Positions 1-49,142 of a stretch of DNA of 49,142 nt are shown here, piece by piece. The stretch comes from Actinomycetota bacterium (GTDB lineage: Bacteria > Actinomycetota > Acidimicrobiia > Acidimicrobiales > AC-35): positions 1 through 49,142 of the forward strand of contig VAXP01000047.1 of NCBI GenBank assembly GCA_005884125.1, written 5' to 3'. Below the pieces are notes generated by a model. The model was given only the letters and a program-made list of their open reading frames with translations, was not told the origin of the DNA and did no database searches. Made by a program: the position numbers and the translations under genes. Positions within the stretch are counted from its first letter, which is position 1. Each line of letters starts with the position of its first letter.

Positions 1-117
1 ATCGCCCTTGCTGATCGACGGCCGGGAGGGAGACCTGAGCCGGCGCGCAGTCCTAGCTCGACTTTCCTGGCTATCGGCTGGCTGAGGTCAAAGACCCTGG
101 TCATCGGGGGTAGATGA

Positions 118-1855
118 GGGCCTGGGCTGTATTACCCAGGTTCAGCGGGTGGGGGCGTAGGCGTCGAGGCCGAACAGGTCGTAGAGGCGACCGGGGGTGG
201 GGTCGATCTCGGTGAGCATCCGTCTGGTCCGGGGGCGCCCGGTGTCGCCTTGGTAGAGCAGGGTGATCTCGTTGATGGTGTCGAGGTTGGCGAGCAGGTC
301 GCGCACACTCATGGGCATTCCTGCCCGCACGGTTTCTCTTCGCATGAGGTGGGCCACGGCCAGGGCCAACACGCAGTAGAAGGCATGGACGCGGATCTTC
401 TGGTCGGTCCAGTGGAACATGGGAATGAAGCCGACGACGCGGCGGTCTTTGAGTTGGCGGAAGCCGTCTTCGACGTCGGGCTGGGAGCGGTAGGCGGCCA
501 CGACCTCGGTGACTCGCCAGTCCTCGTGGTCGGTGAACAGGATGCGCTTGCCGAACAGTTCCCGTTCCAGGGCGCGCCGGGCGCTGGGGTCGCTGCGCCA
601 GGTGAGGCGCAGGTTGGCGGGCAGGCGCCCGACGAGGTGTGTGCGGATCACCCGGCTGACCCGGTCGTCTTTGACGATGGCGGCGACGTCGGCCTCCACC
701 GCCGGGCGCTCCCGTCGGGTGTTGCCGCGGGCCAGGCGGGCGGCCAGCTCTCCGAGGCGGCGGCGGGCCTTGGCCAGAGCCTGCTCGAGGCCCCGCACCT
801 GAGCGTCGTGGAAGGACTGGGAGTGGGTCACGATCACCCGGCGGTCGGCACCCAGAGCCCGGGTGCGGGTCTCGAAGTAGGTGAGCCCTCCGAACCCGGC
901 CCGCTCCAGAGACTTGTAATGCGAGGCGGGAACGGCCAGCAGATCGGGGTGGTTGGTGACCACCAGGCTGCCCACGAAGTGCAGACCCGCCTCCTCGATC
1001 AACGCTTGGTTGGCGGCCGAGTCGCAACCGGCGTCATAGACCACCGTGAGCCCGTCCGGGGCGGCGGAGTTCGCCCGATAGCGGGCGGCGAGGACCTTGA
1101 CCGCCTCGGCGAACTGGGTGACGTCGGGACGGTTGCCCTCATAGGCGTGGCTGTAGATGGGCACCCCGCCGTCGCGGGTCACGGTCAGGGCCAGGCCCAC
1201 CAGGCGCAGGTCAGTGCGCTTCTGCTTCGCGTGTCCCCGCTGGGCGATGGTGTTGCGAGCATTGGCCGAGTCCACGAAGGTGGCGAAGTTGGTCATGTCC
1301 AGCACCAGCCCGGACATGTCCAGGTCGAACTCGGCCACCATGGCCGCGGTGATGGCCTCCTCGGCTGCCACCAGGTCCTCGGCCGACAACAGGTCCATGG
1401 CGTCCCAGAACCGGCGGTGATCCAACGCCGCGTCGGGCAGACGAACAAGACGCGGGCCCACCGTGGTCGCCCACCACTCCGCGAAGGCCAGTTTGGAGCG
1501 GGGAGCGACGACCCGGTTGGCGACGGCCAAAGCGATGTAGGTCCCCACCGACGCGGCCGCGTCCGAGCGCCGTTCCCCGACCACCTCGTCGATGATCTCG
1601 GCCATGTGCAGCCGCTCGATCACCGACCACACCGCGGCCAGGGCCCCGAAGCTGCGGTCGCGAACCTTCGATGGTTCCCCCGGGCTCACCCCGGCCAGAC
1701 GCTCGGCAATCTCCTCGGCTGGGCCCAGATACTGCTGAGACACGATGCGGGGCTTGCCGCCCACCCGGGCCGACTCGACCAGGTAGTAGTAGGTCTTGTT
1801 GCCCTGCTTCTTGCCCACTATCGAAGCCACGTATTAGGTAATACACCCTGGCCCC
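118..1855 (-). mobile_element. IS1634-family-like insertion sequence with imperfect terminal inverted repeats
   Basis: Transposase ORF bounded by inverted ends: left gggcctgggctgtattacc (about 118-136) matches the reverse complement of right ggtaatacaccctggcccc (1837-1855), with small mismatches. Exact ends and target duplication not determined. Confidence 0.75.
142..1830 (-). CDS. IS1634-family transposase
   Basis: 562 aa; MASIVGKKQGNKTYYYLVESARVGGKPRIVSQQYLG N-terminus and DDE-type layout (LDMTNFATF, VYDAGCDS, YRSQPDVEDGFRQLKD) typical of IS1634 transposases. Confidence 0.9.
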   Translation of the reverse strand: MASIVGKKQGNKTYYYLVESARVGGKPRIVSQQYLGPAEEIAERLAGVSPGEPSKVRDRSFGALAAVWSVIERLHMAEIIDEVVGERRSDAAASVGTYIALAVANRVVAPRSKLAFAEWWATTVGPRLVRLPDAALDHRRFWDAMDLLSAEDLVAAEEAITAAMVAEFDLDMSGLVLDMTNFATFVDSANARNTIAQRGHAKQKRTDLRLVGLALTVTRDGGVPIYSHAYEGNRPDVTQFAEAVKVLAARYRANSAAPDGLTVVYDAGCDSAANQALIEEAGLHFVGSLVVTNHPDLLAVPASHYKSLERAGFGGLTYFETRTRALGADRRVIVTHSQSFHDAQVRGLEQALAKARRRLGELAARLARGNTRRERPAVEADVAAIVKDDRVSRVIRTHLVGRLPANLRLTWRSDPSARRALERELFGKRILFTDHEDWRVTEVVAAYRSQPDVEDGFRQLKDRRVVGFIPMFHWTDQKIRVHAFYCVLALAVAHLMRRETVRAGMPMSVRDLLANLDTINEITLLYQGDTGRPRTRRMLTEIDPTPGRLYDLFGLDAYAPTR

Positions 1856-2263
1856 GACAATCGCGAGCACCAAGCGCTTACAAACGCGCTGGTCAGGAGG
1901 CGTTTTTCAGAAGATCCTGCGACCCCGCTCTACGAGCCACCACGAGATAGCCCGGAAAGTCGGGCTAGGAGCTCGATGGCGAGGGAGTGGCCGTCATGGC
2001 TTCGAGGGCTTCCTGACGCGCCCACGTCAACCGTTCAAACCGAGAGGGAAGAGCCTGACCTACCGACCGGTGACCATCTTCTGGACAGTGGCCAAGGCCT
2101 GCATATGGTCGCGAGTGTCCCTGGAGCCCGCGCTTCCATTGGGCCCGCCCCGTCGCGGTGGCTCCCGCCGGCGCAGTTCATCTCCCGACCACTCGGGCGT
2201 CACGTCAATGTCTGGCGGTTGATCTGACGCCAAGGCGCGCACCAATACGACAGCGCAGGTCTA

Positions 2264-2992
2264 GTGCGGTCAGCGGTTGGGGGCGCCGTGAGGTACGCCA
2301 AGCTGGGGACGGTTGCGGCGGGCAGCGTGGTGATGCTGTTCGGTGCCACCGCGGCTCTGGCTGAGGGCGGTCCCTACCAGGCCTTCCACAACGGGGTCGG
2401 GAGCAGCGGGTCGGGTCGCGGCGCCTCGACGGGGTCCGCCTCGGCGGATCCGGCAGGCCACGTCCGCACCCTGGCCGAGGCAGCCGATCCCGGGCCCAAC
2501 CCCTACGGCGTGCCGGCCACCTACCAGGCCTACACGTGGGAGCTCAAGTACTTCCCTGGCCGTTTTGCCCCGGGCCCCTATGTCGCCACCGTCACGCTCT
2601 CTGATGTGAGGGGTGCAGCGCGAGCAACCTGGCCGGGACGTGCCGATGCCACGCTGAATGTGCTCGTGCGGTGCAACGGCTGTCGCGACATGCAGAGCCC
2701 GCTGGTCGAGATCGTGTCCTCAGTACCCCGGCTTGGGCACGCCGTGGTAGGTGCCGGCAGCGTGTCGGCAACCTTCAAGTTCAACCTCGACCGTTCTTGG
2801 CTCGGGCTAGTGATCGGCGCAGGGACCCAGTCATATGCAACCTCGGGGGTCGTCACCACTTTCGGCACCACTGTTGGCTCCGGGACGGCGACCTTGAACG
2901 GGACCGTCACTTCGATCTCGCTCCGACGGTCGTCCCCGACAGCGGCTGAGCAACCGCCTGAGATCAGCTTGTCGCGCGAGATGACGCCTTGA
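2264..2992 (+). CDS. hypothetical secreted protein
   Basis: 242 aa ORF with signal-peptide-like start (VAAGSVVMLFGATAALAEG); no family recognised. Confidence 0.5.
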   Translation: MRSAVGGAVRYAKLGTVAAGSVVMLFGATAALAEGGPYQAFHNGVGSSGSGRGASTGSASADPAGHVRTLAEAADPGPNPYGVPATYQAYTWELKYFPGRFAPGPYVATVTLSDVRGAARATWPGRADATLNVLVRCNGCRDMQSPLVEIVSSVPRLGHAVVGAGSVSATFKFNLDRSWLGLVIGAGTQSYATSGVVTTFGTTVGSGTATLNGTVTSISLRRSSPTAAEQPPEISLSREMTP

Positions 2993-3092
2993 CGGACGGT
3001 GCCGCCCGCGAGGTGACGCCCCGCGCATGGCAGACGCTCGATACTCCGGGCAACAGCCCTCGAGGCCGCGCCTACCGGTGCGTCGGTACTGC

Positions 3093-3290
3093 CTAATCCC
3101 GTCCCGCCGGCGGGGCGAAGGGAGTGGCGAACCACCAGCTGTGGCCCTCTGGGTCGCGTGCTCCATACCCCCGCTGGCCGTAGTCCTCGTCCCTCAACAC
3201 GTCGATGATGGTCGCCCCGGCCGCCCACGCCTGAGCAAGATGAGCGTCGACGTCGGCCACATGCACCACGACGCCGCCACCCTGCGTCGC
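3093..3290 (-). pseudogene. VOC/glyoxalase family protein, C-terminal remnant
   Basis: GGGVVVHVADVDAHLAQAWAAGATIIDVLRDEDYGQRGYGARDPEGHSWWFATP is a VOC C-terminal half; the N-terminal half is missing. Confidence 0.65.
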
Positions 3291-3368
3291 GGGAGCCCGC
3301 GGCGGTGAAGCCTGCGCGCGTGCGGCTGTGCGAACCGTCGTCCTCACCAACGGGTGTGGACGCTTTTC

Positions 3369-4505
3369 TCAGCAGGTGACGGGCAGCGATTGCAGCGCGT
3401 GGAAGCCGACGATGGGTCGCCACTCGGGCTTGTCGATGGCCAGTTCGAGGTCGGGTAAGGACACGAGTGCGGAGAACGCGAGCTGGGCCTCGGCGCGGGC
3501 GAGGGCGGCGCCGAGGCAGTAGTGGGCACCGGCGCCGAAAGCCGCATGGCAATGGGCGTCGCGAGTGACGTCGAGCACGTCCGGCGACACGAAGACAGCG
3601 GGGTCGTGGTTGGCGGCGTCGATCATGGCGAACACCTGGTCGCCGGCGCGGATCGACACGCCGTCGAGCGCCGCCTCACGGAGCGCGGTCCGAACGGTGA
3701 GACGCACCGGCGAGTCGTAGCGCAGCAGCTCCTCCACCGCGCCGGACATGAGGTCGGGACGCGCTCGCAACAACTCGAGCTGGTCGGGGTTGCGCAGGAG
3801 GGCGAGGAGACCGTTGCCGATCAGGTTCATCGTTGTCTCGTGGCCGGCGACGAGAAGCAGGACGACCGTCGCCAGCAGCTCGTCGGCGCCGAGGCGGTCG
3901 CCCGCCTCCTCGGCTGCCACGAGCGCGGTGATCAGGTCGCCCTGCGGCGTTCGCCTGCGCTCCTCGAACAGCGGCACCAGATAGGCGGTGAAGTTGAGGA
4001 GCGCGCCGGCTGCGACGCCGAGCTGCGCTGCTGTGACGTCCCAGTCGAGGATGACCGCCAGGTCACGCGTGAAATTGCGGAACAAGTCTCGATCCTCGGA
4101 CGGTACGCCGAGCAGCTCGCAGATCACGGTGACCGGCAATGGGAAGGCGAAGTCGTTGATCACGTCAAAGCGCCCCGCCGCGCGCAAGGGCACAAGGAGC
4201 TCTTCCGTCAGCTCGCGGATCCGCGGGCGGAGCTGCTCCACCGAGCGCGGGTTGAACGCCTTGCCGATGAGTCCGCGGACTCGGGTGTGATCAGGAGCGT
4301 CCATGAACACGAGCACCTTCGAGAGCAGCTCGCCGGCGATCTCGGAGACACTGACACCCGCGTGCGTGGTCGCGTTGCGGTGGTCGCTGCTCCACCCGGG
4401 CTCCCGCAGCACTGCGCTCACGGCTGCGTGCGATGCAGCCACCCACCCGTCGTCCTCGGGCGCGCGCTGCAGCCCCGCCTCGGGGCGCACGTCGAAGATC
4501 GTCAT
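3369..4505 (-). CDS. cytochrome P450
   Basis: MTIFDVRPEAG...; I-helix LVAGHETTMNLI; ExxR region; heme loop AFGAGAHYCLGAALARAEA. ATG overlaps the upstream stop (ATGA). Confidence 0.92.
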   Translation of the reverse strand: MTIFDVRPEAGLQRAPEDDGWVAASHAAVSAVLREPGWSSDHRNATTHAGVSVSEIAGELLSKVLVFMDAPDHTRVRGLIGKAFNPRSVEQLRPRIRELTEELLVPLRAAGRFDVINDFAFPLPVTVICELLGVPSEDRDLFRNFTRDLAVILDWDVTAAQLGVAAGALLNFTAYLVPLFEERRRTPQGDLITALVAAEEAGDRLGADELLATVVLLLVAGHETTMNLIGNGLLALLRNPDQLELLRARPDLMSGAVEELLRYDSPVRLTVRTALREAALDGVSIRAGDQVFAMIDAANHDPAVFVSPDVLDVTRDAHCHAAFGAGAHYCLGAALARAEAQLAFSALVSLPDLELAIDKPEWRPIVGFHALQSLPVTC

Positions 4506-5878
4506 GCGTCGCTCTTCGCCGCGAAGAAGTCCGCTTCGAGTCGGCCCAGCTCGGTGGTGGCTTCTCCCGTAAGGTCCTCTCTGAAGATGGCCGTCCAATC
4601 CGCCGTTGCGCGCAAGGCGCCGAGGATCGAGTACAGCCCAAAGAAGATGCGGTTCGTGAAGACGAAATCGCGCGGCACCGTGGCGTGGCGCATCACGTCC
4701 TTGTCCATTCTCGCCATGTGACCGAGAAGCTCGGACACAAACCCCGGCGTGAACGTGAACGGTTGCGGCTGGACGTAAGCGGCGAAGTTCTGTCGGCACC
4801 ACGCCAGCACCTTGTCGGCCGGCGGCGGGCTCTCGGAGCTGGCGAAGCCGTGCTCGATCCAGACCGCCAGCAGGCGCTCGGCGTCGTTGTCCATCGCCGC
4901 CGAGTGAAAGTCGAAGAAACCGCGCTTCGTCGCTGGAGTCAATCGCTTCACGCACCCGAAGTCGAGGAACGTGACCGTGCCGTCGTCGTGGAACAGGTAG
5001 TTGCCGGGGTGGGGGTCGGCGTTGAACACGCCGAAGCGGGCGATGCTCCCGAAGAAGAAGCGGTTGATCGCTTCCCCCCACCGGTCGCGCAGCTTCTGAT
5101 CGACCTCGCCGATCGCGGTCCACCGCCGTCCGTGGACCATCTCCATGGTGAGCACCCGCTCGCTGGACAGTTCCGGGAACACCTCGGGCACACGCGCGAA
5201 CGGATGTCCCCTGTAGTGCTCCGCGAACTCCATCTGGTTGGCCAGCTCGGTGCCGTAGTCGACCTCTTCGCCGATGCGCTCCGCGATCTCGTCGGCGACC
5301 GCGCGAACGTCGAAGTTGCGATATTGAGGAACAACGCCCTTGACGATCTTGACGAACGTGAACAGCAGCTCGGTGTTGGCCAGGTCGTCGCTGATGGCAT
5401 CGGCGACGCCGGGGTACTGCACCTTGACCGCGACCTCGGTGCCGTCGTGCAGCCGGGCGGTGTGCACCTGCCCGATCGACGCGGCGGCCATGGGCTCGAG
5501 GGTCAACTCGGCGAAGAGCTCTTCGGGCGGGCGTCCCAGCTCGCTCTCGATCACCGCGGCCACGAGTACCGGCTCCATCGGCTCGGCATCGGCCTGCAAC
5601 GACGCGAGGGCGGTCCGGTAGACCTCGCCGTACGGACCCTCGATGACGGCGCTGGTGTCGACGAAGGACAGGATCTGGCCCACCTTCATGAGCACGCCCT
5701 TCGAGCGGGACAGCACGTCGGCGTACCGCTCTGCGTTGCGCACGTGGAACTCGAGGCTGGCACCCCGCTGGCCCTTGAGGCGACGGCGCAGGACCTCGAC
5801 CACGCCTCCACCGGCGGCCCGGGCCGAGAGGGCGGCGAGGGGCGCCGTGCGCCGCACCCGCCCTTGGGGGATCGTCAT
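4502..5878 (-). CDS. AarF/ABC1/UbiB-family atypical kinase
   Basis: 458 aa; KxGQ motif (LMKVGQILS), AAASIGQVHTA, VAVKVQYPG, FNADPHPGNYLF, TFLDFGC. Confidence 0.92.
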   Translation of the reverse strand: MTIPQGRVRRTAPLAALSARAAGGGVVEVLRRRLKGQRGASLEFHVRNAERYADVLSRSKGVLMKVGQILSFVDTSAVIEGPYGEVYRTALASLQADAEPMEPVLVAAVIESELGRPPEELFAELTLEPMAAASIGQVHTARLHDGTEVAVKVQYPGVADAISDDLANTELLFTFVKIVKGVVPQYRNFDVRAVADEIAERIGEEVDYGTELANQMEFAEHYRGHPFARVPEVFPELSSERVLTMEMVHGRRWTAIGEVDQKLRDRWGEAINRFFFGSIARFGVFNADPHPGNYLFHDDGTVTFLDFGCVKRLTPATKRGFFDFHSAAMDNDAERLLAVWIEHGFASSESPPPADKVLAWCRQNFAAYVQPQPFTFTPGFVSELLGHMARMDKDVMRHATVPRDFVFTNRIFFGLYSILGALRATADWTAIFREDLTGEATTELGRLEADFFAAKSDA

Positions 5879-5903
5879 CGCGGACTACCTCACTTGCCAC
5901 TGA

Positions 5904-5929
5904 CGGTGCCTCAGTGTTTACTGAGACCG
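5904..5929. promoter_or_regulatory. candidate TetR operator in the AarF/TetR divergent promoter
   Basis: CGGTgcCTCAGTgtttACTGAGACCG: perfect CTCAGT/ACTGAG arms with outer CGGT/ACCG. Confidence 0.6.
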
Positions 5930-6507
5930 TGCCGACCGCGTCAAGTTCGACCAAGGAGCGCTTGCTCGACGAGGCCATGCGGCTGTTCGGCGAGCGCGGC
6001 TATGACGCCACGCCCGTCGCGGAGATCGAACGCTCAGCAGGGCTCACGCCGGGCGCCGGAGGCCTCTTCCACCACTTCCGCACCAAGGAGGAGGTGCTCG
6101 TCGTTGGGATCAACCGCCAGCTCGCCCGGCTCGAAGCGGTGCGCCAGATCCGGGGCGCCGTGCCGCCCCTCGGCAACCTGCGGGCCGAACTCACATTGGT
6201 GGCGCGCTACGTGTTCCTGGAGCTGGAGGAGGAGCAGGAGTTGCTCCGGGTGCTCATCTCCGAGAGTCGTCAGCGCCCCCACCTCCTAGCCGGCGCGGTC
6301 GACCAGGTCGTGCGTGGGACGTTCAATGAATTCGCCTCGTTGCTCGGTCGCTCGGGCGGAACCGAGGTGGGTGCGGCGCTCGCGCTCGGCTCGTTGGTGG
6401 CGTTCGCGTCGGCCGAGCTGCTGCTCGGTCAGCCACCCGTCGACGCCGACCGTGAAGAGGTCATCGCCACCTGGGTCGAAATGGTCATGCGGCTCATCGA
6501 GGGTTGA
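5929..6507 (+). CDS. TetR/AcrR family regulator
   Basis: TKERLLDEAMRLFGERGYDATPVAEIERSAGLTPGAGGLFHHFRTKEEVL HTH. The annotated ORF start at 5914 lies inside the palindrome, so GTG 5929 is preferred. Confidence 0.88.
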   Translation: MPTASSSTKERLLDEAMRLFGERGYDATPVAEIERSAGLTPGAGGLFHHFRTKEEVLVVGINRQLARLEAVRQIRGAVPPLGNLRAELTLVARYVFLELEEEQELLRVLISESRQRPHLLAGAVDQVVRGTFNEFASLLGRSGGTEVGAALALGSLVAFASAELLLGQPPVDADREEVIATWVEMVMRLIEG

Positions 6508-6883
6508 GACTCCTTGACCCCCCGGCAGGCGCAGCGCCGAGGGCGAGTCGGGCGGGTGGGTGGCAGGCCAGACCGGCCAGAGCGACGACACATCAACACC
6601 TCCGAACCGCACTCATGGCGCGTCTGCGACATTCCGGCGACGCCTGCTCGACACGGCGCGTGGTGAATCCGGGACGCTCCCGAAGTGGTTCGGCTGCTCG
6701 CTCGCAGTCGAGATCGCGGATCGGTGTGACAAGCCCGTCAAACCAGGGGTGGAGCGAGCCTCTAACCCAGGGTCGATGACGGCCTGGGCACTGGGTTCAT
6801 ACGCTGTTGAGCGCGTGCGGTCGTGGCCTGCCAGGCCGCTCCCGCCGAGATGGAACAGCGAGACGGGAGTCGTGGGGCTCTAG

Positions 6884-8074
6884 GTGGTGCAGCCGCAGCG
6901 GTCGTTCCGGGTGTCGGTGGCGCGACTCCGCAGGGGGCCTAGCTGGGTGCAGGACGTCTTCGACTCCGACGGTGTCGGTCTGCCCAGGCTCATGGGGGTG
7001 GCCGGCGCCGCGGCCATGGGCCTGGTCGGCGCCCTGGTCGCCAGTGCTGATCCAACCCCACTGCGGATCGGCCTCGCCCTGGTCATGGTGTCGCCCTGGA
7101 TGCTCGATCTGAGTCGCTGGTCCCTGCCCCGGCTGCCCTTTGCCGTCGTCGCCGCACTTGCGGCCTGGGCGCTCATCGGCAACACCAGCAGCAGCTTGGC
7201 CGAGGCGACGTTGATCTATCTCGCCACCTACATGGGCTTCGTGGGCACGCTGCCGGAGAGCCTCCTGGTCCTGGCCCTGTGTGCCGCCTGGCCCCTTCGT
7301 GGCGCCTGGGTGCAGCGCCACATCGTCCAGGGCTGGTACCTGCAGGCCGTGGGGTCGACCGCGGCCTGGACGGCCGGGGCCATCGCCCGCCATCTCCAGC
7401 GCGTCGTCGGTGAGCTCCGCGCCGCCCAGGCCGAGCTGGCGGGCCAGGCCGCCCTGGCCGAGCGCCAGCGCATCGCCCGCGAGATCCATGACGTCGTGGC
7501 CCACTCTCTGGCAGTGACGATGCTGCACCTTACGGGGGCCCGGATGGCTCTGGGCGAGGGCAACGAGGTCGTGCGCACCGCCCTGGTGCAAGCGGAGAGA
7601 GCGGGACGACAGAGCATGGCCGACATCCGCCGCACGGTCGGGCTCCTTGCTCCCGGATCCGGCGACGGCGCCGCCCCGCCCGCCCCCGGCATCTCCGACA
7701 TCGACGCCCTGGTGCAGAGCTACCGCGCCGCGGGCATGGACCTGGGGCTGGAGGTGACGGGAGATCCGGGCCCCGTGTCGCTCCCCGCTGGCCTCGGCCT
7801 GTACCGGATCCTCCAGGAGTCGCTCACCAATGCCGCCAAGCACGCGCCAGGACACCGCACCGAGATCTCGCTCAGCTACGAGTCGAACAGCGCGTGGCTC
7901 AAGGTGACAAGCCAAGGCCCGAGTGCCCCCTCCGCTGGGCACGACGGAATGGGGATTCCGGGCATGCGCCAGCGGGCCGAGCTCCTCGGCGGTGAGCTGT
8001 GCGCGGGGCCGACGGCGCAGGGCTGGGTGGTGGAGTCCCGGCTACCTCTCGTCGGAGAAGCCACGGCGTCGTGA
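6884..8074 (+). CDS. NarL-type sensor histidine kinase
   Basis: Hydrophobic N-terminus, REIHDVVAHSLAVTMLHL H-box, LYRILQESLTNAAKHAPG N-box. Confidence 0.9.
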   Translation: MVQPQRSFRVSVARLRRGPSWVQDVFDSDGVGLPRLMGVAGAAAMGLVGALVASADPTPLRIGLALVMVSPWMLDLSRWSLPRLPFAVVAALAAWALIGNTSSSLAEATLIYLATYMGFVGTLPESLLVLALCAAWPLRGAWVQRHIVQGWYLQAVGSTAAWTAGAIARHLQRVVGELRAAQAELAGQAALAERQRIAREIHDVVAHSLAVTMLHLTGARMALGEGNEVVRTALVQAERAGRQSMADIRRTVGLLAPGSGDGAAPPAPGISDIDALVQSYRAAGMDLGLEVTGDPGPVSLPAGLGLYRILQESLTNAAKHAPGHRTEISLSYESNSAWLKVTSQGPSAPSAGHDGMGIPGMRQRAELLGGELCAGPTAQGWVVESRLPLVGEATAS

Positions 8075-8727
8075 TTCGGGTGCTGCTCGTGGACGACCAA
8101 GAGCTGGTCCGTGCCGGTCTGCGCCTCATCCTCAGCCCCGAGTTCGGCTTCGAGATCGCGGCCGAGGCGGCCGATGGCGCCGCCGCCGTCGATGCCGTGG
8201 CCCGGGTGCGCCCCGACGTGGTGGTGATGGACATCCGCATGCGGGGCATGGACGGAGTCGAGGCCACCCGGCGCATAAGGCAGCTATCCAGCTCACCCCC
8301 TGTGCTCGTGCTGACCACCTTCGATGACGACGAAGTCCTCTCCGGCGCCCTGCGGGCGGGCGCATCTGGGTTCGCCCTCAAGGAGGCTCCAGGAGAAGAG
8401 CTGGTCCAAGCGGTCCGCGCCGTGGCCGAGGGCGAGGGTTGGGTCGACCCATCGGTGGCAGCCCGGGTCCTGGCCACCTACCGTGCCGGCGCACCTTCCC
8501 CCGAGGCGGCCAGCGCCGACGTCGCCGGGCTGACGACCCGGGAACTCGAGGTTGTTCGTGTCATCGGGAGAGGCTCGTCCAACGCCGAGATCGCACGAAT
8601 GCTCGTGATCGGCGAGGGCACCGTGAAGACCCACATCAACCACATCCTCACCAAGCTCGGCCTGCGCGACCGGGCCGCGCTCATCGTGTTCGCCTTTGAC
8701 CACGGTCTCGTGCAACCTCGGGCATAG
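8071..8727 (+). CDS. NarL/LuxR-family response regulator
   Basis: VIRVLLVDDQELVRAGLR receiver and LTTRELEVVRVIGRGSSNAEIARMLVIGEGTVKTHINHILTKLGLRDR HTH; GTGA start/stop overlap with the kinase. Confidence 0.92.
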   Translation: MIRVLLVDDQELVRAGLRLILSPEFGFEIAAEAADGAAAVDAVARVRPDVVVMDIRMRGMDGVEATRRIRQLSSSPPVLVLTTFDDDEVLSGALRAGASGFALKEAPGEELVQAVRAVAEGEGWVDPSVAARVLATYRAGAPSPEAASADVAGLTTRELEVVRVIGRGSSNAEIARMLVIGEGTVKTHINHILTKLGLRDRAALIVFAFDHGLVQPRA

Positions 8728-8807
8728 GAGCACGGGTTGGGCTAACACGCAGCCGATCACGCCGAGCGCCGATGACGTGGTAACCCTCGATCCGTACGGT
8801 CTTCGTC

Positions 8808-9440
8808 ATGACCTTCGGAGAGGCGAGCTCGAGTGTCAGGTGGCCCGTGGTTGGCCCCCTCACACGACGGCGTGTCGGAACTCGGCGTTCAGCGCGGCTC
8901 GGATCGGCGCCTCGCGGCGACGAGAAGGTGCGCTTGTTGGCCAAGAACTCCCTGTTGTCGGGATGTCGGTCGGCTGACCTCCTAACTCTCGCCCGCGCTG
9001 GGGAACTTCTCGCGGTGCTAGGCGGCGCCGACCTCGGTACCTACAGGCCGAGAGCGCACGCCATTGTCGTGCTCGACGGCATGGTCGACGTAGAGGCCCG
9101 ATCTAGAGTCGCCACGCTCGCCGCTGGCCAGTCGCTCGGCCTCGTTGACGTCGCCGACCGGACCTGGGAGGACGGCGCCCACGCCACGGCCAAGAGCGAT
9201 GCCACCGTCCTGGTCGGTCGGTGTCCGAAGCTCTTCGCTGCCCTCACGTTCCGGCCCGCGCTTGGCGCGATCTTCCTTGGCGGACCGAGGGCGCAGTGGC
9301 GAGGGGCACCAAATTGGCGAGCATCGAACCACCGATCCGGGTGCGTGCCGAAGCGCGGCTGCGTGCGAGCCGGTTCAAGACCGGGTAACGGGTCGGACGA
9401 AGCTGAGAGCCTTCGATCGCGTGGTCTCGGCCTATTGTGA
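8808..9440 (+). CDS. cyclic-nucleotide-binding-like (CRP-type) domain protein, probably degenerate
   Basis: LLAKNSLLSGCRSADLLTLARAGELLAV...IVVLDGMVDVEARSRVATLAAGQSLGLVDVADRTWEDGAHATAKSDATVLV has cNMP-domain layout; flanking protein looks low-quality. Confidence 0.5.
   Translation: MTFGEASSSVRWPVVGPLTRRRVGTRRSARLGSAPRGDEKVRLLAKNSLLSGCRSADLLTLARAGELLAVLGGADLGTYRPRAHAIVVLDGMVDVEARSRVATLAAGQSLGLVDVADRTWEDGAHATAKSDATVLVGRCPKLFAALTFRPALGAIFLGGPRAQWRGAPNWRASNHRSGCVPKRGCVRAGSRPGNGSDEAESLRSRGLGLL
9080..9209 (+). repeat. 130-bp perfect direct repeat, copy 1
   Basis: Identical to 10317-10446 (catggtcgacgtagaggcccgatctagag...gcgatgccaccgtc). Confidence 0.97.
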
Positions 9441-9533
9441 CCCCGTTCACCCCGACTCCCCGGTCGACGGCGACGCGCCCCAACGCATCGTGCGCCCGGC
9501 GCGTTCCATTGGTGTGGCTTGTATTGTCCGAGC

Positions 9534-10151
9534 ATGGCTGGGAAGCGGGCTGAAGGGCTTCTGGAGATGATGTTCTTCATCGAGATGTTCACGCTGAACC
9601 GAGCGTGGAACGGTCTGTCGGACGAAGAGCTGAGGTGGGAGCCGATGCCCGGTTCTTGGACTGTCCGGCCGGTCGAGCAGTGCCGGACGCCGACGCCGTT
9701 CTTGGTCGGCGGATGGGCGGTCGACTTCGATGCAGGGCTCGCGGCCGCGACCGAGCCCCTCACTTCGATTGCGTGGTTGTTCTGGCATGTCGGCTCAATG
9801 CCGGGACGGGCGGCAGAGCTCGACTTCCTCGGGGGGTCTCACAGCGCCGCGAGCGGCTGGACCTCGCCGTACATCGAGACGCATCCGATCTTCACGACCG
9901 CTGCGGAGGCGGTGGGGACGATGCGAGCCGGGTGGCGGGCCCTCGACGCTGCTCTTCGGTCCGCAACGGACGAACAGCTCGAGCAACCGACTCGGTTCTG
10001 GGGCTACGGCGGACCCGGGCCGATGGGTACCGGCGCGCGAATTGTCGCATCGACGCTGAACGAGATCAGCCACCACGGCACTCAGATCGGCGTGCTTCGC
10101 GACTTGTTCCGTCTCCGTGGCGACGCGCCTATCGATTACCAGCCCGAATAG
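9534..10151 (+). CDS. DinB-superfamily protein
   Basis: NRAWNGLSDEELRWEPMPGSWTVRP...SIAWLFWHVGSM...NEISHHGTQIGVLRDL: DinB-fold signature with conserved His positions. ATG 9534 preferred over upstream TTG. Confidence 0.82.
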   Translation: MAGKRAEGLLEMMFFIEMFTLNRAWNGLSDEELRWEPMPGSWTVRPVEQCRTPTPFLVGGWAVDFDAGLAAATEPLTSIAWLFWHVGSMPGRAAELDFLGGSHSAASGWTSPYIETHPIFTTAAEAVGTMRAGWRALDAALRSATDEQLEQPTRFWGYGGPGPMGTGARIVASTLNEISHHGTQIGVLRDLFRLRGDAPIDYQPE

Positions 10152-10316
10152 CAGCACCGAATCGTGCTCGCTAAGCTCGACTTGGCCGACCCGGACGGCG
10201 CGTAACGCGTGCCTCGAAGAAGCGTGATGAGGGCATGGTGCGCTCACTCCTCGCCGTTGACGATGTTCAACCAGAAGCTGATGGCGAGCGCGGTCATCGG
10301 GGGAAAGCCGGCGCAT

Positions 10317-10446
10317 CATGGTCGACGTAGAGGCCCGATCTAGAGTCGCCACGCTCGCCGCTGGCCAGTCGCTCGGCCTCGTTGACGTCGCCGACCGGAC
10401 CTGGGAGGACGGCGCCCACGCCACGGCCAAGAGCGATGCCACCGTC
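10317..10446 (+). repeat. 130-bp perfect direct repeat, copy 2
   Basis: Identical to 9080-9209; flanks unrelated. Confidence 0.97.
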
Positions 10447-10617
10447 GACATTCTCGCCTGGATCGTGCAGTACACCCGACCGAATACCAGGTCGGCCGCC
10501 GCGTCGACGTGCACGTACCGGCGGCTGGTGTTCCGAGTTTCCGGACGAGTCCCGGCGTGCCCGCGACCAGCGAGGAACGGCACGTCCCGCGCAGGTGCGA
10601 GAGTCGAGGTCAGGTAG

Positions 10618-11094
10618 TCACGTCAAGCTGTGTCCAAACGCAACCTCGGTCCCGCCAGCACGGCTCTTACCCAGGGGCTTCCATCCCGTAGCGCGGTAGA
10701 AGGCGTGGCCGCGCTCGTAGTCAGCGACGGTCCACAGGATCGCCGTCGAGTACCTCTCTCGCAAGCGCTCGAGTGCGTGATTCATCAGCAGTCGCCCGAC
10801 CCCTTGCCTCCACCGGGCCGGGTTGACCGCGATGGTGTCGAGTTCACCGAGGAAGGCGTCCACGGGATCGCGGCTGGGGCCGATCCCCACGAACCCCACC
10901 ACTTCGTTGCCTAGGTTGGCGACGACCCAGTCGACGTTCGAGTTGGTGAGGTCCTTGGTCCAGCGCGACACCAGGTCGGACGTCAATTCCCGCGTGCCAA
11001 TGAGGTGCCCGAAACCTTGGTTCCACGAGTCGATGTATATCCGAGCGACCACGGCCGCGTCCTCAGCGATCGCGCGACGGAGGACGACCACGGC
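10618..11094 (-). CDS. GNAT family N-acetyltransferase
   Basis: VVLRRAIAEDAAVVARIYIDSWNQGFGHLIG...LDTIAVNPARWRQGVGRLLMNHALERLRE...HAFYRATGWKP. Start approximate. Confidence 0.85.
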   Translation of the reverse strand, partial: AVVVLRRAIAEDAAVVARIYIDSWNQGFGHLIGTRELTSDLVSRWTKDLTNSNVDWVVANLGNEVVGFVGIGPSRDPVDAFLGELDTIAVNPARWRQGVGRLLMNHALERLRERYSTAILWTVADYERGHAFYRATGWKPLGKSRAGGTEVAFGHSLT

Positions 11095-11168
11095 ACAAGT
11101 GTCGCCGCGGTGTCGGCGTGTCGCCGAGGTCGCCGCCTCCTTGCCAGCTGGCCGGGTTCCAGGGGGCG

Positions 11169-11819
11169 TCACGGGCAGCCACCGCCCTCAACCCCGATAG
11201 CGGAATCGACACCTCTAGGCGATGGCGGGAGATAGCGGCTGATCGGATCGTCAGCCCAGAGCTGCACCTCGATGAACGCCTCCTGCGGCCAGGTCGTCCA
11301 GGTCTCATACTCAGGGGCCCAGCGCGGAGAGGGGACGCCGTGGTGCTCGATCAGCTCGGGTAGCTCGCCGAGAAGGAAGACGCGGCCGTGATAGGGCTGG
11401 GGCTCTAGCGGCACTGCGAACTCCGGACCGAACCCCATGGCGGTGAAGCTGTCCGGGTAGGTAACGCTGGTCTGGTCCTCGGGGAGAGCCGACAATGCCA
11501 GCTGGACCCGCTGCATTCGTTCCGCGAGTCTCTCATACCAAGGCGACTCTCCCAGGACGAAGTAGTGGGGCGATGACCGCTGCGGCTTTCCACCTTTGGC
11601 CGTGAACAGATGGCGGAGCCTCGACTCCGTACGTCGCCGCAGGGCCATGTAGCGCGCCCCGAACGGACGGTGCTGCTTGCCCACGCGGCGCAGGCCCTCC
11701 ATCTCAGCAAGAACTGCGGCAAGCTCGGGGCCGTCTAGGTCCGATAGGTTCAGGAATGGACGTCGCCCGGCCAAGTAGTAATGGGTGACAACTTGGGGAA
11801 GCTGGGCCTGGCCAACCAC
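11169..11819 (-). CDS. conserved hypothetical protein
   Basis: 216 aa ORF with coherent composition (MVGQAQLPQVVTHYYLAGRRPFLNLSDL...); family not named. Confidence 0.6.
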   Translation of the reverse strand: MVGQAQLPQVVTHYYLAGRRPFLNLSDLDGPELAAVLAEMEGLRRVGKQHRPFGARYMALRRRTESRLRHLFTAKGGKPQRSSPHYFVLGESPWYERLAERMQRVQLALSALPEDQTSVTYPDSFTAMGFGPEFAVPLEPQPYHGRVFLLGELPELIEHHGVPSPRWAPEYETWTTWPQEAFIEVQLWADDPISRYLPPSPRGVDSAIGVEGGGCP

Positions 11820-11999
11820 CCTTTCATCCTGCCGTCCCGGGCGAGCACACGGCGAGTGAGATCGGCACCTACAGGATGGGTCTCCGGAGGCGAGCGTCTA
11901 CATCAGAGCCGTTCGACGTATCGTCACGTCGGCCGGTCGTTACGCCGAATTCCCCGCCCGCATCCCATTGCCTGGGGCCTCGGCGGAAGCGTCTCACTC

Positions 12000-12290
12000 T
12001 CAGCGGGAACGTCAGCGCTGCCGCCCTCGATCCCGATGCCCCGGGCGGGGTTCATTCGCCGCTCGACTTCGTGCCCCGGCCCGACACGCTGGGCGGGCGG
12101 CTGGTTCAGCGACGACTGCTCGACGTCCATCTCGATGCCCTCGTTGCCGACCAGCAGCCCGACGGCGGATCGACGTTCAACAGATGTGGACGCCGATCAC
12201 AGGCTTGGAGTGGCGGGGGCGAGGTCACCGTCCGTACCGCAGCTCGCTCAGAACCGGCTACATCGCTTCCCTGTCAGCCGCTGTGGTGCT
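12000..12290 (+). pseudogene. remnant of a QW-motif, prenyltransferase/terpene-cyclase-fold-like hypothetical protein
   Basis: HSPLDFVPRPDTLGGR, WFSDD, LLDVHLDALVADQQPDGGSTFN, WTPITGLEWRG and GYIASLSAA lie consecutively but alternate among all three forward frames. Confidence 0.55.
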
Positions 12291-12483
12291 CCATAATGTG
12301 AGCGCGCCAATCACGGCCGCGGCCGGGCCACGGGAGACCGAACGGCAGCCATTCCGGTGATCGAGGTGGTCTCGTAGCTCGCGGTCGGTCGGAACGTCTG
12401 TGAGCTTCCCGGTGCTCCGATAGTGGGCGAGGTTCTTCCCGACGCGCCGCCGTTGACGTCGCGCTGTCCCATCTGCGGTTCGG

Positions 12484-13250
12484 TCAGTAGCGCAGCTCGG
12501 CCAGTACCCCGTAGTGGTCGGAGAGCTGCGGCTGGTCGGCGGGAAGCACCCCGAGGCGCTCGCATCGGGTGGGATGGCCGACGGCTCCGAGGCGAGGCCA
12601 GGCCGACAGGATGTAGTCGAAGCGGCGGTCGGGGTACATGCCCACCGCGGCGAGGGGGTTGCGGTTCGACCAGGTGAAGCCGGGTGTGGCGTCGCCCGCG
12701 ATCTCCCAGGCGTCGTAGAACACGAGCCCGGTGGCGGCGGTGGCGGCCCGCCCGGTGAGCATGCGCATCTCGTCCGAGTCGGCTGCGGCGTTGAAGTCCC
12801 CGCAGACGACGATGGGGTGGCGCCTTCGGGTCGACTCGGCGATGAAGCCGGCCAGCTGGCGCACCTGGGTCTGCCGCAGGGCGCTGGCGTCGAGGGGAGA
12901 GTCGAGCATGACCACGAAGAGCTGGATGAGCCCCCGATCGCCTTCCAGGCGGGCGAAGAGGGCCTCTCCCATCCCGGAGCCGTCCTCGGCTCGCAGGGCT
13001 CGGCGCTCATGAGAATCGACCGGCCAGCGGGAGGCGACCCCGATGCCAGAGACCCAGTCGTCCTGGGCCCAGTCTGCTCGTAGCCGAGGCGCTCGGCGAT
13101 CACCTCCGGCTGGGACCCCTCGGGCGCGGACCAGGACTCCACGAGGCAGACCACATCGGGGCCAGCCGCCGCCAGAACCTCCTCGATGCCTGCCTGGCGC
13201 TGCTCCCAGGCCCCGTAGCGCCCCCAGACGTTCCAGGTGATGATTCGCAT
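12484..13250 (-). pseudogene. endonuclease/exonuclease/phosphatase family protein with a frameshift
   Basis: MRIITWNVWGRYGAWEQRQAGIEEVLAAAGPDVVCLVES...ERLGYEQT in one frame; WAQDDWVSGIGVASRWPV...VVCGDFNAAADSDEMR...RRFDYIL...LSDHYGVLAELRY in another. Confidence 0.8.
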
Positions 13251-13651
13251 CGTGGACTCGACGACGGGGCCGTAGGGCTCGTACTGGTTGAAGCTCACCG
13301 CGACAGCCTGGCTGCCTGGCGGCTTGTCCGGCCAGAACCCGCCACGGTTCCCCACCGCTGAGCCGGTAGCTGCCGGACCTCTCACCCGGCGCGCCGTAGG
13401 CCAAGTCGTCAAGCGACCCCACGCACCCGAGATCTATGACAAGTTGACGCCGGCGAGGATGCCTGATGGCCCGGGACGGCGCGGAAGCGGACGGTCGTCA
13501 TGCTCATCAGAACGGCACCACGGTCGCGAGGAGCGGGGCCTGCCTCCTCCCCGGCCACGGCCGGTCGCAGGGAGGTCGAGGATCGTCGCAGCAGCCCGGC
13601 TACGCTGCCGCTGACGACGCAATCAGCACTCGGCTGGAGGGAGCGCGCACC

Positions 13652-14938
13652 ATGGAGCCGCCGCAGAACCTTACCGTCGACGAGATCGACCTTTCGGACG
13701 ACAAGTTCTGGGGCCTGCCGATCGACCAGCGCGACGGTGCCTTCAAGACCCTGCGCGAGCAGCGGCCGCTGGCCCACTATGAGGAGCCAGACGTCGCCGG
13801 CTACGAGGAGTTCGTCACCAAAGGTGACGGCTACTACGCCGTCACCCGACACGCCGACATCCTGGCGTGCAGCCGCCAGCCCGAGATCTTCTCCTCGGCC
13901 AAGGGTATCGCCGGTGCGCTCGACCAGCCCGAGATGTTCACCGAGTTCTTCGGCTCGATGATCGCCATGGACGACCCCCGTCACGGACGCCTGCGTCGGA
14001 TCGTCGCGGCCGGGTTCACGCCCCGCATGCTCAAACAGCTCGAGGACCAGGTGCAGGTGGCCGCGAGCCAGATCGTTGACGACGTGGCCCCAACTGGGGA
14101 GTGCGACTTTGTCACCGAGGTCGCCGCCAAGCTCCCGCTCAAGATCATCTGCGACATGATGGGCGTCCCGAAGTCGGACTACGACACGGTGTTCACCCGG
14201 AGCAACATCATCCTTGGGGCCGGCGACCCGGAGTACGCGCCGGAGGGCGGCAACATCGCAATGGCCCTGCTGAGCGCGGGGGCCGAGCTCGCCCAGATGA
14301 TGGCCGAGCTAGGTCAGTATCGCCGGGAGCACCCGTCCGACGACCTCACCTCCGCCCTGGTCAACGCGTCCGTGGACGGCGAGGGGCTGAGCGACGCCGA
14401 GCTGGGCTCGTTCTTCATCCTGCTCGTCGTGGCCGGCAACGAGACGACCCGCAACGCGATCAGCAGCGCGCTGGAAGAGCTCACGCGTCACCCTGATCAG
14501 CGAGCGATCTGGATGGAGGACTTCGAGGGCCTCGCCCCCTCCGCGGTCGAGGAGATCGTCCGCTGGGCGACTCCGGTCAACCACATGCGCCGGACCGCGC
14601 TGAAGGACAGCGACGTCAACGGTCACCCGGTCAAACAGGGCGACAAGTTCTTGATGTTCTACCGGTCGGCCAACCGGGACGAGGCGGTCTTCGAGAACCC
14701 GTACTCCTTCGACCTGGGCCGATCGCCCAACGACCACGTCGGCTTCGGCGGGCCGGGCCCACACTTCTGCCTCGGGGCCCACCTGGCCCGGCGGGAGATC
14801 ACGGTCATGTACCGCGAGCTGTTCCGCCGCCTCCCTGACATCGAGATGTCCGGCGAACCCGACCGCCTGCTGTCGAACTTCATCAACGGCATCAAGCACC
14901 TGCCGTGTACGTTCACGCCGCGGGACCGCACCACCTGA
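13652..14938 (+). CDS. cytochrome P450, CYP125/CYP124-like
   Basis: LVVAGNETTRNAIS I-helix, GFGGPGPHFCLGAHLARREI heme loop, overall resemblance to steroid/lipid CYPs. Confidence 0.88.
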   Translation: MEPPQNLTVDEIDLSDDKFWGLPIDQRDGAFKTLREQRPLAHYEEPDVAGYEEFVTKGDGYYAVTRHADILACSRQPEIFSSAKGIAGALDQPEMFTEFFGSMIAMDDPRHGRLRRIVAAGFTPRMLKQLEDQVQVAASQIVDDVAPTGECDFVTEVAAKLPLKIICDMMGVPKSDYDTVFTRSNIILGAGDPEYAPEGGNIAMALLSAGAELAQMMAELGQYRREHPSDDLTSALVNASVDGEGLSDAELGSFFILLVVAGNETTRNAISSALEELTRHPDQRAIWMEDFEGLAPSAVEEIVRWATPVNHMRRTALKDSDVNGHPVKQGDKFLMFYRSANRDEAVFENPYSFDLGRSPNDHVGFGGPGPHFCLGAHLARREITVMYRELFRRLPDIEMSGEPDRLLSNFINGIKHLPCTFTPRDRTT

Positions 14939-15093
14939 CGCCGGCGGGGCCAATCGCGGCCGCGGCGGCCGCCGTCCGAGCCGCCCGACGAGCTGGCCGC
15001 GCCAGTGCGCCCGGGTTGGCGACACCGCTTCGCGGCTCGGAGGCGCTCAGTGCCAGTAGGAGGCGATCCCTGGCGTTCTAGCCACTTCGGGGC

Positions 15094-16596
15094 TCAGGCG
15101 ACGATGCCGCCTGCCGCGAGCAGATCACGATAGGCGTCATCAAGGTTGCGCCGCAGACCGGCGGGGTCGGTGATCGCGGCCGGGTCGACGAGCAGGCCCA
15201 TGTCAAGCGAGCCGTTCTGGCTGATGGTGGTGAGGTTGCCCGCGGTGCCGGCCACCGGGCCGAGGGGGATGCCGGCGAGCACTTTGGCGCCGGCGACGAA
15301 GGTCTGGAACGGCGCGCCGCGCAGGTTGGAGGTGGCCAGGTCGATCTTGGCGGCCTGCTGGCGGGCGAACCTGGTGGTCACGGACGTGGGCAGGAGGTTG
15401 GCGATGCCCGCGATCGCACTCATGGCGCCACGGCCGCTGACACCGCGTCGGCGTTCGGCCATGAGGTCGCGTATCTCGCGGAACCGCTCCTCGACGGTCT
15501 GCGCTCCCTCACCGCGAACCTGGAGCGGCACCGGGGTGAACGAATTGCCGCCCATGGCCTTGTCGGTGCGGGTGCTGACGACGAAGGTCATGTTGATGGC
15601 CTCGACGGGCGTGTCGCGCTCGGCGTGGTAGGCGAGTGCGCCAAGCGCCGCGCCGGCTACGAACAAGTCGTTGACCGAGCCGTCCATCGCCTTGGCCGCG
15701 GCCTTGGCGTCGTCGAGCGACACGTGGAGCACCTCGAGGTGGCGTCGGCGCGAGCGCTTGGCCCACAACGGCGCGCCGGCATTGATCGTGCGGCCGCCCG
15801 TGGCCGTGTCGAGCGTGGACCGGATCTGGTCGACGGCGCTGGTGACACCGCTCGACATCTTGGCGGGATCAGCGAGGAGACCGGCCACACTTCCGACGGC
15901 CCGGGTGAGGATTCCGCCCTGGCGGCGAAGGTTGTGGCCAAGAGTGCGGGTCGCGGTGTCGAGGATCGAGTCGCTCATGTCCGCGCCCGCCTCGAGCAGC
16001 GCACCCTGTTCGGCTCGGGCCGCCTCGGCGAAGACCTGATCGAGGTCCACCTCGGGCGGGCGCGGTGGCTTGCGCTTCAGGTCGGTATACACCTCGGCCA
16101 TGCGGAGCGCGCCGATGCCGTCGGCCAGGGCGTGGTGCTGCTTGGTGAAGAGCGCGCCGTTGCCCCCCTGGATGCCCTCGATGCCGTAGAACATCCACAG
16201 CGGGCGGGTGCGGTCGTAGGGCTCCTCGTAGAGACGGGTCACCAGGTCGAGCAACTGCCGCATCGAACCTGGCTCGGGCAGGGATAGCCGCCTGACGTGG
16301 TAGGCCAGATCGAAGTCCGGATCGGTGGCCCATACAGGCGGGGACAGCCGACCGAGGCCAGGCACGACCCGTTCACGGAGCCGCGACACCCGCGACAGCC
16401 CGAAGCGGATCTTCGCCAGCATCAGATCGAAGTCGACCGGCCGGTCGAGGATGGTGAGCGCGGCGCCGTTGGGATTCATCCATGGGTCCTTCTCGACGCT
16501 CCACATGAGCGCCTCCTGGTCGGACATGCGGCGCTCGAAGGCCAGCTCACGCTGACGATCCATGGTTGGCGCTGCCTCAGCCATCGTCGCTCTCAT
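15094..16596 (-). CDS. wax ester synthase / diacylglycerol acyltransferase (WS/DGAT)
   Basis: FTKQHHALADGIGALRM (HHxxxDG) and NLRGAPFQTFVAGAKVLAGIPLGPVAG. Confidence 0.93.
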   Translation of the reverse strand: MRATMAEAAPTMDRQRELAFERRMSDQEALMWSVEKDPWMNPNGAALTILDRPVDFDLMLAKIRFGLSRVSRLRERVVPGLGRLSPPVWATDPDFDLAYHVRRLSLPEPGSMRQLLDLVTRLYEEPYDRTRPLWMFYGIEGIQGGNGALFTKQHHALADGIGALRMAEVYTDLKRKPPRPPEVDLDQVFAEAARAEQGALLEAGADMSDSILDTATRTLGHNLRRQGGILTRAVGSVAGLLADPAKMSSGVTSAVDQIRSTLDTATGGRTINAGAPLWAKRSRRRHLEVLHVSLDDAKAAAKAMDGSVNDLFVAGAALGALAYHAERDTPVEAINMTFVVSTRTDKAMGGNSFTPVPLQVRGEGAQTVEERFREIRDLMAERRRGVSGRGAMSAIAGIANLLPTSVTTRFARQQAAKIDLATSNLRGAPFQTFVAGAKVLAGIPLGPVAGTAGNLTTISQNGSLDMGLLVDPAAITDPAGLRRNLDDAYRDLLAAGGIVA

Positions 16597-16599
16597 GAT

Positions 16600-17283
16600 T
16601 CACGAGACTCCCTGGGATCCCACGGCCTCCACAAACTGTTCTCCGTAGGCCTGGCCGCACAGATTGGCGATCTGCGCCATCACCCGATCAGTGATGGCGC
16701 GGAGCTGCCTTCCCCGGTCAGCCTCTTGCGTACCTACCCAAACCGGCGGGCCGAAACGCACGGTCACCCGTCTCCCCACCCGGGGGAGCCGCTGGTCTGG
16801 CGCCTGGACCTGGTCGGTTCCAATCAGCCCGACAGGCACGATCGGCGCCCGCGACGACAGCGCCAGCCGGGCCGGACCCAGACGTCCTCGGTGAAGCCGG
16901 CCGTCACGCGACCTGGTGCCCTCGGGGTACGCGCCCACCAGGCCGCCGCGGCAGAGCACTCGGTGTGCCGCGTCAAGCGCCCGCCGGGCCCCTGCAGGGC
17001 TGCCTCGGCGGAGTGGGATCTGGCCAGTGGAGCGGAACATCCACGCCGTGCGTCGTCGGTCGAAGTACTCGGCCTTGGCGAGGAACGACACCGGCCGGTC
17101 CACGACCAAGGCGAGGAACACCGAGTCCATGAACGACCGGTGGTTGGCGGCGAGAATGGCGGGACCGTCAGGAAGCCAGCCGGCGCCATCAACGTCGATG
17201 TCGTAGGCCGAACGCAACGGACGTCCCAAGATGGCCTTCGCCAACCGGTAGCCCATCGGACCAGCTGTTTGATCCATGCGCAC
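16600..17283 (-). CDS. 1-acyl-sn-glycerol-3-phosphate acyltransferase (PlsC family)
   Basis: AANHRSFMDSVF (NHxxxxD), YPEGTRSRDG, APIVPVGLIGTDQV; 3 bp upstream of the WS/DGAT gene. Confidence 0.9.
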   Translation of the reverse strand: MRMDQTAGPMGYRLAKAILGRPLRSAYDIDVDGAGWLPDGPAILAANHRSFMDSVFLALVVDRPVSFLAKAEYFDRRRTAWMFRSTGQIPLRRGSPAGARRALDAAHRVLCRGGLVGAYPEGTRSRDGRLHRGRLGPARLALSSRAPIVPVGLIGTDQVQAPDQRLPRVGRRVTVRFGPPVWVGTQEADRGRQLRAITDRVMAQIANLCGQAYGEQFVEAVGSQGVS

Positions 17284-17293
17284 ACCTCCTCAT

Positions 17294-17313
17294 GATCACG
17301 GCGCGCCGTGATC
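17294..17313. promoter_or_regulatory. perfect 20-bp palindrome upstream of plsC-WS/DGAT
   Basis: GATCACGGCGCGCCGTGATC is its own reverse complement. Confidence 0.7.
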
Positions 17314-17314
17314 C

Positions 17315-17352
17315 TCACACGCCTCGAAGAACGTCGTGCGAACGGCGTGTGA
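17315..17352. repeat. inverted repeat TCACACGCC-N20-GGCGTGTGA
   Basis: 9-bp perfect arms, immediately next to the 20-bp palindrome. Confidence 0.65.
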
Positions 17353-17519
17353 CGTTTACGCGAAGTCCCGCGCACCCTTACCGAGACTGACGTGAGTCTC
17401 CACCGCCATTCCGCCAAGCCGGCGATGACCAAGGGTCCACACCTCGCCGGGACGAAACGCCTGCCGCCACGCTTACAGCCATGACCGCGCTTGTCAACCA
17501 AAACATCGAGGTCCTATCG

Positions 17520-17865
17520 CGACTGACTCGCCGGGGCACCGCGTACCCAGCTCCCGCTCCAGACGGACGTGCTGCGGCGGGGAGTGGGTGACGACCAAGA
17601 AGGGAGGCGTGCCAACTTGTTGCAGCCATAGCCCATGTCCTTCGACCAGCCGTCGGGACCGTCGACGGTATCGAACAGCCTCGACCCATCACGACCCGCG
17701 CAAGTGGCCGCCGTCGCTCCTTCGAGGAGCTCGGTGTCGACCGGGTCCTGCTAGGCCGGGCGTGGTCGTCATGGTGTCCTCCGCGGCCTCGTCTCGTGGG
17801 CGCCAGTCCCCGTAACGTAACCGTCGAGCGACATGGTGATGTCGGCGATGACCTTCGGCGTGGCC
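17520..17865 (-). pseudogene. RibD/dihydrofolate-reductase-family protein remnant
   Basis: KVIADITMSLDGYVTG, LFDTVDGPDGWSKDMGYG and GTPPFLVVTHSPPQHVRLERELG occur in order but in different reverse frames. Confidence 0.65.
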
Positions 17866-17904
17866 TTGGTGGGTATCGAGTGTCGCCGACGTTGAAGACC
17901 ACCG

Positions 17905-18876
17905 CTACCGGACGGTGAGCGCCGCGATGACGAAGCCCGGGTAGCAGGCCAGCAGCGCGATCCCAGCGGCGCGATCAAGGCTTCGCGGCCGCCACGCGAG
18001 TGCGAGGGCGGCGACGAGCGCGGCGATCATCACCAGCAGCGGGAGGTGCAGACCGGAGGCCTGCGTGATCCGCAACGGCCGGACCAGCGCCGACGCGCCA
18101 AGAGTCATGGTGGCGTTGTAGCCGTAGCTCCCGACCACGGCGGCAACGACCGCCTCGGTGGCGCCCCGACGCGATGCCGACCAGGCCAGTACGACCAGCT
18201 CGAAGGCCGTCGTGAACCCGACCAGGGTGAGACCGAGTTGGGTCTGGGTGGAGTCGGCGTGGCTTAGGTGGCGGACACCCTCGACGAGCAGGGTTGCGCC
18301 GACCGACATGGCGATGACTCCGGCCATGATGATGGCCAGGTCCCGCCCGACCCGCCGCTGGGTGGACGTGACCATCTCGCATTTGGCCTCGGCCAGCTCA
18401 GCGGCTTCACCGAGGGCGGGCGGTTCGCCTTCGAGGATCCAGATGCCGCCCACGTAAAGGACGTAGAGCCCGACGAGGACGGCCCCTGCCCCCCGGCTCA
18501 GGTGTCCGCCCCACGCCATGGCGGCGCACACCGCGCCCAGGGGGAGGCCGGCGAGCCCGTAGCGGCGGACCCGCCGCCCGAAGGGGAGCGGCGCGATGAC
18601 CGCGCCGACCCCGAGGGCGACGAGGCACATGGCGACGTTGGCGCCGATGACGTCGCCGAAGGCGACGCCGGGGGCATGGCGCAGGCTGGCGGCGACGCCC
18701 GTGGCCAGCTCCTCGGGCTCGGCCCCGGCGAGCAGGAGGGCGAGGGCGAAGGTCGAGACCCGCAGTGCCACCGCCGCGGGCCCGAGATGCTCGGCAAAGG
18801 CCTCAGCGCCCCAGACGATCGCGCCCATCCCGGCGAGGACGGCGATGACCCACCCGACGTCGACCACGGCCGTCAT
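17905..18876 (-). CDS. sodium/calcium exchanger (CaCA) family membrane protein
   Basis: Multiple TM helices; AEPEELATGVAASLRHAPGVAFGDVIGANVAMCLVALGVG and the second-half repeat FTTAFELVVLAWSASRRG. Start at MTAVVDVG preferred. Confidence 0.82.
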   Translation of the reverse strand: MTAVVDVGWVIAVLAGMGAIVWGAEAFAEHLGPAAVALRVSTFALALLLAGAEPEELATGVAASLRHAPGVAFGDVIGANVAMCLVALGVGAVIAPLPFGRRVRRYGLAGLPLGAVCAAMAWGGHLSRGAGAVLVGLYVLYVGGIWILEGEPPALGEAAELAEAKCEMVTSTQRRVGRDLAIIMAGVIAMSVGATLLVEGVRHLSHADSTQTQLGLTLVGFTTAFELVVLAWSASRRGATEAVVAAVVGSYGYNATMTLGASALVRPLRITQASGLHLPLLVMIAALVAALALAWRPRSLDRAAGIALLACYPGFVIAALTVR

Positions 18877-18979
18877 CCTTGTCGACGGAACCCGGAGATC
18901 GTCGGGGCGCTCCGCGGAGATCGGCTTTCCAGGGCCGCTGGCGCGCAATTCATCTCGGCTCCTTTTCGAGGGTTCGGAC

Positions 18980-19555
18980 TCACCGTGTGGGCCGTCGCCC
19001 GGCCTTTCCGGCGCCACGTGTGAGCTCCCATTCCGTCCGGGTGAGCCACCAGATGCCATGGGCAACCGAGGGAAGGTGGGAGAGGACCCGCTCTTCCTCG
19101 AGGTGGAACCCGAGCCGGCGGGCGACTGCGACAGAGCGGGTGTTCTCCGGAAGAATGACGCTGCACAACGCGTCGCGGTCGAGCTCGTAGAATGCGTAGC
19201 CCACAGCCCGCCGGGCCGCCTCGGTGGCGTAGCCCCGACCCCAGTGCTCGGGTCGCAGCACCCAACCGACCTCGACGCCAGGCCAGTCGGCCCGCTCGGG
19301 ATGGTGGAGTCCGGTTCGGCCTACGAACTGGCCCGTCGCCTTCTCCTCGAGGGCCCATTGGCCCGTGCCTCGCAGCTCCCACTGGCCGAGCCAGCCCGTC
19401 ATCTGTGACCAGGCGTCCCAACGCCCGACGTCGTCGGCCAGGTGAAGCGCCCGGCGCACCGGTTCGGCCTGGAGCATGGCCGTGTAGTCGTCAACATCCG
19501 ACTCGGCGAAGGGGCGCAGCACGAGCCGCTCGGACTCGATCCTCGGGCAGGTCAT
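18980..19555 (-). CDS. GNAT (RimJ/RimL-type) acetyltransferase
   Basis: MTCPRIESERLVLRPFAESDVDDYTAM...VGWVLRPEHWGRGYATEAARRAVGYAF; start overlaps the ancestral upstream stop (TGATG). Confidence 0.9.
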   Translation of the reverse strand: MTCPRIESERLVLRPFAESDVDDYTAMLQAEPVRRALHLADDVGRWDAWSQMTGWLGQWELRGTGQWALEEKATGQFVGRTGLHHPERADWPGVEVGWVLRPEHWGRGYATEAARRAVGYAFYELDRDALCSVILPENTRSVAVARRLGFHLEEERVLSHLPSVAHGIWWLTRTEWELTRGAGKAGRRPTR

Positions 19556-20283
19556 CAGCCGAGTGGAGGCAGCGCTGGCAGACGATCCTGGGAGGCCCTG
19601 AGTGTGTCGCCGGTGGAACGGCCCGAGAACCAGGAGAGGATGTCTGGTCGCTCCCCTCCGACCGTGTAGCTGACGTCGTCGAGCTCGACGAGCCAGTCGT
19701 CCGAACCATGTCGCGCCGGCCCGTTGACGGTGACCCCCTGTCCTCCCAGACGGGGTCACGGTGTCGTCGAGCAGCAGACGAGGAGGGGCTCAGGGCTGTC
19801 GGCGAACGTGTAGCCGGCGCCAAGATCTACGTGGTGAAACTCGACCTCCCGCAAACGCATCTCGACGGGCCGCACCGCAGGAATGAGCGCCGGGTGGGCG
19901 GAGACAGAACCGAAGGCGATCTGGCCGGCCCAGCGTTCCGCAGGCATGCACTCGGCGTCGACCACGAAGCGTCGTGAGCTCTCGAGCGCGTCGGCGATGA
20001 TCACGTCGGCCGGGCGGCCTGCACCGGCGTCTATGTCGGCTGCTCGGGTGGCGGACGACGCGTACATGCGCACCAGATGGCCGCTGCGGACGCTCAGGAG
20101 CAGGTTCCTCGTCCCGTCGGCGTTGCGGGCGATGTGGGTGAGGACATGAGCGCGTGTCCATCCCGGCAGCAGGGACGGCCGGCCCAGGTCCTCGGGCGCC
20201 ATCGTCTTGACCGTGGCTGCGAGCCGCTCCGTGGCGGCCAGCAGTTCCTTCAGGAGGTGGGTCACCCCTGGGCCCTGACCCAT
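19555..20283 (-). pseudogene. mycothiol-dependent maleylpyruvate isomerase-family protein with a disrupted C-terminus
   Basis: MGQGPGVTHLLKELLAATERLAATV...PSLLPGWTRAHVLTHIARNADG...VEFHHVDLGAGYTFADSPEPLL, then an out-of-frame stretch and TGA (19756-19758); conserved C-terminus VTVNGPARHGSDDWLVELDD...ILSWFSGRSTGD follows and ends at 19555. Confidence 0.75.
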
Positions 20284-20366
20284 CTCTGTCTCCTTTCGTT
20301 GCTCAGCGCGGGGTGTGATCCGCCATTTCGTAGCCACAGGCGGCGACGACGGAGCAAGCATGTGTC

Positions 20367-20894
20367 GTGAGCCCACCGACGCTAGTGATCGTGAGCGGGC
20401 CTGCGGGGTCGGGGAAGACGACACTGGCGCACGGATTGGCGCGGACGATCGGCTGCCCTGCGATCTGCCGCGACGAGATCAAGGAGGGCATGGCGCATGC
20501 GACCGGCCAGTTCGATCCCGCGCCGGGCGATCCGCTCACCGTGCGAACACTGCCGCTGTTCTTTGCGGTCGTGCGGCTCCTTCTCGAAGGCGGAGTCACG
20601 GTCGTGGCCGAGGCGGCTTTCCAAGACGAGCTGTGGACGCCCAACCTCGAGCGGCTGAGCCAGCTGGGGCGTGTTCGCATCGTTCAGTGCCACACCGATC
20701 CCGGTACAGCTCGGGAGAGGACCAGGGACCGCCCACCGAGGATGGCCCACGCCGATGCCCAGGTCATCGACGACCCGCGATACTTCGAGGACTTCCGTCG
20801 GGTGGCGATGTCGGCTCCGACGATCGACGTTGACACCACTTCGGGTTATCAGCCGTCGATCGAGCACCTCGTCGCCTTCATCAACGACGGCTGA
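20367..20894 (+). CDS. P-loop AAA/zeta-like kinase
   Basis: VIVSGPAGSGKTTLAHGLARTIG Walker A and CRDEIKEGM. Confidence 0.82.
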   Translation: MSPPTLVIVSGPAGSGKTTLAHGLARTIGCPAICRDEIKEGMAHATGQFDPAPGDPLTVRTLPLFFAVVRLLLEGGVTVVAEAAFQDELWTPNLERLSQLGRVRIVQCHTDPGTARERTRDRPPRMAHADAQVIDDPRYFEDFRRVAMSAPTIDVDTTSGYQPSIEHLVAFINDG

Positions 20895-21125
20895 CCCACC
20901 GCGTGAGCTATGGATTGGCGACGACTCCGAGTTTGGCGGGGCTGACCGGGACACCGCCGGTGAGAGCGCGTTGAACGGATGGCGGTGCCTGGTCGGCAGG
21001 GCTGAGCACGAACCCGGAAGTGAGGTTGAGGCTGTCGACAGCAGGCGCTGTCGTCGAAAGTCGAGCCCGCGGCGCAACCGCCAGTTGAGCCGGTACCAGA
21101 GGCTGACAGCCGGAGGAGACTCTCG

Positions 21126-21731
21126 CTAGCCCATGGCGGTGAAGATGACCTCGCGTCGGGAGATCTGGCCCAGCTCTACGCCCTGCTGTGCCGCCCGTTC
21201 CCGGCGCTTGACCGCCCGGGCCGCCGCCTCCTGGACGGAGGCGTCATCGGCCAGGACGATCCCGACCATGCCTTCACCCGTGCTGCGGTTGATCATGTTC
21301 CGCACGGCCCTGAACCCCGGGGTGGACTTGATGTCGGGCAAGACGTTGGCCTTGAAGAACTCGACGTTCTCATCCACCTTGGCCGGGTCCATCTTGGTCG
21401 GGGTGATCAGCAGCGGGGATCCCGGGCCGGGCGGGGTTCCCCCGATCTCCTGGACCACCTGCTCGTAGGCCTGCACCTCCACCAGGCGGCCGCCCATGGC
21501 CTTGACCGCGTTCTCCCGCATCTGCGAGGCAGCGGCGTCGCTGGCCTTCATGTCGGCCTCCGTCTCCCACAGCGTGAGGATGCCCACCACGCCTGCCTCT
21601 CGGTCGGCACTGGCGGTGATGCCCCGGAACCCTTTCAGCTCCTTCACCTGTGGAAGCACCTCGTCGCGTAGCTGGGCGGCTGCCGCATCCACGTCCGTTA
21701 CGCCATCGGTCAGGGTCATCCTCACAAACAC
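21126..21731 (-). CDS. two-domain ABM/ferredoxin-like-fold protein
   Basis: Two similar halves: VLPQVKELKGFRGITASADREAGVVGILTLWETEADM and VLPDIKSTPGFRAVRNMINRSTGEGMVGIVLADDAS. Confidence 0.7.
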   Translation of the reverse strand: MFVRMTLTDGVTDVDAAAAQLRDEVLPQVKELKGFRGITASADREAGVVGILTLWETEADMKASDAAASQMRENAVKAMGGRLVEVQAYEQVVQEIGGTPPGPGSPLLITPTKMDPAKVDENVEFFKANVLPDIKSTPGFRAVRNMINRSTGEGMVGIVLADDASVQEAAARAVKRRERAAQQGVELGQISRREVIFTAMG

Positions 21732-21894
21732 CGCCGTCTCCCTTCTTCCGGACGACGTCAAGGGTATCGATAACGACAGCGGGACGAGCGGCCAGTTCCT
21801 GCCATTGTGCGGCGGCCCCCGCTGGCCCAGGGGGCCCAAGATCGGATTGAGAGGGTGGAGTCGATATCAACCTCGGCTCGAGCGGAAGCGACCC

Positions 21895-21925
21895 TTGACT
21901 TAGAGCGTGCTCCAAGCCTTAGCGT
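21895..21925 (+). promoter_or_regulatory. MerR-type promoter/operator with 19-bp spacer
   Basis: TTGACT (21895-21900), 19-bp spacer, TAGCGT (21920-21925); near-perfect dyad CTTAGAGCGTGCTCCAAG (21899-21916) inside. Confidence 0.82.
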
Positions 21926-21932
21926 GGTGGCT

Positions 21933-22316
21933 GTGAGCACGATCGCCATCGAGGAGCAAACCTTCACGATCGCCGAGGTGGCGGAGAAGACGGGGGTGAG
22001 CGCCCACGCTCTGCGCTACTACGAGCGCATCGGGCTCCTCGAGGTGGGTCGCCAGGCCAGCGGGCATCGGCGCTTCACCGGGCACGACGTCGACAGGGTG
22101 GTTTTCATCGGCCGTCTGCGGGCCACGGCGATGCCGATCCGGGAGATCCAGCGCTACTTCGCCCTGGTCGCCGGCGGTCCCGGGACCGAAGACGAGCGCC
22201 TGGCCCTCTTGCAGGCGCACCATGCCACTGTCCGTGCCCAGCTCCGCGACCTGGAGGCGGCGCTGGACGCCATCGAGCACAAGATCGCCCGGTACGGCGG
22301 ATCCTGCTCTCCCTAA
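21933..22316 (+). CDS. MerR family regulator (NmlR/AdhR-like)
   Basis: FTIAEVAEKTGVSAHALRYYERIGLLEVGRQASGHRRFTGHDVDRVVFIGRLRATAMPIREIQRY. Confidence 0.92.
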   Translation: MSTIAIEEQTFTIAEVAEKTGVSAHALRYYERIGLLEVGRQASGHRRFTGHDVDRVVFIGRLRATAMPIREIQRYFALVAGGPGTEDERLALLQAHHATVRAQLRDLEAALDAIEHKIARYGGSCSP

Positions 22317-22338
22317 CCACAACCGACGCGAAAGGACG

Positions 22339-23145
22339 GTGACCGTGACGGTCCCCACACGCGCCCCCAGCCGCTCGCCGATCCCGAACGACCAGCCACT
22401 GGTTGGCACCGTCGCCCTGGTGACCGGGGCCTCGAGCGGCATCGGCGCGGCCACCGCCGCCGCGCTTGCCGCCCACGGCGCCGCCGTGGCGGTTGCGGCC
22501 CGGAGGAAGGACCGGCTGGAGGCGGTCGCCTCCGACATTCGCGAGCACGGGGGCAACGTGCTTGTCCTGGAGTCCGACATCACCGACGAGCCGCAGGCCG
22601 GCGACGCCGTCGAGCGCACGGTCGGCGAGCTCGGCCGGCTCGACGCGCTGGTGAACAACGCAGGCGTCATGCTTCTGGGGCCGGCCGTCGATGCTCCACT
22701 GTCGGAGTGGAAGCAGATGGTCGAGCTCAACATCCTCGGACTCCTCTTCTGCGCTCACGCGGCCCTACCGCACCTTCTGCGGGCCGCATCTGAAGGCCCC
22801 CGCCAAGTGGCCGACATGGTGAACATAAGCTCGGTGGCTGGCCGGGTGGCGCGCAACGGCAGTGGCGTCTACAGCCTCACCAAGCACGGTGTCGGCGCCT
22901 TCAGCGAGTCTCTGCGTCAAGAATTCAGCAACCGCTACGTGCGCGTCTCGTTGGTCGAGCCGGGCGCCACCGCCACCGAGCTCGCCGGGCACAACCGGCC
23001 CGAGGTGCTCGAGCGCATCCGATCACAGTTCGGCCAGACGATGGACGCTCAGGACATCGCCGACGCCATCACCTACATCGTCACCCGGCCGAGGCACGTG
23101 GCCGTCAACGAGATGCTCATCCGCCCAACCGAGCAGGAGCGCTAG
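22339..23145 (+). CDS. short-chain dehydrogenase/reductase
   Basis: ALVTGASSGIGAATAAALAAHGAAV, LVNNAGVM, SSVAGRVARNGSGVYSLTKHG. Confidence 0.93.
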   Translation: MTVTVPTRAPSRSPIPNDQPLVGTVALVTGASSGIGAATAAALAAHGAAVAVAARRKDRLEAVASDIREHGGNVLVLESDITDEPQAGDAVERTVGELGRLDALVNNAGVMLLGPAVDAPLSEWKQMVELNILGLLFCAHAALPHLLRAASEGPRQVADMVNISSVAGRVARNGSGVYSLTKHGVGAFSESLRQEFSNRYVRVSLVEPGATATELAGHNRPEVLERIRSQFGQTMDAQDIADAITYIVTRPRHVAVNEMLIRPTEQER

Positions 23146-23216
23146 GAACTACAGCTAGCCCACTTCGACCCATTCACACCTGTTGATCCTCCCCACCGAG
23201 CAAGGAGCAACCCCAC

Positions 23217-24089
23217 ATGGAACTCGGCCTGCATGTGTCCGACTTCACCTGGCCCGGCGGAGCGCCGGCGCTGGCACCGACGCTGGTACGCATGGCCCGC
23301 GATGCTGAGGACTCCGGCTTTACCCGGCTCAGCGTCATGGACCACTTCTGGCAGATCGGGCACATCGGCCCGCCCGAGCACGAGATGCTCGAGGCCTACA
23401 CGGCATTGGGCTTCCTCGCGGCCCACACCAAGGCCATCACCCTGAACACACTTGTCACCGGCGTCACCTACCGCGAGCCGGGTCTGCTGGCCAAGGCCAT
23501 CACCACCCTGGACGTCCTCTCCGGGGGCCGCGCCATGCTCGGCATCGGCGCCGCCTGGAACGCCGACGAGTCGGCCGGGCTGGGCTTCGCCTTCCCGCCT
23601 ACCGCGGAGAGGTTCGAGCGGCTCGAGGAGGCACTGCAGATCATCTTGCAGATGTGGAGCGACGACGACGGCCCGTACAAGGGCAAGCACTACGAGCTCG
23701 GTCGCACCCTCAACTCGCCGCAACCTCTCAGCTCGCCGCGCCCCAGGATCATGATCGGCGGCTCCGGTGAGAGGAAGACGCTGCGCCTGGTGACCCAATA
23801 CGCCGATGCCTGCAACCTGTTCGGCGGCCCCGATCTGGCGCACAAGCTGGAGGTGCTGAGAGAACACTGTGCGCGCGTGGGCCGCGACTACGAGACCATC
23901 GAGAAGACGGCCATCGCTCCGTTCGAGCTCGGCAAGAAGGGCGAGGGGGCCGACAAGATGCTCGCCCAGCTGCGCGAGATGCACGACCTGGGAATCACGG
24001 TGGCGACCGGCTCGCTACGGGGTGTGGACGGACCCGAGCTCGTGGTGGCCTACGGCGAGCACGTCATCCCGGAGATCTCCAGCTGGTAG
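23217..24089 (+). CDS. LLM-class (F420-dependent type) oxidoreductase
   Basis: MELGLHVSDFTWPGG...LGFLAAHTKAITLNTLVTGVTYREPGLLAKAITTLDVLSGGRAMLGIGAAW. Confidence 0.93.
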   Translation: MELGLHVSDFTWPGGAPALAPTLVRMARDAEDSGFTRLSVMDHFWQIGHIGPPEHEMLEAYTALGFLAAHTKAITLNTLVTGVTYREPGLLAKAITTLDVLSGGRAMLGIGAAWNADESAGLGFAFPPTAERFERLEEALQIILQMWSDDDGPYKGKHYELGRTLNSPQPLSSPRPRIMIGGSGERKTLRLVTQYADACNLFGGPDLAHKLEVLREHCARVGRDYETIEKTAIAPFELGKKGEGADKMLAQLREMHDLGITVATGSLRGVDGPELVVAYGEHVIPEISSW

Positions 24090-24114
24090 GACCGGACGCG
24101 ATCCTGCGGCGGAC

Positions 24115-25020
24115 CTACAGCACGGCAACCTCGTCGCCGAGGTGCAGGGCACCCGACGTGGCCACATCGCCGTAGATGCCGGCGCACGCCCACGTGCCCA
24201 AGCCGGGAATGTCGATGCGATTGTGGCTGGCTCACGTGCCCAAGCCAGGAATGTCGATGCGATTGTGGCTGGCTATGGTTCGCAGAGTCTCTCGATCTGC
24301 GGGCAGCTCCTGCTGAGCGAGCGTCGTCATGACGCAGCGCATGGTCGCCATCGTGACCTGGACCTTGGCCGTGTCCCCCAGGCCAAGCGTCCGTCCGACC
24401 CAGTCGTTCTCGACGAAGCCGGGTGGTGTGGCGGCCTCGACGAGAACATTCGGCCGGTATCGGCGGACGTCGAAGCCTGCCGTCGGATTGAGCTTTCGCA
24501 GGTGGGCGAGCGTCGCCGTGGTCATGATGTGCAGGACCGAGAGGTCGAAGAAGGTGCCAGCGGGCGCGGCCGCACCCAGCGGGAACCGGCTCACCCGCTC
24601 GCCGGTCTCCTCGGTGCCGATGTTGGTGCCGGCGATGACGGTCTCCGGCGCCAAACCCTCCATGTCGGGCCACACCTCTTCGAAGGCTCGGTCGTCGGGG
24701 GCGGTCGAGGCCAGGTGGACCTCGCGTCCCAGTTCCTTGGACAGGACAGCGTCGATGGCAGGCTCGTCCGTGCGGGCCCGCGATCCGTCCGGCAGGGTGA
24801 TCTCGACGACGGAGGCGTCCACGAAGGCGGCCTGGCACCCCAGCAGCCCAGCCCACTTCCGGGGGTTCTTGGCGCTGGCGACCACCCCGCCCTCGAGGTC
24901 GATCAGGGCGTAGGCCCGATCGCCAACCACCCCGTTGGGACCGATGGCGCACTCGGACAGTTCTTCACCCAGCATCGACTTGACCGGATAACGCCAGATC
25001 CCCACCACGCGATGTGACAT
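24115..25020 (-). pseudogene. MOSC-domain protein truncated by a tandem duplication
   Basis: MSHRVVGIWRYPVKSMLGEELSECAIGPNGVVGDRAYALID...; ORF stops at 24232, but the expected C-terminus WACAGIYGDVATSGALHLGDEVAVL* continues in frame to 24115. Confidence 0.85.
24191..24274 (-). repeat. 42-bp tandem duplication (two copies, one mismatch)
   Basis: cacgtgcccaagcc[g/a]ggaatgtcgatgcgattgtggctggct at 24191-24232 and 24233-24274. Confidence 0.97.
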
Positions 25021-25097
25021 GGGCGAACGCTACAGCGACGGGAACTCGGCCCCCGGTGAGACAAGCTGGGCGCAACCCCGACCACGAGGAGGGCCAG

Positions 25098-25436
25098 GTG
25101 GTGCGCATCCCGATCGTGCAGGAGTCCGAGGCGACGGGCGGGCTGGCCCGCCTCTAGGACGAGGTTCGGGAGACCTTCGGCACCGGCTTCGTCCCTGACG
25201 TCTTCAAGCTCGTCAGCACCCGCCCGGACTTCCTGCGTCCTCTTCTCGCCCAGTACCAGGCCATGTTCCTCGGTGAGGTACTACGGCGCGAAATCACGGA
25301 GTTGATCGCCACGGTCGTCCCGACCACCAACGCCGAGTTCCTGGAGGGGGTCTCCGTTGCCTGCGCCTTCAACATGGTCGACCGACTGGCCGACACCCTG
25401 GGCCTCTACGAGCTGGGCCAGCTGAACGAGGCCTGA
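25098..25436 (+). pseudogene. carboxymuconolactone decarboxylase/AhpD-like protein with in-frame TAG and internal deletion
   Basis: VVRIPIVQESEATGGLARL*DEVRETFGTGFVPDVFKLVSTRPDFLRPLLAQYQAMFLGEVLRREITELIATVV..TTNAEFLEGVSVACAFNMVDRLADTLGLYELGQLNEA; the CxxC region is absent. Confidence 0.75.
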
Positions 25437-25458
25437 CCGGAGGTCTGGGGCTCGACGG

Positions 25459-26184
25459 CTATCGAATACCTGGAGAACTCCGCCAGACGGTGGGGTGGTG
25501 GCTGAAATGGGCAGCGGACGGGTTGAGCGACTTCAACCGTCGAATGGACGCCACCGCCTCGTCGCGAAGGTCCTCTTCGTCCACGTTGGCCGGGGTCGCC
25601 TGCTCGAGGTCGAACTCCTTGACGTCCCAGACGGTCTGGGCGGCGATGACGACGACCTCGCCCTCCCCACCCTCCACGACGACCGACTGATGGCCTCGGG
25701 TGTGCCCCGGGGTGGCCAGGATCCGCACGCCCTCGGCGACGTCCTCGTCCCCTCGGACCCGTCGCATCTGACCGTCGGGAACCGTCGCCCACTCCTGGAC
25801 CGTGTAGTGGGGCTGTCGAGCCGCTTCGACCTCCTCGGCCTGGACGAACACGGGCACCTTCGAGCCGTAGTACAGGGGATTCTGCCCGCAGTGGTCGAAG
25901 TGCAGGTGACTGTTGACGATGGCGATCACATCCCGGGCATCGATCCCCACGCCGGAGAGTGCATCCCCGAGGTCGAGTCCCGTCGGTGCGTACACCGCGT
26001 CGATGAAGGGGTGGCCACGCCCCACACCGGTGTCCACCACGATCGGTCCGTCGGGATGATCGATGACGAACCCGAACACCACGGCGGCGCCGCCGCTCGT
26101 CTTCGCCTCCGGATGGGTCTCCGGAAGGACCAGGTCAGCCAGGTGAAGCCGCTCGATCCGGGGTAGGGAGGGCAACGGGGCCAT
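25459..26184 (-). CDS. MBL-fold hydrolase, lactonase-like
   Basis: IVNSHLHFDHCGQNPLYYGSKVPVFVQ (HxHxDH) and ILATPGHTRGHQSVVV. Confidence 0.9.
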   Translation of the reverse strand: MAPLPSLPRIERLHLADLVLPETHPEAKTSGGAAVVFGFVIDHPDGPIVVDTGVGRGHPFIDAVYAPTGLDLGDALSGVGIDARDVIAIVNSHLHFDHCGQNPLYYGSKVPVFVQAEEVEAARQPHYTVQEWATVPDGQMRRVRGDEDVAEGVRILATPGHTRGHQSVVVEGGEGEVVVIAAQTVWDVKEFDLEQATPANVDEEDLRDEAVASIRRLKSLNPSAAHFSHHPTVWRSSPGIR

Positions 26185-26223
26185 GGGTCCTCTCCACCGT
26201 TGGCGTCGGACGGGGCCGACGCT

Positions 26224-28410
26224 CTAGCCGTCCTCGCTCACCGCGCCGACCAGGCCGCCCTGGGCACCGTCGCCCATGGCCGACGCAGGTTCGGGCCGGA
26301 GGACGGCGGGTGCCTCCACGCTGATACGGGGGACGACACGATCCAGCCACCTGGGTAGCCACCAGTTGGCTTTGCCCAGCAGCTCCATGGTGGCCGGCAC
26401 CAGCACCATGCGGACGATGGACGCGTCGATGAGTATCGCGGTGGCCAGCCCCAGCCCGAGCAGCTTGAGCACGCGCAGGTCGCCGAGGACGAACGACATG
26501 AACACCGCGATCATGATGGCGGCCGCGGCCGTGATGACCCGGGCCGTGGAGGCCAGCCCGTCGGCCACCGCGGTGGCGTTGTCGCCGCTGATGAGGTACT
26601 CCTCCCGCACCCGCGACAGCAGGAACACCTCGTAGTCCATGGAGAGGCCGAACAGCACGGTGAACAGCATCATCGGCACCCAGAACTCGATCGGGCCCGG
26701 GCGACCGATGCCGACCACGTTCGCCAGCCAGCCCCACTGGAAGATGGCGACGATGACCCCGTAGGCGGCCCCGATGGACAGCAGGTTCATGATGCCGGCC
26801 TTCACCGCCACCAGCACCGACCGGAACACGGTCAATAGGAGCAGGAAGGACAGCACGATCACCGCCGTCACCATGATGGGCAGTCGCGCCCCCACGTGGT
26901 CGCTGGCGTCGATGGCGATTGCGGTGACGCTGCCCACGTGCACGGCCAGGCCCTGCTGGCTGATCTCGCCTCGCAGCCGGTGGACCAGGTGCTCGGTCGA
27001 GCGGTCCTGGGGCGCACCCTTGGGAATCACCGCCACGACGGCCGCGTTGCCGGCAGGATTCACCGTGGGCGGGGCCACGAAGGCGACGTCGGGATCGCTT
27101 CGCAGCGTGCTGGCGAAGCGGGTGACGGCGTCGGCGTTGGTGGCTCCGGTGAAGTCGGCGGCCAGCAGGATGGGCCCGTTGAAGCCGGGGCCGAACCCCT
27201 TGGCCAGCAGGTCGTAGGCCCTCCGGGTGGTCTGGGACGTCGGATCGTTCCCCTGGTCGGCCACACCCAGACGGATCGACAGCATGGGGACGGCGATGGT
27301 CAGCAGGGCGGCCAGGCTCAGGCCGGCCATGAGCCAGGGGCGCTTCTGGATCTGGCGGCTCCAGCGGAAGGCCACCGTGTCACGGTGGTGACGGCGCTTG
27401 TGCTCCTTGGCCGCCAGCTTGGCTCCCGCGAAGCCCATGACGGCCGGGACCAGGGTGACGGACGCCAGCATGGTCATGAGCACGGCCAGGATGGCGCCGA
27501 CGGACAGGCCGTAGATGAAGTTGATCCCCATCATGAACATGCCGAGCAGAGAGATGATCACGGTGCAGCCGGCGAAGAGGACCGCCCTGCCCGCCGTGGT
27601 GAGGGCCAGCACGTTGGCATCCTCGGGATCGAGACCATCATGGAGGCCGGTTCGATAGCGAACGACGATGAACAGGGCGTAGTCGATGCCCACCCCGAGG
27701 CCGATCATGAGGGCGACATAGGGCGCGAAGGAGGGAACGGTTATGAGGTGACTGAGGAGGCTCACGAACACCGCGCCGATGCCGACCCCGAAGATGGCCG
27801 CCAGGATGGGCAGGCTCATGGCCAGCAGCGAGCCGAAGGCGACGAAGAGGATGACGATGGCGGCCAGCACGCCGATGCCCTCGGTGGCTCCCATCGGGGG
27901 CTGGATGGCCCGGGCCACGACGGGACCGCTGAGCTCGATCCTGAGGCCAGGGACCTTGACCCTCTTGGCCCCGTCGATCAGAGGTTGGGCCGCTTTGGCC
28001 GGGAGATCACCCGACTGCTTGTCGAAGGTCACCGTGGCGTAGGCGATGGTGCCGTCGCGACTCACCCGGCCGAAGCCCTGATAGGGCGAGTCGGTAGCCA
28101 CGACGTGGGGGACCCGACCGGGCCCGACCTCGGCGAAGAGGGCTTCCATGGCGCTGCGCACTTCGCTGCTGTTGACGCCCTTGGGCGACGTGAAGACGAT
28201 GTCGGCGGTGTCGCCGGCCCGGGACGGAAAGCGGGCCTTGAGCAGGTCGAAGGCGGCGATGGAGTCGGAGTGGCTCCCGCTGAAGTTGTCGCTGTAGGCG
28301 CTGCCGATCGCCCCGCCCAGACCGTTCAAGACGACGAAGCCGGCGAGCCACATGAGCACGACGAGGCGACGGCGGCGGTAGCACCAGCGCGCCAGTTTGG
28401 CGAGAGTCAT
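26224..28410 (-). CDS. MMPL/RND family transporter
   Basis: Multiple TM clusters; GLGVGIDYALFIVVRYR and FGLSMDYEVFLLSRVREEY; ATGA overlap with tetR. Confidence 0.93.
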   Translation of the reverse strand: MTLAKLARWCYRRRRLVVLMWLAGFVVLNGLGGAIGSAYSDNFSGSHSDSIAAFDLLKARFPSRAGDTADIVFTSPKGVNSSEVRSAMEALFAEVGPGRVPHVVATDSPYQGFGRVSRDGTIAYATVTFDKQSGDLPAKAAQPLIDGAKRVKVPGLRIELSGPVVARAIQPPMGATEGIGVLAAIVILFVAFGSLLAMSLPILAAIFGVGIGAVFVSLLSHLITVPSFAPYVALMIGLGVGIDYALFIVVRYRTGLHDGLDPEDANVLALTTAGRAVLFAGCTVIISLLGMFMMGINFIYGLSVGAILAVLMTMLASVTLVPAVMGFAGAKLAAKEHKRRHHRDTVAFRWSRQIQKRPWLMAGLSLAALLTIAVPMLSIRLGVADQGNDPTSQTTRRAYDLLAKGFGPGFNGPILLAADFTGATNADAVTRFASTLRSDPDVAFVAPPTVNPAGNAAVVAVIPKGAPQDRSTEHLVHRLRGEISQQGLAVHVGSVTAIAIDASDHVGARLPIMVTAVIVLSFLLLLTVFRSVLVAVKAGIMNLLSIGAAYGVIVAIFQWGWLANVVGIGRPGPIEFWVPMMLFTVLFGLSMDYEVFLLSRVREEYLISGDNATAVADGLASTARVITAAAAIMIAVFMSFVLGDLRVLKLLGLGLATAILIDASIVRMVLVPATMELLGKANWWLPRWLDRVVPRISVEAPAVLRPEPASAMGDGAQGGLVGAVSEDG

Positions 28411-28994
28411 GAGGTCTCCTTCGGGAGCAGGGTACGAACTATGCGGCGGGGAGCGTCGCGGGAGGCGATGGGGGGGCGACCGAACAGCTCCTGGAACACG
28501 GCCTCGCGCCAACCGCCGATGAGCAGAAGGGCCAGCGCCGCGCAGTCGGTCTCGGCGCCGAGCCGGCCGAGCGCCTTCTCCCCTTGAAGGTAGGCGGTGA
28601 TGCCGCGATGCAGCCTGTGCGGGCCCTTGTCGGCGGGCAGCATCACCTCCTTGAAGCGGGCCAGCAGGACGGGGTCGGCGGCCAGGCCGCCCACGAGCGG
28701 GAGCATGCTTCGCTCGAAGGCGATGCCGGAACGAGCGACTCGTTCGAGGTTTTCGGCCACCGTCCGCCGTCCGGGGACGAGCCCGGCGAGGACGGCGATG
28801 AACTCGGGGAGACGGGCGTCGATGACGGCAAGTATCAACTCGAGCCTGTCGGCGAAGTGGTTGTAGATGCTGCCCTCGGACCGGCCCGCGACACGGGCCA
28901 CCGACTTGGTGGTCAGCCCCACGACGCCTTCACGCTGGAGAACCTCCTCGGCTGCGGCGACGAGTCGCTGGCGGGTCTCGGCAGGAGCGGGCAT
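28407..28994 (-). CDS. TetR/AcrR family regulator
   Basis: TRQRLVAAAEEVLQREGVVGLTTKSVARVAGRSEGSIYNHFADRLELI. Confidence 0.92.
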   Translation of the reverse strand: MPAPAETRQRLVAAAEEVLQREGVVGLTTKSVARVAGRSEGSIYNHFADRLELILAVIDARLPEFIAVLAGLVPGRRTVAENLERVARSGIAFERSMLPLVGGLAADPVLLARFKEVMLPADKGPHRLHRGITAYLQGEKALGRLGAETDCAALALLLIGGWREAVFQELFGRPPIASRDAPRRIVRTLLPKETS

Positions 28995-29001
28995 CGCTGC
29001 G

Positions 29002-29031
29002 ATTCTGGGTGAGCACTCACTCAGCTGTCAA
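29002..29031 (-). promoter_or_regulatory. tetR-mmpl promoter with operator dyad in the spacer
   Basis: Minus strand TTGACAgcTGAGTGAGTGCTCAcccAGAAT; TGAG...CTCA dyad at 29010-29023. Confidence 0.65.
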
Positions 29032-29063
29032 GGCCGCGTTGCTGGCAACACGGCCCGTTTGGG

Positions 29064-29912
29064 TCACGGTCTGACGAATCGCTTGATGAAGCCGAGGGCC
29101 GTGTCGGCGACCTCCCGCCAGCCGCCGTCGATGGTGAGGGAGTGGCCCCGGCCCGGCATCTGCACGATCTCGGTCTCGCTCTTGTTGCGCTTCTGCTTCT
29201 TGTAAGAGGCGTTGGCGATGGCCCACGGCACCACGTGGTCCTTTTCGCCGCTCATGATGAGCAACGGGCCCCGCTCCGGGTTCTTGGAGCGCACCTTGGC
29301 TTCGGTCCAGGGGTTCAGGTTGGCCGCGGCCGCCTGGAATATGGGAGCCCCCGAGCCCGGCACCGCGTAGGTCTCGTACAGCTCCTTGGCTTCGTCCTCG
29401 CTCACGGCGTTGGCGAACGCGTAGCGGAACTGCTCGTAGGTGAGGGGGACAGCCCGGCCCCGGTTGGCGGGATTGTGGAGCACGGGTGCCGCCGACCTGA
29501 GGGCGGAGATGGGGAGGGGCAGGACGCCGCGGAAGGGCGCCGGGTCGACGGCGACGGAAGCGGCCGAGACGCCCCGGCCGGCCAGGATCTGGGTGAGCAG
29601 GCCACCAAAGGAGTGCCCGACGATGGCGGGCCTGGTGTTGAGCTTCCTGATCACGTCCTCGAAGTGGTCGGCGACCTGCCCCACCGTCTTGTGGGCGAAC
29701 ACCTCCGGGTGCTCCTTGGCGGCCTCGACCGTGTCGGGGTCGTCCGGCCATCCGGGCGCCAGCGTCGTGTAGCCCGCCTCGTCGAAGACGGTCCGCCAGC
29801 GGTCCCAGCTGGTCGGGAGCAGCCACAGGCCGTGGACGAACACGACCGGGGTGCGTCCTGACCCATTGGCCTGATCGAGCTGCTCCTCTTCATGCTCGGT
29901 TATGACTGCCAT
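29064..29912 (-). CDS. alpha/beta hydrolase
   Basis: VVFVHGLWLLPTSWDRWR, AIVGHSFGGLLTQ nucleophile elbow, GEKDHVVP, GRGHSLTID. Confidence 0.92.
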   Translation of the reverse strand: MAVITEHEEEQLDQANGSGRTPVVFVHGLWLLPTSWDRWRTVFDEAGYTTLAPGWPDDPDTVEAAKEHPEVFAHKTVGQVADHFEDVIRKLNTRPAIVGHSFGGLLTQILAGRGVSAASVAVDPAPFRGVLPLPISALRSAAPVLHNPANRGRAVPLTYEQFRYAFANAVSEDEAKELYETYAVPGSGAPIFQAAAANLNPWTEAKVRSKNPERGPLLIMSGEKDHVVPWAIANASYKKQKRNKSETEIVQMPGRGHSLTIDGGWREVADTALGFIKRFVRP

Positions 29913-30148
29913 CTCGGGTCCCCCTCCACGCTGCCGGCCGCACGTTTTGCGCCTCGGCAGGGCCCGGCGGACGGACCATCTCGACGCCGGCTCAGCCGAC
30001 CTCGGTCGCCCCCCGGAGACCCTGTGCCCACACCGTAACCAGCGCCGAGCCAAATCGGGAGTCCCCGGCGCGCCATCCGTTGGGGACGAACTCCGCGATC
30101 GATCCGCACCCGGTACACAACGCCGTCACTCGGACCCGGTGGACGCGC

Positions 30149-30874
30149 TCAGGTCGGCCCGAACCGCTCCACCCGGATGTCGGGCGTGGGGAAGCCGGCG
30201 TCGATCAGGAGATCGGTGGCGGAATCGGCGAAGCCGGCTGAGCCGCAGACGTAGGCGACCGAGTCCTTTTCCATGGAGCCGGCGAGATCGGCCCGGTTGA
30301 GGCGTCCCGGCGGTCGCGTCCATCCCGGTGGGGGCCGGCGGGTGTAGACGATCGCCGTCTCCGGACCAGGCAGCTCTCCGGCGTAGTAGAGCTCGGCCTG
30401 GCTGCGGGCCGAGACGATGAGGCGCACGAGGTCCGGGCGTCCCATGCCCCGGGCCAGGCGGAGCATGGCCATCAGGGGCACCACTCCGGAGCCGCCGCCG
30501 ATGAGGAGCGCGGGGGTGTCGCCCCGCCACACGAACCAGCCGCCGATGGGACCGCGGATCTCCAAGGAGTCGCCGGGCGCGGCCACGTCGTGCAGGAAGC
30601 TGGAGACCTCTCCGTCGGGGAGGCGCTCGACGGTGAGCTCTATCTCGGCCGACCCGTCGGGGGGACTGGCGACCGAGTAGGACCGGGAGGCCGTGTAGCC
30701 GTCGGGGGCGGTGAGGCGCACCACGTAGTGCTGGCCGGCCAGGTGGGGTGACGGTTCGGGCAGCGCCAGGCGGAACGTCTTGGCCGTGGCCGTCTCGGGC
30801 CGGACCTCGACCAGGGTGGCCGTCTGCCACCGGCCCGGTCGGGGCGGTGGTACCGCCGGCGGTGCCTCAGTCAC
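30149..30874 (-). CDS. FAD/NAD(P)-binding ferredoxin-reductase-type oxidoreductase
   Basis: GQHYVVRLTAPDGYTASRSYSVASPP (RxYS), LLIGGGSGVVPLMAMLR, AYVCGSAGFADSATDLL. Confidence 0.88.
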   Translation of the reverse strand: MTEAPPAVPPPRPGRWQTATLVEVRPETATAKTFRLALPEPSPHLAGQHYVVRLTAPDGYTASRSYSVASPPDGSAEIELTVERLPDGEVSSFLHDVAAPGDSLEIRGPIGGWFVWRGDTPALLIGGGSGVVPLMAMLRLARGMGRPDLVRLIVSARSQAELYYAGELPGPETAIVYTRRPPPGWTRPPGRLNRADLAGSMEKDSVAYVCGSAGFADSATDLLIDAGFPTPDIRVERFGPT

Positions 30875-31475
30875 CCTGATAGCGCTGTTCGAGCCACGGG
30901 TCGCCCCGGTCGTGGTAGCCGTTCTGCTCCCAAAACCCCGGCTCGTCGTGGTCGAGGAGCTGCAGCCCGGCCACCCACTTGGCGCTCTTCCAGAAGTAGA
31001 GGTGGGGGACGAGCAGCCGGGCCGGACCACCGTGCTCGACCGGAAGGGGCCTCCCGTCGTAGCTCCATACGACCCACGCCTTGCCATCGGTCACGTCGGC
31101 CAGGGGCAGGTTGGTGGTGTAGCCCGTGTGCCCAACGGCCAGGACGTGTGTCGCGGACGGCAGAGGCCGGGCCAGGGCCAGCAGGGTGTCGACCGACACG
31201 CCCCCGAAGCTGACACCCAGCTTGGACCAGGTGGTGACGCAGTGAATGTCGCCCTGGAAGGTGGAAGGGGGAAGGGCGTGCATCTCATCCCAGGTCCAGG
31301 TCTTGTGCTGCTCGACCAACCCTTCGACGGTGAAGGTCCAGGTGTCGGTCGCCAGCCTGGGTGTCGGCTCGGCGGTGAGGACGGGCCAGTCGCTCCCGAC
31401 GTCGTACTGGCCGGGCGGGAGCCGGGCGTCCCGAGGGCCCCGGTCTCGGCGACGGAAGCCTCTGGTGAAGCTCAT
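30867..31475 (-). CDS. sulfite-oxidase-like molybdopterin oxidoreductase
   Basis: WTFTVEGLVEQHKTWTWDEMHALPPSTFQGDIHCVTTWSKLGVSFGGVSVDTLL; 8-bp overlap with the FAD reductase. Confidence 0.9.
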   Translation of the reverse strand: MSFTRGFRRRDRGPRDARLPPGQYDVGSDWPVLTAEPTPRLATDTWTFTVEGLVEQHKTWTWDEMHALPPSTFQGDIHCVTTWSKLGVSFGGVSVDTLLALARPLPSATHVLAVGHTGYTTNLPLADVTDGKAWVVWSYDGRPLPVEHGGPARLLVPHLYFWKSAKWVAGLQLLDHDEPGFWEQNGYHDRGDPWLEQRYQGD

Positions 31476-31598
31476 CTGGCCGCTCCTCTCGAGGTCGAAC
31501 CAGGGCCGGCCCGAGGGTCGGGCACGGACGGGTAGGGACGCTCATAGCCTGGCACCGGTCTGATCTGAGGGCCGAGCCCGGCCCATGGGCGGCCCATC

Positions 31599-32543
<945 letters not shown>

Positions 32544-32571
32544 GCGTGCGGCCTGGGTGTCCCCCGGAAGT

Positions 32572-32588
32572 CTTGAGTGAGTGTCAAG
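32572..32588. promoter_or_regulatory. candidate TetR operator
   Basis: CTTGA-GTGAGTG-TCAAG, 17 bp upstream of the ATG at 32606. Confidence 0.5.
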
Positions 32589-32605
32589 AGCCGTACCATG
32601 GTCCG

Positions 32606-33154
32606 ATGCCCCGCACCCGGGCCGACGTGGCCCGCACCGACAAGCTCGACGAGATCGTCGAGGCCGCCCGGGGACGCCTCGTCGACGGCGGCTACGGAGC
32701 GCTGTCTGTGGCCGACATCGCCCGCCAGCTGGGCGTGGCCCAGAACGCCATCTACTGGTACTTCCCCACCAAGGACCACCTGCTGGTGGCGGCGGTCGAA
32801 GGAATCCTGCACGACATCCTGGACTGCAAGCCCAAACGGGGTGCCGCCGTCGATCGGGTGCTCTGGTTCGCCGAGCGGTTGCACGAGTTCCAGGACCTGC
32901 GCCTCACCATTCGCGAGCGGGCCCGGTCCTCGGAGGCGGTGGCTGCCTTCGAGCGCAACGTCGTGGGCCTGCTGCGGCTCCTGCTCGTCAACTCCTTGAG
33001 CGAGGTGGCGACTCCCGATCACATCGACGACGCCGCCGACGCGGTCATGGCCCTGTGCGAGGGTGTCCTGCTCCGGGACATAAGCGCGGCCCACCGCAGG
33101 CGCCTGTTGCGCTTCGGCATCGAGCGCCTCCTCGGTCCCGAATCCACGGTCTGA
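32606..33154 (+). CDS. TetR/AcrR family regulator
   Basis: KLDEIVEAARGRLVDGGYGALSVADIARQLGVAQNAIYWYFPTKDHLLVAAVEGI. Confidence 0.92.
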   Translation: MPRTRADVARTDKLDEIVEAARGRLVDGGYGALSVADIARQLGVAQNAIYWYFPTKDHLLVAAVEGILHDILDCKPKRGAAVDRVLWFAERLHEFQDLRLTIRERARSSEAVAAFERNVVGLLRLLLVNSLSEVATPDHIDDAADAVMALCEGVLLRDISAAHRRRLLRFGIERLLGPESTV

Positions 33155-33167
33155 GCCGTGTTGCCCG

Positions 33168-33788
33168 TCAGCGGGACGGCGTGCGGGCGGGCCCGGCCCA
33201 GCCTGACCCCCGCCTGATCCTCGGAAGGAGGGCGGGCACCCTCTCCCGGTAGCGCTCGTACTGGGTGGGATCGTCGAGCAGAGCCACCAGGCGAGCTTCC
33301 TCCTGGCGGGTGAACCACTGCGCCCCGAGGGCCAGGACGACGCAGGCCACGGCCACCATCGGATAGCCCGTGACCAGGAAGCTGCCGAGCTGGAAGGCGA
33401 TGGCGGCGGCGTAGATCGGATGGCGGACGCGCCCGTAGGCGCCGGAGGTCTTTAGCTCGAGGCGGCCGTGCTCCTCGAAGAACGGAGTGAAGGACCGCAC
33501 CCTGAACCCGATCTGACGGTCGGCCACGGTGCCGACTGCCGAGGCGGCAACGACGATGACCCAGCCCAGCGCCGCCATCCCGGCCCGCGGATGGAGGCGA
33601 CCGGCGAAGGTCCAGCGGTGGAGGACGGCGACCAGGGCGCCGACCCCGCCGAAAGAACCCAGCAGCATCACGTAGGTGAGGGTGCGCCGCCTCCTCCAGA
33701 ACTCGAACCAGCGCCAGAAGACGAAGAAGTACAACGTCGCGGCCGCCGGTAGCACCGCCATCCAGGCCAGCAGCTGCCTCCACCGCAT
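33168..33788 (-). CDS. isoprenylcysteine methyltransferase (ICMT/NnrU-like) membrane protein
   Basis: TM helices and KTSGAYGRVRHPIYAAAIAFQLGSFLVTG...QEEARLVALLDDPTQYERYRERVPALLPR. Confidence 0.85.
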   Translation of the reverse strand: MRWRQLLAWMAVLPAAATLYFFVFWRWFEFWRRRRTLTYVMLLGSFGGVGALVAVLHRWTFAGRLHPRAGMAALGWVIVVAASAVGTVADRQIGFRVRSFTPFFEEHGRLELKTSGAYGRVRHPIYAAAIAFQLGSFLVTGYPMVAVACVVLALGAQWFTRQEEARLVALLDDPTQYERYRERVPALLPRIRRGSGWAGPARTPSR

Positions 33789-33883
33789 GTCGGTTCGGAG
33801 TGTATGGCCTGCAGCGCCGGGAGCCAGCAGCCCGGCGCCGGCCCGAGGCAAGCTGTGCCTCCATCTGGCGGCCGGGGAGAGGC

Positions 33884-34327
33884 GTGGAGGACTGCTTCAT
33901 CTGCGACAAGCACCGCCAGGGCGACGCCGCCCAGGGCGGAGTCATCTACGACGACGACCTCGTCTACGCCGGTCACGTCCACGCCCTCAACGGACCCACC
34001 GCCTACCGGGGCTATCTCATGGTCGAGCCCAAGCGCCATGCCGAGGGCCTGGGCGACCTGACCGACGAGGAGGCCGCCGCCATCGGGCGTTTGGTCAACA
34101 GGCTGGCGCGCGCCCTCAAGGAGGCGACGGGAGCCGAGCACGTGTACAGCTTTGTGTTCGGCGACGCTGTTCCCCACCTCCACGTCCATCTGGCACCGAG
34201 GTACCCGGGCACGCCCCGTGAGTACTGGGGGGCGCGCCTGAACGACTGGCCCCATGCCCCGCGCGTCGACCCCGCGGGGATGGGCGACGTCGTGGCTGGT
34301 CTGCGCCAGTACCTCAGGGGCGGCTGA
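33884..34327 (+). CDS. HIT family protein
   Basis: CFICDKH N-terminus and VPHLHVHLAPR (HxHxH). Confidence 0.92.
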   Translation: MEDCFICDKHRQGDAAQGGVIYDDDLVYAGHVHALNGPTAYRGYLMVEPKRHAEGLGDLTDEEAAAIGRLVNRLARALKEATGAEHVYSFVFGDAVPHLHVHLAPRYPGTPREYWGARLNDWPHAPRVDPAGMGDVVAGLRQYLRGG

Positions 34328-34334
34328 GGAGGGC

Positions 34335-35186
34335 TCAGGCCGGGGGCTGGGGGAGGCGCCGGCACAGGAGCTGGCCGCCTCCTGACGCCACCATGCGGCC
34401 CTCGACCGACCAGAGGCGCCCGGTCCAGCCCATCAGCCCGTGGCGGGCCACGGGGGCGTAGCCGTCGCACAGGAGCCACTCCGAGTGGGGCTGGGGATCG
34501 TGGAAGGCGACGTAGAGGTCGAGGCTGGGCGCGTAGAACTCGGGTGGCCCGGTGACGTGCTGGCGGGAGGCCGCGGGCCAGCTCTGCACGTCGATGAGCA
34601 CCACCGAACGGCAGGCGTCCACCCACGGATCGGCAAAGGTCGCGGTGGGCTTGAACCGGCACCACTCCTGCCACACGGGCGGAAGGGGCGCGGGCGGCGG
34701 CCAGTCGACACGGAAGTCGATGGGCTTGGAGTCGAGGTTGTTCCAGAAGGGGAAGGGGGGCTTGCCCTCGACGCCCGCCCCGGCCAGGAGCTCGGGAATC
34801 GACTTGAGCTCGTCGGGCCCGGGGAGGCGGGGGGCTTCGGCCAGGTCGTGCTCGAGGCCCATCACGTCCCCGATCGACCACGCCGTTCCCTCCAGGATGC
34901 GCCTGCCGTCCTGGCTGACCTCGACCCTGTGGGCTGCCGCAGTGCGGGCGCCGCGCAGCTCGGTGACGGTGATGTCGACGGTGTCGAAGGCGGCGACCCC
35001 GAGGTAGTGGCAGAAGAAGCTGGCCGGCCTGGCGAACGGCGTGGTGGCGGCGACGGCCCTGAGCGCGGTCGACGCCAGGTAGCCGCCCATCGGTCCCCAG
35101 ATCTCCCACTCGGCGCTGAGCTTGGCCCGGAAGCGGGCCTCGTCGACGCGCTCGACCGCCGTGTCCTGCCCCAAATCGCCCATGGC
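34335..35186 (-). CDS. TesB-like acyl-CoA thioesterase family protein
   Basis: WGPMGGYLASTALRAVAATTPFARPASFFCHYLGVAAFDTVDITVTELRGARTAAAHRVEVSQDGRRILEGTAW double-hotdog pattern. Confidence 0.82.
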   Translation of the reverse strand, partial: AMGDLGQDTAVERVDEARFRAKLSAEWEIWGPMGGYLASTALRAVAATTPFARPASFFCHYLGVAAFDTVDITVTELRGARTAAAHRVEVSQDGRRILEGTAWSIGDVMGLEHDLAEAPRLPGPDELKSIPELLAGAGVEGKPPFPFWNNLDSKPIDFRVDWPPPAPLPPVWQEWCRFKPTATFADPWVDACRSVVLIDVQSWPAASRQHVTGPPEFYAPSLDLYVAFHDPQPHSEWLLCDGYAPVARHGLMGWTGRLWSVEGRMVASGGGQLLCRRLPQPPA

Positions 35187-35281
35187 CCGCAGCGTAGGAG
35201 ACATGGATGAGCGGGCCGCCACCTATTCGGACGGCGGGGCCGGGTCGCGCCGTCACGAGCCTCGGCCCGGCCGCGGACTGG

Positions 35282-35752
35282 TCATCGCGTCGGCCCCAGG
35301 GCGGCCACGTAGATGGCCGAGGGGTTGCCCGGCTGCCAACCGGGCAAGGGGTCGATCGTGTCGACCTGCACGAAGCCCCGCCCCTCCCAGAAGGCCCGGG
35401 TCGCCTCGTAGGGCGGGTAGCCGGCCGAGCCGTCGAGGGTTTTGGCCAGCACCACGCGCACGCCGCCGGCCGCGAGATCGTCGAGGACGCGGCCCAAGAG
35501 ACGCGTCCCCAGCCCCTGCCCGCGCCGGGAGGCCTCGACGGCTGCCCACAGCATCTCCGCCCCCCGGCTGCCACGGGCGGCGGCCACGGCGAAGCCCACG
35601 ACCTCGCCCCCATCCGCGATCACCCAGCCGCGGTGCCGGCCCAGGTCCATGGCCACCTGGCCGGCCACGTCGGGCGTGAAGAAGTCGGGCAGGCCCGCCA
35701 CGACCCCGAGGCAGGCGTCGAGGTCGGCCGGGGACCAGGGGCGGACGACCAT
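35282..35752 (-). CDS. GNAT acetyltransferase
   Basis: MVVRPWSPADLDACLGVVAGLPDFF...WAAVEASRRGQGLGTRLLGRVLDDL...ATRAFWEGRGFVQVDTIDPLPGWQPGNP. Start approximate. Confidence 0.88.
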   Translation of the reverse strand: MVVRPWSPADLDACLGVVAGLPDFFTPDVAGQVAMDLGRHRGWVIADGGEVVGFAVAAARGSRGAEMLWAAVEASRRGQGLGTRLLGRVLDDLAAGGVRVVLAKTLDGSAGYPPYEATRAFWEGRGFVQVDTIDPLPGWQPGNPSAIYVAALGPTR

Positions 35753-35772
35753 GCCACCGTCGGCGCCTGGGC

Positions 35773-37566
35773 TCAAGGCTGGTCGAGGAGGGCGCGCACG
35801 GCCTCGTCCACGCTCAGCACGCCTCGAGGGCGCAGGCTGGCCTGATGGACGAGGGCAGCCTGGACCGCGGGCAGGAAGAAGTCCCCGGCGTGAGACCCGG
35901 CCGCGGCCTCGCCCTTCTCGGCCACGAAGCCCACCGCGCTCACCACCCCGGAAGAGTCCACCGCCCCGGTGGCGGCGACCGTGCGCCCGTGGGCGAGGTC
36001 GCGCGATCCGAGCATGTCGGCCAGGAGGAGGGCGTAGACGAGACCCCCCGATGGCCCGCCTATGGGCCGGGACCGGAAGCTGACCTGGAAGGGCAGGGAG
36101 AAGGAGGCGTGGCGCGTCTCGAGCACGACCGGAAGCCGGCCCTGACCCTCGCGGCCGGACGGGAGCGGCACGGGGACGAACACCGTCCGCCCCTCGCGCT
36201 CGACCGTGAGCACGGACGCCCCCGCGCCCTGGTGGCCGCGGACGAGGCGCTCCACGTCCGAGCCCAGGTGGACGGCGGCGCCGTTCACGGCCGTGATGAC
36301 GTCGTCGGGGCGAAGGGCGAGGGACCCGCCGGAGCCCGCCAGCTGGACGACCCGGGCTCCGTCACCGCCGGCGTGGACGTCGATCCCGGCCGCCCTGGCC
36401 CCGGCCACGGCCGCCTCCTGCTGGGCCTGGCGGAAGAGCTCCTCGTCCTGACGTCTCACCTCGGCCAGCTCGGAGACGGAGGGGGCCCGGCCCCGGATGG
36501 GGAACCTGCGCCGGCGTGACGCGACGGCCAGCAGGGCCGACCAGGCCGAGGGCCGGTCGAGACGGACGGGGAGGAGGAGGTAGCGCCCGTGCACACCGTG
36601 CACGGGCGTGCCGGTCACGGTGACGTCCTGGGAGATGTCGATGGGCTTCAGCGGGGTCACCACCATCATGGGCGGGTGGTAGGCGAAGCCGGCGATGACC
36701 AGGACGGCGACAGCCACCACGCCGGCTCCGATCCGGACCGGCCACGGCACGGGCTGGCGGACTGCGACCTCGTCGGGTCGGGCCGGCCCTGAGGGCTGAC
36801 CGAGCAGGAGGGTGGGGAAGGGCCACCCGCTCGACCGCACCGATCGCCCCGGGCGTACGACGGTGAAGGAGAGCGGCGTGGTCCTGGCTGCCGGTTGGGG
36901 CCACGACCTGGCCACCCTCCGCCAGTCGGCCGTGGCCGCGGCCCGGAGCTCCCTGACCTTGGCCGCGAACCCGCCCTCGGCCATGTCGGGGAGGAGACGG
37001 CGCTGGACCACGGGCTGGTCGTAGATGAGGCCGAAGAAGGCCCGCCGTTCGATGACGAAGACACGCATGGGTGTCGTCGCTCGCACCAGGGCAGGCTGGG
37101 GACCGAACCCGAGGATGGCCACGTCGCCCACGTGGTCGCCGGGCCCGAGCTGGCCCACCTTCCTGCCCGCCTTGACGAGCTCGGCCGTCCCCTCCTGGAC
37201 GAGGAAGAACCAGTAGCCGATGCGGTCCTCCCGCAGCAGCACGTCTCCGGGATCGAGCTCGACCTCGTCCGCGGCCAGGGCCCAGCGCCGGATGACGGAG
37301 CGGCGAAGGCCGCTCAAGACGGGGTGGGCGGCCAGGCGGCGGTGGTGGTCTCCCCACGCCACCCGGCCCAGGAGCACCCGCAGCTCGGTGCGGAGATCGA
37401 ACCCGGTGCGGTAGGGCTCCGCCATCCGCACATCGGCGTGATGGTCGGGACCGATCTGGAGCCCGGGGCCCGCCTGGGGGTCGTCGGGGGCGGGGACCGA
37501 CCGGGTGGAGTCGTCCCGCGGCCCTTCAGGTGGTGGGGGCCACCGTGTGGGACGGGTTCCTCTCAT
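35773..37566 (-). CDS. cNMP-binding domain / TM / PDZ / Lon-like S16 protease fusion
   Basis: VELDPGDVLLREDRIGYWFFLVQEGTAELVKAGRKVGQLGPGDHVGDVAILGFGPQPALVRATTPMRVFVIERRAFFGLI (cNMP); VRIGAGVVAVAVLVIAGFAYHPP (TM); SLALRPDDVITAVNGAAVHLGSDVERLVR (PDZ); IGGPSGGLVYALLLADML and AVGFVAEKGEAAAGSHAGDFFLP (S16 Ser and Lys). Confidence 0.88.
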   Translation of the reverse strand: MRGTRPTRWPPPPEGPRDDSTRSVPAPDDPQAGPGLQIGPDHHADVRMAEPYRTGFDLRTELRVLLGRVAWGDHHRRLAAHPVLSGLRRSVIRRWALAADEVELDPGDVLLREDRIGYWFFLVQEGTAELVKAGRKVGQLGPGDHVGDVAILGFGPQPALVRATTPMRVFVIERRAFFGLIYDQPVVQRRLLPDMAEGGFAAKVRELRAAATADWRRVARSWPQPAARTTPLSFTVVRPGRSVRSSGWPFPTLLLGQPSGPARPDEVAVRQPVPWPVRIGAGVVAVAVLVIAGFAYHPPMMVVTPLKPIDISQDVTVTGTPVHGVHGRYLLLPVRLDRPSAWSALLAVASRRRRFPIRGRAPSVSELAEVRRQDEELFRQAQQEAAVAGARAAGIDVHAGGDGARVVQLAGSGGSLALRPDDVITAVNGAAVHLGSDVERLVRGHQGAGASVLTVEREGRTVFVPVPLPSGREGQGRLPVVLETRHASFSLPFQVSFRSRPIGGPSGGLVYALLLADMLGSRDLAHGRTVAATGAVDSSGVVSAVGFVAEKGEAAAGSHAGDFFLPAVQAALVHQASLRPRGVLSVDEAVRALLDQP

Positions 37567-37706
37567 GGCCGGGCTCGCGTTCTGGCGGGTTCGCGGGAGA
37601 CGAGGCCTTTAGCCTGCCACTGGTCGGTGGTGGCCTCGCGGCGGTGCCCGGGGACGATGAGCCACAGCTTAATGAAGCAGAAGCCTCATGACCCTCGCCC
37701 GCGTGG

Positions 37707-38036
37707 TTGAATATGGAGCCGATGGAGGAAGCCGCCCTACGGGCCATCGCCAGTCCCCGGCGCCGGGAGATCCTCCGCCTGGTGTGGGACCGCGAGCTGT
37801 CGTCGGGGGACATCGCCTCGCACTTCGACGTCAGCTGGCCCGCCATCTCCCAGAACCTGCGGGTGCTGGAGGGGGCCGAGCTGGTGCGCACCCGACGGTG
37901 CGGGACGGCCCGCCTCTATCGGGCCAACCGGTCCCGGCTGGGGCCGCTCAGGGCCGTCCTGGTGAAGATGTGGGAGGCCGATCTCGATCGCCTGGCCGAG
38001 CTGGCTGAGGACGAGGAGCGCAGCGCCAGCACCTGA
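37707..38036 (+). CDS. ArsR-family HTH regulator
   Basis: MEEAALRAIASPRRREILRLVWDRELSSGDIASHFDVSWPAISQNLRVLEGAELVRTRRCGTARLYRAN. Confidence 0.9.
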   Translation: MNMEPMEEAALRAIASPRRREILRLVWDRELSSGDIASHFDVSWPAISQNLRVLEGAELVRTRRCGTARLYRANRSRLGPLRAVLVKMWEADLDRLAELAEDEERSAST

Positions 38037-38066
38037 GGCCCGGTGCCGGGCGCGAGCGGCTCGCGG

Positions 38067-38417
38067 TCAGGGGAGGGGACGGGCCCCCACGCTGAAGGCG
38101 TCGCCTTCCAGCACCACGGCCGTCAGCCCCGTCTCGGTGCCGGCGCCGTGGACCTCGCCCTTGGCCCAGTAGGCGGCCTGGCCCCGTGAGATGGCCACGG
38201 CTTCGCCGTCGTCGCCCGACACCCAGCCTTCCCCTTCGATGACGCAGAAGAGCTGACCGAGGCGCGTCTCGTGCCGTCCCACCACACCGCCGGGGCCGAG
38301 GTACATGCACACGGCCCGGGCCACGCCCTGCGGGTCGGTGAGGGGCGACAGGGTGAAGTCGCTCCCGAAGCGGTCGACGTGATGGCCGGCTGAGCGGTCG
38401 AAGGTGAACAGCAGCAT
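38067..38417 (-). CDS. cupin-domain protein
   Basis: GPGGVVGRHETRLGQLFCVIEGEGWVSGDDGEAVAISRGQAAYWAKGEVHGAG cupin motifs. Confidence 0.85.
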   Translation of the reverse strand: MLLFTFDRSAGHHVDRFGSDFTLSPLTDPQGVARAVCMYLGPGGVVGRHETRLGQLFCVIEGEGWVSGDDGEAVAISRGQAAYWAKGEVHGAGTETGLTAVVLEGDAFSVGARPLP

Positions 38418-38434
38418 GGAAAGAAGTTGGGGGC

Positions 38435-39271
38435 TCAGGCGGGGGCCGGGCGACCGACCATCTTGGCCATCTCGGCCAGGGCGGAACGGGCCAGGGCCTC
38501 GTCGCCCGAGGTGGCGAAGGCTCGCTCGGCCTCGGAGGCGGTGAGGGCGCGCGACAACACGGCCGTGGCCAGGGCGGGATCGACGGCGAGCTCCGCCGTC
38601 TGGTGGCCCGAGGAGCCGTCGAACAGCGCCCACCGCTGCTCTTCGCGTTCCAAGGTCCACGACCCGAGCCCGGGAATGCTCAACCCCAGCGACGCGCCCG
38701 GTTTGGCGCCCAGCTCGCTCAGGTTGGCGGCCAGGCTCCGGGCTCCCACCCCGGCGGCGGCATGGAGGAAGGGCTCGCCGAGGTCTGACAGGCCGGCGGC
38801 CCGGCGCACCTGGTGCTGGTGGATCCAGCGCTCCATGTACTCGCGAGCGCTGATCTGCCAGTACGGAGAGGGGCCACGGGCGCCGAAGAAGCCGACGGGC
38901 TCGCCCCGGGCGTCGGGGTCGACGTCGGAGTAGTAACGCGCCGTCCACTCGCCGGTGAGGCGGAGGAGCTCCACGACCAGGGCCTCGCTCAGGAAGGTCG
39001 CGGCGTGGACCCACTGCTCGTTGAAGCCGTCGAGGAGCTGGCGGAAGCCCAACCCCGGGTGCTCCGCGGCGAAGGTGATCAAGCCGTTGGTCGCCTCGTC
39101 CCGCTGGCGGGAGAGCAGCGACAGGTCGTCGCCCAGCACGTGCAGGGCGATGCCCTTCACCGTCCAGGACGGGCACTCGGTCGGGAGCTGCCAGGCCGCG
39201 CCGTCCAGGCAGCGGAGTACCTCGAGGAAGGCCTGACGTTCGGAGGCGAGCAGGCCGGTGATGTCGAGCAT
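38435..39271 (-). CDS. maleylpyruvate isomerase/MDMPI-type DinB-fold protein
   Basis: LLASERQAFLEVLRCLDGAAWQLPTECPSWTVKGIALHVLGDDLSLLSR...YMERWIHQHQVRRAAG. Confidence 0.85.
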   Translation of the reverse strand: MLDITGLLASERQAFLEVLRCLDGAAWQLPTECPSWTVKGIALHVLGDDLSLLSRQRDEATNGLITFAAEHPGLGFRQLLDGFNEQWVHAATFLSEALVVELLRLTGEWTARYYSDVDPDARGEPVGFFGARGPSPYWQISAREYMERWIHQHQVRRAAGLSDLGEPFLHAAAGVGARSLAANLSELGAKPGASLGLSIPGLGSWTLEREEQRWALFDGSSGHQTAELAVDPALATAVLSRALTASEAERAFATSGDEALARSALAEMAKMVGRPAPA

Positions 39272-39344
39272 CCCTGCCCGGGGGAGACGGGACACGTCGA
39301 GACCGTAGCTGCGGTCTCCCGGGCCGGGTCTATGGTCGGCCGGC

Positions 39345-39677
39345 GTGGCGGCAGTCCTCGCCTACGCCCCCGACCTGATGGACCGCTCCAAGATCACCGC
39401 GGCCGCGGGGGGCGGGGTCGTCTTCGTTCCCTCGCCTGCCGAACTGCCCGGCGGGGCCCGCGGCTCGGGCGTAGGAGTGGTGGTCGTCGACCTCAGCCGC
39501 CACGGGGTGCTGGAGGTCCTCGCCGACGTGGCCGCCACCGGTGTCCGCCTCATCGGCTTCGGCAGCCACGTCGATCGCGAGCTGCTCGAGGCTGCGGGCA
39601 GGGCCGGTTGCACGGAGGTCATGGCCAGGTCGGCCTTCTTCCATCGCCTGCCGGGGCTCCTGGCCGTCCCGGGCTGA
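39345..39677 (+). CDS. small conserved hypothetical, receiver-like fold
   Basis: VLAYAPDLMDRSKITAAA...VGVVVVDLSRHGVLEVLADVAATGVRLIGFGSHVDRELLEAAGRAGCTEVMARSAFFHRLPGL; Rossmann/receiver-like alternation. Confidence 0.65.
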   Translation: MAAVLAYAPDLMDRSKITAAAGGGVVFVPSPAELPGGARGSGVGVVVVDLSRHGVLEVLADVAATGVRLIGFGSHVDRELLEAAGRAGCTEVMARSAFFHRLPGLLAVPG

Positions 39678-39685
39678 TCCCTCGG

Positions 39686-40933
39686 TCAGCGCAGGGCCCG
39701 GCGCAGGGCGGTGGCGAGCACGCCTCGAGCTCCGACCGTGACGGACCCGAGCCCCAGCCAGGCCCTCATCGAGTCCAGCTCGGCCCCGGCCGCGCCGGCC
39801 ACCGCGGCGGGGTCGGCGCCGGGCTCGAGGTGGGCCCCGGAGACGCGGAGCGTCCTGGCCTTGCGGTCCCCCTTGAGGTCGAAGCGGGCGACGAGCTCGT
39901 CGCCCACCAGCAGGGGCAGGACGTAGTACCCGTGCTGGCGCTGGGGCAAGGGGACGTAGACCTCGATGCGGTAGTCGAAGCCGAAGAGGCGCCGGGTCCT
40001 GTCCCGCTCCCATATCAACGAGTCGAAGGGCGACAGCAGGGTGGCCTGGGCTCGGACCGGGGGCCGAGGCCGGGCCCCGGCGAGGCGGTAGGCCGGCTGG
40101 CGCCAACCCTCCACGGTCACGGGCACGAGGTCGCCCGACTCCACCAGCTCGGCCACCCTGGCCCTGGCCTCGAGGGGCGTGATCCGGTAGTAGTCGGCCA
40201 GGTCGCCCGCGGTGGCCACGCCCAGCGAGCCCGCCGCGGCGGTCAGCAGGGCCCGCTGGGCCTCGTCCGCCTCCGGGGTGGGGCGGGCCAGGACGTCGCT
40301 CGGGATGACCCGCTCGGGCAGGTCGTAGACGCGCTCGAAGCGCGGGGTGCGCCACGCCGCCAGCTCACCGGTGGAGAACAGCCACTCCAGGGCCTGGCGA
40401 CCCGCGCTGCGGCGTTCCCACCACTCGCCTTGACGACGGCGGGGATCGCTCAGCTGGGAGGCGGCCGTCGGTCCCCGTTCGCGTACCTCGTCCCGGACGG
40501 CGGCGATGTAGCCGGCGTGGGACTCCCGCCAGGCCCGCCGGGCCGCCTCGTACTTGGAGGTGGTCGGCCGGCCGGCGCGGAAGCGCTGCATGCGCCAGCG
40601 GAACAACGGGTGGACCGCCGTCGGGAGCAGCGAGGCGGCGTGGCCCCAATACTCGAAGAGCTCGCCTCCCGGACCGGTCATGTCGTGCAGGTGGCCGACG
40701 TCGTAGGGTCCGAGGCGGCTGAACAGAACCAGGAACTGCGTGCGCTCGAGCACGTTCACCGCATCCAGCTGGAGGGTGCCGATGCTGGCCATCACCTCCC
40801 GCAGGTGCCGGCGCTCCACCTCCGCCTTGGGGCGGGGCCGGGCCAGGCCTTGGCCCTCGATGGCCAGCCACCGGGCCTCCCGGGCCGACAGCTCCCGCGC
40901 CGCCACCTTGGGGAGCGGCGGGCGGCGCCCCAC
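39686..40933 (-). CDS. YcaQ-like winged-helix DNA glycosylase family (HTH_42)
   Basis: LSAREARWLAIEGQGL...REVMASIGTLQLDAVNVLERTQFLVLFSRLGPYDVGHLHDM; QLD motif; TLLSPFDSLIWERDRTRRLFGFDYRIEVYVPLPQRQHGYYVLPLLVGDELVARFDLK. Confidence 0.88.
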   Translation of the reverse strand: MGRRPPLPKVAARELSAREARWLAIEGQGLARPRPKAEVERRHLREVMASIGTLQLDAVNVLERTQFLVLFSRLGPYDVGHLHDMTGPGGELFEYWGHAASLLPTAVHPLFRWRMQRFRAGRPTTSKYEAARRAWRESHAGYIAAVRDEVRERGPTAASQLSDPRRRQGEWWERRSAGRQALEWLFSTGELAAWRTPRFERVYDLPERVIPSDVLARPTPEADEAQRALLTAAAGSLGVATAGDLADYYRITPLEARARVAELVESGDLVPVTVEGWRQPAYRLAGARPRPPVRAQATLLSPFDSLIWERDRTRRLFGFDYRIEVYVPLPQRQHGYYVLPLLVGDELVARFDLKGDRKARTLRVSGAHLEPGADPAAVAGAAGAELDSMRAWLGLGSVTVGARGVLATALRRALR

Positions 40934-40944
40934 CCCCGAGTGGC

Positions 40945-42639
40945 TCAGGCGGCGGACCGCACGAGCCCGCCGGGCCGGCTGCCGGTGGGCTTCCCGTCCT
41001 CCATCGTGACCTGGCCCGCCACCAGGGTGGCCCGGTAGCCCTCGACCCCCTGCACGAGGCGGCGCCCGCCCGCGGGCAGGTCGAACACCATCTCTGGGGC
41101 ATGGAGACGAAGGCCGTCGAGGTCGACGAGGTTGAGATCGGCGCGCATGCCCGCCTCGATGGTGCCCCGGTCGGAGAACCCGTAGGCCTCCGCCGTACGC
41201 CCTGTCTGGAGGTGCACGGCCAGCTCGAGGGGCAGTCGGTCCCCCCGGGAGCGGTCGCGGACCCAATGGGTGAGGAGGAAGGTGGGCATGCTGGCGTCGC
41301 AGATGAGACCGCAGTGGGCCCCGCCGTCGCTCAGGCCCAGGATGGTGCGGGGGTGGGTCATCATCTCCCGGATGGCGTCGTGGTTCTGCTCCACGTAGCT
41401 GGCCAGGGGGGCGAAGAGCAAGGCGGTGCCCTCACGCTCCAGCAGCCAGTCGAGGGCCACCTCCTGGGGCTGGCGCCGCCGTCGGGCCGCCACCGCGGCC
41501 ACGCTGGCCTCGCCCGCGGGCTCGTAGTCGGGCGGGTCGCCCAGGGGGAAGATCTGGTCCCAGCGCGACATCAGGGCCCGGGCGATGGGGTTGTCGGTGC
41601 CGGGCTCCTCGCCCACCAGCTGGCTGCGTACCTCGGGGCGGCGCATGCGGGTGACCCTCTCGGCCAGGGGCAGGTCGGCCAGGGCCCGGTAGGTGGGGTG
41701 GGTGATGAAGGGGTGCAGGGAGGACTGGAGCCCGAACAGCATCCCCGTGGGCCGGCACGAGACCTGGGGGACGACGTGCAGCCCCTCTCCGGCCATGCGC
41801 TCGGCCTCCTCAAGGGCGTCGCGGTAGGCGGTGGGGGCATACGGGGCCTGGGCCAGGGCGTAGGTGACGGTGGCGCCCGTGCGCCGGGCCAGCTCGACCA
41901 TCCAGGTGCGCTCGGCCTCGCCCCCGGTGTGGTCGGACACCATCTCGAACACCCCCCGGCCCGCCCCGGCCATGCCGTCGCCGATGGCCAGCAGCTCCTC
42001 GGCGGGAGCGGAGGTGCCGGGCACGAAGCCGTGCCGGGACCGGTGCAGGATCGTGCGCGAGGTGGTGAACCCCACCGCGCCCGCCTCGATGGCCTGGCGC
42101 ACGAGGCGGGCCATGGCCTCGACCTCATCGGGGGCGGCGTCTTCGTGGGCCCGATCGCCCATGACGTAGGCCCGCACCGCGGCGTGGGGCACCTGGGCGG
42201 CGACGTCGAGCACCCGGGGCATCCGCTCCAGGGCGTCGAGGTATTCGGGGAACGTCTCCCAGCGCCAGTCGATGCCCTCGTGCAGGGCGGTGCCGGGGAT
42301 GTCCTCGACGCCTTCCATGACCTCGATCAGGAAGTCCTGCGAGCCCGGGCGCACGGGGGCGAACCCGACCCCGCAGTTTCCCATCACGACCGTCGTCACC
42401 CCGTGCCAGCTCGACGGGGTCACCTCTGGATCCCACGTGACCTGGCCGTCGTAGTGGGTGTGGATGTCCACCCAGCCGGGGGTGAGGAGAAGACCGTCGG
42501 CATCGAGCCGGCGCCGGCCCGGGCCGCAGTCCCCTCCAACCGAGGTGATGCGGCCGTCATCGACGGCCACGTCCCCGGTGCGCGTGGGCCCGCCCGTGCC
42601 ATCGACGATGACCGCGTCACGGATGACCAAGTCGTGCAT
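40945..42639 (-). CDS. N-acyl-D-amino-acid deacylase-type amidohydrolase
   Basis: [79 protein letters not shown]. Confidence 0.93.
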
Positions 42640-42723
42640 GGCTCTTCCCCAGTCCTCGACCCGCGTCCTGGCAGGGTAGTGGGCGCGACGCGCCGCACGG
42701 CCAGGTCGTAGGGTGCCGGCCCG

Positions 42724-43128
42724 ATGGCTTCAGCAGCGGAGTGGCAGGAGAGGGGCAAGGGCCGCCTGCCCGGCCTTCTCGGCATCGAGGTGGTCGAGGT
42801 CGGTGAGGTGACGACCCTGCGGGTGGAGATCCGCCCCCATCACCTGGCCCCCAACGGCTTCCTACACGCGGGCACCGTGATATCCCTGGCCGACACCGCC
42901 TGCGGCTACGGATGCATGGAGTCGCTGCCGCCCGGCGCCAACGGCTTCACCACGATCGAGACGAAGTCCAACCACATCGGCACCGTCAGAGAAGGGGCGG
43001 CCGTGGCCCGGGCCACGCTCCTGCACGCCGGGCGCACCACCCAGGTCTGGGACGCGACGGTCTCCACCGAGCAGTCGTCCAACGCCATCGCCCTCTTTCG
43101 CTGCACCCAGCTCATCCTCTATCCGTGA
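42724..43128 (+). CDS. PaaI-type hotdog thioesterase
   Basis: HHLAPNGFLHAGTVISLADTACGYGCMESLPPGANGFTTIETKSNHIG. Confidence 0.92.
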   Translation: MASAAEWQERGKGRLPGLLGIEVVEVGEVTTLRVEIRPHHLAPNGFLHAGTVISLADTACGYGCMESLPPGANGFTTIETKSNHIGTVREGAAVARATLLHAGRTTQVWDATVSTEQSSNAIALFRCTQLILYP

Positions 43129-43283
43129 GCCCAGGGCCGGCTGGCGGATATGGCCGTCCGGTCGGAGGTGGGGACCTTCTGGGCCGCGCTCAACCGGATC
43201 GTGGCCGTGGCTCAGGCCTGAATCCGAAGGCAACCTGGGGCACGTTCGCCCCTGGGTGGGCAAAGCCTTAGATTGCGCGCCCG

Positions 43284-44918
43284 GTGGGGCGAGCGCACAC
43301 ACAGCCGGCGGACCCTCCCGAGGGGGCCTCGACGAAGCCGGGCCCGGTCGCCTTCACGTTCATCGCAACCGCGTCGGCGGCGAAGCTGGCGGCGCGCGTC
43401 GGGGGCAGGGCCGGACGCCCCTTTGAGGTGGAACGGACCTGGCTGGACACCTTCGACTGGCGCCTGTGGAACCAGGGGCTGGCTCTCGAGGTCGACCGGG
43501 GCCCCGCCCTCAACAGCGCGACCCTGCGCTCGACGGGCGATCACCGGGTGCACTGGGTGCAGCGGGACGGCGAGGTGCCGGTGTGCGCCGAGGATCTGCC
43601 CCCGGGCCCCTGGCGGCGCTCGCTGGCCGGGGTCCTGGGCATCCGGGCCCTGGTGCCGGTGGGCTCGGAGCAGGTGCAGAAGACGGAGATCGTCTGCGCC
43701 GACGGCGAGGGCAAGACGGTGGCCACCCTGATGTGGGAGCGGGTCGGCAGCCGGCCGGACCAGGGTCAGGGTCGGGAGCGGCCGGCTCCCCGCCCGGTGG
43801 CCCGGGTCAGGCTCATCCCCGCCCGGGGCTACGACAGGACGGCGCGCGAACTGGCCGCCCTGCTCGTCGAGCACGCCGGCCTGGTTCCTGAGACCGCGCA
43901 CCCGCTCGAGCAGGCCGCGACCCACGGGCTGAGGCCGGGCCAGGACCCGGGCAAGCTCAGGCTGGTCCTCGCTCCCGGGATGCGGGCCGACGACGCCCTG
44001 CGCCACATGCTCTCGACCCTGTTCGCGGTCATGGGGGCCAACGAGCCCTGGCTGGCCAGCGCCCCCGACACCGAGTTCCTCCACGACTACCGCGTCGCCC
44101 TGCGCCGCAGCCGGTCGGTGCTCAAGCAGGCCCGGGGGATACTTCCCCAGGAGGCGCTGGACGAGTGGCGTCCGGCCCTGCGCGACCTGCAGGTGCGCAC
44201 CAACGCCCATCGCGACCTCGACGTGTTCCTCCTCGAGTTCGACGGCTACCGGGCGGCCGTGCCCCAGGTGGGCGAGGGCGACCTCGAGCCGCTGCGCAAC
44301 CTCCTCCTCCGCCACCGCCGGGTCGAGCACGCCGCCCTGATGAGCTACCTGGACAGCGAGGAGCACCGATCCCTGCTGGCCCGCTACCGCGCCTTCCTCA
44401 GCTCCCGGGCAGGCCAGGACAGGCCCGTGAGCGACGGGTCCACGCCCGACGAGACCCGGCCCGTGGATGCGGTGGCGGCCGGGCGCATACGCCGGGCCCA
44501 CCGGCGCCTGCTGCGCTCGGGAGCCGCCATCGGCGACGCCTCACCGGCCGAGGCTCTCCACGAGCTGCGCATCTCAGGCAAGGAGCTGCGCTACCTGCTC
44601 GAGCTCTACGGCTCCCTCTACGACCGGGCCGTGCTCGGAGGGGTGGTGCGCGAGCTCAAGGCCCTGCAGGACAACCTGGGCGAGTTCCAGGACTGCGAGA
44701 TACACGCCCAGCGCCTGCACGAGTACGCCTCCGAGTTGCGGGCGACGGCGGATGTCCCGACGTCGTCGCTCATGGCCGTCGCCCTGGTGGCCCAGGTCTT
44801 CATCGACCGCCAGGCCCAGGCCCGGGCCGCCTTCGCCGGGCGCTTCACCGCCTTCGCCAGTCGCCACAACGTGCGCCTCCTCGATCGCATGCTGACCAAG
44901 GGCGGAGGCCCCGGTTGA
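43284..44918 (+). CDS. CHAD-domain protein with degenerate CYTH-like N-terminus
   Basis: CHAD: HDYRVALRRSRSVLKQARGILP...RTNAHRDLDVFLLEFDGY...EALHELRISGKELRYLLELYGSLY...LKALQDNLGEFQDCEIHAQRL. N-terminus TWLDTFDWRLWNQGLALEV resembles CYTH but lacks a clear ExExK. Confidence 0.9.
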   Translation: MGRAHTQPADPPEGASTKPGPVAFTFIATASAAKLAARVGGRAGRPFEVERTWLDTFDWRLWNQGLALEVDRGPALNSATLRSTGDHRVHWVQRDGEVPVCAEDLPPGPWRRSLAGVLGIRALVPVGSEQVQKTEIVCADGEGKTVATLMWERVGSRPDQGQGRERPAPRPVARVRLIPARGYDRTARELAALLVEHAGLVPETAHPLEQAATHGLRPGQDPGKLRLVLAPGMRADDALRHMLSTLFAVMGANEPWLASAPDTEFLHDYRVALRRSRSVLKQARGILPQEALDEWRPALRDLQVRTNAHRDLDVFLLEFDGYRAAVPQVGEGDLEPLRNLLLRHRRVEHAALMSYLDSEEHRSLLARYRAFLSSRAGQDRPVSDGSTPDETRPVDAVAAGRIRRAHRRLLRSGAAIGDASPAEALHELRISGKELRYLLELYGSLYDRAVLGGVVRELKALQDNLGEFQDCEIHAQRLHEYASELRATADVPTSSLMAVALVAQVFIDRQAQARAAFAGRFTAFASRHNVRLLDRMLTKGGGPG

Positions 44919-45682
44919 AGGTGCTGGCCACCTACAGCATCAAGGGCGGGGTGGGGAAGACGTCGGCGGCCGTGAACCTGGCCGCCAGCGCGGCCCTGGC
45001 CGGTTGGAACGTGCTGGTTTGGGATCTCGACCCCCAGGGGGCGGCCACCTACCTGTTCCGCACCAAGGCCAAGGTGAAGGGGGGGTCCCGGGCCCTGGTC
45101 TCCCAGCGCCGAAGCCTCCTGGACGCGGCGGTGGCCACCAACGTGGCCAACCTCGACCTCGTGCCCGCCGACTTCCGCTACCGGCATCTGGACCTGCAGC
45201 TGCACGACACCAAGGGGTCCACCCGTGTTCTGGCCGAGCTCATCCAGCCCCTCGCCGGCAGCTACGACTGGGTCGTCCTGGACTGCGCCCCCAGCATCTC
45301 GTTGGTCACCGAAGGTGTGCTGGAGGCGGTCGACATCCTGCTCGTGCCCGTCATCCCCTCTGCCCTCTCGGTGCGCACGGTCGACCAGCTCCTGGCCTTC
45401 GTCGACGGCGCCCACCCCGACGGGCCCCAGCTGCGCCGCTTCGAGGTCGTCGTGTTCTTCTCCATGGTCGACGGGCGGCGCCGGCTCCACCGCGAGGTGC
45501 TGGCCGAGCTGCCGGAACGCCACCCCGGCCTGGTGGCCCTGGCCTCGGTGCCCATGGCCAGCATCGTGGAGCGCATGGGCGTGGAGCGGGCTCCCATCGG
45601 GTCGTTCGCCTCGGGCACCAAGGCGGCGTTGGCCTACGCCCAGCTGTGGGAGGAGTTGCAGGGGCGCTGGCCTGACCCCTGA
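44915..45682 (+). CDS. ParA/MinD-family ATPase (orphan)
   Basis: TTG start: LKVLATYSIKGGVGKTSAAVNLAASAALAGWNVLVWDLDPQGAATYLF (deviant Walker A), YDWVVLDCAPSISLVTEGVLEAVDILLVPVIPSALSVRT. Confidence 0.93.
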   Translation: MKVLATYSIKGGVGKTSAAVNLAASAALAGWNVLVWDLDPQGAATYLFRTKAKVKGGSRALVSQRRSLLDAAVATNVANLDLVPADFRYRHLDLQLHDTKGSTRVLAELIQPLAGSYDWVVLDCAPSISLVTEGVLEAVDILLVPVIPSALSVRTVDQLLAFVDGAHPDGPQLRRFEVVVFFSMVDGRRRLHREVLAELPERHPGLVALASVPMASIVERMGVERAPIGSFASGTKAALAYAQLWEELQGRWPDP

Positions 45683-45693
45683 CGGGCGCGGGT

Positions 45694-46065
45694 TCAGCGC
45701 GGAGAGAGCGCGGCTCGAAGGGCGGCCACCCGCTCGGGGAGCAGGCGGTACCAGACCCACTTGCCCCGGCGTTCGCCCTCAACCAGGCCGGCCTCGCCCA
45801 GGACCTTGAGGTGGTGGCTCACGGTGGGCTGGCTCTTGCCCAGGGGCACGACCAGCTCGCACACGCACACCTCACCGGAGGGGGCGGCGCCCAGGATGGA
45901 CAGGATCTGCAGGCGGACGGGATCGGCCAGGGCGGAGTACCCCCGGGCCAGCTCCAGGGCCCGGTCGGCGTCGAGTGGCGCGGCGAGAGAGGAGGGGCAG
46001 CAGTCCTCGCCTGCCGGCGCCGGCGCACCCCGGGGTCGCCGGACCCGCTCGGCGGCCTTCACCAT
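45694..46065 (-). CDS. arsR: ArsR family repressor
   Basis: LADPVRLQILSILGAAPSGEVCVCELVVPLGKSQPTVSHHLKVLGEAGLVEGERRGKWVWYRL; CVCEL metal-site motif; divergent from arsI. Confidence 0.92.
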   Translation of the reverse strand: MVKAAERVRRPRGAPAPAGEDCCPSSLAAPLDADRALELARGYSALADPVRLQILSILGAAPSGEVCVCELVVPLGKSQPTVSHHLKVLGEAGLVEGERRGKWVWYRLLPERVAALRAALSPR

Positions 46066-46082
46066 GTTGATCCCGCCTCACA

Positions 46083-46111
46083 TTGACAAGCCTCGATGCA
46101 TCGATGATACT
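46083..46111 (+). promoter_or_regulatory. ars promoter with operator dyad
   Basis: TTGACA (46083-46088), 17-bp spacer, GATACT (46106-46111); perfect palindrome TCGATGCATCGA (46093-46104) inside the spacer. Confidence 0.75.
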
Positions 46112-46154
46112 CAACGCATCGACCGTTGTCGATGAGAGAGCCAGGGAGGCCCAT

Positions 46155-46607
46155 GTGTCCCGCATCCAGCTCGCCCTCAACGTGAGCGACCTCGACTCCG
46201 CCATCGCCTTCTACAGCAAGCTCTTCGGCGCGGTCCCGGCCAAGGTCCGGCCCGGTTACGCGAACTTCGCGGTGGCCGACCCGCCGCTCAAGCTCGTGCT
46301 CTTCCAGGGCCAGGGCCAGCCCGGCACCCTCAACCACCTGGGGGTGGAGGTGGGCTCCACCGAGGACGTGGCCGCGGCCCACTCCCGACTGGCTGCGGGC
46401 GGCCTGGCCACGGCCGCGGAGGACGAGGTCACCTGTTGCTACGCGGTGCAGGACAAGGTGTGGGTCGACGGCCCCGACTCGGAGCCCTGGGAGATCTACA
46501 CCGTCCTGGCCGACGCCGAGATGCCCGCGGCCCAGCTGCAGTCGTCCGACCCGGGCAGCTGCGGCCCGGCCGCGTGCTGCGACGCCGGCGCGGAAGCCCC
46601 GGCCTGA
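46155..46607 (+). CDS. arsI: ArsI/CadI-family VOC protein (C-As lyase-like)
   Basis: VSRIQLALNVSDLDSAIAFYSKLFGAVPAKVRPGYANFAVADPPLKLVLFQ...LNHLGVEV...VTCCYAVQDKVWVDGPDSEPWEIYTVLADA. Confidence 0.9.
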   Translation: MSRIQLALNVSDLDSAIAFYSKLFGAVPAKVRPGYANFAVADPPLKLVLFQGQGQPGTLNHLGVEVGSTEDVAAAHSRLAAGGLATAAEDEVTCCYAVQDKVWVDGPDSEPWEIYTVLADAEMPAAQLQSSDPGSCGPAACCDAGAEAPA

Positions 46608-46611
46608 TTTC

Positions 46612-47258
46612 GTGGGCGCAGAGCCCTTGGGCCGACGGCTCCTGGCCGAGCTCCTGGGCACCGGCCTGCTCGTGGCCGCGGTCGTGGGCTCGGGCATCGC
46701 CGCGGCCCGGTTGTCGCCCGGCAACCTCGGGCTCGAGTTGCTAGAGAACGCGGCCGCCACCTCGGGTGCGCTCGTAGCGCTGATCCTGGCCCTGGCACCG
46801 GTGTCGGGCGCCCACTTCAACCCGGTGGTGACCCTGGCCGACCGGGCCTTCGGGGGCATCGCCAGCATCGACGCGGCGGCCTACGTCACGGCCCAGGTTG
46901 CGGGGGGGCTGGGCGGGTCGCTCCTGGCTCCGGCGGGCTCTGGCTGGCCGAGGTGGTGGCCACCTTCGGCCTGGTGCTGATCGTGTTGGGCGTCGTGCGT
47001 TCGGGCCGAGCTGGTTGGGCGCCCTTGGCGGTGGGCGGCTACATCGGCGGCGCCTATTTCTTCACGTCCTCGACCAGCTTCGCCAACCCGGCGGTGACCA
47101 TCGGGAGGACCGTCACGGACACCTTCGCCGGCATCAGGCCCTCCTCCGCTCCCGCCTTCGTCGCCGCCCAGCTGGGCGGCGGGGCGCTGGCCGTGGCCGC
47201 CATCCGAATCCTTTACCCGCGCGTGACCGAGGCGGTGCGGACCGAGGCTCGGGTGTGA
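46612..47258 (+). pseudogene. MIP/aquaglyceroporin-family channel, frame-disrupted
   Basis: GRRLLAELLGTGLLVAAVVGSGIAA...SGAHFNPVVTLADRAFGG...VTAQVAGGLGGSLLA in one frame; GGLWLAEVVATFGLVLIVLGVVRSG...FANPAVTIGRTVTDTFAGI in another; the linking segment is missing. Confidence 0.82.
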
Positions 47259-47665
47259 AGGCCGAGCCTGTCGTGCTCTTCCTGTGCGTCCACAACTCGG
47301 GGCGCAGCGTGGCCGCCCGCGTGCTCCTCGATCACCACGCCCGGGGTCGGGTCCGGGTGCGGTCCGCCGGCTCCGAGCCGGCCGAGACGATCAACCCGGC
47401 GGTGGCCCAGATCCTGAAGGAGCGGGGCCTCGACCCGTCCCGGGAGGTCCCCGAGGCTCTCACCGACACCCTGGCCCGGGAGGCCGACGTGATCGTCACC
47501 ATGGGATGCGGCGACGCCTGCCCGGTGTACCCGGGCAAGCGCTACGTCGACTGGGACCTCCCCGACCCCGCCGGCCAACCCGTCGAGCGGGTCAGGCCCA
47601 TCGTCGAAGACATCGACAGGCGTGTCCGGGCATTGCTGGCCGAGCTGTCGGGCGCGCCGCGCTGA
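47255..47665 (+). CDS. arsC: arsenate reductase-like low-MW phosphatase
   Basis: VVLFLCVHNSGRSVAARVLLDHHARGRVRVRSAGSEPAETINPAVAQILKERGLD...VTMGCGDACPVYPGKRYVDWDLPDPAG; GTGA overlap with aqp. Confidence 0.92.
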   Translation: MKAEPVVLFLCVHNSGRSVAARVLLDHHARGRVRVRSAGSEPAETINPAVAQILKERGLDPSREVPEALTDTLAREADVIVTMGCGDACPVYPGKRYVDWDLPDPAGQPVERVRPIVEDIDRRVRALLAELSGAPR

Positions 47666-47690
47666 GCCGTCGGGCGCGCCGCGCTGAGCC
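47647..47690. repeat. 22-bp perfect tandem duplication over the arsC stop codon
   Basis: gtcgggcgcgccgcgctgagcc x2 (47647-47668, 47669-47690). Confidence 0.97.
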
Positions 47691-47717
47691 GATTCCGACT
47701 CTGGGAGACTCCCGGAC

Positions 47718-48773
47718 GTGACCTACAGGGTGATCCAGTGGGCTACGGGCACGGTCGGCGTCCATGCCGTCCCCGCCATCGCCGCCCACCCCGACCTGGA
47801 TCTGGCCGGGCTCTGGGTGCACTCAGAAGCCAAGGTCGGCCGTGACGCGGGCGAGATCTGCGGTGTGGGGCCGCTCGGCGTCACGGCCACCAACGACGCC
47901 GACGCCCTGCTCGCCAGCGATGCCGACTGTGTCTGCTACATGGCTCACTCCGACGTCCGCCCCCATGAGGTCGTCGAGGACCTGGCCCGGATGCTGGAGG
48001 CGGGCAAGAACGTGGTCAACACCTCCTTCGTGCCCCTCCTGTACCCCAAGGCCGCCGGACCGGGCGTGCAGGAGCGCCTCGAGGCGGCGTGCCTGGCGGG
48101 ACGGGCGAGCCTGTACACCTCCGGCATCGACCCCGGGTATGGCAACGCCGGTGCCGCCATCGGTGCCCTGGCCCTGTGCAAGGACGTGACCTCGGTCCGG
48201 ATGGCCGAGATCGTCAACTACGCCACCTGGGACAACCCGTTCACCATGTTCGAGATCATGGGCTTCGGAAAGGCGAGCCCGGCGGAGTCCCTGCTGCTGG
48301 CGCCCGGCTCGACGGCGCTGGCGTGGGGCCCGGTGATCGAGTTGGTGGCCGCCGCCCTCGACGTGGGGCTCGACGGCATCACCGAAGGGCACGAGGTCCT
48401 CGTTGCCGACGAGGCGTTCGACATCGCTTCCGGGCGGATCGAGGCGGGCACCATCTCGGGTATGCGGTTCGAGATCCGGGGCATGGTGGGCGGTGAGCCC
48501 AGGATCGTGGTCGAGCACGTGACGCGGCTGCGGGACGGCGACGCGCCGGCGTGGCGCCAGGGTCACGGATACATCGTCGACATCGACGGCGAGCCGAGCG
48601 TGAAGCTCTCGCTCGAGTTGTCGAGCCGCTTTGGCGACCACAACTACGCCGGATGTCTGGCGACGGCGATGCACGTGATAAACGCCATCCCCGCGGTATG
48701 CGCGGCAGAGCCGGGCGTGCTGTCCTTCCTCGACCTTCCCGTGTACAGCGCCCGGCACCTGATGCGCCAATAA
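47718..48773 (+). CDS. dihydrodipicolinate-reductase-like NAD(P)-binding protein
   Basis: YRVIQWATGTVGVHAVPAIAAHPDLDLAGLWVHSEAKVGRDAGEICG...YTSGIDPGYGNAGAAIGALALC. Confidence 0.88.
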   Translation: MTYRVIQWATGTVGVHAVPAIAAHPDLDLAGLWVHSEAKVGRDAGEICGVGPLGVTATNDADALLASDADCVCYMAHSDVRPHEVVEDLARMLEAGKNVVNTSFVPLLYPKAAGPGVQERLEAACLAGRASLYTSGIDPGYGNAGAAIGALALCKDVTSVRMAEIVNYATWDNPFTMFEIMGFGKASPAESLLLAPGSTALAWGPVIELVAAALDVGLDGITEGHEVLVADEAFDIASGRIEAGTISGMRFEIRGMVGGEPRIVVEHVTRLRDGDAPAWRQGHGYIVDIDGEPSVKLSLELSSRFGDHNYAGCLATAMHVINAIPAVCAAEPGVLSFLDLPVYSARHLMRQ

Positions 48774-48849
48774 CACCCGCAGGCGCGGTCACCGCCCGAG
48801 GTGGGCAGGCGCGCCACCCCGCTGGGCGCCATGGGGTCACGCGACGCGG

Positions 48850-49142
48850 TCAGGGCAGGTCGCGGACCAGCTCGCGCCGGTAGGGGACGTCGTGGAGGCG
48901 GGGGCGCCCGGCGGGCTGGAAGGAGGGGAGCAGGGCCCGGCGGTGGCCGGTCGTGCGGTTGGGCGAGGAGCGGTGGACCAGGAAGGCGCCGAACATGAGC
49001 ATCGAGCCCGCGGGCACCTCGACGGTGACCTCCCTTTCGAGGTCGAGCCGGGCCGCATCGGCGAGGAACTCGGTGGGCTCGTTGCGGTCGCGAACTGCGG
49101 GCCCGGCCGAGTGCGAGCCGGCGATGACCCGCACGGCGCCGT
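48850..49142 (-). CDS. phytanoyl-CoA dioxygenase family protein, C-terminal part (runs off window)
   Basis: MRVIAGSHSAGP...VTVEVPAGSMLMFGAFLVHRSSPNRTTGHRRALLPSFQP: PhyH distal iron-binding His/Arg region. Confidence 0.8.
   Translation of the reverse strand, partial: GAVRVIAGSHSAGPAVRDRNEPTEFLADAARLDLEREVTVEVPAGSMLMFGAFLVHRSSPNRTTGHRRALLPSFQPAGRPRLHDVPYRRELVRDLP

Follow-up and report, generated by a model that had tools for sequence, protein, structure and literature searches.

A conserved, translationally coupled CHAD-ParA gene pair tied to polyphosphate and its possible role in granule positioning

What does a ParA-type ATPase do when its gene overlaps that of a CHAD-domain protein and has no parB gene beside it? 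Such an arrangement is found in a contig of an Actinomycetota bacterium of the order Acidimicrobiales (VAXP01000047.1; the whole stretch analysed, 49,142 nucleotides, is hereafter named the window). An earlier note on this DNA proposed that the two genes form a module for the positioning of polyphosphate (polyP) granules, in which ParA would distribute the granules on the nucleoid, and the CHAD protein would be the cargo adaptor, a role comparable to that of McdB. The features of the pair are collected in Table 1.

Table 1. Features of the CHAD-ParA pair in the window, and of a small ORF preceding CHAD in Paracoccus (coordinates of the respective loci).
Feature	Position	Strand	Description
CHAD protein gene	43284..44918	+	GTG start, 544 aa; presumed polyP-binding partner; Pfam PF05235 E=1.2e-50; AF2 pLDDT 88.4
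N-terminal degenerate TTM/CYTH-fold domain of CHAD protein	43347..43820	+	residues ~22-179; Foldseek; ExExK lost
CHAD domain	44010..44720	+	residues 243-479; H267, R270, R274, R310, R436, Y437 are the equivalents of the CtCHAD polyP contacts
GGAGG within the CHAD gene, probable ParA ribosome-binding site	44904..44908	+	found by eye in the sequence; 6 nt 5' of TTG
TTGA, shared by the CHAD stop and the ParA start	44915..44918	+	from the sequence; 4-bp NTGA overlap likewise in 31/41 pairs
ParA gene, deviant-Walker ATPase of the CHAD-linked subfamily	44915..45682	+	TTG start, 255 aa; AAA_31 E=5.5e-33; AF2 pLDDT 95
Small ORF before CHAD, Paracoccus	L260 4299-4487; L261 4288-4476; L263 4273-4476		

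The overlap between the CHAD stop codon and the TTG start of ParA, from which coupled expression had been deduced, is indeed present in the sequence and is preceded by a GGAGG motif. The TTG start is credible, because relatives start at the same residue as the window ParA (MKVLATYSIKGG). A 4HBT thioesterase gene lies upstream of the pair and an ArsR regulator gene downstream, on the opposite strand, and no other polyP gene adjoins the pair within the window. The statement that no ParB-like or replication gene is adjacent was also borne out, and a search allowing up to 3 mismatches found no parS-like site within the window. A canonical parAB is present on another contig (C27) of the same assembly (3.74 Mb, 183 contigs), so that the chromosomal partition genes are located elsewhere. 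The genome also contains one PPK1 and a second CHAD, both on contig C14. There, PPK1, CYTH-CHAD, NUDIX and SixA genes form a row without ParA (L248, 5740-10295, minus strand), and the CYTH domain of this second CHAD protein is still recognised by Pfam. Directly downstream of the pair, positions 45694-47665 hold a probable arsenic-resistance cluster, made of the ArsR gene (minus strand) and of genes for a glyoxalase-family protein with a Cys-rich tail, a MIP channel and a low-molecular-weight phosphatase/arsenate-reductase-like protein. The MIP channel gene (46612-47258) is split between frames 46612-46980 and 46953-47258, which overlap and both match MIP, possibly due to a frameshift or an assembly error.

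Restriction of the adjacency to this genome, which the earlier note had named as a refutation, is not observed. Among 59 genomes of the same order, 12 ParA relatives scored above 115 bits, the generic Soj group scoring ~97 bits and below, and 8 of these 12 had a CHAD homologue directly upstream, with 32-38% identity for CHAD and 47-57% for ParA. In one genome of the order (G222), the ParA has a score equal to that of a Microthrixaceae record (L075, L112), from which the window would probably belong to the Acidimicrobiia. A profile made from ten pairs (A1) was used to search 395 genomes of the class, 397 genomes of the phylum and, in addition, the GTDB contigs; among the class-level matches, all ParAs with 355 bits or more were preceded by CHAD on the same strand, and so were several more distant ones. 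Once duplicates were removed, 41 distinct pairs were obtained, with CHAD upstream, on the same strand and at most 55 bp from ParA. The 4-bp overlap (NTGA) is exact in 31 of them, and the spacing of the remainder is between -1 and 55 bp. Pairs are distributed among Acidimicrobiia, other actinobacteria, Alpha- and Gammaproteobacteria and Desulfobacterales; outside the class, they were found in Prauserella muralis, Rhodothalassium salexigens, MAGs of Thiogranum, of another gammaproteobacterium and of Desulfobacterales, and many actinobacterial MAGs. In Prauserella, Rhodothalassium and Thiogranum, the CHAD of the pair is the only one of the genome.

As to generic ParA genes, CHAD was found near none of 66 loci in a second set, where the surrounding DNA was searched, and likewise near none of those in the first set. 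The family was assembled from ParAs resembling those of the pairs, which inflates the fraction of its members that have CHAD; this bias does not account for the difference from generic ParA. Given 41 conserved pairs against no CHAD neighbour at 66 generic loci, chance pairing is excluded. These counts also bear on the view that a commonplace ParA for plasmid or chromosome partition stands beside CHAD by happenstance, which is how a 2024 paper reporting a conserved folD-ppk-parA-CHAD order in Acidithiobacillus read its ParA, taken as a plasmid partition protein (PMC10892726). The best Pfam and NCBIfam names for the window ParA are those of generic ParA, and some pairs are carried by Paracoccus plasmids. 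Yet no ParB or parS accompanies the window pair, canonical parAB genes are found elsewhere, generic ParA loci are devoid of CHAD, and the ParA of the pairs belongs to a separate subfamily; we thus consider this view very improbable and already disfavoured.

The separation of this subfamily is apparent at the residue level. Residues K10, K15, T16, D37, D39 and D123, belonging to the deviant Walker A (with its signature lysine), A' and B motifs, are invariant, and K10, K15, D37, D39 and D123 are identical in CHAD-linked and generic ParA. CHAD-linked proteins carry a signature (W36, R49, D86, R90, E133, P148, L151, T155, E219, M221, R225, W245) that is nearly absent from generic ParA. By sequence, the window ParA is nearest to nucleoid-binding Soj/ParA (E ~1e-21), and its AF2 model, compared by Foldseek, matches Soj/ParA with a TM of 0.88 and McdA with a TM of 0.87. 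Arginine R188, which presumably matches the DNA-contacting residue of Soj, occurs in 89% of the pairs, but other C-terminal positions are different from generic ParA.

On a quick tree of 98 ParA proteins, including some long branches, members of pairs and solo members of the subfamily (those without an adjacent CHAD) form one fully supported clade relative to generic ParA. The CHAD label changes 10 times on this tree, versus a mean of 31.8 when labels are shuffled. Distance matrices of CHAD and ParA are correlated (Mantel r 0.83, 0/2000 permutations as high), a value uncorrected for ancestry, to which shared species history contributes. Were CHAD and ParA merely co-expressed and acting separately, solo members would be readily accounted for: they exist in many genomes, some of which are devoid of any CHAD. 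However, gene order, strand and the 4-bp coupling are conserved from phylum to phylum and CHAD labels cluster on the tree, which makes separate action quite improbable.

The CHAD domain of the window protein scores 173 bits, for a curated cut-off of 25.6 (Pfam PF05235), and the best Foldseek match of this part is the C. tepidum CHAD-polyP complex (6qva, TMt 0.92). Residues H253, R256, R260, R296, R418 and Y419 of CtCHAD are polyP contacts in the central pore, and their mutation lowers polyP binding (PMC6537752). With numbering matched by hand on the alignment, they correspond, in this order, to the six residues listed in Table 1, which are invariant in 39 proteins.

The N-terminal part of the protein had been described as a CYTH-like region that has lost ExExK. 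No Pfam CYTH is detected in it even at E<=1, yet its AlphaFold model adopts the TTM tunnel fold, with matches to thiamine triphosphatase (Foldseek probability 1.00, E ~2e-5) and to class IV adenylate cyclases (probability 1.00). The catalytic ExExK is absent from the window protein and from 23 of the 25 full-length proteins of the set, the two proteins that keep it being sister lineages, and both parts of the description hold.

The adaptor role, as far as it was modelled on McdB, is weakened. Partners of ParA/MinD (A/D) ATPases, McdB and ParB among them, are reported to use a basic, disordered N-terminus (PMC10241942, PMC12204374). The first 25 residues of the window CHAD protein include 2 basic and 2 acidic ones, relatives are variable, with mostly 0-5 basic residues, and no conserved basic N-terminal tail was found on the CHAD partners among the pair proteins. 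Any interface with ParA must therefore differ. Basic C-termini are present in many CHAD partners; they were not distinctive enough to found a claim and were set aside.

A connection with polyP metabolism is also visible around the pairs. SixA, PPK1, CHAD, ParA and CYTH/NUDIX genes form a row on one strand in L234 and L235, two genomes that belong to a single family. In a gammaproteobacterial MAG (L106), PPK1, CHAD and ParA lie in this order, and after them come an oppositely oriented PPK2, an ATP-cone kinase-like gene and a Na/Pi cotransporter gene; at another locus (L047) CYTH, NUDIX, SixA and PPK1 are located within ~6 kb. A CYTH gene was found near the pair in 11 loci, and plasmids of Paracoccus aestuarii, P. 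marcusii and P. liaowanqingii carry CHAD-ParA-CYTH-NUDIX, a set that adjoins pstA-pstB-phoU-phoB in P. marcusii. Co-occurrence with PPK1 at the genome level was dropped as evidence: 33 of 34 pair genomes have PPK1, and its presence is uninformative because 37 of 40 genomes without this ParA carry it as well. In the three Paracoccus sets, a small ORF (~62-67 aa, hypothetical protein) overlaps the CHAD start by 4 bp, and is a possible third component (Table 1).

The 41 pairs, their conserved 4-bp coupling, the PPK1, PPK2, CYTH, NUDIX and pst-phoU neighbours and the retained polyP-contact residues lead us to conclude that CHAD and ParA very probably constitute a real, widespread and translationally coupled module tied to polyP. 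This half of the initial proposal is well supported. For the other half, we infer from the known roles of both protein families that this conserved module, on balance, probably positions polyP granules on the nucleoid. The CHAD protein would coat the granules, and the ATP-bound ParA dimer would sit on the nucleoid, from which CHAD-coated granules would locally release it. The ensuing ParA gradient would spread the granules along the nucleoid, such that polyP would be inherited by both daughter cells. The mode of working would be like that of McdAB or ParABS, with CHAD as the cargo adaptor.

Some of the same observations would suit a ParA that does not move granules at all, and acts instead as an ATP-dependent switch controlling polyP production, the assembly of granules or the activity of CHAD, much as BcsQ regulates cellulose. 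PPK1, PPK2, CYTH and NUDIX enzymes accompany the pair, BcsQ (a ParA-like ATPase that belongs to a biosynthetic complex) is among the family and fold matches, and the CHAD partner is without the typical ParA-activating N-terminus. BcsQ nevertheless ranks lower than Soj/ParA, which is nearest in both sequence and fold, and the retention of R188, at the presumed DNA-contact position, also speaks against a switch; we hold this alternative to be possible but unlikely. Information could also flow the other way, CHAD-bound polyP reporting the phosphate status to ParA, which would act on the nucleoid or on the cell cycle. The phosphate genes next to the P. marcusii pair are consistent with such a flow, as is the placement of polyP granules in Caulobacter, which follows chromosome segregation (PMC13052382). 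Against it, no cell-cycle or chromosome gene was a recurrent neighbour among the pairs examined, and the window's genome has a separate parAB, which renders it improbable.

If the pair positions granules, its mode of action may resemble that of a ParA/MinD cargo system. As in McdAB, the gene of a ParA-fold ATPase lies beside that of a presumed cargo-binding partner, without ParB, and the fold match is to McdA of Cyanothece. In contrast to McdAB, the window ParA is nearer by sequence to Soj than to McdA, the CHAD partner has no relation to McdB and does not share its basic N-terminus, and the cargo would be polyP. With ParABS (Soj-Spo0J), the pair shares the ParA fold, the ATP-site residues and a D-x-R motif near residue 188, but it has neither ParB nor parS, identity is ~30%, and W36, R49, R90, E219, R225 and W245 are distinct. 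Because the features tested on the partner protein were not those of these systems, we do not count the pair as a member of McdAB or ParABS. The CHAD fold and the polyP-contact residues are those of the CHAD phosins and of CtCHAD (PDB 6qva), from which the window protein differs by its coupling to ParA and by its degenerate N-terminal TTM domain. Finally, AlgP of Pseudomonas aeruginosa (PMC9239181) would match in purpose, the spacing of granules on the nucleoid, but it is a single histone H1-like DNA-binding protein, with no ATPase known in its system.

A 2025 review cites AlgP alone for the positioning of polyP granules and does not decide whether energy is spent on it (PMC13052382). Among open-access papers, bioRxiv preprints excluded, nothing was found that joins ParA-type ATPases with polyP granules beyond the Acidithiobacillus paper (PMC10892726). 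The cluster described there has the same gene neighbours in one genus, a likeness judged by the gene order given in that paper, and no module, breadth or positioning was proposed. Bacteria very commonly contain polyP granules, and the manner in which cells space and share these inclusions is an open question. With this pair, a defined ATPase and a defined polyP-binding partner are at hand in organisms that have been cultured (Paracoccus, Prauserella, Rhodothalassium), and the question of placement can therefore be reduced to deletion and microscopy. The pair would further offer a candidate cargo for the large set of 'orphan' ParAs that currently carry annotations as partition proteins or AAA ATPases.

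The picture of an orphan ParA paired with CHAD must be qualified, however, as members of the subfamily are often without an adjacent CHAD. Solo loci numbered 34 in the first sets, and 68 of 399 Pseudomonadota genomes were positive for the subfamily, with 24 of the best 30 lacking CHAD next to ParA. A few solo-ParA genomes have no CHAD at all, so that at least some of these ParAs act without it. In Pseudomonadota with this ParA and no CHAD within 5 kb of it by coordinates, CHAD was present elsewhere in 35 of 40 genomes, versus 16 of 40 genomes without this ParA (Fisher p 2e-5, uncorrected for relatedness). Strong CHADs of the solo-ParA Pseudomonadota are mostly stand-alone, and 10 of the 14 examined (L316-L329) adjoin PPK2. 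At these 14 loci, the stand-alone CHAD genes encode ~310-350 aa, and tandem CHAD genes are present in L325 and L327. A similar count in actinobacterial solo-ParA genomes (CHAD in 22 of 25) was dropped, being uninformative because CHAD is common.

A bolder version of the granule-positioning model, which we put forward tentatively, is that ATP-driven positioning and inheritance of polyP granules is widespread, that ParA recognises a folded adaptor made of CHAD and the degenerate TTM domain, by an interface other than the basic N-terminal tail found in ParB, MinE or McdB, and that in Gammaproteobacteria the same ParA serves an unlinked, stand-alone CHAD in trans. No shared partner gene for solo ParAs emerged among the neighbours examined, which seem to depend on the lineage, a TruA-like gene (named by eye) being one example in gammaproteobacteria. 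In Halomonas sp. PA16-9, the best plasmid ParA match, no CHAD was found within ~6-7 kb on either side. Solo ParAs of one family (f71; L089, L092, L096) have an HU-like gene within ~3 kb, whose product carries a Lys/Ala-rich tail in L092 and L096.
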